Source: Abditibacteriota bacterium | GTDB lineage: Bacteria > Armatimonadota > UBA5829 | Direction: 5' to 3' | Length of the DNA: 39,142 bases | Assembly: GCA_017445025.1 (NCBI GenBank) | Contig: JAFSVJ010000120.1 | Coordinates: 1-39,142 of the forward strand | Translations under genes and position numbers: made by a program | Shown here: positions 1 through 39,142 of the stretch, one piece after another | How the letters are laid out: each line of letters opens with the position of its first letter | How positions within the stretch are numbered: the stretch's first letter is position 1 | The notes under the pieces: model-generated | The model's database searches: none | What the model saw: only the letters and a program-made list of their open reading frames with translations | Told to the model about the DNA's origin: nothing

Positions 1-14
1 AAAAGGAGAAAATT

Positions 15-1250
15 ATGAAAAATATATTTTTATTTATATTTATTATTCCAATTTGTTCAATTTGTTTTGCAAGTGATAATATAACAAATGATCAGCAAAT
101 AGAAAAATTTGTTATAGATAATAATATCCAATTCTTATATGATGAGTTATTGGATTATGAATATTCAAGCACAAGTATAACAGATTGTGGGTATAAAGTT
201 TTAATAAATAAATTTGGAATTATAGACAAAAATAATCCCACATTATTTAAAGAACCAATACCTAATATTTATAATCAAGAAAATTCTAATTATGTAAAAG
301 AATTATCAAGAAAAGAATTTTCAGATAATCTATTTATGTATGACTATTTAATTGATGATAATATTTCTATACAAGATATGCGTTTATCGGGAAAGGAAGA
401 AAATCGTCCAATAAAATCTATTGCAATTAAAGATAATAAAGGAAATCTGATTTGGGATATATTATATTTAGCAAATGATAAATCACATATCCCTCCTCAT
501 GTATATAATATCTTTAAAATTGATGATAAATATATAGTTTTATATTGTTTTAAAAATCATCTAAAAATAGATGTTTGTAAAAATGCCGGCAAACCAATTA
601 TTGAATCAAAAGATTTATATAGTATATGGGGAGAAGTTAACAGGTATAATATAACTAACAGTAGTTTAATATCAAATAACTTAATTAAAATAGGATTTGA
701 AATAACTCCTGATTCAATACAAGTTTTAAGAAGCAAAAACAAAATAAATAATACTAATGATAAAGTATTATCAGATCCTATTTCTAATTCAAATTATAAA
801 AGTAGTAACAATATTAAGATTTCATCTGAAATATGGCAAATAACACCTTATTATGAAAATAATAATAAGTATCAACATTCTACTTTTGAAAACCTATATG
901 GTGCAAATTATCTTTATCCAAAATTAGTATGGATTAATGAAAATGAATTTCATAGGCTTATTTCAAATAAGAATAAACATTATGATTTTATTGAGCAAGA
1001 TACCGAGCCGACTATTGAGCAATTAAGAGAAAAGTTTCCGGATGACACTTTTTTCGGTGATGAGGTAGGAGATAAGGAAGAAATAAAAACAAGTTCAAAT
1101 AATCCTATCTCCGAAGGAGTTAATGGTATATCTGATTCAAAACAAGCACAGGACATTAACTTTCATAAAAACTTTTTTGTAAAAATCTATGATAAGTGCA
1201 AATCATTTTTTGCAAATCTTATACATCCAAGGGTTTCCGAAAATTCGTAA
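15..1250 (+). CDS. Secreted protein of unknown function, Asn/Ile-rich
   Basis: I do not recognise a family. The 411-residue product starts with a convincing signal peptide (lysine, hydrophobic run to about residue 19, cleavage after a CFA-like site), so export is likely. The body is rich in Asn, Lys, Ile and Tyr, with no repeated motif or catalytic signature I can name. The start is fixed by AAGGAG at 4-9 ahead of ATG. The C-terminal ~55 residues (SSNNPISEGVNG... to FFANL) recur in a damaged copy at about 2608-2748, which shows a paralogue existed. The last codons (HPRVSENS) lie inside a sequence resembling the intergenic hairpins at 30553-30584 and 25278-25327, so the natural C-terminus has probably been replaced. 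The promoter lies outside the window. Confident as a gene, unknown in function. Confidence 0.8.
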   Translation: MKNIFLFIFIIPICSICFASDNITNDQQIEKFVIDNNIQFLYDELLDYEYSSTSITDCGYKVLINKFGIIDKNNPTLFKEPIPNIYNQENSNYVKELSRKEFSDNLFMYDYLIDDNISIQDMRLSGKEENRPIKSIAIKDNKGNLIWDILYLANDKSHIPPHVYNIFKIDDKYIVLYCFKNHLKIDVCKNAGKPIIESKDLYSIWGEVNRYNITNSSLISNNLIKIGFEITPDSIQVLRSKNKINNTNDKVLSDPISNSNYKSSNNIKISSEIWQITPYYENNNKYQHSTFENLYGANYLYPKLVWINENEFHRLISNKNKHYDFIEQDTEPTIEQLREKFPDDTFFGDEVGDKEEIKTSSNNPISEGVNGISDSKQAQDINFHKNFFVKIYDKCKSFFANLIHPRVSENS

Positions 1251-1262
1251 GACTTTTTGGGA
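1231..1262. repeat. Hairpin repeat (HR3-like) overlapping the 3' end of the first gene
   Basis: The reverse complement reads CCCAAAAAGTCTTACGA followed by an ATTTTCGG arm and AACCC. This matches the hairpin at 30553-30584 with few mismatches, and the arms of the 50-bp element at 25278-25327 and 37178-37227. It covers the last codons and the stop of the preceding gene. HR1-HR3 are labels used only in this annotation. Confidence 0.6.
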
Positions 1263-1323
1263 TGATAAGATAGTGTCTCAATTTGAAAACACCAAAAAAA
1301 TATTTTATAGCAATGCTTAAAAA

Positions 1324-1355
1324 TTGTTTTTTTTTTTTTTTTGATGTGTTATAAT
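1324..1355 (+). promoter_or_regulatory. Promoter of the PepSY-like secreted protein gene
   Basis: A perfect -10 TATAAT lies at 1350-1355. The -35 region falls in a run of 16 T; TTGTTT at 1324-1329 gives a long 20-bp spacer, so the -35 is uncertain. The homopolymer just upstream of the -10 could vary in length by slippage and change spacing. Confidence 0.55.
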
Positions 1356-1450
1356 ATAATTGGGATTGTAAATGTATCTTTTGCAATTACAATTCACAAA
1401 TTAAAAATCCCCTTTATTATAAGGGAAGTTTTTAATATGAGGGTGAAATT

Positions 1451-2500
1451 ATGAAATATATTGTTTTATCCGTATTGTTTATGGTGGCTAATTTTATATT
1501 TGGGAGTGTCTATTCACTTCCTGTTTTGCAAGCGCCTCTTTTGAATGTAATCAAAGAATTTGAAGGAGAATCGGCTCATTTTGATGAGTCTTCTTCTTTT
1601 GAAGTGAGTTTAAATGAAATGTCTCCTTATTCTTCTGTTAAATATTATGTATACGATAAGAATAGTGATTATATTTGGGGCATAAACAGCAAAAAAGACC
1701 ATGTTGTTTATTTTGAAGAATACAGGTCTAGTTATGGTGGTAAAGCCGAAAACAAATATAGCGAAGAACAATGTAAAGAAATAGTAAAGGACTTTTTGAA
1801 TAAAAAATATGTAGGTTTTAAGGATATTGACTGGAAAGAAACCACTCTTATAGGAAAAAATGAATATAGAATATATCAATATACTTTTTGTTTTGAACAG
1901 TTTGTGGGGGATGTTCAAACATCCAATTTAATAGAAGTAAACATTCTTCCGGAAACAGGTGAAATAATAAGCGGCAAATTTGGATATGGTGATTATGATA
2001 ATATTCCGAAACCTGTTATAGATTGTGATAAAGCTATGGAAACTGTGTTAAAAGATATTAATATGGAAGAAGTTAACTATACTCCGCCTATATTATTGTA
2101 TAGTTATGATAATAAATTATTATGGATAGTTCATGAAATAGAAGGACGACGAGGAAGTGTGGTTTGCTCCTATGATTATGTTATTGATGCCATTACCGGT
2201 AAAATAGTATTTAAGTTTGGCCTTGAAAACATTCATCTTGCTTTGCCTACTAATGATTATATTGAATTGGATTATTTAAAAACTCGTGATATAATTAAAA
2301 ATGTTGTAATAGAAGATGATATTATTACAATTAAGGCATTTAGTGAAATATACAAATTAAAAATCAACAGTCCTTATATTGAAAGAAATAACTCAAGAGG
2401 ATATTTGGGCAATTCAGTTTATAAAGAAGGGGATAAAATCTATATTCCCTCCGCCATAACCCATAGCTTTTATAATGTTTACAGAAACATAGCAGATTAG
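1451..2500 (+). CDS. Secreted PepSY/YcdB-like domain protein
   Basis: The 349-residue product has a signal peptide (about residues 1-22). Its middle resembles YcdB/PepSY-type modules: two successive segments of charged helix followed by a strand ending in 'LPETGEIISG' (about 170) and 'DAITGKIV' (about 255). That TG-I/V turn after a strand is the hallmark I used. The C-terminal part (LKTRDII... GDKIYIPSAI) resembles a copper-amine-oxidase N-type dimerisation module often found in secreted proteins. No catalytic residues are evident; a binding or protease-inhibitor-like role is family-based guesswork. ATG is preceded by GAGGGTGA. It has its own promoter and is followed by a strong terminator, so it is probably monocistronic. 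Confidence 0.7.
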   Translation: MKYIVLSVLFMVANFIFGSVYSLPVLQAPLLNVIKEFEGESAHFDESSSFEVSLNEMSPYSSVKYYVYDKNSDYIWGINSKKDHVVYFEEYRSSYGGKAENKYSEEQCKEIVKDFLNKKYVGFKDIDWKETTLIGKNEYRIYQYTFCFEQFVGDVQTSNLIEVNILPETGEIISGKFGYGDYDNIPKPVIDCDKAMETVLKDINMEEVNYTPPILLYSYDNKLLWIVHEIEGRRGSVVCSYDYVIDAITGKIVFKFGLENIHLALPTNDYIELDYLKTRDIIKNVVIEDDIITIKAFSEIYKLKINSPYIERNNSRGYLGNSVYKEGDKIYIPSAITHSFYNVYRNIAD

Positions 2501-2507
2501 TAGGTGT

Positions 2508-2538
2508 AAAAAACTCTCCGTAATAAGGAGAGTTTTTT
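2508..2538 (+). terminator. Rho-independent terminator after the PepSY-like gene
   Basis: AAAACTCTCC, loop gtaataa, GGAGAGTTTT, followed by a T run. It begins 8 nt after the stop codon. Confidence 0.9.
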
Positions 2539-2607
2539 TTGTCCCCCTAAGCTTCATTCTCAAAAAGTCTTGCTTTGCTTCAACTTTTCCGGAGCGTGGA
2601 TATAAGA

Positions 2608-2748
2608 AATCAGAAATCAAAACAAGTTCCGGTCCTGTCTCCGAAGGAGTTAATGAAGCATCCAAACAAGCACAGGACATTAACTCTCATAATAACTTTT
2701 TTGTTCAAATCTTTAATAAATGCAAATTGTTTTTTGCAAATATAATAA
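2608..2748 (+). pseudogene. 3' remnant of a paralogue of the first secreted protein
   Basis: In frame this reads EIKTSSGPVSEGVN, then SKQAQDINSHNNFFVQIF, NKCKLFFANIIKQG. It aligns with the C-terminal ~50 residues encoded at about 1081-1230 (EIKTSSNNPISEGVNG... SKQAQDINFHKNFFVKIY). There is no start codon, ribosome site or upstream coding part. It is a truncated duplicate. Its ending (IIKQG) differs from the intact gene's repeat-derived ending and may show the ancestral C-terminus. Confidence 0.8.
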
Positions 2749-2772
2749 AGCAGGGCTCACCCCTGCTTTTTT
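2749..2772 (+). terminator. Terminator at the convergent junction with the GT2 gene
   Basis: AGCAGGG, loop ctcac, CCCTGCT followed by TTTTTT. It closes the remnant on the + strand and overlaps the stop of the - strand glycosyltransferase, for which it could act in reverse with a weaker T tract. Confidence 0.8.
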
Positions 2773-3718
2773 ATTGTTTTGTGGAAAAAAGTTTTCTTTG
2801 TTGTGTTAATATCTCGCTCATGCGAAGTTCAAAGAGTTGGTTAAGATATTTCTTTATGGAGTGTAAAATCAGCCCGGAAGAGAAGGACAGGACGCTTAAA
2901 AATCCCATAAATACACTCATAATAAGAGTAGGTATCCTTGGCACCAATCCCGTGTTTAAAAACTCAACATAAACAGAAATAAATCCACCTAATCCTATTA
3001 AAAACAAAACAATAGCTATTATTCCAAAGAATGTTAAGGGTTTTATATCTTTAAACAGTGAAAATATCTCTGTTATAACTTTAAAACCGTCCTTAAATGT
3101 GTTTAATTTACTATAAGAGCCTTCCGGACGATCTCTGTATTGAATAACTTCCTCAACTATATCCATTTTCTTATCCAAGGCAAACACTGTCATTTCCGTT
3201 TCTATTTCAAAACCTTGTGACAGAATAGGGTAGGACTTGGCAAAGAGATAGGAAAATCCTCTGTATCCGCTGGTTAAATCATGGATTTTAGCGTGGAAAA
3301 TAAGGTTTATCAAGTATGTCAAAAGCTTGTTTCCGGAGTTGTGGAAAGGCCTTTTGTTTTCTGTGAAATAGGTGGAGGAAAGTCTGTCTCCTAAGGTCAT
3401 GTGCACTCTTCCTGTTAAGATTGGGTCTACGAGTTTTTTTGCTTCGTTGGCAGGATATGTGTCGTCACCGTCCACCATAAGATAACACTCCGCATCAATA
3501 TCTCTAAACATACTCCTTAACACATTTCCTTTTCCTTGTTTATACTCGGGAATTACCACAGCTCCCGCATCTTTGGCGATTTGGGCTGTGTTGTCTTTGG
3601 AGTTGTTGTCATAGACATAAATGGTAGCTTCCGGTAGCTCACGCTTAAAATCTTCAACTACTTTTTTTATTGTTAATTCTTCATTATAACAAGGAATAAG
3701 AACCGCAATTTTATCCAT
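2771..3718 (-). CDS. GT2 glycosyltransferase, DPM1/polyprenyl-phosphate type
   Basis: This is a family 2 glycosyltransferase that would transfer a sugar from a nucleotide donor to polyprenyl phosphate or a related membrane acceptor at the inner face of the membrane. The N-terminus has the GT-A opening IPCYNEE (about 8-14), DNNSKDNT (37-44) and the metal-binding DGDD (83-86). A TSGYRGFS motif sits around residue 150. Two transmembrane segments (about 228-250 and 263-288) follow, as in membrane-anchored DPM/DPG synthase-like proteins. The length, 315 residues, is normal for the anchored type. It is the last gene of the - strand run, 17 nt after the GH123-like gene. The sugar and the acceptor cannot be told from sequence alone. 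Confidence 0.88.
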   Translation of the reverse strand: MDKIAVLIPCYNEELTIKKVVEDFKRELPEATIYVYDNNSKDNTAQIAKDAGAVVIPEYKQGKGNVLRSMFRDIDAECYLMVDGDDTYPANEAKKLVDPILTGRVHMTLGDRLSSTYFTENKRPFHNSGNKLLTYLINLIFHAKIHDLTSGYRGFSYLFAKSYPILSQGFEIETEMTVFALDKKMDIVEEVIQYRDRPEGSYSKLNTFKDGFKVITEIFSLFKDIKPLTFFGIIAIVLFLIGLGGFISVYVEFLNTGLVPRIPTLIMSVFMGFLSVLSFSSGLILHSIKKYLNQLFELRMSEILTQQRKLFSTKQ

Positions 3719-3735
3719 AATTTAACTCTTTATAT

Positions 3736-5925
3736 TTAATATTTGTTGATATAATTAATCATTTTTGTTTTCATATTATCAAAATCATTTACTGTGAGGA
3801 GAGATGAATCCTTTACCAAAATTAGGTCTTTAAATTGCATAAAGAGATTTTCCCCTTCGTTGGCTTCATTACCTTTATTATTCTTTTTGAGATAAGTTAT
3901 TTTATCTTCAAAGAGAGAAAGGAATTTTAGGTCATTTATTCCGTCACAGAGAGTTTTTAGACGAAGGGATGGAACAATGTCAATATTTGAACCTAATACT
4001 CTGTAATAAATAATTGAGTTGCATCCCGTTCCCTTTTCGGAGATATCCGCATTTATTCTCGGACCTATATTATTACATTTGAAAGGCACCATTATTTTGG
4101 TGTCTTTATTGTTAATATAAGTATTCCAAATATCTTTTCTTTCAGCCATAAGGTTTTCTTCTAAGGGATATGAAACTTTAATATAATCATTTTCGGTAAT
4201 TATTTTAACCGCCGGGGTGAGTAATTCCTTAAAATCAGCATATTCTTTGCTTTTTTGGTTATCCTCGGTCACCATCATATAAATATTGCAACCTGTATTT
4301 TGCTTAGCTGAGTTTACCAATTCTGTGGCAAAAACTCTCGCTTTATTGGAAATGTCTAAGCTGTCAATGGGCTTGATATAAATATTCTTGATACCGGAAA
4401 GCATAATGGTTTTAACGGTTAAGTCAAAGTTTTTACCGTCAGCTTGCCATTTTCCGAAATCATTTTCTTTATAGTTAAACCAAAAATCTGAGTTTGCCAC
4501 ATCAAGTGTGACACTGTTTATTCCTTTTTCAGTTAGGAAACGACAAATTTTATCAGTAAGTTGAAGATATCTTGTAAGCTCAAAGTTTCCCTCACATATT
4601 TCTTTGGCAAATTCCTCGTTAAAATCACATTCCGCAACAATATTGAAGGCAACAGGCAAATCTTTGGCTTCTGTTTCAAATTTAATGGGAAGCTCAATAT
4701 TAGTATCATTAAATGTGAGAGTGACCTTTCCTTTATATGTGCCTTTCTCTGTGTTTTCGGGGATTTTTGTTTCAATATAGAGAATGTGACTTGTCCCTCT
4801 TTCTATGTTTTCAAAGGTTAATTCATGTCCTTCTCCCATAAATATGGGGTCATATTTCCCCTCGCATTCATCTAAACCACCGAATTTAATATTGTCTTTA
4901 AAATCTCCCTCATAAGCAAATTTGATTTCATTTATAGGTTCGTAAGCGGAAAAAATCAAACCTAAGCCACATAAAGATCCTTTGTTTGCAAAGATTCTTC
5001 CTTCCGGTCTGCTTACATAAGAGTTAAGTTTATTTTTTCCGTAACTTGAACTGCAATCAATAAAGGAGAACATAAATGGTAGGGGCTTTTCAAAGGACAG
5101 AGCCTGTGCCTGAGCTGTAGCTCCTCTGTAATATGTCATTTCTTTATTGATTTGGTCGAAAATAATGCGAGCTTTTTGGATAGATTCTCTGTTTTTAACC
5201 TCGCTTATTTTTGCTAATTCATCTAAGTAAGAAGCTTGAACATTCCTAAAGTTTTCCGGTAGAGTTTCGTCTGTGGGGTTTAACTCTCTTATTCTGATAT
5301 TCATTTTTTGTTCAAAGGATTTGAATGCTGTCTCATCGTCGGAGAAGTAAAGGTCGGTCCAATCAAAAATGTTTTCCGTAAGGGATTGGGTGGGAATATT
5401 TTCTCTGTGAGATTTTCGGATAACTTTAATAACCCAGTCGTCATTTACAAAATGTGAGTCTGTTAGGGATTTTCTGTCAATAATAAGAATAAAATCCCAA
5501 CCGGTTTTTGATACATTAGGGGAGACTTTATATTTGTTGCTCCAAGCTATATTTTTGTTGTAGGCGTCATAGATAATTCCCCCGGGATAAATAATATAGT
5601 GAGCAAAGAGATTGGAAAATCCTTTTTTGCCTATGTAAATTTCAACTCTGTCTTTGTCATAGTTCGGGTTTTCTTTGTAGTAGGTGGTTCTGTCAAGTAT
5701 GGAAGTGTTAAAATCTTTGAGGTCCATACCTATAAAGATTTCATTGTTGGTATGCATAACTTTTAGGAAGCTTTGAGTATTTTCTCCCTTGTCGCCCAAA
5801 AGCATGGCAGGAGACGCCTTCATATTTTGAAAGGAAGAGGGAATCTCTACAGTCTTTTCACTATATATAGCCCCAAAAGAAGCTATCTGTAATAAGATAA
5901 GAATAATAATTAAATAATATTTCAT
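3736..5925 (-). CDS. Secreted GH123/DUF4091-like protein with CBM9-like N-terminus
   Basis: The 729-residue product has a signal peptide (about 1-18). Residues ~25-210 look like a CBM9/DOMON-type carbohydrate-binding sandwich (NYDKDRVEIYIG, then TGWDFILIIDRKSL). Residues ~300-410 form a beta domain ending in 'YIETKIPENTEKGTYKGK', the strand signature found in DUF4091/GH123-like proteins. The C-terminus has 'LRLKTLCDGINDLKFLSL' (about 650-670), the classic end-of-barrel motif of DUF4091. GH123 enzymes are retaining N-acetyl-beta-galactosaminidases; I cannot place the catalytic Asp-Glu pair with certainty here, so activity is unproven. It lies 21 nt downstream of the HD-domain gene and is probably co-transcribed. 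Exported, likely glycan-binding or glycan-degrading. Confidence 0.72.
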   Translation of the reverse strand: MKYYLIIILILLQIASFGAIYSEKTVEIPSSFQNMKASPAMLLGDKGENTQSFLKVMHTNNEIFIGMDLKDFNTSILDRTTYYKENPNYDKDRVEIYIGKKGFSNLFAHYIIYPGGIIYDAYNKNIAWSNKYKVSPNVSKTGWDFILIIDRKSLTDSHFVNDDWVIKVIRKSHRENIPTQSLTENIFDWTDLYFSDDETAFKSFEQKMNIRIRELNPTDETLPENFRNVQASYLDELAKISEVKNRESIQKARIIFDQINKEMTYYRGATAQAQALSFEKPLPFMFSFIDCSSSYGKNKLNSYVSRPEGRIFANKGSLCGLGLIFSAYEPINEIKFAYEGDFKDNIKFGGLDECEGKYDPIFMGEGHELTFENIERGTSHILYIETKIPENTEKGTYKGKVTLTFNDTNIELPIKFETEAKDLPVAFNIVAECDFNEEFAKEICEGNFELTRYLQLTDKICRFLTEKGINSVTLDVANSDFWFNYKENDFGKWQADGKNFDLTVKTIMLSGIKNIYIKPIDSLDISNKARVFATELVNSAKQNTGCNIYMMVTEDNQKSKEYADFKELLTPAVKIITENDYIKVSYPLEENLMAERKDIWNTYINNKDTKIMVPFKCNNIGPRINADISEKGTGCNSIIYYRVLGSNIDIVPSLRLKTLCDGINDLKFLSLFEDKITYLKKNNKGNEANEGENLFMQFKDLILVKDSSLLTVNDFDNMKTKMINYINKY

Positions 5926-5946
5926 AATAAATCTCTCAAATTTACC

Positions 5947-6612
5947 TTACATGTCCTGTCCGTTTATATTAAGGGTAAATGTGGCATTTAATACTTTTGC
6001 GGACTGTTCGCATAATTTCACTCTGTCTATGAATAACAAGAAATAATCTCTAACTTTGGCTATATTTTGATCAATGGTCATTTTAAGAAGAATATTTCTT
6101 TTTTCACTGTCAATAATAAGTTTATTGTCTGTTACTGAAGCGTTTACTTTGTCGTGAATATCAAAAGTTTCTGAGTCGGGAGTGTCTTGCACTCGAGATC
6201 TGTGGGCGTCGCTTTTATCCGCAATTATGAGAGCTGCCGCCAATTCATGGATTGGTTGACCATGCCTTTCGTCATGATTTGCAATAGCACTTGCCACTTT
6301 AATGGCGTCTGACATGGTGCAGTGGTATTTTAACATAAAATTAAGTGCGATAATTGCACCGGTTTCCGCATGGTTATGCCTTAGAATTGAGTTTCCTAAG
6401 TCGTGGAGAAGACCGGCTATTCCCCCCATTTCGTATATATGATTGTCATAATTAAGGTCTTTTAATATTTGTTTTGTTCTCTTGGCAACGACTATGGAAT
6501 GTCTAAAGCCATGTTCTGTATATCCTATAGATTTCATTTGCTCATTGGCAAAATTGAGCATATCTATTATTTCTTGGTTTTTCTCTAAAGTTTCTAAATA
6601 TATCTCTTTCAT
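5947..6612 (-). CDS. HD-domain phosphohydrolase
   Basis: This is a metal-dependent phosphohydrolase of the HD superfamily, 221 residues, cytoplasmic. The metal ligands are visible: H38 in GFRHS, H70-D71 in GLLHDLG, further histidines in LRHNHAE (about 78-82) and ANHDERHG, and a late Asp in DKSDAHRSR. The arrangement suits a small stand-alone HD protein that acts on a nucleotide or phosphate ester. The substrate is unknown. The start ATG overlaps the TGA of the upstream small membrane protein by 1 nt (TGATG), so translation is coupled. Given a c-di-AMP-receptor-like gene in the same operon, a nucleotide-signal role is possible but speculative; it lacks the 7TM region of PgpH enzymes. Confidence 0.88.
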   Translation of the reverse strand: MKEIYLETLEKNQEIIDMLNFANEQMKSIGYTEHGFRHSIVVAKRTKQILKDLNYDNHIYEMGGIAGLLHDLGNSILRHNHAETGAIIALNFMLKYHCTMSDAIKVASAIANHDERHGQPIHELAAALIIADKSDAHRSRVQDTPDSETFDIHDKVNASVTDNKLIIDSEKRNILLKMTIDQNIAKVRDYFLLFIDRVKLCEQSAKVLNATFTLNINGQDM

Positions 6613-7019
6613 CAGTCTGATCCTTTTGTGGTGCTGTCGTAGAGAGTCTTGTTGTCTTTTCCGGTTATTTTAAGACCGCTCCCTTTAATGTTATGTTCTT
6701 TTAGAGTGTTTATTATTTCATCTTTAATGGTGAGGGCTTTGGCTTTTCCTTCCCCTGTGTCGGAGAGATTTGTTTTAATTGTAATAAAATTATTGTTTGA
6801 TACAAGTATTAAAACTTCGTTTTCTGTGGCGTCTTTGGGATAAGATGTTTTATAATTGAACAACAAAAGAGCGGATTTGTCTATGTTTGTTTTGAAAGAT
6901 GTCACTTGTGAGATACCGCTTGACAGAACTATTAAAGCAACAGCTACCAAAAGCCCTGTGAGACAACCCTTTCTGTATTTACTTCTCTGTAATTCTAAAT
7001 CTTGTTTGTTATCACTCAT
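6612..7019 (-). CDS. Small single-TM protein of unknown function (135 aa)
   Basis: No family recognised. A basic N-terminus (residues 1-17) is followed by one transmembrane helix (about 18-40, GCLTGLLVAVALIVL). A ~95-residue extracytoplasmic domain follows, with a strand pattern (NEVLILVSNNNFITIKTN) and a mixed alpha/beta end (ALTIKDEIINTLKEHNIKG). The positive-inside rule puts the C-terminus outside. The start overlaps the stop of the 120-aa gene by 1 nt (TAATG) and its own stop overlaps the HD gene start, so the three are translated in lockstep. The coding call rests on this packing and on a sensible membrane topology. Confidence 0.75.
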   Translation of the reverse strand: MSDNKQDLELQRSKYRKGCLTGLLVAVALIVLSSGISQVTSFKTNIDKSALLLFNYKTSYPKDATENEVLILVSNNNFITIKTNLSDTGEGKAKALTIKDEIINTLKEHNIKGSGLKITGKDNKTLYDSTTKGSD

Positions 7020-7381
7020 TATTCTATATATGCTACCCCTGTCAAATTTCCTTTTTGAGGGATTGTCACAGAGGCATTTTCATCTATATTTTCTTTTATG
7101 TAATTATTATCTAAATATAATCCAATGATTTTATGGTTAGTGTTATTTGTGACAGATGTTTTATTTTCTTTTTCTGTCACAGAGATTTTATCCAAAAACT
7201 CTTGTTTATCTGTCCAAATAACAGAGGGATATTTTGCATTATAAGCTTCCGTCACTTTTGTGTCCGGGACTTTTATAAAGCAGAGACCTATTCCGATTAA
7301 TATCATTATAATACATACCACATAAGTGGAGTATCTTTTTTCGTATAATATTGTATTTAATAATTCTTTATCTTCAAACAT
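7019..7381 (-). CDS. Small single-TM protein of unknown function (120 aa)
   Basis: No family recognised. The cytoplasmic N-terminus is about 18 residues, with one transmembrane helix at about 19-40 (TYVVCIIMILIGIGLCFI) and an extracytoplasmic region of ~80 residues rich in Thr/Asn/Lys. It has the same architecture as the next gene (short inside, one TM, small outside domain), so the two could form a membrane pair. It starts within the stop of holB (TAATG, 1-nt overlap), which implies translational coupling to a DNA polymerase subunit gene. This arrangement argues it is real despite the lack of homologues I can name. Confidence 0.72.
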   Translation of the reverse strand: MFEDKELLNTILYEKRYSTYVVCIIMILIGIGLCFIKVPDTKVTEAYNAKYPSVIWTDKQEFLDKISVTEKENKTSVTNNTNHKIIGLYLDNNYIKENIDENASVTIPQKGNLTGVAYIE

Positions 7382-8475
7382 TATTTTTTTAGCTCAAACA
7401 ATAGTCTGCAAAGCATAGCTTGGAGACTTATGGCAGTGTTGACGTTTGCCTTTAATTTATCTTTGGTTTTCCAAATAATATTAATGGCTTTAATTATTTT
7501 TTCTTCCGTTAATTTGTCGGAGAAAGTTTTGATTTCATCTTTTTTGTCAATGTTTATTAATTCTTTGGACTCAGAGGTTTTGAGAACAAGCATATCTCTA
7601 AAGATTAGGGATATCATATCGAGGGCAAACAAAACCCCCTCCTGTGAAGTGATTTCACAAATGATAGGGTAGGAATAAAACAGCTTGGGGTCAGCTTTGA
7701 TTTCCTCTTTGGTTATTTTTCCCGTTTTAGAAAAATAGTTATCTTTATTGGAGAGAATATCCGCAAGATATAATAAATCCATAGGCTTTGTAATAATGGA
7801 TTTGACACAGTCAAAAGTTATTTGCCTAAGGTCATCTCTCTTTTCGTTTTCCGCTAAAATAAGAGCTTTTCCTATGGATCCCATAGAATAGGAAATCGCA
7901 AAAGTGAGAAAGCTTTGGTCTAAATTATGGTTTTTGGAAAGATATGATTTAATAACATCCTTGTTTATGGGACTTAAATTAATAACAATACTTCGGCTTC
8001 TTATGGTTTGTAGAATATTGTGTGGATTTGAGTAAATAAGAATGTTGATTAAATACGTGGGCGGTTCTTCTATTATTTTTAAAATGGAGTTGGAAGCTTC
8101 TTCGTTAAGAGTATCTCCCTTTTGGATAATGTTGATTTTGTACTTTGCCTTTATTGGTGGATACATAGAGAGCTCTTTAAGGGCTCTCATTTGGTCAATG
8201 GTGGTGTTTTGACCTTTCGGATACCAATATGCTATATTTGGATTGTGTTTTTGTGCATAGGTTTGGCAATTATTACAGAGACCGCAAGGGCCCTTGGGGG
8301 TTTTATTTTCGCATAACAAAGATAAGGCAAACTGTTCAGCTAATTGTAGTTTGCCTACACCTTCTTCTCCTGTAATAATTATACTTTGGGGCACATCCTC
8401 GGAAAGTGAAAGGTTGCATAAATATTTAGAGGCAGTTTCATTTCCGAGAATATGGTCAAATCCAAAATTATGCAT
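7381..8475 (-). CDS. holB: DNA polymerase III subunit delta'
   Basis: This is the clamp-loader subunit delta', which works with delta and gamma/tau to load the sliding clamp. Residues near 36-44 form a Walker A loop (TGEEGVGKLQ, numbering from the upstream TTG minus 2). Four cysteines typical of clamp-loader zinc modules follow in a CENKTPKGPCGLCNNC arrangement. 'SNSILKIIEEPP' and 'ILIYSNPHNILQTIRSRS' are the family's Walker B-adjacent and sensor-like motifs; the usual SRC is SRS here. I chose ATG at 8475; a TTG at 8481 would add two residues. The start lies inside the yaaQ-like gene's end (8-nt overlap). The tmk-yaaQ-holB order is a well-known arrangement in Firmicutes-like genomes. Confidence 0.93.
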   Translation of the reverse strand: MHNFGFDHILGNETASKYLCNLSLSEDVPQSIIITGEEGVGKLQLAEQFALSLLCENKTPKGPCGLCNNCQTYAQKHNPNIAYWYPKGQNTTIDQMRALKELSMYPPIKAKYKINIIQKGDTLNEEASNSILKIIEEPPTYLINILIYSNPHNILQTIRSRSIVINLSPINKDVIKSYLSKNHNLDQSFLTFAISYSMGSIGKALILAENEKRDDLRQITFDCVKSIITKPMDLLYLADILSNKDNYFSKTGKITKEEIKADPKLFYSYPIICEITSQEGVLFALDMISLIFRDMLVLKTSESKELINIDKKDEIKTFSDKLTEEKIIKAINIIWKTKDKLKANVNTAISLQAMLCRLLFELKK

Positions 8476-8794
8476 GTTCAAATTTTTCTACGTTAACAAC
8501 AAAGATTACAGCACCCCCAACTTGAACTTTTATGGGGCTCATAATTCCCATACCTGCCATAAAGTCCATAGGTGGTTGAGTAACGATTTGTTCTCTTGTG
8601 GAGGCGGTTTTTTTGATGGTTGATATAACGTCATCAACTTTACTTTCGTCAACACCTATAAGAAGGGTTGATTTACCGTCTTTTAAGAATCCTCCTGTGG
8701 AGGCAATAACTGTGTATTGGTAGCCTTCTTCTGTCAAAGCGTCACAAATATCCAGTTTGTCTCTCTCATGAATAATAGCAATTACTAATTTCAT
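8468..8794 (-). CDS. YaaQ/DarA (PstA)-like cyclic-di-AMP receptor family protein
   Basis: The 108-residue PII-like protein matches the YaaQ/DarA/PstA family: MKLVIAII opening, the TGGFLKDGKSTLLIGVDE segment (about 33-50) that carries the signature loop, and a C-terminal strand GGAVIFVVNVEKFE. Known members form trimers that bind cyclic di-AMP; that ligand is inferred from the family. AGGAGAAG precedes ATG. It lies between tmk (9-nt gap) and holB (overlap), exactly as in Bacillus-type genomes, which supports the assignment. Length is normal. Confidence 0.92.
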   Translation of the reverse strand: MKLVIAIIHERDKLDICDALTEEGYQYTVIASTGGFLKDGKSTLLIGVDESKVDDVISTIKKTASTREQIVTQPPMDFMAGMGIMSPIKVQVGGAVIFVVNVEKFEHA

Positions 8795-8803
8795 TTTCTT
8801 CTC

Positions 8804-9391
8804 CTATATGTTTAATTCTTTTAAAATATCTTGAAAAACTTTTTCTATGCTTTGGGTTGCATCGATTATTTCAAATCTATCTGAAAACTTTTGGGAAAGT
8901 TCATCAAAACCCAACTTAATTCTCTTATAGAAATCTACATCTGAGGATGATATTCTGTCCGGGTCCGTTTGTCTTGCCAGTGAAGTTTTAACATCTATCT
9001 TCAAATAAAAAGTTTTGTCCGGATATAGATTATAGCAAGCAAAATTATTAAGTTTGTTTAGAAAGTCAAAGTCAAATCCTCTTCCATAGGCTTGATAAGC
9101 TAAGAATGAGTCGCTGTATCTGTCTGTAATGACCCATTTCCCTTCATCAAGGGCAGGTTTTATGAGCTCTGACACATGCTGTGCTCTTGCTGCCAAAAAC
9201 AATAAAATTTCACTCTTTAAATCCAATCCTTCGGAGTGCAGAAGTATTTCTCTTATTTGGTTGGCTATTAAAGTTCCCCCGGGTTCAAGAGTTTTGATAT
9301 GATCTATATTCTTTTTTGTCAGATATTCGCTTAACTTGTTGCATAGAGTGGTTTTTCCGCAACCGTCTATGCCTTCAATTGAAATAAACAT
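8804..9391 (-). CDS. tmk: Thymidylate kinase
   Basis: It phosphorylates dTMP to dTDP with ATP, a step in dTTP synthesis. The 195-residue protein carries the P-loop IDGCGKTT (about 8-15), the DRYSDS motif (about 90-95), and AYQAYGRG next to it. A LID segment with TDPDRISS lies near residue 140. It starts at ATG with AAGGA about 8 nt upstream. It is the first gene of the run down to holB and beyond. No strong promoter is seen directly upstream; the 440-nt gap ahead is filled with hairpin repeats, so transcription may start there or read through from the upstream ATPase gene. Confidence 0.96.
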   Translation of the reverse strand: MFISIEGIDGCGKTTLCNKLSEYLTKKNIDHIKTLEPGGTLIANQIREILLHSEGLDLKSEILLFLAARAQHVSELIKPALDEGKWVITDRYSDSFLAYQAYGRGFDFDFLNKLNNFACYNLYPDKTFYLKIDVKTSLARQTDPDRISSSDVDFYKRIKLGFDELSQKFSDRFEIIDATQSIEKVFQDILKELNI

Positions 9392-9411
9392 TTTATTTCC
9401 TTAAAATTTGA

Positions 9412-9594
9412 TTCTATCATAAATTTGCAATTCTATGCAAATTTATTCCTGACCACCCACCATTCGCTTTGCGAATGGTCCGGGTGGGTGGGTGACCCAA
9501 GGGCTCCCGAAAAATCTTAGATTTTTTTGGAATGGGTCCTTGAAAGGAATTTGCGGTTGCAAATTCAGTTCAAAGAGGGTGAATCTAATAACTT
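9412..9594 (+). repeat. HR1 multi-hairpin repeat, copy A (with extra insert)
   Basis: It runs from TTCTATC to GAATCTAATAACTT. Modules in order: an AAATTTGCA inverted pair, 'CTGACCACCCACCA', a variable hairpin (ACCATTCGC/GCGAATGGT), TTGAAAGG, AATTTGC-ggtt-GCAAATT, then TTCAAAGAGGG. Unlike copy B it holds about 55 extra bases between two GGTCC sites (about 9481-9538), including a G-rich run and an HR3-like AAAAATC/GATTTTT hairpin. It lies between tmk and the ATPase gene. Confidence 0.85.
9482..9503 (+). other. Potential G-quadruplex inside HR1 copy A
   Basis: Four G-triplets are present at 9482-9484, 9486-9488, 9490-9492 (with G continuing after T) and 9501-9503, with loops of 1, 1 and 8 nt. 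This fits the usual G4 pattern. It is unusual in such AT-rich DNA and absent from the other HR1 copies. Confidence 0.45.
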
Positions 9595-9618
9595 GGTTGT
9601 TGGCTTAGGTTATTAGGC

Positions 9619-9754
9619 TTCTATCGTAAAATTTGCATTTTTGCAAATTTTACTCCTGACCACCCACCACAATGGCTGTCGCCTTGTGGTCCCCCCTCCT
9701 TGAAAGGAATTTGCGGTTGCAAATTCAGTTCAAAGAGGGTGAATCTATCAACTT
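9619..9754 (+). repeat. HR1 multi-hairpin repeat, copy B (shortest complete form)
   Basis: This 136-bp copy is the simplest complete unit. It has AAAATTTGCA-tttt-TGCAAATTTT, the hairpin ACCACAA/TTGTGGT, CCCTCCTTGAA pairing with TTCAAAGAGGG, and AATTTGC-ggtt-GCAAATT nested inside. It has no 50-bp insert and no G-rich insert. It is in the same orientation as copy A, 24 bp away. The rest of the 9392-9833 gap holds no gene. Confidence 0.88.
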
Positions 9755-9833
9755 AGGCTTTTAACAATATTTTAAATTTATGAAGATTAAAAGATAAGCC
9801 TAAGCCCTATTTTATCGTGGGGGTAATTATACA

Positions 9834-11372
9834 TTAATTTTTATCGTCGCTTTTCTCAAAAATTCTCAGTCTTCTGTAAGGCTCATTGCCTATGGATTCC
9901 GCATAGAATCCTAAATCTTTCACGAATTTGTGTTGACTTCTTCTAACAAAGGCGTCCTGTGGAGATAGGTCATAAAATCCGCCATAGAAGTTGAGGTTTT
10001 CGATAGCTTTCTTCACTTCTTCTATTGCTTCCGCTTCTTTTTCGTTTTTGTCAAGTCCGAAAATTTCTTTTAAGGCGGAAGTGATTTGGCTTGTGGTATT
10101 GCTTTTTATAACGTGAATTGGGATGCTTTTGGCTTTCAGCTCGCCCAAAATGGTGAAATCACTTTTGTTATCATAATTTTTTATGGTTATGACACTGTCA
10201 CATTCTTCTTTATGACGAACAATTCTTGCGGGGAGATTGAGGGTGACTATAGCTTTTTCAAGTTTATTTCTGCTGATACCGTAGGGAAGAATTCTAATTA
10301 TTTTTCCCTGTGGCTTGGGATTAAGTTTTTCAACTTCTTTAATATTATCAAGACTATATGGATTATGGTCTTCTACAATCTTAATGGTTCCGCCCTTGTT
10401 TCTCATTCTTATTTGAGGGTGAAGAATATTGCCGCGTAGAAAATCGTCTACGGCTTTGGCTGTATCTTTGTGAATGGCTACTCTGTCCAAATCCAATATT
10501 TCTATAATAATGTCAAATGTAGGTTCAGCCATTCTTTCTTGGACGGATTTTTGAGTTCCCCGTCTTAAGGCTTCTTCGTCAGAGAGAGTGACTGTTTGTA
10601 TACCTCCCACAAGGTCGCAGAGAGAAGGGTTGATAATAAGGTTTTCGAGAGTTTGACCGTGAGCGGTAGCAATTAACATTACACCCCTTTCCGCTATGGT
10701 TCGTGCTGCCAAGGCTTCTTCGTGAGTTGATATTTCGTCAATAATGACAACTTCGGGCATGTGGTTTTCAACGGCTTCGATCATAACACTTTCTTGTTTT
10801 AAGGGAGTTGAAACCTGCATTCTGCGAGCGTGACCTATGGCAGGGTGGGGAATATCACCGTCACCGGCTATTTCGTTGGAAGTGTCAATGACGATAACTC
10901 TTTTTAGAAATTCATCTGAGAGTATTCTTGCAATTTCACGAAGTTTTGTGGTTTTTCCTATACCGGGACGTCCTAAAATAAGAATGGATTTTTCTTTTTC
11001 TATTATATCTCTTATAAGGTCTACGGTTCCGTAGACTGCTCTTCCTACACGACAGGTAAGGCCTATAATTTTCCCGTATCTGTTTCTTATGGCAGAGATA
11101 CGGTGGAGAGTTTTTTCAATACCGACTCTGTTGTCGTCTCCAAATTGCCCAACTTTTTCTAAGATTCTATCAATATCTTCTTGAGATATGGTTATTTCGT
11201 CAAGACGCAAGGTCTCTCCTGTCCACCGAATTTCTAAGGCTCTGCCTAAATCCAAGACTACTTCCAAGAGTTCGGAGATATTGCCTTTGCTTATTACTTG
11301 ATATTTGATTTTTTCAGGCAATATAGCTAAGAGTTCTTGTATGTTATCGGTTATTTTTTCCTGTTTTGTCAT
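9834..11372 (-). CDS. SpoIIIAA/Ycf45-like AAA ATPase with C-terminal R3H domain
   Basis: The 512-residue cytoplasmic ATPase is of the single-stranded nucleic-acid-binding R3H family related to SpoIIIAA and plastid Ycf45. Visible motifs: Walker A GRPGIGKTTKLREIAR (about 142-157), IDTSNEIAGDGDIPHPAIG (about 172-190), Walker B VVIIDEIS (about 216-223) and TAHGQTLENLI (about 243-253). The last ~60 residues contain RRSQHKFVKDLGF and YRRLRIF, the R3H pattern. The role of this long form outside sporulation is not established; nucleic-acid binding is inferred from R3H. The start overlaps rsmE by 29 nt, so it is the third gene of the hisI-rsmE operon. Confidence 0.9.
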   Translation of the reverse strand: MTKQEKITDNIQELLAILPEKIKYQVISKGNISELLEVVLDLGRALEIRWTGETLRLDEITISQEDIDRILEKVGQFGDDNRVGIEKTLHRISAIRNRYGKIIGLTCRVGRAVYGTVDLIRDIIEKEKSILILGRPGIGKTTKLREIARILSDEFLKRVIVIDTSNEIAGDGDIPHPAIGHARRMQVSTPLKQESVMIEAVENHMPEVVIIDEISTHEEALAARTIAERGVMLIATAHGQTLENLIINPSLCDLVGGIQTVTLSDEEALRRGTQKSVQERMAEPTFDIIIEILDLDRVAIHKDTAKAVDDFLRGNILHPQIRMRNKGGTIKIVEDHNPYSLDNIKEVEKLNPKPQGKIIRILPYGISRNKLEKAIVTLNLPARIVRHKEECDSVITIKNYDNKSDFTILGELKAKSIPIHVIKSNTTSQITSALKEIFGLDKNEKEAEAIEEVKKAIENLNFYGGFYDLSPQDAFVRRSQHKFVKDLGFYAESIGNEPYRRLRIFEKSDDKN

Positions 11373-12060
11373 ATACTAAGTTTTCAAAATAATTAATAAT
11401 TCCTGCGGAGATAACCACTGAAGCTGTTTCACTTCGCATTAATCTTTTCCCGAAAGAAATAATTTGTCCCTTTATGGATTTTAAAAAATTTGTTTCTTCA
11501 AGGGATAGTCCCCCTTCCGGTCCTATGACAAGAAGGTAAGAAGAATTTGGGTTAGTCACCTTTTTTTGAAAAGGTTCACCCGTGGAGTCTGTAATAAGAA
11601 TGTTTTGGTATTTTTTAAAATTAATATCTTTTATGGTTTTAAAAAACTCAATGCCGGGTTCATTTATTCTCAAACTTTGTTCACAAGCTTCACGAATAAT
11701 TTTTTTAAACCTTTGAAGGTTTTTATCAAAGTCTTCTCGGCTCATCATTTTAACGGAATTATCACCATTAAACAGAATAAATGATTTAACTCCTACTTCT
11801 GTAGCTTTTTGCAGAACATATTCGATTTTGTCTTTTTTAAGGGAAGCGACACAGAGTGTGAGATTAATGGGAGTTTCTCTGTCTTCCGTTATATCTTCAA
11901 TAATTGTGTATCCTTCATTGTTTATTTCACAGAGATATTCCTTTTGGTCTTTAATTATAGAGATTTTGTCACCTATCTTTAGTCTTAAAACATTGAATAG
12001 TTGATGTTTTAGGATAGAGGTGTCTTCATTGTCAACAAAAAACCTGTATTGATTTTTCAT
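11344..12060 (-). CDS. rsmE: 16S rRNA m3U1498 methyltransferase
   Basis: This SPOUT-class methyltransferase modifies U1498 of 16S rRNA using SAM. The 238-residue protein has an N-terminal PUA-like part (RFFVDNED, HQLFNVLRLKIGDKI) and a C-terminal trefoil-knot domain. The knot has the signatures VIGPEGGLSLEE (about 178-189) and GKRLMRSETASVV (about 204-216). The VLQKATEVG and EACEQS motifs in between are also typical. It starts 1 nt after the hisI stop, consistent with co-translation, and its end overlaps the ATPase gene. Confidence 0.95.
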   Translation of the reverse strand: MKNQYRFFVDNEDTSILKHQLFNVLRLKIGDKISIIKDQKEYLCEINNEGYTIIEDITEDRETPINLTLCVASLKKDKIEYVLQKATEVGVKSFILFNGDNSVKMMSREDFDKNLQRFKKIIREACEQSLRINEPGIEFFKTIKDINFKKYQNILITDSTGEPFQKKVTNPNSSYLLVIGPEGGLSLEETNFLKSIKGQIISFGKRLMRSETASVVISAGIINYFENLVYDKTGKNNR

Positions 12061-12061
12061 T

Positions 12062-12433
12062 TTAGTATTTGTCTTGAAGCTGCTCTAATATAATTTTTTC
12101 ATTACCTTTTTCATCAACTTCTCTAAAGAAACAGGAGCGATAGCCTTCGTGACAGGCAGCTCCGACAGCTTCAACCTTACATACAATACAATCCTTATCG
12201 CAGTCAATAAGAAATTCTTTTACATGCTGGACATTTCCGCTGCTTTCTCCTTTAATCCAAAAGCATTTTCGTGATCGTGACCAGAAGCAAGTTCTTTTGG
12301 TTTCAAGTGTCATTTTAACGGAATCTCTGTTCATGTAAGCCACCATGAGAACATCTCCGTTATTGTTGTCTTGAACCACACAAGGAATTAATCCGTCTTT
12401 ATCAAATTTAAGTGAATCTAAAAATTTATCCAA
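12062..12433 (-). CDS. hisI: Phosphoribosyl-AMP cyclohydrolase
   Basis: This is the third step of histidine biosynthesis: it hydrolyses phosphoribosyl-AMP to the open-ring ProFAR precursor. The 123-residue stand-alone cyclohydrolase has [17 protein letters not shown], the DxDxD magnesium site (D77, D79, D81) and the zinc cysteines C78, C94 and C101, with the family's 16- and 7-residue spacing. The start is TTG, supported by AAGGAT 7-8 nt upstream; no in-frame ATG fits. The HisE (pyrophosphatase) partner is not in the window, so here HisI is a separate protein. It is the first gene of the three-gene - strand operon. Confidence 0.95.
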
Positions 12434-12476
12434 TTTATTATCCTTTATTAAAATATAAAATTATTTACACATAATT

Positions 12477-12506
12477 ATTATACCAAAAAAAAGGAGTATT
12501 TATCAA
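12477..12506 (-). promoter_or_regulatory. Promoter of the hisI-rsmE-ATPase operon
   Basis: On the - strand: TTGATA (12506-12501), 18-bp spacer, TATAAT (12482-12477). It lies about 45 bp upstream of hisI. Confidence 0.75.
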
Positions 12507-12536
12507 ATTTTTAATGAATAATCACATTTTTTTAAT

Positions 12537-12565
12537 TTGATTTTATATTTCAATTATTGTATAAT
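12537..12565 (+). promoter_or_regulatory. Promoter of the SGNH hydrolase gene
   Basis: TTGATT (12537-12542), 17-bp spacer, TATAAT (12560-12565). The predicted start of transcription near 12572 rules out the in-frame TTG at 12557 and supports ATG 12593. It is divergent from the hisI promoter. Confidence 0.8.
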
Positions 12566-12592
12566 ATATTGGAAACATTAAGGAGTTTAGGC

Positions 12593-13615
12593 ATGATTTG
12601 GATTGATGCACAGAAAATAGGGGTTTGTGGTAAACCCTTTAAAGAAGCTAAAAATTACAGACGATTAACTGAAGAAGACAATGCAATAATGACAAAGGTT
12701 AACGAGAACGGTTTTTTTCCAAAACTCGGAAGAAATTCAGCCGGAATGCATGTGGATTTTAAAACAGATTCAAGAGAACTGTTTGTCCGTTGGTCCGTAG
12801 GCTATGCCGATCCTGTGACAAATTTTAACCTTATAGGATATTCAGGTTTGGATTGTTATATGTTTTATGAGGGAGCCTATAGATATTTAGGTTCCGGAAT
12901 TCCTACTCCTAAGCGAAAAACAGGGCATGAAGCTTGTATTATGCCAAAGCATTATAAGAAAATTCCTAAGGGAATGAATTTGTTTTCTTTAAATTTATGT
13001 AATTATGATGAGTGTAAAAAAATAGAAATAGGTATTGATGATGACGCAAAAATAGAAGGGGTTCCTTTTAAGAGTGATTATATAGCGGTATACGGTTCTT
13101 CCATAACACAGGGGGGATGTTCTTCAAGACCGGGAATGGCATATACACATATTATGAGACGAACTTTAAATGAAGAAGTTTATAATATGGGTTTTTCCGG
13201 TGCCGGTCTTTTGGAACATGAAATGACGGAGATTTTAAATAAACTTGACCCTAAACTGATGATTATGGATTGTGTTGCAAATATGTGTTATTTAGAAGAT
13301 AATGTATTTGAGGAAAGGTATAATTATTTTTATGATGTTTATAGAAAAAATCATCCAAGGACTCCAATCCTATTTATTGAACAACCATATTTTACAATAT
13401 CATGGGCGTGGCTTGATGAATATGAACTGAAGAATTATTTACTTAGAAGCATAGTTTCAAAGTGGAAAGATAATAATGTTTATTATTTAAAAGGTGATGA
13501 TTTATACGGACATGATTTTGAGGCCTCAACAGATGGAGTGCATCCTACAGATTTGGGATTTTTAAGAATGTCTCAAGAAATAGTTCCTTATGTAAAGGAA
13601 ATTTTGAAAAAATAA
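12593..13615 (+). CDS. SGNH/GDSL-family hydrolase (probable carbohydrate esterase)
   Basis: The 340-residue protein has no signal peptide, so it is predicted cytoplasmic. An N-terminal beta domain of ~150 residues precedes the SGNH fold. Block I is YGSSITQGG, with S170 as the likely nucleophile. A GFSGAG segment follows (block II glycine), N230 sits in DCVANM (block III), and block V is DGVHPTD with D314 and H317. This N-terminal domain plus SGNH layout is common in enzymes that deacetylate sugars; the substrate is inferred. AAGGAG precedes ATG 12593, and an upstream in-frame TTG at 12557 overlaps the -10 box. It heads the + strand set with oxidoreductase, transporter and ThuA-like genes. Confidence 0.88.
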   Translation: MIWIDAQKIGVCGKPFKEAKNYRRLTEEDNAIMTKVNENGFFPKLGRNSAGMHVDFKTDSRELFVRWSVGYADPVTNFNLIGYSGLDCYMFYEGAYRYLGSGIPTPKRKTGHEACIMPKHYKKIPKGMNLFSLNLCNYDECKKIEIGIDDDAKIEGVPFKSDYIAVYGSSITQGGCSSRPGMAYTHIMRRTLNEEVYNMGFSGAGLLEHEMTEILNKLDPKLMIMDCVANMCYLEDNVFEERYNYFYDVYRKNHPRTPILFIEQPYFTISWAWLDEYELKNYLLRSIVSKWKDNNVYYLKGDDLYGHDFEASTDGVHPTDLGFLRMSQEIVPYVKEILKK

Positions 13616-13651
13616 GTTAATTAATTTGCAATTTTTTAATAAATTTGGTAT

Positions 13652-13657
13652 TATAAT
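13652..13657 (+). promoter_or_regulatory. Possible -10 box for the Gfo/Idh/MocA gene
   Basis: TATAAT lies 44 bp upstream of the start. The best -35 candidate, TTGCAA (13626-13631), gives a 20-bp spacer, so this promoter is weak or needs an activator. Confidence 0.4.
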
Positions 13658-13700
13658 TATAGTATGTTTTTTTTATTATTATTAATTATAGGAGAAAAAT

Positions 13701-14759
13701 ATGGAAAAAATAAAGTTGGCTATTATAGGAACAGGTGGAATGGCAAAAGCTCATGGAGATGCCTTTTCCGCAATGGACAATGTTGAAATAGTTGCTTGTT
13801 GTGATATTTTAGAAGAAAGAGCTAAAGCTTTTGCCGAGAAATATAATATACCTCATTATTATACAGATTTTAATGAATTATATGAAAAAGAAAAACTCAC
13901 AGCCGTTTCTGTTGTGACTTCAGATAAATTCCATAAAGCACCATCAATTGAAGCTTTAAAGAGAAATATTCACTGTATGTGTGAAAAGCCTCTTGCGGAT
14001 AATCTTGAAAATGCTAAAGAAATGAGTGATTTGGCAGAGGAAAAGCTAAAAGAGGGTATTTTTACAGCTGTGGACTTTTCATACAGAAATTCTTTTGCCA
14101 CTCAAAAGCTTGCGGAAATGGTTCAAAGCGGTGAGTTTGGAAAGGTTATAGCTTTTGATGCTCATTACAGACAATCATGGGTTTCCACAAAGATATGGGG
14201 AGATTTCAGAACTTCTTCCGCATTTCAGTGGAGAATGTCCACAAAACACGGTTCTTTGGGAACTATGGGTGACACAGGTGTTCACATTTATGACCTGACT
14301 CGTTTTGTTTGCGGTGATTTTGATGAAATTTTCTGTCAGCTTGATTGTTATGACAAAGATGTAAACCAAGTAGGGGAATATGTATTTGACGCCAACGAAA
14401 CCATGTATACCATTGCAAAGTTAAAATGTGGTGGAAGAGGAACTGTAGATTCTTCTCGTTGGTCAACAGGTTATGCAAACGAGGTTTCCATTCAAGTTTT
14501 CTGTGAAAAGGGTGGTTTTGACCTTAATTTGGACAGAGTTAAAGGTGGACAGTTAAGAGCTTGTATTAACGAGAACAGAGATAAGGGTGTTTGGGAAATA
14601 ATAGCCTGTCCCGAAACTCCTGATATGTGGACAAGATTTATAGATTCTATCATTGAAGGCAAACAAGGACAGACTTCTTTCAAAGGTGCTTACGAAGTTC
14701 AAAAACTCCTTGATGCAAGTATAAAATCCAATGAAAAGCAAGGTTTTGTGAAATTATAA
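13701..14759 (+). CDS. Gfo/Idh/MocA-family NAD(P)-dependent oxidoreductase
   Basis: The 352-residue cytoplasmic dehydrogenase acts on sugars or cyclitols. The Rossmann loop GTGGMAKAHG (about 10-19) and the first-strand end ACCDI are visible. CEKPLAD carries the conserved Lys96-Pro97 that helps catalysis. The C-terminal alpha/beta domain has GDTGVHIYDLTRF, whose His-x3-Asp/His region is the usual catalytic His zone. AGGAG sits 7 nt before ATG. It lies between an SGNH hydrolase and an MFS transporter, which suggests a sugar catabolic set. The exact substrate cannot be read from sequence. Confidence 0.93.
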   Translation: MEKIKLAIIGTGGMAKAHGDAFSAMDNVEIVACCDILEERAKAFAEKYNIPHYYTDFNELYEKEKLTAVSVVTSDKFHKAPSIEALKRNIHCMCEKPLADNLENAKEMSDLAEEKLKEGIFTAVDFSYRNSFATQKLAEMVQSGEFGKVIAFDAHYRQSWVSTKIWGDFRTSSAFQWRMSTKHGSLGTMGDTGVHIYDLTRFVCGDFDEIFCQLDCYDKDVNQVGEYVFDANETMYTIAKLKCGGRGTVDSSRWSTGYANEVSIQVFCEKGGFDLNLDRVKGGQLRACINENRDKGVWEIIACPETPDMWTRFIDSIIEGKQGQTSFKGAYEVQKLLDASIKSNEKQGFVKL

Positions 14760-14809
14760 TGGTTTTTGGTTGTGATTGTTTGTTAATTATTTAATAATCG
14801 GTTTTTAAA

Positions 14810-16081
14810 TTGTTTAGAAAATTAATATACAAATATGCTCATGATGTTCCTAAGGACACAAGATATAATTTCGGTCGAGATATTATAGGTAATATCCATA
14901 GTGGTATATTTCAGGGTTTTTACATACCTTTTATTGCTATTGTAGGGCGAAAGTTCTTTCACTTATCACCATTTTTGATTTCTTTATTCATTGCGGGCCC
15001 TTTTTTATCCGGAATTATAGGTATGGTGGTTTCCGGTTTTGTGCCCATTAATAAAGAAAACAAATATATGGCATATATGGGGTATATGGGTTGTGCCGGT
15101 ATAATATTTGTTTTACCTTTTTTAAATGAAAAGCATTCGGTTTTATATGCTTTGGTATGTTTCTCTTATTATATCTTTGCAAGTTTTGGTCCTTTATATA
15201 TGATTATTATTGAAAGGATATACAGAATAGAGATTAGGGCAAAACTTTTGGGATATTCCAAAATATTTATGGCTTTATCTTCATTCCTTTGCACTTTAAT
15301 TGCGGGAGCCATAATTGATTACAAGTTTTACGGTTTTGATATGTGGAGAGCTTGTTTTGTAATAGGTGGTTTAGGTTGCGTTTGCAATATGTATTTCTGC
15401 TTTTATAAGATAAGAATGCCTCATGTTGACATAGTAAAAGAAAGCTCTGTTAAGTTTTTAAAGGAATCTTTTAAACTTATAAAAACAGATATGTTAAACA
15501 CTTGGTTTATAATCTCTGCCACCTTTTTCCTCTTAGGATATATGACCATAAACACCCTTATCCCCATATACCAAAACGATATTATGAAAATCGGTCCTAA
15601 GGAAGTTGCCATTTTGACCTTGATTCAAAACATTACTTGGACCTTTTCTTATCCTTTTGTGGGTTCATTTATAACAAGAAAGGGTGCTGTCAGAGGTTGG
15701 ATTTTAACCTTAGTAACATTGATTATTATGGCATTGACTTATATAATTTGCCCCATTAAAAACTGGTATGTTCTTTTGCCCTTTTATATGTTTTTCGGCT
15801 TGTTTATGGCACTAAACGATTTGGGATCCATGTCTATCTATTATTATATCAGCGGTGGACAGCAAGTCAGAGAGTATATGGCACTTACCTATTTCTTTAA
15901 TGCGGTGAGAGGTATTTTGGCTGCGGCATTTTCTGCTTGGATTATTAAATATGCCGAGAGAATAAATGCAGATTACAGATGGGTATTTCTGGCAACCATA
16001 ATATGTTTATGTATAAGTATTGTTATTTTTGTTATAGCATTTAAAAATGCTGATAAAATAAGAGGAATAGTTAGAAAGTAA
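14810..16081 (+). CDS. MFS transporter, probable sugar permease
   Basis: The 423-residue integral membrane protein has about 12 hydrophobic helices and a short basic N-terminus (YKYAHDVPKDTRYNFGRDI). It looks like a major facilitator permease; the neighbours (sugar dehydrogenase, ThuA-like) point to a saccharide or sugar derivative. The start is uncertain. An in-frame stop lies at 14795, the first usable start is TTG 14810, there is no ATG near, and I see no good Shine-Dalgarno site. Expression may depend on read-through from the gene 50 nt upstream. No terminator is seen before the ThuA-like gene 73 nt downstream. Confidence 0.85.
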   Translation: MFRKLIYKYAHDVPKDTRYNFGRDIIGNIHSGIFQGFYIPFIAIVGRKFFHLSPFLISLFIAGPFLSGIIGMVVSGFVPINKENKYMAYMGYMGCAGIIFVLPFLNEKHSVLYALVCFSYYIFASFGPLYMIIIERIYRIEIRAKLLGYSKIFMALSSFLCTLIAGAIIDYKFYGFDMWRACFVIGGLGCVCNMYFCFYKIRMPHVDIVKESSVKFLKESFKLIKTDMLNTWFIISATFFLLGYMTINTLIPIYQNDIMKIGPKEVAILTLIQNITWTFSYPFVGSFITRKGAVRGWILTLVTLIIMALTYIICPIKNWYVLLPFYMFFGLFMALNDLGSMSIYYYISGGQQVREYMALTYFFNAVRGILAAAFSAWIIKYAERINADYRWVFLATIICLCISIVIFVIAFKNADKIRGIVRK

Positions 16082-16154
16082 GTTTTTAGGGGAGTTGAAA
16101 TCTTTTTTATAAAATAACTATTAATTAAAAAAAATAAATTATAGAGGTAAAAAA

Positions 16155-16898
16155 ATGATAAAAGTCACAGTATGGAATGAAAACATTCACGAAAAAGAAG
16201 AATTTTACAAGGATAATCTATTAAAATTCTACCCCAAGGGAATTCACAATGCCATAGCCGATTTTCTTAACAAGGATCCGGAAATAGAGGCAAAAGGTGT
16301 GACCCTTGATATGCCCAGTCAAGGTTTGCCTGATGAAGTTTTGGACAACACTGATGTTCTTTTCTGGTGGGCTCACGCAGGTCACGGTCAAGTTGAAGAC
16401 TCCTTGGTGGAAAAGATTCACAAGAGAGTTCTTGAGGGCATGGGAATGGTCCTTTTGCACTCAGCTCACTATTCAAAGATTTTCAGAAAGTTAATGGGAA
16501 CCACTTGTTCTTTGAGATGGAGAGAGACAGAAAAGGACAGAGAGAGAGTTTGGACCATTGACTACTCTCACCCAATTGCAGAAGGTCTGCCTGATTATTT
16601 TGATATTCCCGGAACAGAAATGTATGGTGAGATCTTTGATATACCTCAACCTGATGATATTGTATTTATATCTTGGTATGCCGGTGGTGAAGTGTTCAGA
16701 AGCGGTATTACATACCAAAGAGGTAAAGGAAAGGTTTTCTACTTCTCACCCGGTCACGAAACTTTCCCGATTTACAATCAAGCCGAAGTTCAAAAGATTT
16801 TGACCAACGCCGCAAAGTGGGCAAAACCCACAACAAGCACAGTTCGTCCTATGACAACTTGTATAGATGTTGCTAAATCACCTGAATGGGACAAATAA
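16155..16898 (+). CDS. ThuA-like (trehalose utilization) family protein
   Basis: The 247-residue protein has a class-I glutamine-amidotransferase-like fold as in ThuA. Signatures: VTVWNEN at the N-terminus, DVLFWWAHAGHGQV (about 67-80), GMGMVLLHSAHYSKIF (about 96-111) and a C-terminal GKGKVFYFSPGHE. ThuA-family proteins occur with Gfo/Idh/MocA dehydrogenases in disaccharide and inositol-type catabolism; the reaction is often oxidation or isomerisation of 3-keto sugars, inferred here from context. AGAGGT sits 8 nt before ATG. It is the last gene of this + strand set, followed by a strong terminator. Confidence 0.9.
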   Translation: MIKVTVWNENIHEKEEFYKDNLLKFYPKGIHNAIADFLNKDPEIEAKGVTLDMPSQGLPDEVLDNTDVLFWWAHAGHGQVEDSLVEKIHKRVLEGMGMVLLHSAHYSKIFRKLMGTTCSLRWRETEKDRERVWTIDYSHPIAEGLPDYFDIPGTEMYGEIFDIPQPDDIVFISWYAGGEVFRSGITYQRGKGKVFYFSPGHETFPIYNQAEVQKILTNAAKWAKPTTSTVRPMTTCIDVAKSPEWDK

Positions 16899-16982
16899 AT
16901 GCACAATGCATAATGCAAAATGCACAATAAATTCTTAGAAATTTATTTCATAAATTTCGTTTTTTAAATAATGCACATTGAA

Positions 16983-17018
16983 TAAAAAAAAAGGAACCTT
17001 TTCGGTTCCTTTTTTTTT
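16983..17018. terminator. Bidirectional terminator between ThuA-like gene and ferredoxin
   Basis: A run of A, AAGGAACC, loop ttttc, GGTTCCTT, then a long T run. It is symmetric enough to serve both converging genes. The 85 nt before it are low-complexity 'atgcacaatgcataatgc'-like repeats. Confidence 0.92.
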
Positions 17019-17029
17019 AAAGCATTAAT

Positions 17030-17194
17030 TTATAATGATAATGCTTCAAATGGGCATGTTTCTGTGCATGCGCCACAGTCTAAACATTCGTCGCTTACTG
17101 TGATTTTTCCGTCTACAACTTCGAGAGCTGATACAGGACAACCGTCAACACAAGCACCGCAACCTTGACATTTTTCAACATCTATATTTACCAT
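17030..17194 (-). CDS. 2[4Fe-4S] ferredoxin (54 aa)
   Basis: This is a small clostridial-type electron carrier. It has two cysteine motifs, CQGCGACVDGCP and CLDCGACTETCP, that bind two [4Fe-4S] clusters. The 54-residue length is usual for the family. The start ATG at 17194 has CGGAGGAC 7 nt upstream. It has its own perfect promoter and terminator, so it is monocistronic. It indicates anaerobic redox metabolism and fits a gut or rumen anaerobe. Confidence 0.96.
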   Translation of the reverse strand: MVNIDVEKCQGCGACVDGCPVSALEVVDGKITVSDECLDCGACTETCPFEALSL

Positions 17195-17227
17195 TGCAAA
17201 GTCCTCCGTTTTACTATATCAATTATT

Positions 17228-17256
17228 ATTATAACACAAATAACAATTTTTATCAA
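17228..17256 (-). promoter_or_regulatory. Promoter of the ferredoxin gene
   Basis: On the - strand: TTGATA (17256-17251), 17 bp, TATAAT (17233-17228). It is divergent from and adjacent to the GH2 promoter. Confidence 0.82.
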
Positions 17257-17265
17257 GTTCTAAAA

Positions 17266-17294
17266 TTGAATTAAAACATAATTTATGATATAAT
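17266..17294 (+). promoter_or_regulatory. Promoter of the GH2-CBM9 operon
   Basis: TTGAAT (17266-17271), 17-bp spacer, TATAAT (17289-17294), 35 bp before the start codon. Confidence 0.78.
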
Positions 17295-17328
17295 ATAAGT
17301 GTGTTATATTTAAAATTGAGGAATTGAT

Positions 17329-19278
17329 ATGCTTAATACAATAGATTTATCAAAACAAAAGTGGTCTCTTTCCGGCTGGACTCCGGAGTTGTGGCGTATG
17401 CATAAAACAATGGAAATAGGAGCAAGTCCCATTGCAGAGGTAAGGGCTATGGAATGCACAATTCCCGTATCTGTTCAGCAGGTTCTTCTTGATAACCGTA
17501 TAATTAAAGATTGGAATGTGGGTTTTAATTACAAAGAGTGTGAATGGATAGAGAACAGACATTGGATATTTACAACCGAAATAGAGGGAAAAGAATTAGA
17601 CAAAAGCAAAAAATACACTCTCTCTTGTAAAGGTTTGGACTATAAAGGTGAAATATATTTAAATACAAAATTAGTGGGTTTTTTTGATAATGCATATATA
17701 ACATATAATTTTGATATAACTGACTTTTTAGCCTGTGACACAAATATTCTTAATATAGTTTTCTTATGTCCTCCAAGGTGGCAAGGGCAATTTGGCTTTA
17801 CTTCCAAGATATTGGAGTTTAAGCCAAGATTTTATTACACTTGGGATTGGACTTGTAGGATAGTTCAAACAGGTATTTGGGATAATATATGTATTTATGA
17901 GAGCGACGGACCATACATTGACTATATTAACATAGAAACCGATGCAAACTTGGAAAATATCACAGGTTCTTTATCTCTTTTCGGAAAGATGACGGAAAAA
18001 ACAGATGGCTATGCAGAAGTCACTCTTAAAAATAATGAAAAAAACATAAAAACAGAGAAAGTTTCTTTGTGTGAAAATGAAATATCTTTGTGTTGGAAAG
18101 ATTTGCCTGTCAGACTTTGGAATATATATCAATTAGGCGAAAGTCCTTTATATGATTTGGTTATAAAGGTTTATGATAAAGATGGTTCTTTTTTGGATGA
18201 AAAACAAAGGAAAGTAGGTTTTAGAAATATAACTTGGAAAATGTGTAAAGGCGCTCCGAAAACCGCTCAGCCTTGGATATGTTCCGTAAACGGTAAAGAT
18301 ATTTTTATACAAGGTGTGGATTGGGTTCCCATAAAACAAAATTTTGCCGATGTTAAATACGAAGATTATAAAGAAATGCTATCTATCTACAAGGAAATAG
18401 GTGTAAACCTTATAAGAGTATGGGGCGGAGCCGTTCTTGAAAGAGAATCATTTTATAATTTATGTGATGAAATGGGAATAATGGTATGGCAAGAGTTCCC
18501 CATGTCTTCATCAGGAATAGATAATTATCCACCGGAAGATAAAGATTGGATAGATGGTATGAAAGAGATAGTTTCTAATTATGTTCACAAGCGAGGTTAT
18601 CACGCATCCCTTATAATATGGTGTGCCGGAAACGAATTGTTTAAGTTTGGGGAAACAAATAGCCTTTATCCTATAGATAATACTCATCCTTTAATAGGGG
18701 AAATGGAAAACACTCTTAAAGAAGAAAATCCGGGAAGACGATTTATTTACGGCTCTCCCACAGGTCCTTTGGGAAGTTTTCATTTTGATAAAGTGGGAAA
18801 AGGTCTTCATGAAAACACCCACGGGCCTTGGAAAGCGGAAAAGGGTAGAGATTGGTGGTTTGAATATTTTGAAAATGACGATTCTATGTTCAAAGCCGAA
18901 GCCGGAGCTCCGGGGGCCTCTTCACTGGATATTTTGGAAAAGTATTGTGGGGATTTGAATGCTTACCCAATAGTAGGGGAAAATGATTATTGGTCAAGAC
19001 CTATGAATTGGTGGATAGAAACGGAAGCTTTTAAAGAAGAGAAGGGACGATATCCGGAAACAAAAGAAGAGTATGTGGAGTGGAGCCAACAGCGACAGGC
19101 AGAGCTTTTATCCTTTGCTGTAAAGACTATGAAAGATAAGTTTCCAAAGTGCGGTGGTTTTATAATATGGATGGGACATGATAATTATCCCTGTCCGGCC
19201 AACACATCTATTATAGATTATTACAGAAGGTTAAAACCCGCAGGTTTGGCAATAAAGAAAATATTTAGAGGTGAGTAA
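17329..19278 (+). CDS. GH2-family glycosidase, beta-mannosidase-like
   Basis: The 649-residue enzyme has no signal peptide and is predicted cytoplasmic. It has an N-terminal jelly-roll (about 1-190), an Ig-like domain (about 195-305) and a TIM barrel from about 310. In the barrel, E436 in WCAGNELFK is the expected acid/base and E524 in FKAEAGAPG the nucleophile. Their spacing of 88 residues is close to that of known GH2 beta-mannosidases. 'LIRVWGGAVLERESFYNLCDEMGIMVWQ' (two pieces around 360-390) is also the family wording. It is shorter than the usual ~820 residues, lacking the C-terminal beta domains. The likely substrate is terminal beta-mannose; another exo-beta-glycoside is possible. The next gene starts 1 nt after its stop. 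Confidence 0.88.
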   Translation: MLNTIDLSKQKWSLSGWTPELWRMHKTMEIGASPIAEVRAMECTIPVSVQQVLLDNRIIKDWNVGFNYKECEWIENRHWIFTTEIEGKELDKSKKYTLSCKGLDYKGEIYLNTKLVGFFDNAYITYNFDITDFLACDTNILNIVFLCPPRWQGQFGFTSKILEFKPRFYYTWDWTCRIVQTGIWDNICIYESDGPYIDYINIETDANLENITGSLSLFGKMTEKTDGYAEVTLKNNEKNIKTEKVSLCENEISLCWKDLPVRLWNIYQLGESPLYDLVIKVYDKDGSFLDEKQRKVGFRNITWKMCKGAPKTAQPWICSVNGKDIFIQGVDWVPIKQNFADVKYEDYKEMLSIYKEIGVNLIRVWGGAVLERESFYNLCDEMGIMVWQEFPMSSSGIDNYPPEDKDWIDGMKEIVSNYVHKRGYHASLIIWCAGNELFKFGETNSLYPIDNTHPLIGEMENTLKEENPGRRFIYGSPTGPLGSFHFDKVGKGLHENTHGPWKAEKGRDWWFEYFENDDSMFKAEAGAPGASSLDILEKYCGDLNAYPIVGENDYWSRPMNWWIETEAFKEEKGRYPETKEEYVEWSQQRQAELLSFAVKTMKDKFPKCGGFIIWMGHDNYPCPANTSIIDYYRRLKPAGLAIKKIFRGE

Positions 19279-19279
19279 T

Positions 19280-19957
19280 ATGAAAAAGATTGTTTATAAG
19301 GCACATAAGATTGACAGAGAAATCAATATTGGTTTTGCATGGGATGATCCTATTTGGGATAAGGCAGAGCCTACAAAGTGGTATAAGGTTTTGACTGACG
19401 AGGAGCCTATAAGTAAAACTGAAGCCGGGATTTTATGGTCTGATAATTTTGTATACGTAAATTATAAGGCTTATGACAGAGATGTTTTTGCTTATCATAC
19501 AGAGAGAAATTCCCAAACCTGTGAAGATGATGTTTTAGAATTTTTCTTTAGCACAGAGCCTGAGAGCGGTTGGTATTATAATTTTGAAATAAATGCATTA
19601 AATACAGTTTATGATGCCTATCAGCCAAAGCCTAATTTTGCCGGTGGAGGACGTCGATGGTGTAATTGGGACAGTAAAAATATGAAAAGTGCTGTGTTTG
19701 TAAAGGGAAAGATTAACGATCCCACAGTAGAAGATGAATATTGGCAATTGCAATTGGCTGTTCCTTTTAAAGACTTGATATTAAAAGACGGCAAGGCAAG
19801 ACCTGACTTTGGAGACAAGTGGACTTTTATGTTGTCAAGATATGATTATTCCATATATCTCCCCGATGAAGGAGTGGAACTTTCCGCCACCAATGTTTTG
19901 GACAAAGTCGCTTTCCATGTTCCGGATGTATGGAATTACTTAGAGTTTGTAAATTAA
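19280..19957 (+). CDS. CBM9-like carbohydrate-binding protein without signal peptide
   Basis: The 225-residue product is one CBM9/DOMON-like beta-sandwich: DPIWDKAEPTKWY at the front, GILWSDNFVYVNYKAYD, DDVLEFFFST with YNFEINAL, and a late QLQLAVPFKDL strand. CBM9-type modules normally belong to exported proteins, yet I see no signal peptide, so it is predicted cytoplasmic. I chose ATG 19280, 1 nt after the GH2 stop, because GAGGTG (19268-19273) is its ribosome site; GTG 19271 is also in frame but lies within that site. It is probably a partner of the GH2 enzyme. A 3' copy of this gene lies at about 23817-24119. Confidence 0.83.
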   Translation: MKKIVYKAHKIDREINIGFAWDDPIWDKAEPTKWYKVLTDEEPISKTEAGILWSDNFVYVNYKAYDRDVFAYHTERNSQTCEDDVLEFFFSTEPESGWYYNFEINALNTVYDAYQPKPNFAGGGRRWCNWDSKNMKSAVFVKGKINDPTVEDEYWQLQLAVPFKDLILKDGKARPDFGDKWTFMLSRYDYSIYLPDEGVELSATNVLDKVAFHVPDVWNYLEFVN

Positions 19958-19966
19958 TAATTTAAC

Positions 19967-20005
19967 AAAATCCCAAATACCGAAGGCATTGGGGATTTTA
20001 TTTTT
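19967..20005 (+). terminator. Terminator of the GH2-CBM9 operon
   Basis: AAAATCCC and GGGGATTTT arms with an inner AAATaCC/GGcATT extension, then ATTTTT. It begins 9 nt after the stop codon. Confidence 0.88.
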
Positions 20006-20049
20006 AAAATAAATAAAACAAATCTCATATTGATTTGTTATCAGAAAAC

Positions 20050-20083
20050 TAAGTGTCTTATTTTTTAAGGCACTTTTTTTTGT
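20050..20083 (+). terminator. Second terminator upstream of prepilin 1
   Basis: AAGTGTCTTA, T-rich loop, TAAGGCACTT and eight T. Two terminators in 120 bp insulate the prepilin promoter from the GH2 operon. Confidence 0.8.
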
Positions 20084-20102
20084 TAAAAACGGGGCTTAAA
20101 AG

Positions 20103-20132
20103 TTGTTTTTTTCTTTTTTTCTATGGTATAAT
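20103..20132 (+). promoter_or_regulatory. Promoter of prepilin 1
   Basis: TTGTTT (20103-20108), 18 bp, TATAAT (20127-20132). It gives a leader of about 90 nt before the start codon. Confidence 0.65.
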
Positions 20133-20231
20133 ATTAATGTAAGATAAAAATTCGTTGTTGGACCAATTGTGGAGTAAAAAACAATGTTTTTTTTTGTTAT
20201 TACAAAAAACAAAATTAGGAGGATCATTAAG

Positions 20232-20978
20232 ATGATCAAAATGAAAAAAGGTTTCACCTTAATAGAATTGTTGGTAGTGATTGCTATCATTGCCATTCTT
20301 GCTGCAATTCTATTCCCCGTATTTGCCCAAGCAAGAGATAAGGCAAGACAATCAGCATGTTTGTCAAATGTAAAGCAAATTGCTATAGCACTTCAACTTT
20401 ATGCTGATGACTATGACGAGACATTCCCGGTCACATTGGATCAGGATTGTGTGGCTGATTGGAAAGATGCAACATATGGAACAAATCCCGGTTGGGGAAA
20501 TATGACCAATCTTAATGAACACAGCATTAAGATTTTATTACAACCTTATATGAAAAATATTGAAATTTTCTGTTGTCCCAATGCAACAAGAATCAGACAA
20601 TATGATGCAGATTATGGATTTGGTTCTTATTTGTGGAATGGTGGAGTTATGGGTTATAAGTTTGGAACACCGACTTTGGCAGCACTTAATAATCCTTCCT
20701 CAATAGCTTTAACAATGGAAAGATCCTATGCTGATCAATGGAACAGAATGTTGCCTTTCTATCATCCTAATGGTCACTGGTGGGCTAACGTTGGAGACAT
20801 CGGTGGTGTTCATGCAGGTAAAAGCCTTTGTAATTTAGCATATGCTGACGGACACGCAAAAGGAGTTAAATATGATATGTTAGAAACAAAGGACTTTGGC
20901 TTTTATGTGACTGCTACCGGCGAATCAAGAAGGTTCAAAGATAATTATCAATGTTATGACTGCACCTTTAAAGGATAA
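20232..20978 (+). CDS. Prepilin-like protein, DUF1559 / H-X9-DG class (prepilin 1)
   Basis: The 248-residue type IV pilin/pseudopilin-like protein has a short basic leader, cleavage before Phe in [15 protein letters not shown], a conserved Glu at +5, a long hydrophobic helix, then [21 protein letters not shown] follows, and near the end a H..11..DGHAK variant of the H-X9-DG signature (AYADGHAKG). Processing needs a prepilin peptidase that is not in the window. I chose ATG 20232 with AGGAGG at 20218-20223; an earlier in-frame ATG at 20184 has no ribosome site. Its initiation region (aggaggatcattaa, then atgatcaaa) is nearly identical to that of prepilin 2. It precedes a large secreted enzyme gene. 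Confidence 0.93.
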
Positions 20979-20984
20979 AATATT

Positions 20985-21010
20985 AATAAACACCCGAAAG
21001 GGTGTTTATT
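20985..21010 (+). terminator. Terminator between prepilin 1 and the GH29-like gene
   Basis: AATAAACACCC, loop gaaa, GGGTGTTTATT, then TTAT. The T tract is short, so partial read-through into the next gene (20 nt on, with no promoter of its own seen) is plausible; this would set a high pilin to enzyme ratio. Confidence 0.82.
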
Positions 21011-21030
21011 TTATATATTAGGTATAAATT

Positions 21031-23703
21031 ATGAGAAAAATACTACATATACTAATTTTTATTATAATATCAATTCCTTGCTTTTCTCTTTATGCACCCG
21101 GAAACGCTCCCTTTATTAATTCTTTTTTACTTTTGGGAGTCTTTGATAATTCAGATTTTAATAAAGAGTATTGTAATGTTTTGGGAGAACCTTATGAAGG
21201 TTTGGAGGAGCAAGGTAAAAGATGGGAATATTTTGACGATAGATATTTTAGCAGAAACTATGATGATTATGTAGATTTATTTTCATATTACCGATATAAG
21301 TCAAATGAAAATATAGATAGAAAATGTGCTTATTTACACGTTTATGTATATTCTGACAGAAAACAAGAAGCACAGATTCGCGGTGATGGTGACAGTAATT
21401 TTAGGGTATGGTTTAACGGAGAAGTAGTTTTAGAAGACATAGATGTTGTTGATACCTATAAGGATAAAAATATTGGAAATATTACCCTAAATAATGGTTA
21501 TAATTCCATAATGATTAAGATAGGTAATGAAAGTCTCTCTTACTTGGGTTTTTATTTGAGAATTTGTGATAGTGCCGGAAATGAGATACCTTCTCTTAGA
21601 TATTGTTTGAATAAATCTGAAAAGGTAAAAATAGAAACCAAAGAATTTTCTAATGTGGGGGTGCATAATTTACCTTTTGGATACAGAGAATGGCCATATA
21701 TAGAATATAGGGTTCCTTTATATGATAAATTATCCTATGAAATTATAAATATTAAAAATGATCAATTAAAAATAGCACCTTCTGCCTCATATTTTTATTT
21801 TATGGCAGAAGGAAATTGTAATATAAAATGGTCTGTATCGAGAGGAAAATTACCTAAAGGTTTAACTTTTGAAAGTGATGGCAGTATAAGAGGACGAATT
21901 GCATCTTCTGCTAAATTGGGAGATTATAAATTTACCCTTAAAGCAAGTGGGGATAATAATACATATGATACCAAAGATTTTATTTTGACAGTTAAAGAAA
22001 GGCCTAATAAATGGGTTGATGAGGGTGGATTAACTTCCTTAATTCATATTCCGGAGACAGTCACAGATGAAAAACAATTAAATGAAATAGCTTTTCAAAT
22101 GAAAAGACAAAATTACACTCTTGCTATGCCTATTGCCTATGGAAATGGTGATTATTATTTTAGGTGGGATTCAATATTTAGTAAAGACGAAAATGATTAT
22201 AAATATTCTGATTGTATGAAACAATATAAAACAGCCTTAGAAAATAATGGAATTGCTTTTGGAATGTATATAGGAAATTTTTCAGGTGTGCCTCAATTTG
22301 ATTATAACCAAGGTGCTTTGGTTTTGGAAGATGCTATGAAAAAGCTTGATCCCAAGGCTTTTTGGTTTGACTGGGCAGGAATTGACAGACCTCAAAACGA
22401 TGCTCTTTATAGTGCCATAAAATCTTATAATCCTAATGTTTTGATAATCCTTAACGGAATGTTAGGGGCTTTTTACAATGGTGATTACGATATAATGGCA
22501 CAAGAGGGGATGAACTATGGAAATATCAATCTTTTATGGTCTTTATGGCCTACAGAATATAGGTATAACAACACTCCTTTTATAGTAGACTCACCTAAAA
22601 TCGGTGGAGTGGAATGTTGGAAATTTATGTCTAATCCTAACGGCAAATTAGTATCAAGTGATGATGCGTCTCTAAATGTTCAGGATTGGCGAGATATGCT
22701 AAAAATAGAAATTTCTTTAAGAGGAGACGGTGTTATTGCTAATATTGATCATACAACAGAAATAGATTCTTCTGTTAATAAGGATGTATATGAATCATTT
22801 GTTATGAGAGTTCATAAGAAAATGGCTGACTGGGCTAATCCTATGGGTTTAACTCCCTTATGGACATCATTTACTAACACTATGCCTTATAAATTTAATA
22901 ATGTTCCGGGACCACAAAATTTACCTTGGGGATATGCTACAATTAATTCCCATAAGGACAAAATATATCTTCATTTTATTGAAAATAAACGAGGAAAAAC
23001 CGGTCTTCCGGAGGATAGGTATTTTAGTGTTAATCCTGTTTTGGGAAAAGTTAAGGATATAGTTTGGATGAATACGGGATTAAAGGTAAAATATATACAA
23101 AACAAGAATGAAGTTGTAATTGATTTAGAAAATATTACTCAAGATCAGGTAGATACTGTTTTATGTTTGGATTTAGAAAATCCCATAGATTATTATCCGG
23201 TTTATGAGCCATATCCTTTAAACAATTATACTCCAAGAAAGGATGTTAGAGTTAGTCTGACATCTGTTAAAGAAGGTAAAGCCGGAGATATTGCTTATAA
23301 TAAACCTTCTAAAATACTAAATGTTATTGGCGATAAAGAACTTTTTGCTTCTATGTTTATAAGATTGCCTCAAAACGGAAATGATAATGATATGACAACA
23401 GATACTGCGGCATCTTGGTTTTGGGATTGGTCGTACTGGTTGGATTTAGAAAAATCTTATGTTGTTAAAAAAATAGTTTTAGATTTTAATGAAAATTCCG
23501 GTATAGCCATAGATTTTGATATAGTTGTTTCAAAAGATAATGAAAATTGGGAAACCCTTTTAAGTTACAGAGATAATGATAAGGCTCATTTTGTTTGGGA
23601 TGTAAATAAAGACTTTAGATATATTAAAGTTATAGGATTAAAACCTAACGGTCCGGGACAAGGCGGACAAATGGCAATAAATAATATTGAAATATATGAA
23701 TAA
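21031..23703 (+). CDS. Secreted multidomain GH29-like (alpha-L-fucosidase-like) protein
   Basis: The 890-residue exported protein has a signal peptide (about 1-20). Residues ~25-190 form a PA14-like beta domain (LHVYVYSDRK... GDGDSNFRVWFNG). Residues ~255-325 are a putative Ig (He_PIG) module with LPKGLTFESDGSIRGR. Then comes a TIM barrel (about 330-640) with FWFDWAG, where D447 sits at the GH29 nucleophile position. A beta domain follows, and the last ~135 residues (WFWDWSYWLDLEKSYVVKKI to the C-terminus) are an F5/8 type C-like sugar-binding domain. The fucosidase call rests on the WFD motif and overall order and is moderate; related barrel families are possible. It has no clear promoter of its own and lies 20 nt after the prepilin terminator. 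Confidence 0.72.
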   Translation: MRKILHILIFIIISIPCFSLYAPGNAPFINSFLLLGVFDNSDFNKEYCNVLGEPYEGLEEQGKRWEYFDDRYFSRNYDDYVDLFSYYRYKSNENIDRKCAYLHVYVYSDRKQEAQIRGDGDSNFRVWFNGEVVLEDIDVVDTYKDKNIGNITLNNGYNSIMIKIGNESLSYLGFYLRICDSAGNEIPSLRYCLNKSEKVKIETKEFSNVGVHNLPFGYREWPYIEYRVPLYDKLSYEIINIKNDQLKIAPSASYFYFMAEGNCNIKWSVSRGKLPKGLTFESDGSIRGRIASSAKLGDYKFTLKASGDNNTYDTKDFILTVKERPNKWVDEGGLTSLIHIPETVTDEKQLNEIAFQMKRQNYTLAMPIAYGNGDYYFRWDSIFSKDENDYKYSDCMKQYKTALENNGIAFGMYIGNFSGVPQFDYNQGALVLEDAMKKLDPKAFWFDWAGIDRPQNDALYSAIKSYNPNVLIILNGMLGAFYNGDYDIMAQEGMNYGNINLLWSLWPTEYRYNNTPFIVDSPKIGGVECWKFMSNPNGKLVSSDDASLNVQDWRDMLKIEISLRGDGVIANIDHTTEIDSSVNKDVYESFVMRVHKKMADWANPMGLTPLWTSFTNTMPYKFNNVPGPQNLPWGYATINSHKDKIYLHFIENKRGKTGLPEDRYFSVNPVLGKVKDIVWMNTGLKVKYIQNKNEVVIDLENITQDQVDTVLCLDLENPIDYYPVYEPYPLNNYTPRKDVRVSLTSVKEGKAGDIAYNKPSKILNVIGDKELFASMFIRLPQNGNDNDMTTDTAASWFWDWSYWLDLEKSYVVKKIVLDFNENSGIAIDFDIVVSKDNENWETLLSYRDNDKAHFVWDVNKDFRYIKVIGLKPNGPGQGGQMAINNIEIYE

Positions 23704-23816
23704 TAGATATTTTAATCTTATAATATATGGCATTATAAATAATTAGGGGGTTATTTTAATACATAATCATTCTTAAATTCAACCATATGAAGAATTTTGA
23801 ATAGTTTGCGGGAAAA

Positions 23817-24119
23817 AGATGGTGTAATTGGGACAGTAAAAATATGAAAAGTGCTGTGTTTGTAAAGGGAAAGATTAACGATCCCACAGTAGAAGATGAA
23901 TATTGGCAATTACAATTGGCAGTGCCTTTTAAAGATTTGAAATTAAAAGACGGTAAGGCAAAACCTGATTTTGGGGATAAGTGGACTTTTATGTTGTCAA
24001 GATATGATTATTCCATATATCTGCCCGGTGAAGGAGTGGAACTTTCCGCCACAAACGTTTTGGATAAAGTAGCGTTTCATGTTCCCGATGTATGGAATTA
24101 TTTAGAATTTACAGAATAA
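23817..24119 (+). pseudogene. 3' fragment of a CBM9-like gene
   Basis: It is homologous to 19653-19957, the last ~100 codons of the CBM9-like gene. The first ~94 bp are identical; the remaining ~208 bp differ at roughly two dozen sites, mostly synonymous. It is in frame to a proper stop, but homology begins abruptly at tgGTGTAATTGG with no ribosome site before the internal ATG at 23844. The synonymous bias says it was once part of a selected full-length gene. The 5' part is gone; 23704-23816 shows nothing recognisable. It could still be translated as a 91-residue piece, but I doubt it. Confidence 0.85.
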
Positions 24120-24120
24120 A

Positions 24121-24147
24121 AAAATCGTGAGAAATCACGATTTTTTT
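24121..24147. terminator. Bidirectional terminator between CBM9 fragment and RhaT-like gene
   Basis: AAAAATCGTGA, loop gaaa, TCACGATTTTTTT, symmetric, between converging coding sequences. Confidence 0.9.
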
Positions 24148-25165
24148 ATATTAAAATGTTAGCATAACTTAAAATAGAGATACCTACAAACATAAGTATT
24201 ACACACCAAAGTATTAATACTATTGGTTTACCTTTAACACCTTTCCATTCGCCACATAGGACCCCTAAAAGTTGGGTTCCTCCTGTGGTGGCTGCCTGTC
24301 CAACGCCTCCGGCTATACTTGCTCCCAGAGGTCCCGTTAATACTGCTCCTATGCTTAAAAACAAGAGATAGATAAAGAACAATACTCCGGCACTGACTGA
24401 CATCAAAAAATCTTTAATACAGAGGAAATTAGGCAGATTTTTATCTTTTATAATATAAATCAAAGTTTGTATAAAGGTGGTAATGCCTGTGCCAAGCATG
24501 GTAAAAGCCCAAACTCCTATATATGAAAGAGATTTCGGAGTGTTAAAGGCATCCATAGTTTCCACTATTTGGCTTTGGCAATATGCAGATATAAAAACTA
24601 TTCCCAAACAGAGAACTCCCGAAAGGGCAGACAGAAACACATACCAATAATATTTAATATCTATTTTTACTGAAGTATATGTGCCTTTTTGTTTGGATCT
24701 TTCCATGCCGGCGAGGGAAGCCAAAATAACTGAAACGGTTAATAAGATTGTGGCAAAAATAGAAATAAGACCGGCAGGGGAAAGGGGATCTGCAGCTTGT
24801 GAGAATTTTCCGCTTCCTTTTATAATCATAGGAGTAATGGTGCCAAAGATTATGGCGGTTCCTCCCAAAACCGAGGAAGCTACTGTAAAACCTATTTTTA
24901 CAAAGCAATAGGAGTAGATAATATTGGCAAAGGCCCAACTGACTGAGAATATATTGGCAAGAATAAGGTTTTTGATGTCGAGAGCTCCAATGATTTCTTT
25001 TAAATTAGGCACAAAAATCCATAGAGTAATCCAAGGAAAGACCATTACTCCCAAAACAATATATATCATAAGCCAGTGTTCCAGCTTATATTTTTGAAAA
25101 AGTGGCAGACACCAGCCTCTAAAGCCACATGCCAAGCCACTTATAAATATTAAAAATATACCCAT
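24146..25165 (-). CDS. RhaT-like sugar transporter (DMT superfamily)
   Basis: The 339-residue membrane protein has about 10 hydrophobic helices and lacks a separate signal peptide. It resembles the L-rhamnose-proton symporter family: GLACGFRGWCLPLFQKYKLEHW near the N-terminus (two short pieces), WAFANIIYSYCFVKIGFTVASS, GGTAIIFGTITP, and LCGEWKGVKGKP near the C-terminus. The sugar may be rhamnose or another monosaccharide. It lies downstream of the GH38 alpha-mannosidase on the same strand, but 338 nt of repeats separate them. No good ribosome site or promoter is visible; TATAAT on the - strand at 25184-25179 has a poor -35 (TCTGTT). ATG is only ~15 nt from that -10, so the transcript could be nearly leaderless. 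Confidence 0.78.
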   Translation of the reverse strand: MGIFLIFISGLACGFRGWCLPLFQKYKLEHWLMIYIVLGVMVFPWITLWIFVPNLKEIIGALDIKNLILANIFSVSWAFANIIYSYCFVKIGFTVASSVLGGTAIIFGTITPMIIKGSGKFSQAADPLSPAGLISIFATILLTVSVILASLAGMERSKQKGTYTSVKIDIKYYWYVFLSALSGVLCLGIVFISAYCQSQIVETMDAFNTPKSLSYIGVWAFTMLGTGITTFIQTLIYIIKDKNLPNFLCIKDFLMSVSAGVLFFIYLLFLSIGAVLTGPLGASIAGGVGQAATTGGTQLLGVLCGEWKGVKGKPIVLILWCVILMFVGISILSYANILI

Positions 25166-25256
25166 AAATAAATATTAAATTATAAAGCAAAAAGAATTAT
25201 AAACAGAAATCTGTCCCTTAAGTTAAAATAAATACCTTCTCTCCTCCTACTACGTA

Positions 25257-25442
25257 AAGTCGTTAGATTCACCCTCTTTCTCATCCCAAAAAGTGTCGTA
25301 AACTCCACTTTTCGGGAACCCTGAGAATTGAACTGAATTTGCAACCGCAAATTCCTTTCAAGGAGGGGGGACCACAAGGCGTAAGCCATTGTGGTGGGTG
25401 GTCAGGAGTAAAATTTGCAAAACTGCAAATTTTACGATAGAA
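25257..25442 (-). repeat. HR1 multi-hairpin repeat, copy C (filled)
   Basis: In reverse orientation it runs from TTCTATCG to GAATCTAACGACTT and has the same module order as copy B. The variable hairpin is ACCACAA/TTGTGGT with a changed loop. The 50-bp HR3 element is inserted in the TTCAA/AGAGGG arm. It lies between the RhaT-like and GH38 genes. Nothing else is seen in 25166-25503 apart from a CCTACTACGT motif that recurs at about 39077-39086. Confidence 0.88.
25278..25327 (-). mobile_element. HR3 50-bp inverted-repeat element inside HR1 copy C
   Basis: It is exactly 50 bp with ends TTCTCA...TGAGAA and inner arms CCCGAAAAGT / ACTTTTTGGG. It is absent at the matching site of copies A and B (TTCAAAGAGGG uninterrupted) and present identically in copy D (37178-37227). 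An extra AA at the junction could be a 2-bp target duplication. It has no coding capacity; any mobility would need a protein in trans. Confidence 0.75.
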
Positions 25443-25503
25443 GCGTAGTAATTTAGGATTTTCTCAAGTTATCCCACTCAAGCAAATTATACTCAACTCC
25501 CAT

Positions 25504-28500
25504 TTAAAATTCCACTTTTAATGTCACAATTTTAAATGGTTGGACATTGAATGTGACTTTATTGCCTTTAAGCTTTACTGAGCCTTTCTTGTCGTGTTCT
25601 AACAGATTAACCAATTTTACACTCTTTACATCAAATCCGAACTCTAATGTGGCTTCACCTGTAGTTTCGTGGCATTCGTAAAGACGGATTATCATATCAT
25701 TGTCTTTGTCTGCTTTCTTTATAGTGTCAATTACCACATTGGGGTTGTCACACTTAACAAAAGATTTTTCTTTTGGGGCGGTGCCTTTGGTTTTTGGTGC
25801 CAAATTCAAGTATAGAGGCTCGTTGAAGTTATATCCGGCTTTCACTATCTCTGCAGATATATAACTGCCACTGTGAGGCATTACAGCATATTTAAAGGTT
25901 TGTTCTCCTCTGTCAGCGTTAGCACCCGGATAGTCTGTACTTCTGAGCAAGTTAATGGAAATTGTGCTGCCTAAGGCTCTGTGACCGTATTTACAGTTGT
26001 TGAGCATGGAAATTCCGTAGTCGCTTTCGGAGAGATCTATCCACTTGTGAGCGGCGGTTTCATATTTGGCTATATCCCAACTTGTGTTGGTGTGGTTAGG
26101 TCTCTTTATGTTTCCGAATTGAATTTCACTGCGAGCATAATCTGTGAAAATCTTGTAATCAAAGTGTGCACGAAGCATTTTGTGTGTTTCTTGCCAATCA
26201 ACTTTTGTATCAAAATCAAGCTTATTACTGTCATCTGTTAAAATTATGGATTGGTTTATAACAGATTTATTGTATTTGTAAACTTGTTTTACAATAGCGC
26301 AAGGTCCGTCAATTTCAAACTTTTGGGAAATAAGATTTGCTCTTTCGCATTTCATAAGGTCATAGTCCGGATACATATCCCAGGCATCGTTTTTGTCTGT
26401 GTGAAGTAGGAATATGTTGCTTTCGCCTTTTAATATCTCTCGGTTGGCATTCTTGTCAAATATGGATTTAATGCCACCGGTTTTGGAATTAAAAACAACT
26501 TTCAGTTTATCGTTTTCAAAACCATCTTTAATGAGCTTTGGAGCAGTAAATTTGGCTTGTTTGAGTTCAATGGTATTATATCCCAATGCGGGAGCGGAAG
26601 CCTTAAGCCAAGTGTTTTTAAATTTAACAAATTCTTCTCTGTCCCAAGGCAGAGTGTTGGTCACAATGACAGGATTCTTAAATTCTTTTGTATCAATGTT
26701 TTTAGTTATATTTTCAATGGCTTTTTCAAAGATGTTGTTGGTTTTTTTGTAAAGTTTTTCGTATTGAGCCAAACTTTCGTCATAAACTCTTTTTATGGAA
26801 GAGCCGGGAAGGATGTCGTGGAATTGGTAGAGAAGGACTTCTTTCCAAATGTTATCTATTTCTTCTTGCGGATATTTTTTGCCGGAGAGCATGGCAAAGG
26901 CGGAGAGTTGTTCCGCTCTGCGTAGGGCAAACTCCATTAATCTGTTATATTTTTTGTTTTTGGCTTGAGAGGTTAGGGTTCCTTGGTGAAATTCCAAATA
27001 CATTTCCCCTTTCCATGTGCCGAATTTGTCTTTGTCTTTCTCTAATTTTTTGAAAAAGTCAGCTGTGGTTTCTTCTTTGTAAGTAGCTTGATCAAAGAGG
27101 TTTTTTTGACGGAGAAGGAGTTCAATGTGATCTTCACTTGGTCCTCCGCCACCGTCACCGATACCGTAAAGTCCCAAACAGTATTCGGTTAAGCCTTTTT
27201 CTTTGTAGTTTTCTTCAAGGAATTTGAAAGCTCTGGGCATACAGGAAGAGAGATAGTTTTCTTCCGGTAGCATGTGAGCCAAAACCTTAGAGCCGTCATT
27301 ACCTTCCCAAGTAAAACTTTGGTATGGGAATTTGTTTACCTTGTTCCAAGAGAGTTTTTGGGTGGTGAAGTAGGGGACTTCGCTTTCGGCTAAGATTTGA
27401 GGCAGAGCGCCACTGTATCCGAAGGTGTCAGGCAGAAAACAAACATTGGTATTTATGCCAAATTCTTCAAGGAAATATTTTTTACCGTAGAAGAATTGAC
27501 GAACAAAACTTTCCCCGGAGGGTATGTTGCAGTCAGGTTCAACCCACATAGATCCGTTAGGCTCCCATCTGCCTTGTTTGATTCTCTTTTTAATTTCTTC
27601 GTAGAGTGAAGGGTAATGCTCTTTCATCCAATCGTAGATTTGGGCTTGAGATTGAACAAATTTAAAGTGGGGGTAGGTTTCCATATTTCTCAAAACCGTT
27701 GAGAAAGTTCTGGCACCTTTACGTATGGTTTCACGAATAGGCCAAAGCCAAGCCAGGTCAATGTGAGAGTGACCTATGAAAGATACTGTTAATGGGTAGT
27801 CACCGTTTTTTCTGTCAAGACAGGGTTTTAGGATTTTTCTTGCTTCCTTTGCTTCTTCTTCTGTTCCTTCGGTAAATACAAGAGCGGCTTTATATATGGC
27901 TTCTTTTATTTGAGACACCCAAGCTGAGTTTTGGTCCTTAATTTGAGATATTTCAAACAAAACTTCAAGATCAAAGTAGAGTGCGTTTATTTCATCGTTT
28001 TGAATGGCAATATATGCTTCTTCAATGCGTCCGTTGTTTTGGATATTTCCGAAAAGGTCGTTACAAGCTACGTCCAGCCACAGGTCTATTTTTTCGTTTC
28101 CTAAGGATTTTTTGGTTATGTCAAAAACTCTTTTTGTGGGCCACCCGTGATTGCGGTCAAAGACACTGGCTTTGGTGGTCAGTCCTCTGTATGGGTTTCC
28201 TTTTTTGTCAAAGACACAGGCTTCCCCGTTAAAGTCCAAAAGTAGTATGAGATGTTTGTTTTTTGCTTCTTTGGGTGTTTGTCCTTTAAGGTTCATCCAA
28301 GCACAGTCAAATAAGGAACCCCAAGTGTCACCTATTTTAAGAATTTTGTGGACTCCTTTTGTTTTTTTCTCATAGGGTAGGGGTTCTTTGGTTATATATG
28401 CATCTATATTTAATTCTTTGAGTATTTTGTATCTGTTTTGTTCTACCTTGGATTTAAAATCTACGGTTGTTGTTTCGTAAGCTAAACCGACTCTTGGCAT
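25504..28500 (-). CDS. GH38 alpha-mannosidase
   Basis: The 998-residue enzyme hydrolyses terminal alpha-mannose. It has no signal peptide and is predicted cytoplasmic. After an N-terminal beta domain (about 1-230) the catalytic part opens with HSHIDLAWLWP (H246 and D248 zinc ligands). FLPDTFGYSGALPQI holds the nucleophile D358. GIGDGGGGPS (about 445) and EFHQGTLTSQ (about 508-517, zinc His) follow. C-terminal beta domains of the family complete it, and length is usual. AGGAGAC lies 7 nt before ATG. It has a perfect-spacing promoter and is divergent from a LacI-family gene, its likely regulator. It probably works with the GH2 beta-mannosidase on mannose-containing glycans taken up as oligosaccharides. 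Confidence 0.94.
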   Translation of the reverse strand: MPRVGLAYETTTVDFKSKVEQNRYKILKELNIDAYITKEPLPYEKKTKGVHKILKIGDTWGSLFDCAWMNLKGQTPKEAKNKHLILLLDFNGEACVFDKKGNPYRGLTTKASVFDRNHGWPTKRVFDITKKSLGNEKIDLWLDVACNDLFGNIQNNGRIEEAYIAIQNDEINALYFDLEVLFEISQIKDQNSAWVSQIKEAIYKAALVFTEGTEEEAKEARKILKPCLDRKNGDYPLTVSFIGHSHIDLAWLWPIRETIRKGARTFSTVLRNMETYPHFKFVQSQAQIYDWMKEHYPSLYEEIKKRIKQGRWEPNGSMWVEPDCNIPSGESFVRQFFYGKKYFLEEFGINTNVCFLPDTFGYSGALPQILAESEVPYFTTQKLSWNKVNKFPYQSFTWEGNDGSKVLAHMLPEENYLSSCMPRAFKFLEENYKEKGLTEYCLGLYGIGDGGGGPSEDHIELLLRQKNLFDQATYKEETTADFFKKLEKDKDKFGTWKGEMYLEFHQGTLTSQAKNKKYNRLMEFALRRAEQLSAFAMLSGKKYPQEEIDNIWKEVLLYQFHDILPGSSIKRVYDESLAQYEKLYKKTNNIFEKAIENITKNIDTKEFKNPVIVTNTLPWDREEFVKFKNTWLKASAPALGYNTIELKQAKFTAPKLIKDGFENDKLKVVFNSKTGGIKSIFDKNANREILKGESNIFLLHTDKNDAWDMYPDYDLMKCERANLISQKFEIDGPCAIVKQVYKYNKSVINQSIILTDDSNKLDFDTKVDWQETHKMLRAHFDYKIFTDYARSEIQFGNIKRPNHTNTSWDIAKYETAAHKWIDLSESDYGISMLNNCKYGHRALGSTISINLLRSTDYPGANADRGEQTFKYAVMPHSGSYISAEIVKAGYNFNEPLYLNLAPKTKGTAPKEKSFVKCDNPNVVIDTIKKADKDNDMIIRLYECHETTGEATLEFGFDVKSVKLVNLLEHDKKGSVKLKGNKVTFNVQPFKIVTLKVEF

Positions 28501-28550
28501 AGTTGTCTCCTAAAAAAAGAAAATGAGATTATTTGTATTTTACCAATATT

Positions 28551-28579
28551 ATTATATATGTAAATTAAAAAAATTTCAA
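28551..28579 (-). promoter_or_regulatory. Promoter of the GH38 gene
   Basis: On the - strand: TTGAAA (28579-28574), 17-bp spacer, TATAAT (28556-28551). It is 51 bp from the start codon. Confidence 0.78.
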
Positions 28580-28594
28580 GTTATAAGATTTTAT

Positions 28595-28624
28595 TTGCTT
28601 TTTTATAAATAAATATGTTATAAT
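28595..28624 (+). promoter_or_regulatory. Promoter of the LacI-family regulator gene
   Basis: TTGCTT (28595-28600), 18 bp, TATAAT (28619-28624). Only 15 bp separate its -35 from that of the divergent GH38 promoter, so one bound repressor could block both. I see no convincing palindromic operator. Confidence 0.65.
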
Positions 28625-28654
28625 ATAGTTGGATTTAACATAGTGAGTTTGCTT

Positions 28655-29746
28655 ATGAAAGATAAAATCATAGACCAAGACCCCAGACTTGAAAAACATA
28701 ATATTAGTGATGAGAAGAGAAGTGTTGCAAGCAGATATGCCAACGTGACTATGGAAGACGTGGCAAAGAAAGCCGGTGTCACTCGCAGAACTGTTTTCAA
28801 TGTTTTAAATCATCCGGATATGGTATCCCCCAAGACAAAGCAAAAGGTTTTGGATACCATTAAGGATCTCAATTACAAAGAATCTTTCCTGTCTCGATCC
28901 TTCCGCACGGGAGAGACTAAGACCATAGGACTTGTGATAGCTGAAGCCAGAACCAATAATTTTATGTATTTTCTTGACAGAATTGAAGATTACGCAAGGG
29001 AAAACAGCTACAGTATAATGGTTTCCTTTACAAGAAATAATCTCTCTTATGAAAAGAGAACTCTCGATATGTTGTATCAAAGAAAGGTGGACGGTCTTAT
29101 AATATGTCCGGACTTGTTGGATAACCCGGAGAGAGATTACAGTCATATTATAGAATTTAGCAAAGTTATTCCCACTTTGTCAATATATATTAATTATCAT
29201 ATAGATGGGCTCTTTAATTATACATATAACGGTCCTAAGGCTATGAGAGATTTAATGAATATCTTTCTGTCCAAAAATACCGAGAGAATAGTTTATGTTC
29301 ATGATAATTTGGGCTATGATATTTTGAATAATCTGAGAGATCATTATATAAATATATCAAAAGAGAATGACTTGCCGATAAAGTATTATAATTTATATAA
29401 ATCACTTGATGAGAATTTTGACAGAATTTTGGATGAGATTATATCCGGTGAAATTCAGGGGATAATGTTTGAGACAGGTATGTTGGCATTTTATTTTTAT
29501 AAGCATTGTCTTAAAAAGAGTATTGATCTTAGTAACATAAACAAGAAAGTAAATATAATTGCTTTTTTTGATGACCAATTTTCCCAAATTTATGATATAA
29601 CAGCTTCTGATATAAGCAAAACAACAATGCCGGATACCATAATACGAGATTTGATTAAATCCATAAAAGGTCAAATAATATTAGACAGTGATAAATTATT
29701 TGAGAATAAGATAATAGAAAGAAGCACTACGAATATTATGTTTTGA
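28655..29746 (+). CDS. LacI-family transcriptional regulator
   Basis: The DNA-binding repressor is about 363 residues. Helix-turn-helix: VTMEDVAKKAGVTRRTVFNV, about residues 31-50 from the chosen start, followed by the hinge region. The sugar-binding periplasmic-protein-like domain then begins TIGLVIAEART. An unusual ~30-residue charged extension lies before the HTH; normal LacI proteins begin almost directly with it. I chose ATG 28655; GTG 28643 would add four residues, and a GTG at 28745 just before the HTH would give a canonical N-terminus but is far from the promoter. It is divergent from GH38, which it probably controls in response to a mannose-containing sugar. The effector is inferred. 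Confidence 0.88.
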   Translation: MKDKIIDQDPRLEKHNISDEKRSVASRYANVTMEDVAKKAGVTRRTVFNVLNHPDMVSPKTKQKVLDTIKDLNYKESFLSRSFRTGETKTIGLVIAEARTNNFMYFLDRIEDYARENSYSIMVSFTRNNLSYEKRTLDMLYQRKVDGLIICPDLLDNPERDYSHIIEFSKVIPTLSIYINYHIDGLFNYTYNGPKAMRDLMNIFLSKNTERIVYVHDNLGYDILNNLRDHYINISKENDLPIKYYNLYKSLDENFDRILDEIISGEIQGIMFETGMLAFYFYKHCLKKSIDLSNINKKVNIIAFFDDQFSQIYDITASDISKTTMPDTIIRDLIKSIKGQIILDSDKLFENKIIERSTTNIMF

Positions 29747-29795
29747 TTCAATCAAGACATAATAAAATCAGAAATAAGAAATCAGAGAGCAGAAC

Positions 29796-29817
29796 GTGGG
29801 ACTAAGTCCCACTTTTT
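29796..29817 (+). terminator. Terminator of the LacI-family gene
   Basis: GTGGGAC, loop taa, GTCCCAC, TTTTT, 50 nt after the stop codon. Confidence 0.8.
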
Positions 29818-29867
29818 GTTACCGAGCTCTAAATTTTAAAGACGCTCTGTAAAATTTAGACGCCACT

Positions 29868-29930
29868 AATTTCCCCCTAATTTCCCGCGGAAATTGGGGG
29901 GATGTCAGTCCAAAAGGACTGACAGGGGGG
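29868..29930 (+). repeat. HR2 double-hairpin repeat, copy 1
   Basis: First hairpin: CCCCCTAATTTCC-cgc-GGAAATTGGGGG (29873-29900). Second: GTCAGTCC-aaaa-GGACTGAC (29904-29923), then a G run. The layout matches copies 2 and 3, with different stem sequences. Confidence 0.85.
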
Positions 29931-29953
29931 CCTCTCACCTACAGTTGATAGAC
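29919..29953 (+). repeat. 35-bp direct repeat, left copy
   Basis: CTGACAGGGGGGCCTCTC, then ACCTACAGTTGATAGACT. A near-identical copy lies at 30243-30277; together they flank the large HR2 inverted repeat. Confidence 0.88.
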
Positions 29954-29974
29954 TTTATAATTCCGGACCCGCTA

Positions 29975-30038
29975 AATGTGTCCCCCTATTTTCGTAAGAA
30001 AAATGGGGGGTGTCAAGCCGAAGGCTTGACGGGGGGGA
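29975..30038 (+). repeat. HR2 double-hairpin repeat, copy 2 (left arm of a large inverted repeat)
   Basis: AATGTGT, then CCCCCTATTTTC-gtaa-GAAAAATGGGGG (29982-30009), then GTCAAGCC-gaa-GGCTTGAC (30012-30030), then seven G. It pairs with copy 3 across about 125 bp. Confidence 0.87.
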
Positions 30039-30162
30039 ATAAAAAAATCGAAGATTTTTTTGTGATGATTTGAAAAATCATCACTAATTGATTTGTTTTA
30101 TGAATAGCAATTTGAAAAAATCGAAGATTTTTTCTCAAAATTTGCATGCAAATTTTGATGAT

Positions 30163-30226
30163 TTCCCCCCGTCAGTCCTACGGACTGCCACCCCCCATTT
30201 TGCGTTGCAAAATAGGGGGACACATT
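30163..30226 (-). repeat. HR2 double-hairpin repeat, copy 3 (right arm)
   Basis: It is inverted relative to copy 2: CCCCCC, GTCAGTCC-tac-GGACTGCC, CCCCCCATTTTGC-gtt-GCAAAATAGGGGG (30191-30219), ACACATT. Stems differ from copy 2 by paired changes. Confidence 0.87.
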
Positions 30227-30242
30227 CACCGGTACATAAAAA

Positions 30243-30277
30243 CTGACAGGGGGCCTCTCACCTACAGTTGATAGACT
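30243..30277 (+). repeat. 35-bp direct repeat, right copy
   Basis: Same as 29919-29953 apart from one G in the G run. The repeat-to-repeat distance is about 324 bp. Confidence 0.88.
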
Positions 30278-30310
30278 CCATAGCTGCGGGAAACGGTAGT
30301 GTGGAAGGGC

Positions 30311-30366
30311 AACTTGACCCTCTTTGAACTGAAATTTGCACGCAGTTGCAAATTTACGATAAAAGC
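30311..30366 (-). repeat. HR1 deletion derivative (copy E)
   Basis: In reverse it reads TTTATCGTAAATTTGCAACT, GCGTGCAAATTTCAG, TTCAAAGAGGGTCAAG. Both ends of HR1 are kept and the middle (the CACCCACCA part and variable hairpin) is missing. Confidence 0.72.
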
Positions 30367-30552
30367 GTATTAATTTCGCTAATCACTTTATGACACAGAC
30401 TCCCTAGCTATGAGCAACGCTAATGTTGGTGCACCACTCTCTCCCCCCTATGGGGGTAAAGTTGGTAGATAAGCCAAAAGCCGGTTTGACTATAGGGGGG
30501 AGCCGGAGGGGGGTAGCATAAAAATAGGGCTCCCATCCCCATAGGGTATTTT

Positions 30553-30584
30553 TCCCAAAAAGTCTTACGACTTTTCGGGAACCC
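30553..30584. repeat. HR3 hairpin, solo copy
   Basis: TCCCAAAAAGTC, loop ttac, GACTTTTCGGGA, then ACCC and six T nearby. It shares arms with the 50-bp element in HR1 copies C and D and with 1231-1262. Confidence 0.78.
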
Positions 30585-30843
30585 TTTTTTAGACCCACCC
30601 GCCCTTATTCGTTTTTGGTGTTTGCGAAGCAAACTGTCAAAAAGGTTGGGGGGTGAGGGGCTTCGCAATCCCTAGGGTCCCCTAAAAAGTTGAGCAATAA
30701 GCGAAACTTTTTTGGGAATGGGAAAACAACGATTTTGCGACTATAAGAAAAAAAATGATTTTGCGAAGCAAAATCTATATAAAAAAAGCAAACCCACATT
30801 TATCCACCCCCCTTATTTTCAAAAAAATTCAAAAAAAAATCCA

Positions 30844-30911
30844 TTTTTTTTTTTTTTTTTCTAAAAATACCCCTTTTTGCTCTTGACAAAACTTTTAAAA
30901 TGGGGTATAAT
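30844..30911 (+). promoter_or_regulatory. Near-perfect promoter of prepilin 2 with upstream T tract
   Basis: TTGACA (30883-30888), exactly 17 bp, TATAAT (30906-30911), the best match to consensus in the window together with 31959-31987. A 17-T run (30844-30860) preceded by A tracts lies where an UP element would act. It gives a leader of about 138 nt with a small TTTCCT/AGGAAA hairpin early on. Confidence 0.9.
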
Positions 30912-31055
30912 ATAAATGAAGGTTTCCTGCGAGTGAAGGAAAAATAAATGTTTTTTCATTTTTATTTTTCCCATTCTTTTTCCCATATGTGAAAATCATT
31001 AATTTTAGATTTTACACAGGTAACCAAATGTATAATCAAAGGAGGATCATTAACA

Positions 31056-31907
31056 ATGATCAAAAAAGGTTTTACCTTAATCGAGTTATTGGTTGTTATA
31101 GCAATCATTGCTATTTTGGCAGCCATACTCTTCCCTGTATTTGCACAGGCAAGAGAAAAAGCAAGACAAGCAAGTTGTTTGTCATGTATGAAGCAGATCG
31201 GAACAGGTCTTCAACTCTATGTTGACGACTATGACGAAACATTCCCCGGTATCGCAGCTTGGGGTATTCCGTCAACCACAGGTATTATTGGATACATGCA
31301 ATCCAATGTATACTGTAACCCTGTGACCACCCTTTACCCTTACATTAAGAACTCAAACATGTTCTGTTGTCCTTCTGCTCCAAGCAGAAAAGAGTTGTTA
31401 ACTGTTTGGAATTATCCTACCGGTATTGATGGCGCAAATCAGAATAACGGAACTAGTCCCGGAATGGGTTCTTCCTATGTATTTAACGGAGTTGCTTACA
31501 ACTTTACCTCTATGGCAGAAATCGGTAGCACAGCTGACCTTATTTTCTGTTGTGAGCACAACACAGTTCGTTCTTGGACAAGTGCCGGAGTATACCCTTC
31601 AACCACAAACATTATGCCTTCACCAAATTACACAGGTTCTGCTTATGAAGGCGGAAGAGCAAGCACATTTATTAACTGTGGTATTTTACCAAAGTGGAAC
31701 GGTCAAGCTCCCCACAATGGTGGACAAAATGTCACCTTTGCCGATGGTCACGCCAAATACATGAAAACAGGTTCCATCACATGGAGAAACCTTGGAGTTG
31801 TTCCTAACAGTGGCGAATCAGCTGACACTCCTGTTCCTCACAGTGATGATGATATGGCTAACTACAACGCCGGATTTATGTCTGCTCGTGCAGCTCAATT
31901 AAACTAA
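31056..31907 (+). CDS. Prepilin-like protein, DUF1559 / H-X9-DG class (prepilin 2)
   Basis: The 283-residue pseudopilin-like protein has the leader MIKKG, cleavage before Phe, [12 protein letters not shown] with Glu at +5, a hydrophobic helix, [21 protein letters not shown], and an exact H-X9-DG box ([16 protein letters not shown]) near residue 225. AGGAGG precedes ATG. The codons use more C-ending forms (aac, tac, atc) than neighbouring genes, which with the consensus promoter suggests high expression. The product should be membrane-inserted and assembled or displayed at the surface after processing by a peptidase not in the window. It precedes the 1233-residue putative glycosidase, mirroring prepilin 1 and the GH29-like gene. 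Confidence 0.95.
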
Positions 31908-31920
31908 TATTAAATTAACT

Positions 31921-31955
31921 AATAATAGGTATGGTAATTCCATACCTATTTTTAT
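31921..31955 (+). terminator. Terminator of prepilin 2
   Basis: ATAGGTATGG, loop taatt, CCATACCTAT, TTTTA. It begins 14 nt after the stop. Confidence 0.9.
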
Positions 31956-31958
31956 AAT

Positions 31959-31987
31959 TTGACAAATATTTTCTGTTGTGATATAAT
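31959..31987 (+). promoter_or_regulatory. Consensus promoter of the DUF6067-like gene
   Basis: TTGACA (31959-31964), 17-bp spacer, TATAAT (31982-31987). It lies directly behind the prepilin terminator, so the enzyme operon is transcribed separately. Confidence 0.9.
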
Positions 31988-32068
31988 AAATTTGTAAGAA
32001 AGCGAATTTTCACCCGTGGGAATTGAGAGAAGTTGTATTAATAAAGATTGAATATAGGGGATAAAAAC

Positions 32069-35000
32069 ATGAAAAAAACTTTTTTGGTGACTTTATTGCT
32101 ATTATTGGTAATAGGTGTGTTTTCTGCAGGATTTAATCCAAAGTATACTGTCAAGAAATTCTATGACAGAAACTTCCCGGAGACAGATTATACTTTTAAT
32201 CCGGATATGTCACCTGTAAAATATGGCTATGGCTATTGGCAGGAAGAAGGTCAAGGCAACCACAGAGCTGTGGTTAATGTAGAAGCAGCGGCTCCCGCGG
32301 TTCTTGCTCATATTGAGTGGCGAAGGTATGACATAAACCCGGAAGAAAAAAAGGTCATAGTCAAAAATAGTGCAAACCAAACGGTAAACTCCAAAGCCTT
32401 CACCATAACCAACCTATGTGGTGATATAGTTTTTGAAGCCAAAGAGCCGGGAGAATATTACATTTACTATATGCCCTATGAAGTTCCTAAAACCTATGCC
32501 TATTCCAAAACTTTATATTTCCGAAATACATGTGATGCGGAGCCTTCATGGCTTGAAGCAAATAATCTAAACACAGATACAATCCTTTCAGATTTACCGA
32601 AAGCAAATCTCTCAGAAATACAGAGCAGAGTTTTGGACGGTTGGGAATCTATCCCCGATAACAGTGATGTTCCAAAGAAAGATTTTAACTCAATGTATCC
32701 CATGCTTATCACCATAACAGATGATGAAAAAGCAGAGTTTGATAACGCCAACAGTGGCAAGGATTTTCTCCTTTTCTGTGAAGACAGAACCAATTCCATT
32801 AAAATGTTAAACCAAATCCCATATAAATGGTATAAGTCAGGAGAAGTTAAAGATTTTGAAGGTTTTGCTCAACCCGGTGAAATATATCCTTTCCAAGTAG
32901 GTGTATATGCTCTTAAAGACCTTAAAAATGTAAAGGTAAACATAACGGGTTTTGACGGTGTAAAAGTTCATTCTCTTAATACAGAAGGTATTAATCCTCA
33001 AGGTGTTTATTTTACCAAAAATATTGATATAGATAAGGGCAATGTTCAACCACTGTGGTTTTATTTAACTATTCCCAAAGATGCCAAGGAATTAAAGGGA
33101 CAAATAGGTATTTCTTTTAACAATGCTCCCGAAACTGTGGCAGATATAGATATAAAAGTAGAAGGTGAATATTTGGCAGACGGTGGTGTCACAAACACAT
33201 GGCGTTTAAGTCGTATAGCTTGGTTTGACAGTTCTTTGGGACTTGAAGACATAGTTGTAGACCCATACAAAGCCATAGAGTGGAAAGGAAACAAGGCTTC
33301 CATTCTTAACAGAACCATAGAGTTTAATAATTTTGGTCTTCCAAAACAGATAACCTCTTACAATAATAAGATTTTAAATGCTCCCATAGAGTTTAATCTT
33401 TACGAAAAGGGAGTAAAGTTAGAATTGAAACCCAAGAGCAAAAAGGTTGTTAAAGAAGGACAATCTATCAATATAACAGAGTATGTTTTGGGTAATGATA
33501 AAGTAGAATTGATTATTACTGCGGAACTGAAATGTGTGGGTCAAATAGATTATAAGGTTAAACTTAAAGCCTTAAAAGATATAGACCTTAGTGATGTTCA
33601 GCTGACCGCTCCCATAAACGAATCCTGTGCCAAATATATGTTGGGTTTAGGTTTTCGCGGTGAAACTTCCCCCGAAAAATGGGATTGGGAATGGAATTAC
33701 CTATGTGACAATAATTTCTGGATAGGGGATTACGACGCAGGTATTTTCTTTAAGCTGAAATTACAAAATGATAAATATAAATTCCAAGGTATAATAGCTA
33801 ACGAGGACGCTCCTGTAGGTTGGTGTAATGACAACAAGGGTGGAGCGGAAGTCTTTCACCAAGGTAAAATATATACCTATAAAGCATATAGCGGTGAGAA
33901 GCTTTTGAGAGCCGGTGAGGATTGTGATTATGATTTCAGAATTATGATTACACCTTTCCACGATTATGATTTTAAGGGTGGAGATTTCAGATATGGTTTT
34001 TGCACCTTGCCTCACACAAACTTTTTCAACGTTTTTCAAGGGGAACAAACAAACCCCTTTATCAACTATCCTTTCAGAACCGATGAATATATGAAGGAAT
34101 GGATTAAAACCGGAAGCGAAGAGGCGGACAACGAATTCGGAAAGGTTATGTATGATGTGGACAATAAAACCGGTATAAAAGGAAATAAGGGTTCCATAAC
34201 ATTTTGGACCAAAACTCCTTATGACTTTGAATATACAGCCAAGAACATGTTTAGAGACGGATTTGCCTCTCTCTCCTTCGGTAATAATTGTTTGGATTTG
34301 GGTGAATATCAACAATCCTTATGCTTAATCTATACCATAGGAGATTTTTGGACCAGACGAAGTTTATTCTCAAGATGCAAGACAAGCTCTTCCGATTGGA
34401 AAGCCGGTGAAGAACATGTTATAACTCTAACTTGGGAAAACGGTAAAAACCGTATTTATGTTGACGGAAATATGGTTATAGATGCCAACTGTCCTTGTCC
34501 CATTAATGAAGAAGAATTGTCCAAAATTGACCTAAACGGTTGGATGCTCTTTAGTGGGGTTCGTCTTGACAGAGATATTAACCTTTCCACCGAGAAGGTA
34601 AAGGGACCGGAAACCTGCTTCCTTGACACCTTTGAGAATAAGGGAAACACAGTTGTAGACGGTATTGTCCGAAATGTTGCTCCCGGATTGTTCTTTGCGG
34701 ATGAATATGATAAGGTTAAAGATACGGAATTTGTTCGTCACAATTTTCCCTTTATTTATTACAGAATCGGTGAGCTTTCCGCTTATGCGGAAGAAATCTA
34801 TATAATGATGAGTATGAACGGGGAAGTTCTTGATACCGAATCCATTATATTTGATGCCAACGGAGCAAAATTAAACAGAGAAAGCGGTGGCGGTCATCAA
34901 TGGCTTAACGAACATCTTCAAACCGGATATGTTCCCGCATGGCATACGGGAATAGGGGGATCCTTTGTGGATAGAGATCACGACTTTGCGGTTGCAGTCC

Positions 35001-35770
35001 TTCAAAGCGGTCGTCTTGCCAATTTCTATGTTGCCGGACTGGATTATTTGATAAATATTATGAATGATTCCACAAAGGGTGGAACCTATCTTGACGGTGT
35101 TGGTTTCTCCGGTGAACTTATGGAAAGATGTGCCAAGGTTTATACACAGAGATGGGGATACACTCGTATGTATTGTCAAGCTCCCAACGACTATGATTAC
35201 GAGAATTGGAGAGGTAATTTCTATACTTCAAAACTTGATGTTGTGCCTTATCTCAAATACATCTGGCCCGGAGAAGGTATTCCCATTAACTTAGGAGAGG
35301 GTTATTATATGATCAATATTGGTGGAATTCCTTTTGGTGTTCATTCAGAAATGTTGGAGTATGTAACCGGCGGAGACAGATATAAACTCATGCTTTATGG
35401 TATGACAGGCAGAGATTTGACGGGATACACAGATATGTATATCTATTGGGACAGAGTAGGTATCCCCGACAGTAAAATCATAGGTTATTGGGACAGAAAG
35501 CCTATTGTCAAAACAGGAGAAGATAAAGTCCTTGCCACTGCCTATAAGTGTAAGGACAGAACAGTCATTGCCATTGCTTCTTGGGAAAAGAGTGATAAGA
35601 TAATAAATCTTAATGTGGATTGGAAAGCTTTGGGTATAAATAAGGCAAAAGCCAAGGTTTCAAAACCCTTTATTCCCTATTTCCAATGGGCAGAAGAAGA
35701 AGTGGACCTTAATAACTTAACAGTCCCCGCCAACAAAGGTTTCATTTTAGAAATCAATAATGTAAAATAA
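32069..35770 (+). CDS. Secreted giant putative glycosidase, DUF6067-like with LamG-like insert
   Basis: The 1233-residue exported protein has a signal peptide MKKTFLVTLLLLLVIG (cleaved near residue 20). The N-terminal half is beta-rich (about 25-640). Residues ~700-840 look like a concanavalin/LamG-like jelly roll (GSITFWTKTP, HVITLTWENGKNRIYVDG). A barrel-like region with HTGIGGSFVDRDHDF, GGTYLDGVGFSGEL (D1009, a likely catalytic Asp) and RMYCQAP follows. A final beta domain (KCKDRTVIAIASWE) closes it. The arrangement recalls DUF6067 proteins annotated as glycoside hydrolases in Armatimonadota, Lentisphaerota and Verrucomicrobiota; that family link is from memory and moderate. I chose ATG 32069 over in-frame TTG 32048, since the signal peptide starts there. 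The next gene is 13 nt downstream. Confidence 0.75.
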   Translation: MKKTFLVTLLLLLVIGVFSAGFNPKYTVKKFYDRNFPETDYTFNPDMSPVKYGYGYWQEEGQGNHRAVVNVEAAAPAVLAHIEWRRYDINPEEKKVIVKNSANQTVNSKAFTITNLCGDIVFEAKEPGEYYIYYMPYEVPKTYAYSKTLYFRNTCDAEPSWLEANNLNTDTILSDLPKANLSEIQSRVLDGWESIPDNSDVPKKDFNSMYPMLITITDDEKAEFDNANSGKDFLLFCEDRTNSIKMLNQIPYKWYKSGEVKDFEGFAQPGEIYPFQVGVYALKDLKNVKVNITGFDGVKVHSLNTEGINPQGVYFTKNIDIDKGNVQPLWFYLTIPKDAKELKGQIGISFNNAPETVADIDIKVEGEYLADGGVTNTWRLSRIAWFDSSLGLEDIVVDPYKAIEWKGNKASILNRTIEFNNFGLPKQITSYNNKILNAPIEFNLYEKGVKLELKPKSKKVVKEGQSINITEYVLGNDKVELIITAELKCVGQIDYKVKLKALKDIDLSDVQLTAPINESCAKYMLGLGFRGETSPEKWDWEWNYLCDNNFWIGDYDAGIFFKLKLQNDKYKFQGIIANEDAPVGWCNDNKGGAEVFHQGKIYTYKAYSGEKLLRAGEDCDYDFRIMITPFHDYDFKGGDFRYGFCTLPHTNFFNVFQGEQTNPFINYPFRTDEYMKEWIKTGSEEADNEFGKVMYDVDNKTGIKGNKGSITFWTKTPYDFEYTAKNMFRDGFASLSFGNNCLDLGEYQQSLCLIYTIGDFWTRRSLFSRCKTSSSDWKAGEEHVITLTWENGKNRIYVDGNMVIDANCPCPINEEELSKIDLNGWMLFSGVRLDRDINLSTEKVKGPETCFLDTFENKGNTVVDGIVRNVAPGLFFADEYDKVKDTEFVRHNFPFIYYRIGELSAYAEEIYIMMSMNGEVLDTESIIFDANGAKLNRESGGGHQWLNEHLQTGYVPAWHTGIGGSFVDRDHDFAVAVLQSGRLANFYVAGLDYLINIMNDSTKGGTYLDGVGFSGELMERCAKVYTQRWGYTRMYCQAPNDYDYENWRGNFYTSKLDVVPYLKYIWPGEGIPINLGEGYYMINIGGIPFGVHSEMLEYVTGGDRYKLMLYGMTGRDLTGYTDMYIYWDRVGIPDSKIIGYWDRKPIVKTGEDKVLATAYKCKDRTVIAIASWEKSDKIINLNVDWKALGINKAKAKVSKPFIPYFQWAEEEVDLNNLTVPANKGFILEINNVK

Positions 35771-35783
35771 AAAGGATATTCTT

Positions 35784-36968
35784 ATGAAAAAACTATTCAT
35801 TTTTTTATTTATCATATTGTGTGTTTCCGCATATTCCAATCCAAGGGTAAATGTGCCTTTTATGACTTCTGCCCCCACCATAGACGGAGTTGTTAATGAG
35901 ACGGAATGGCAAGAAGCCTCCGGTATAAGTGATTTTGTGGTCTATACCATGTCAAAAAAGGCTCCTTTTGAAACTAAGGTTTATTTGGGTTATAAGGATA
36001 ATACTCTTTATATTGCCTATAAATGCTATGGGGATGAAAGACCTGTTGCCAAAAACACTGACCGAGAATTTGGTAAGTTTTGGGAAGATGACGATATAGA
36101 GTTTGTTTTTGCACCAAATATTGAACTGTCCGCCTCTTATCAGGTAATGGTAAACGGAACAGGAAAATTCCGTGAAGTATCCCATGATTTTCCCCAAAAA
36201 TACTTGGATATAGTTTCTGCCGCAAGGATTTGTGACGGATACGACAAAATGGGTGCCACCTACGAGGACAAGCGTTGGGAAGGGGAAATGAGCATAGGTT
36301 TGGATTCCTTGGATATTAACAAGGAAATTTCAAATGTTAGATTTATGATAATAAGACATGTGTCTGAGTTGGGAAAAGATATGACTTCCAACTTTGTTTT
36401 CGTTGATATTACGAATCCTTTCACAAATGAAACCCAGCTTTGGAATCCCGCATTTTATGCGGATTTGACCTTCGGGGCAGTCCCTTCTGTTAAGAATACA
36501 GACCAAAAGGGAACCAAGTGGACTTTTTATAATCCCAAAAACTTGCCCTTGACCTATTCTCTTATGAAAGATGAAGTCATCTATGAAGGTCCTCTTGAAG
36601 AGAATAAGGATTATTATGAGTTATTGCCAAAGGGTATTTATAATTATAAATATTCTGTCCAATGCGGTGATACCCTTCTTTTTGAAAATACCACAAAATC
36701 CCAAAAAGCAGAGTATATCAATTACAGACAAGAAGGGGACATTCTCTACATTGACCTTAATTATGAAGGAGTGGAAAAACAATCTCCCTTAGAAGTATTT
36801 GTCAAAAGCGGTGACCATATTTATTACGGTGCCTCTCTCTATGTAATTCCCGGAAAGACACCGAATAAAACTTTAACTTTTGATATGTCAAAATGCCCCC
36901 ATGGTGAATATATAATAGATTTCTCCTTAGGCACCACTTTTAATAAGAAAATTAATATCACCCATTAA
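35784..36968 (+). CDS. Secreted CBM9-like carbohydrate-binding protein
   Basis: The 394-residue exported protein has a signal peptide (about 1-18). Residues ~25-235 form a CBM9-like domain: APTIDGVVNETEWQEA, the classic opening, then YLGYKDNTLYIAYKCY, DDIEFVFAP and RWEGEMSIGLDSL. The C-terminal ~155 residues are beta-strand-rich without a motif I can name and may be a stalk or second binding domain. AAGGAT precedes ATG. It is 13 nt after the giant glycosidase and surely co-transcribed, so a substrate-binding helper role fits. No terminator is found right after it; the next is at 37441. Confidence 0.85.
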   Translation: MKKLFIFLFIILCVSAYSNPRVNVPFMTSAPTIDGVVNETEWQEASGISDFVVYTMSKKAPFETKVYLGYKDNTLYIAYKCYGDERPVAKNTDREFGKFWEDDDIEFVFAPNIELSASYQVMVNGTGKFREVSHDFPQKYLDIVSAARICDGYDKMGATYEDKRWEGEMSIGLDSLDINKEISNVRFMIIRHVSELGKDMTSNFVFVDITNPFTNETQLWNPAFYADLTFGAVPSVKNTDQKGTKWTFYNPKNLPLTYSLMKDEVIYEGPLEENKDYYELLPKGIYNYKYSVQCGDTLLFENTTKSQKAEYINYRQEGDILYIDLNYEGVEKQSPLEVFVKSGDHIYYGASLYVIPGKTPNKTLTFDMSKCPHGEYIIDFSLGTTFNKKINITH

Positions 36969-37065
36969 ATCTACTGTTTAATGAAAAATGCAAAATGAAA
37001 AATTAAATGATAAATGAAAAATATCACCCTCCTTCGACTTTGGCTGTTGGCTTAAATATTTAGGC

Positions 37066-37248
37066 TTCTGTCGTAAAATTTGCAGTTTAGCAAATTTTAC
37101 TCCTGACCACCCACCATTCGCTTTGCGAATGGTCCCCCCTCCTTAAAAGAAAATTTACGGTTGCAAATTCAGTTCAATTCTCAGGGTTCCCGAAAAGTGG
37201 AGTTTACGACACTTTTTGGGATGAGAAAGAGGGTGAGTCTATTAACTT
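37066..37248 (+). repeat. HR1 multi-hairpin repeat, copy D (filled)
   Basis: It runs from TTCTGTCG to GAGTCTATTAACTT. The variable hairpin is ACCATTCGC/GCGAATGGT as in copy A. It carries the 50-bp HR3 element at the same site as copy C. It lies in the 575-nt gap 36969-37543, which has no gene; the first ~50 nt of the gap are ATGAAAAATG-type low-complexity repeats. Confidence 0.88.
37178..37227 (+). mobile_element. HR3 50-bp inverted-repeat element inside HR1 copy D
   Basis: It is identical in length and, by eye, in sequence to 25278-25327, with ends TTCTCA/TGAGAA. The host repeat outside the element differs between C and D (variable hairpin, AGAAAATTTACGG against AGGAATTTGCGG). Confidence 0.75.
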
Positions 37249-37300
37249 GGGCTGTTGGTTTAGATTATTAGGCTTTTATCTCGCAAGCGAGTGAATGCAT

Positions 37301-37344
37301 AAATTTGCGGTTGCAAATTCAGTTCAATTCTCAGGGTTCCCGAA
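37301..37344 (+). repeat. HR1 3' part with truncated HR3 (copy D2)
   Basis: AAATTTGCGGTTGCAAATTC, AGTTCAA, then the first 17 nt of HR3 (TTCTCAGGGTTCCCGAA), where the match stops and the 25-bp hairpin begins. Confidence 0.78.
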
Positions 37345-37346
37345 TT

Positions 37347-37400
37347 CCAAGGGTCTAGTCAAAAATCTTTATCACTAAAGATTTTTGACTAGACCCTTGG
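37347..37400. repeat. Perfect 25-bp hairpin (HR4)
   Basis: Two 25-nt arms (37347-37371 and 37376-37400) pair perfectly around loop tcac. The arm begins CCAAGGGTCTAGTC and ends AAAATCTTTA. It is followed by a G run. The left arm recurs at the window end (39117-39142). Confidence 0.92.
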
Positions 37401-37440
37401 TGGGGGGGAGAAGCTGATCTTAAACCCTTATGTAAATCAG

Positions 37441-37469
37441 AAAACCACATTCGTGGTTTTCTTTTTTTT
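37441..37469 (+). terminator. Terminator upstream of the last gene
   Basis: AAAACCAC, loop attc, GTGGTTTT, C and eight T. It closes transcription through the repeat region and overlaps the first T residues of the next -35 box. Confidence 0.88.
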
Positions 37470-37497
37470 GACATTCCATTAATAAAATTGATATAAT
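37468..37497 (+). promoter_or_regulatory. Promoter of the last gene
   Basis: TTGACA (37468-37473), 18 bp, TATAAT (37492-37497). Transcription near 37504 excludes an in-frame TTG-type start at 37502. Confidence 0.88.
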
Positions 37498-37543
37498 ATT
37501 ATTGAATATAACTTATGTGTTATTTAGGATAAAGGAGAGTTTA

Positions 37544-39028
37544 ATGGCTCATTTTACTTATAGATCTTTATATATTAATTTTGCGGAACATTTACAGAAC
37601 GCTTGGAATCCTAACATGTATTATTTGGAAGCTCCAAATCGTTGGTCGGTAGAAGATTGGAAAAATTATTTTGTAATGATTAAATCCTTTGGATATAATA
37701 ATTTTGAGTTTTGGATATCTCCCACACTTTTTGACAGACCGGCTCTCTCCGGTAAATCTCCTTTGCATGAAAATTTTAAGAGAGAAATGAATGAAATTAT
37801 CAAAGTAGGCCATGAAGTAGGTATTACCTTGTTAGGCGGTATGTGTGCTAATTGTGTGGGACCCGGCTGGTATTTTGCTTGTCCTAAGGGTAAGGACGAT
37901 AAAAAACTGATTTTTGATCTATGGAATTTTTGGGTTTCATCTTTTCCGGAGATAGATTCTTTTTCCATAGGCCCCGGAGACCCGGGAGGCTGCAACAGAA
38001 ACGGTTGTAATCATGAAACTTTTGTTGATTTGGCAATAGAGATAACGGACCAAGTATTGCTTAAACACAATCCTGATATGAAACCTTTTTTAGGCACTTG
38101 GGGAACTCCATTTTCAGGCTGGGGTGAGGATCTAAAATATATAGAGAATTGGGACGGCACATGGGCAATGCTTACAGATCCGAAATTTGCAACCCCGGAA
38201 ACTCCGGCTCATATATGGAACGGAAAGAGAGAGAGAGCAAAAAAGGCTTTTGAATATCTTATAAGCAAACTGCCAAAGTTTCCCAAAGAAACTACAGTTA
38301 TTATAAACACAGGTATGGACCCTGACACTAACTTTACAATGGGTGGCTCAGCCAAAAAATATGCCAGAGAAATAGCTAAAACCAATCCCATAACTACTTG
38401 GGATTATTCTCTTTCAGAAGGAGAACTTATAGCTTATCCTCATTTTAGACTTCCAAGAATGTCAACAAAGATGAGAGAGTGGGCAGCAGCTGCTCCTTAC
38501 AAAGGTGGAATGAACTATACCATGACACCTAAACTATCACTGATGACTCAATATGTGGCAGGACAAATAATGCAAGATACGGATATAAACCCGGATATAG
38601 CTGCCGCAGACTTTTTTGAAAAAGTTTTTGGTTCTGAAATGAGAGGATTGGGAGAATTAACAGAAGCCTTTGAAGTGGTCAGAGGTTGGGGTTATCACCC
38701 AAGAAATTTGTGGTCAAAGGAAATGTTAAGAGAGACATATCAAGAAATTATAGATATGTTAGAGGCAGCCGACCCAAGTAAATGCACCTTGCCAATATTC
38801 CCGGACCCTGAAACTTACAGACAAGATTTGTTATGGTTTGCAAGAGAGTTTTTGAAAATGGCAGGGGAAAATTGCGATAGGGCAGAGGTGAGAAAAGAGT
38901 TTTGGGAAAAGTCACAAAAGATATATGATTTTATACCCATGTCTTGTGATCCAAGGGCTCACCTGGCTGCTGATAATTTTTCTAAAATATTGGAGAGAGA
39001 GGTTTCTTGGTCTGATCCCATTTGTTGA
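37544..39028 (+). CDS. Cytoplasmic putative TIM-barrel glycosidase, family unclear
   Basis: The 494-residue product has no signal peptide. N-terminal alternation (SLYINFAEHL, YNNFEFWISPTLFD, GHEVGITLLGGMCAN) resembles a TIM barrel with strands about every 40 residues. GPGDPGGCNRNGC (about 143-155) is a striking Gly/Cys loop, where an Asp near a strand end could be catalytic and the cysteines could bind metal. WDYSLSEGELIAYPHF (about 286-301) and a helical C-terminus follow. It reminds me of GH20/GH67-type accessory enzymes, but I cannot name a family. AAAGGAG precedes ATG 37544. It has its own strong promoter, so it is a single-gene unit in the glycan region. Confidence 0.72.
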   Translation: MAHFTYRSLYINFAEHLQNAWNPNMYYLEAPNRWSVEDWKNYFVMIKSFGYNNFEFWISPTLFDRPALSGKSPLHENFKREMNEIIKVGHEVGITLLGGMCANCVGPGWYFACPKGKDDKKLIFDLWNFWVSSFPEIDSFSIGPGDPGGCNRNGCNHETFVDLAIEITDQVLLKHNPDMKPFLGTWGTPFSGWGEDLKYIENWDGTWAMLTDPKFATPETPAHIWNGKRERAKKAFEYLISKLPKFPKETTVIINTGMDPDTNFTMGGSAKKYAREIAKTNPITTWDYSLSEGELIAYPHFRLPRMSTKMREWAAAAPYKGGMNYTMTPKLSLMTQYVAGQIMQDTDINPDIAAADFFEKVFGSEMRGLGELTEAFEVVRGWGYHPRNLWSKEMLRETYQEIIDMLEAADPSKCTLPIFPDPETYRQDLLWFAREFLKMAGENCDRAEVRKEFWEKSQKIYDFIPMSCDPRAHLAADNFSKILEREVSWSDPIC

Positions 39029-39116
39029 TTTTTGGTATTCCTACACGAGAGACTCAATTGTCCTCCTTAGTTTTTCCTACTACGTCCGGTGAACACGACC
39101 TACCTTCCCCCCCCCA

Positions 39117-39142
39117 CCAAGAGTCTAGTCAAAAATCTTTAG
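39117..39142. repeat. Start of a second HR4 hairpin, cut by the window end
   Basis: CCAAGAGTCTAGTC then AAAAATCTTTAG, preceded by a run of nine C and ACC. It matches the arm of 37347-37371 with one change (GAG for GGG). The C run is the complement of the G run that follows the first hairpin. Confidence 0.75.

Follow-up and report, generated by a model that had tools for sequence, protein, structure and literature searches.

The spread of small palindromic repeats is generally the work of a transposase. Among the closest described systems is the REPtron, formed by REP, BIME and REPIN sequences together with RAYT (PMC8266576, PMC3116915), in which short, high-copy extragenic palindromes occur in inverted pairs, the hairpins are recognized as single-stranded DNA, and one gene is bracketed by inverted repeat copies. 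A second is the intrastrand triplex motif (TM_ECO/PIT/boxC), which consists of a pyrimidine arm, a loop, a purine arm, a linker and a second purine run, and which is dispersed, intergenic, free of strand bias and at times found as inverted pairs. TM_ECO (CCCTCTCCC-loop-GGGAGAGGG-TTA-GGGTGAGGG) forms a triplex in vitro and is present in more than 260 genomes; Holder et al. (2015) did not find mobility functions near the motif, and there was no sign of a stable triplex at the E. coli motif in vivo (PMC4666352). Among proteins, EDxHD members are homing endonucleases that mobilize their own genes (PMC9403480, PMC3943268). A Caulobacter DUF559 protein has been linked to mismatch repair, so DUF559 need not imply mobility (PMC12907096). 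Excerpts of the open-access literature do not link DUF559 to triplexes or to palindromic repeats. The repeat analyzed here, HR2, resembles both kinds of repeat in the respects listed: its bracketed gene is a DUF559 open reading frame (ORF) between convergent units, and its hairpins would, by analogy, also be recognized as single-stranded DNA. We consider it probable that HR2 serves as the end, or recognition, repeat for a small mobile DNA system with a DUF559 endonuclease as its sole protein.

The window, a stretch of 39,142 nt from an Abditibacteriota bacterium, contains three HR2 copies and the following associated features.

29873..29930, + strand: HR2 copy 1, of a rarer subfamily with the framework ...GGGGGGATGTC..GACAGGGGGG; hairpin 1 at 29873-29901, hairpin 2 at 29903-29924, second G-run to 29930
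29926..29966, + strand: 41-nt direct repeat (family D1) left of the MITE-like element, part of the right flank of copy 1
29971..30230, no strand assigned: MITE-like element without a gene, with two HR2 ends
29982..30037, + strand: HR2 copy 2, forming the element's left end; hairpin 1 at 29982-30010 with one base unpaired, hairpin 2 at 30011-30031, then the second G-run
30042..30060, + strand: AT hairpin AAAAAATC-GAA-GATTTTTT, which matches the DUF559 element just inside its left end
30059..30087, + strand: AT hairpin GTGATGATTT-GAA-AAATCATCAC, inside the MITE-like element
30115..30158, + strand: AT hairpins AAAAAATCGAAGATTTTTT and TCAAAATTTGCATGCAAATTTTGA, which match the DUF559 element just inside its right end
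30165..30219, - strand: HR2 copy 3, inverted and forming the element's right end
30249..30289, + strand: 41-nt direct repeat (D1) right of the element, 88% identical to 29926..29966

The three copies are real and lie where a sequence-only reading of this DNA had placed them. As that reading also proposed, copies 2 and 3 are mutually inverted; the arms (29969-30047 and 30154-30232) are 79 nt long and 78% complementary, with AT-rich hairpins in between. Its description of the stems as fully paired needs two amendments. Hairpin 1 of copy 2 sets four T against five A and is thus one T short, and copy 3 pairs GTCAGTCC with GGACTGCC with one mismatch, which is the conserved G.A of the family (TGGC/TGAC, on the folding strand) in hairpin 2. 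The subfamily of copy 1 has a second member on contig C99 (L009:2377). Two pseudopilin-like proteins are encoded in the window (20184-20978 and 31056-31907) with near-identical N-termini; one of the genes lies 0.8 kb to the right of the HR2 cluster.

The source genome is an incomplete bin (2.85 Mb, 122 contigs, 91.6% complete), Armatimonadota-like by the best matches of a conserved window protein, which lie in Armatimonadota, with Chloroflexota and others next. Its HR2 framework reads TGTCCCCCTA-stem 1-TGGGGGG-TGGCA-stem 2-TGAC-GGGGGG-ATGGA, and the full shared unit is TGT-CCCCC-TA-stem 1-loop-stem 1'-T-GGGGGG-TGGCA-stem 2-loop-stem 2'-TGAC-GGGGGG-ATGGA. BLAST of the region against its own genome gave 79 matches. 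The pattern CCCCCTA-N(8-24)-GGGGGGTGGC has at least 102 exact matches there (48 and 54 on the two strands), and the reversed-pattern control has none. The stretches around the matches (306 kb including the window) hold 116 units, a lower bound, since units lie at or close to the ends of some contigs; 98 were fully parsed for stem and loop statistics. The idea of a double hairpin with swapped stems, dispersed across the genome, is borne out by these copies and by their paired stems. The sequence-only reading had named few copies, or changes restricted to unpaired bases, as contrary outcomes; the 102 framework matches and the stems that changed as pairs are clearly neither. The framework was absent from 40 relatives, two of them congeneric and likewise without DUF559, and exact matches were absent from 84,980 GTDB genomes and from IMG/VR. 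HR2 is therefore lineage-specific, with a single-genome distribution among the genomes searched. Its units are mostly intergenic (101 of 116 lie outside ORFs of at least 150 aa). Most are not in convergent pairs, and short single forms lacking AT arms are common; these units may spread by a different route. A partial unit (TGTCCCCCTATTTCCTTAAAAATATGGGACCG) resembling a degraded tandem copy lies immediately 5' of a full unit at several loci (L031, L033, L035 and L010). Intergenic tandem arrays of 7-bp units are also abundant, the unit differing by array (AATGCAC, TTTCTGC, AAATCAC and AGAAATC; e.g., L064, L095, L102 and L103), and several HR2 copies sit at or within such arrays.

At one locus (L011, C108:43.8-44.7 kb), a single ORF of 186 aa, at C108:43942-44502, lies between two convergent HR2 units. 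The ORF belongs to DUF559 (Pfam PF04480, E = 2.9e-21, 75.8 bits against a cut-off of 20.6) and was the only DUF559 gene detected by profile search in the 91.6%-complete bin. All 16 invariant residues (E47, D74, E85, H91 and others) in an alignment of ten members (A2) are kept, and a PDB profile search retrieved 3hrl, an endonuclease-like protein, and 3r3p, a "mobile intron protein". The protein is a putative Vsr-like nuclease of the PD-(D/E)xK/EDxHD type. It falls by profile in the same nuclease family as the EDxHD homing endonucleases, but its system has no intron or intein; instead, hairpin repeats stand on both sides of the gene and also occur in many gene-less copies. The copy 2 end of the window element aligns with the left end of the DUF559 element (C108:43775-43894) at 85% identity over 119 bp, and the copy 3 end with its right end (C108:44512-44631) at 81% over 116 bp. 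Since both ends match, the window element is a derivative that has no gene; C99:1932-2157 holds another, truncated one. The inner hairpins match as well. That at 30042..30060 has an altered yet paired stem in the DUF559 element, and the GTGATGATTT/AAATCATCAC hairpin has as its counterpart at L011 GTGATAATTT-GTA-AAATTATCAC, a compensated change. Sharing inverted ends with a gene-bearing element is a property of MITEs, although the HR2 element shows no consistent target-site duplication and ends in double hairpins with changing stems. Neither the role of copies 2 and 3 as ends of a mobile element nor the bracketed DUF559 gene elsewhere formed part of the sequence-only reading. Within this genome, the link between HR2 and DUF559 rests on a single locus, which counts against our interpretation.

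We searched for DUF559 in the 40 relatives and counted hairpins with GC-rich pyrimidine/purine arms around the genes. Hairpin density fell from 8.64 per kb in the first 100 bp around the DUF559 ORF to 1.36 between 100 and 200 bp, 0.12 between 400 and 800 bp and zero farther out; control loci had 0.068 per kb. Hairpins flanked both sides of 13 of 22 DUF559 loci and none of 1600 random boxes, and some loci carried longer inverted repeats, of up to 112 nt. Hairpin-flanked DUF559 loci were found in a Saganbacteria genome (four of four), a cyanobacterium and an Eremiobacterota genome. On plasmids from three phyla (hosts include Azospirillum, Sphingomonas, Sinorhizobium, Methylobacterium, Synechocystis, Pseudanabaena and Deinococcus), 13 of 14 DUF559 genes were hairpin-flanked on at least one side and eight on both. 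In a Synechocystis sp. B12 plasmid (L269), such a gene lies immediately 5' of BREX-1 pglX. The published TM_ECO type itself occurs flanking DUF559 genes of relatives and beside ycjD of E. coli K-12, which is a DUF559 gene (E = 1.4e-49); TM_ECO number 9 of the 2015 list is 168 bp downstream of ycjD, whose other side has no such motif. Of 11 relatives with a clear DUF559 gene, 10 had five or more CCCTCTCC hairpins, versus 5 of 25 without one (Fisher p = 1e-4, uncorrected for relatedness); the five relatives with hairpins but no detected DUF559 require other drivers, gene loss or missed genes. Repeats that bracket DUF559 genes across such distant bacteria suggest an unrecognized nuclease-driven mobile DNA system.

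Over 500 bp, two DUF559 elements in the Saganbacteria genome share 92% identity; the similarity stops abruptly at either end, where the repeats lie. Their end hairpins differ by matched changes (TCCGCC-TTC-GGCGGA versus TTCGCC-TCC-GGCGAA), and the linker GTCC-GAA-GGAC of one copy is replaced by another hairpin in the other, with the runs on either side conserved. This is the layout and behavior of HR2 in another phylum. In the HR2 genome, comparison of filled and empty host copies places HR2 insertions within the loops of other hairpins. HR2 sits in the loops of CCCGAAAAGTC..GACTTTTTGGG and CCGAAAAATC..ATTTTCCGG hairpins (among L075, L107, L092, L072 and L110); reciprocally, a CCCGAAAAGTC..GACTTTTTGGG hairpin is found within an HR2 second loop. 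Regular target-site duplications showed no excess over shuffled pairs, with isolated candidates of 12 bp at L066 and 9 bp at L247. Presence and absence of ycjD among E. coli genomes was considered as a sign of movement, but the alternative allele carries a larger block of efflux genes beside fabI and offers no clean empty site, so the locus does not bear on mobility. Within the E. coli fabI-sap operon interval (L255), many genomes match the fabI part only, stopping 42 bp before the triplex motif; two E. coli genomes inspected have efflux-pump genes there, and the triplex motif is a rearrangement boundary.

Pairing is perfect in hairpin 1 of 91 and hairpin 2 of 89 of the 98 parsed units (about 90%), even though 16 distinct stem-1 sequences (for example AAGCC, ATTTTTC, AAGC, AAACC, ATTTTGC and ACAATC) and 16 distinct stem-2 sequences (for example AGTTGC, AGTCC, ATCTC and ATTCAC) are represented. 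When arms were re-paired between units, the mean number of matches was only about 11 for hairpin 1 and 12 for hairpin 2, which indicates that both arms of a stem change together and that the framework is kept. Half-changed stems are rare but present (AACC..GCTT and ACGC..GCTT), as expected of intermediates. The main rival to a mobile system is that this pattern is a passive by-product: template switching at replication forks (quasi-palindrome correction) would rewrite the palindromes, slippage and recombination would spread the copies, and DUF559 would lie near hairpins as a repairer or trimmer, or would simply collect with them in unstable intergenic DNA. Such an origin agrees with the lack of regular target-site duplications, with the nesting of HR2 and other elements in one another's loops, and with the other hairpins of this genome, which share the C-GNA-G loop bias and outnumber those of shuffled sequence. 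Blind correction should, however, erase the G.A mismatch of TGGC/TGAC, and the mismatch is retained (TGGC in 87 of 98 units). The framework should likewise drift, and it is conserved, although this conservation is partly ascertainment, later copies having been found by pattern. Convergent ends around one gene and sharp-ended copies of whole DUF559 elements are left unexplained. The mismatch and the bracketing thus argue against passive correction with DUF559 as a repair enzyme, and we regard it as unlikely.

The transposase that usually accompanies small palindromic repeats raises a second alternative, in which the mobilizing enzyme of HR2 is a different one (of the DDE, HUH or tyrosine recombinase type, its gene lying elsewhere or in missing sequence) and DUF559 is a passenger. 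The bin is incomplete, and some contigs end at HR2 units, so room for such a gene exists. A search with PF01797, the one profile used for Y1 (HUH)/RAYT transposases, found none in this genome and was positive in five control genomes, and DUF559 recurs as the partner of analogous repeats across phyla; a separate driver is accordingly improbable, more so than passive correction. The GTAG/CGTC foot is also absent from the aligned copies, whose foot is TGT/CCCCC and GGGGGG/ATGGA. Membership of HR2 in the REP-RAYT family is rejected on the lack of a PF01797 match and of the GTAG foot, and HR2 differs further in its variable stems and in having a DUF559 nuclease as its partner gene. With these differences, the HR2 system would most likely work like a REPtron without the HUH transposase.

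The loops indicate which nucleic acid folds. C-GNA-G triloops form exceptionally stable DNA mini-hairpins. The loop-closing C is present in all 91 parsed hairpins 1 and in 88 of 89 hairpins 2, and GNA or GNNA loops occur in 74 of 91 and 57 of 89, respectively; the opposite-strand form (TNC/TNNC) did not occur among parsed hairpins. HR2 has no orientation bias with respect to flanking genes (35 versus 31). C-closed GNA/GNNA loops on one strand, together with the lack of orientation bias, point to a DNA rather than an RNA element: one DNA strand is the folding strand, regardless of transcription. That HR2 is instead an RNA element (a terminator, mRNA stabilizer or small RNA) whose stems covary for RNA folding, a possibility hinted at by the sequence-only reading, would suit the two hairpins with compensated changes in a conserved framework, the RNA-compatible T.G wobble and the intergenic placement, but is very improbable given the absent orientation bias, GNA triloops, tetraloops that often break the GNRA rule (position 3 is a pyrimidine in 16 of 31 GNNA loops of hairpin 1 and in 5 of 18 of hairpin 2), no Rfam match at gathering score in the window, no U-run after the hairpins in aligned copies, and a distribution confined to one genome.

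Beyond its stems, HR2 has a candidate third strand, a feature absent from the sequence-only reading: a C-run with two G-runs. C5 is kept in 95 and G6 in 93 of the 98 units, and all parsed units have the second G-run, features that were partly pre-selected by the search pattern. In layout, C5/G6/G6 with hairpin 2 as linker is that of an intrastrand triplex motif, and HR2 itself may form a triplex by analogy. It departs from the published motif in the composition of its runs, in the long variable stem within hairpin 1, and in having a hairpin as linker instead of 3 nt. A Vsr-type nick site at the T.G wobble of hairpin 1 (CTA context) was considered and rejected, as the triplex hairpins of relatives lack it; the wobble T is itself required by the HR2 search pattern.

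For a system mobilized by the DUF559 nuclease, we propose the following route. When the strand is exposed, C5 would pair with the first G-run, leaving hairpin 2 as the linker, and the second G-run might fold back as the third strand of a triplex. The nuclease would read the folded framework and not the stem sequence, nicking at or near the framework foot, and the nicked unit could then be copied or find a new insertion site, such as the loop of another hairpin. Only the framework and folding would matter, so that stems could drift freely provided that both arms change together; paired change might arise through selection for folding, template-switch repair of imperfect palindromes, or both. 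More tentatively, and with somewhat less confidence than we place in HR2 itself, we suggest a bacteria-wide class in which a lone DUF559 nuclease, with no transposase, spreads repeats that fold as single-stranded hairpins or triplexes.

If such a class exists, it would account for where the widespread boxC/triplex motifs come from, and recognition in HR2 would have moved wholly to shape, hence the free turnover of its stems. The repeated bracketing of this one family, with ycjD beside a motif in E. coli K-12, provides a concrete and testable candidate. HR2 is in this sense a natural experiment: its roughly 100 copies retain the framework and the shape but not the stem sequence, which hints at what the nuclease would need for recognition.
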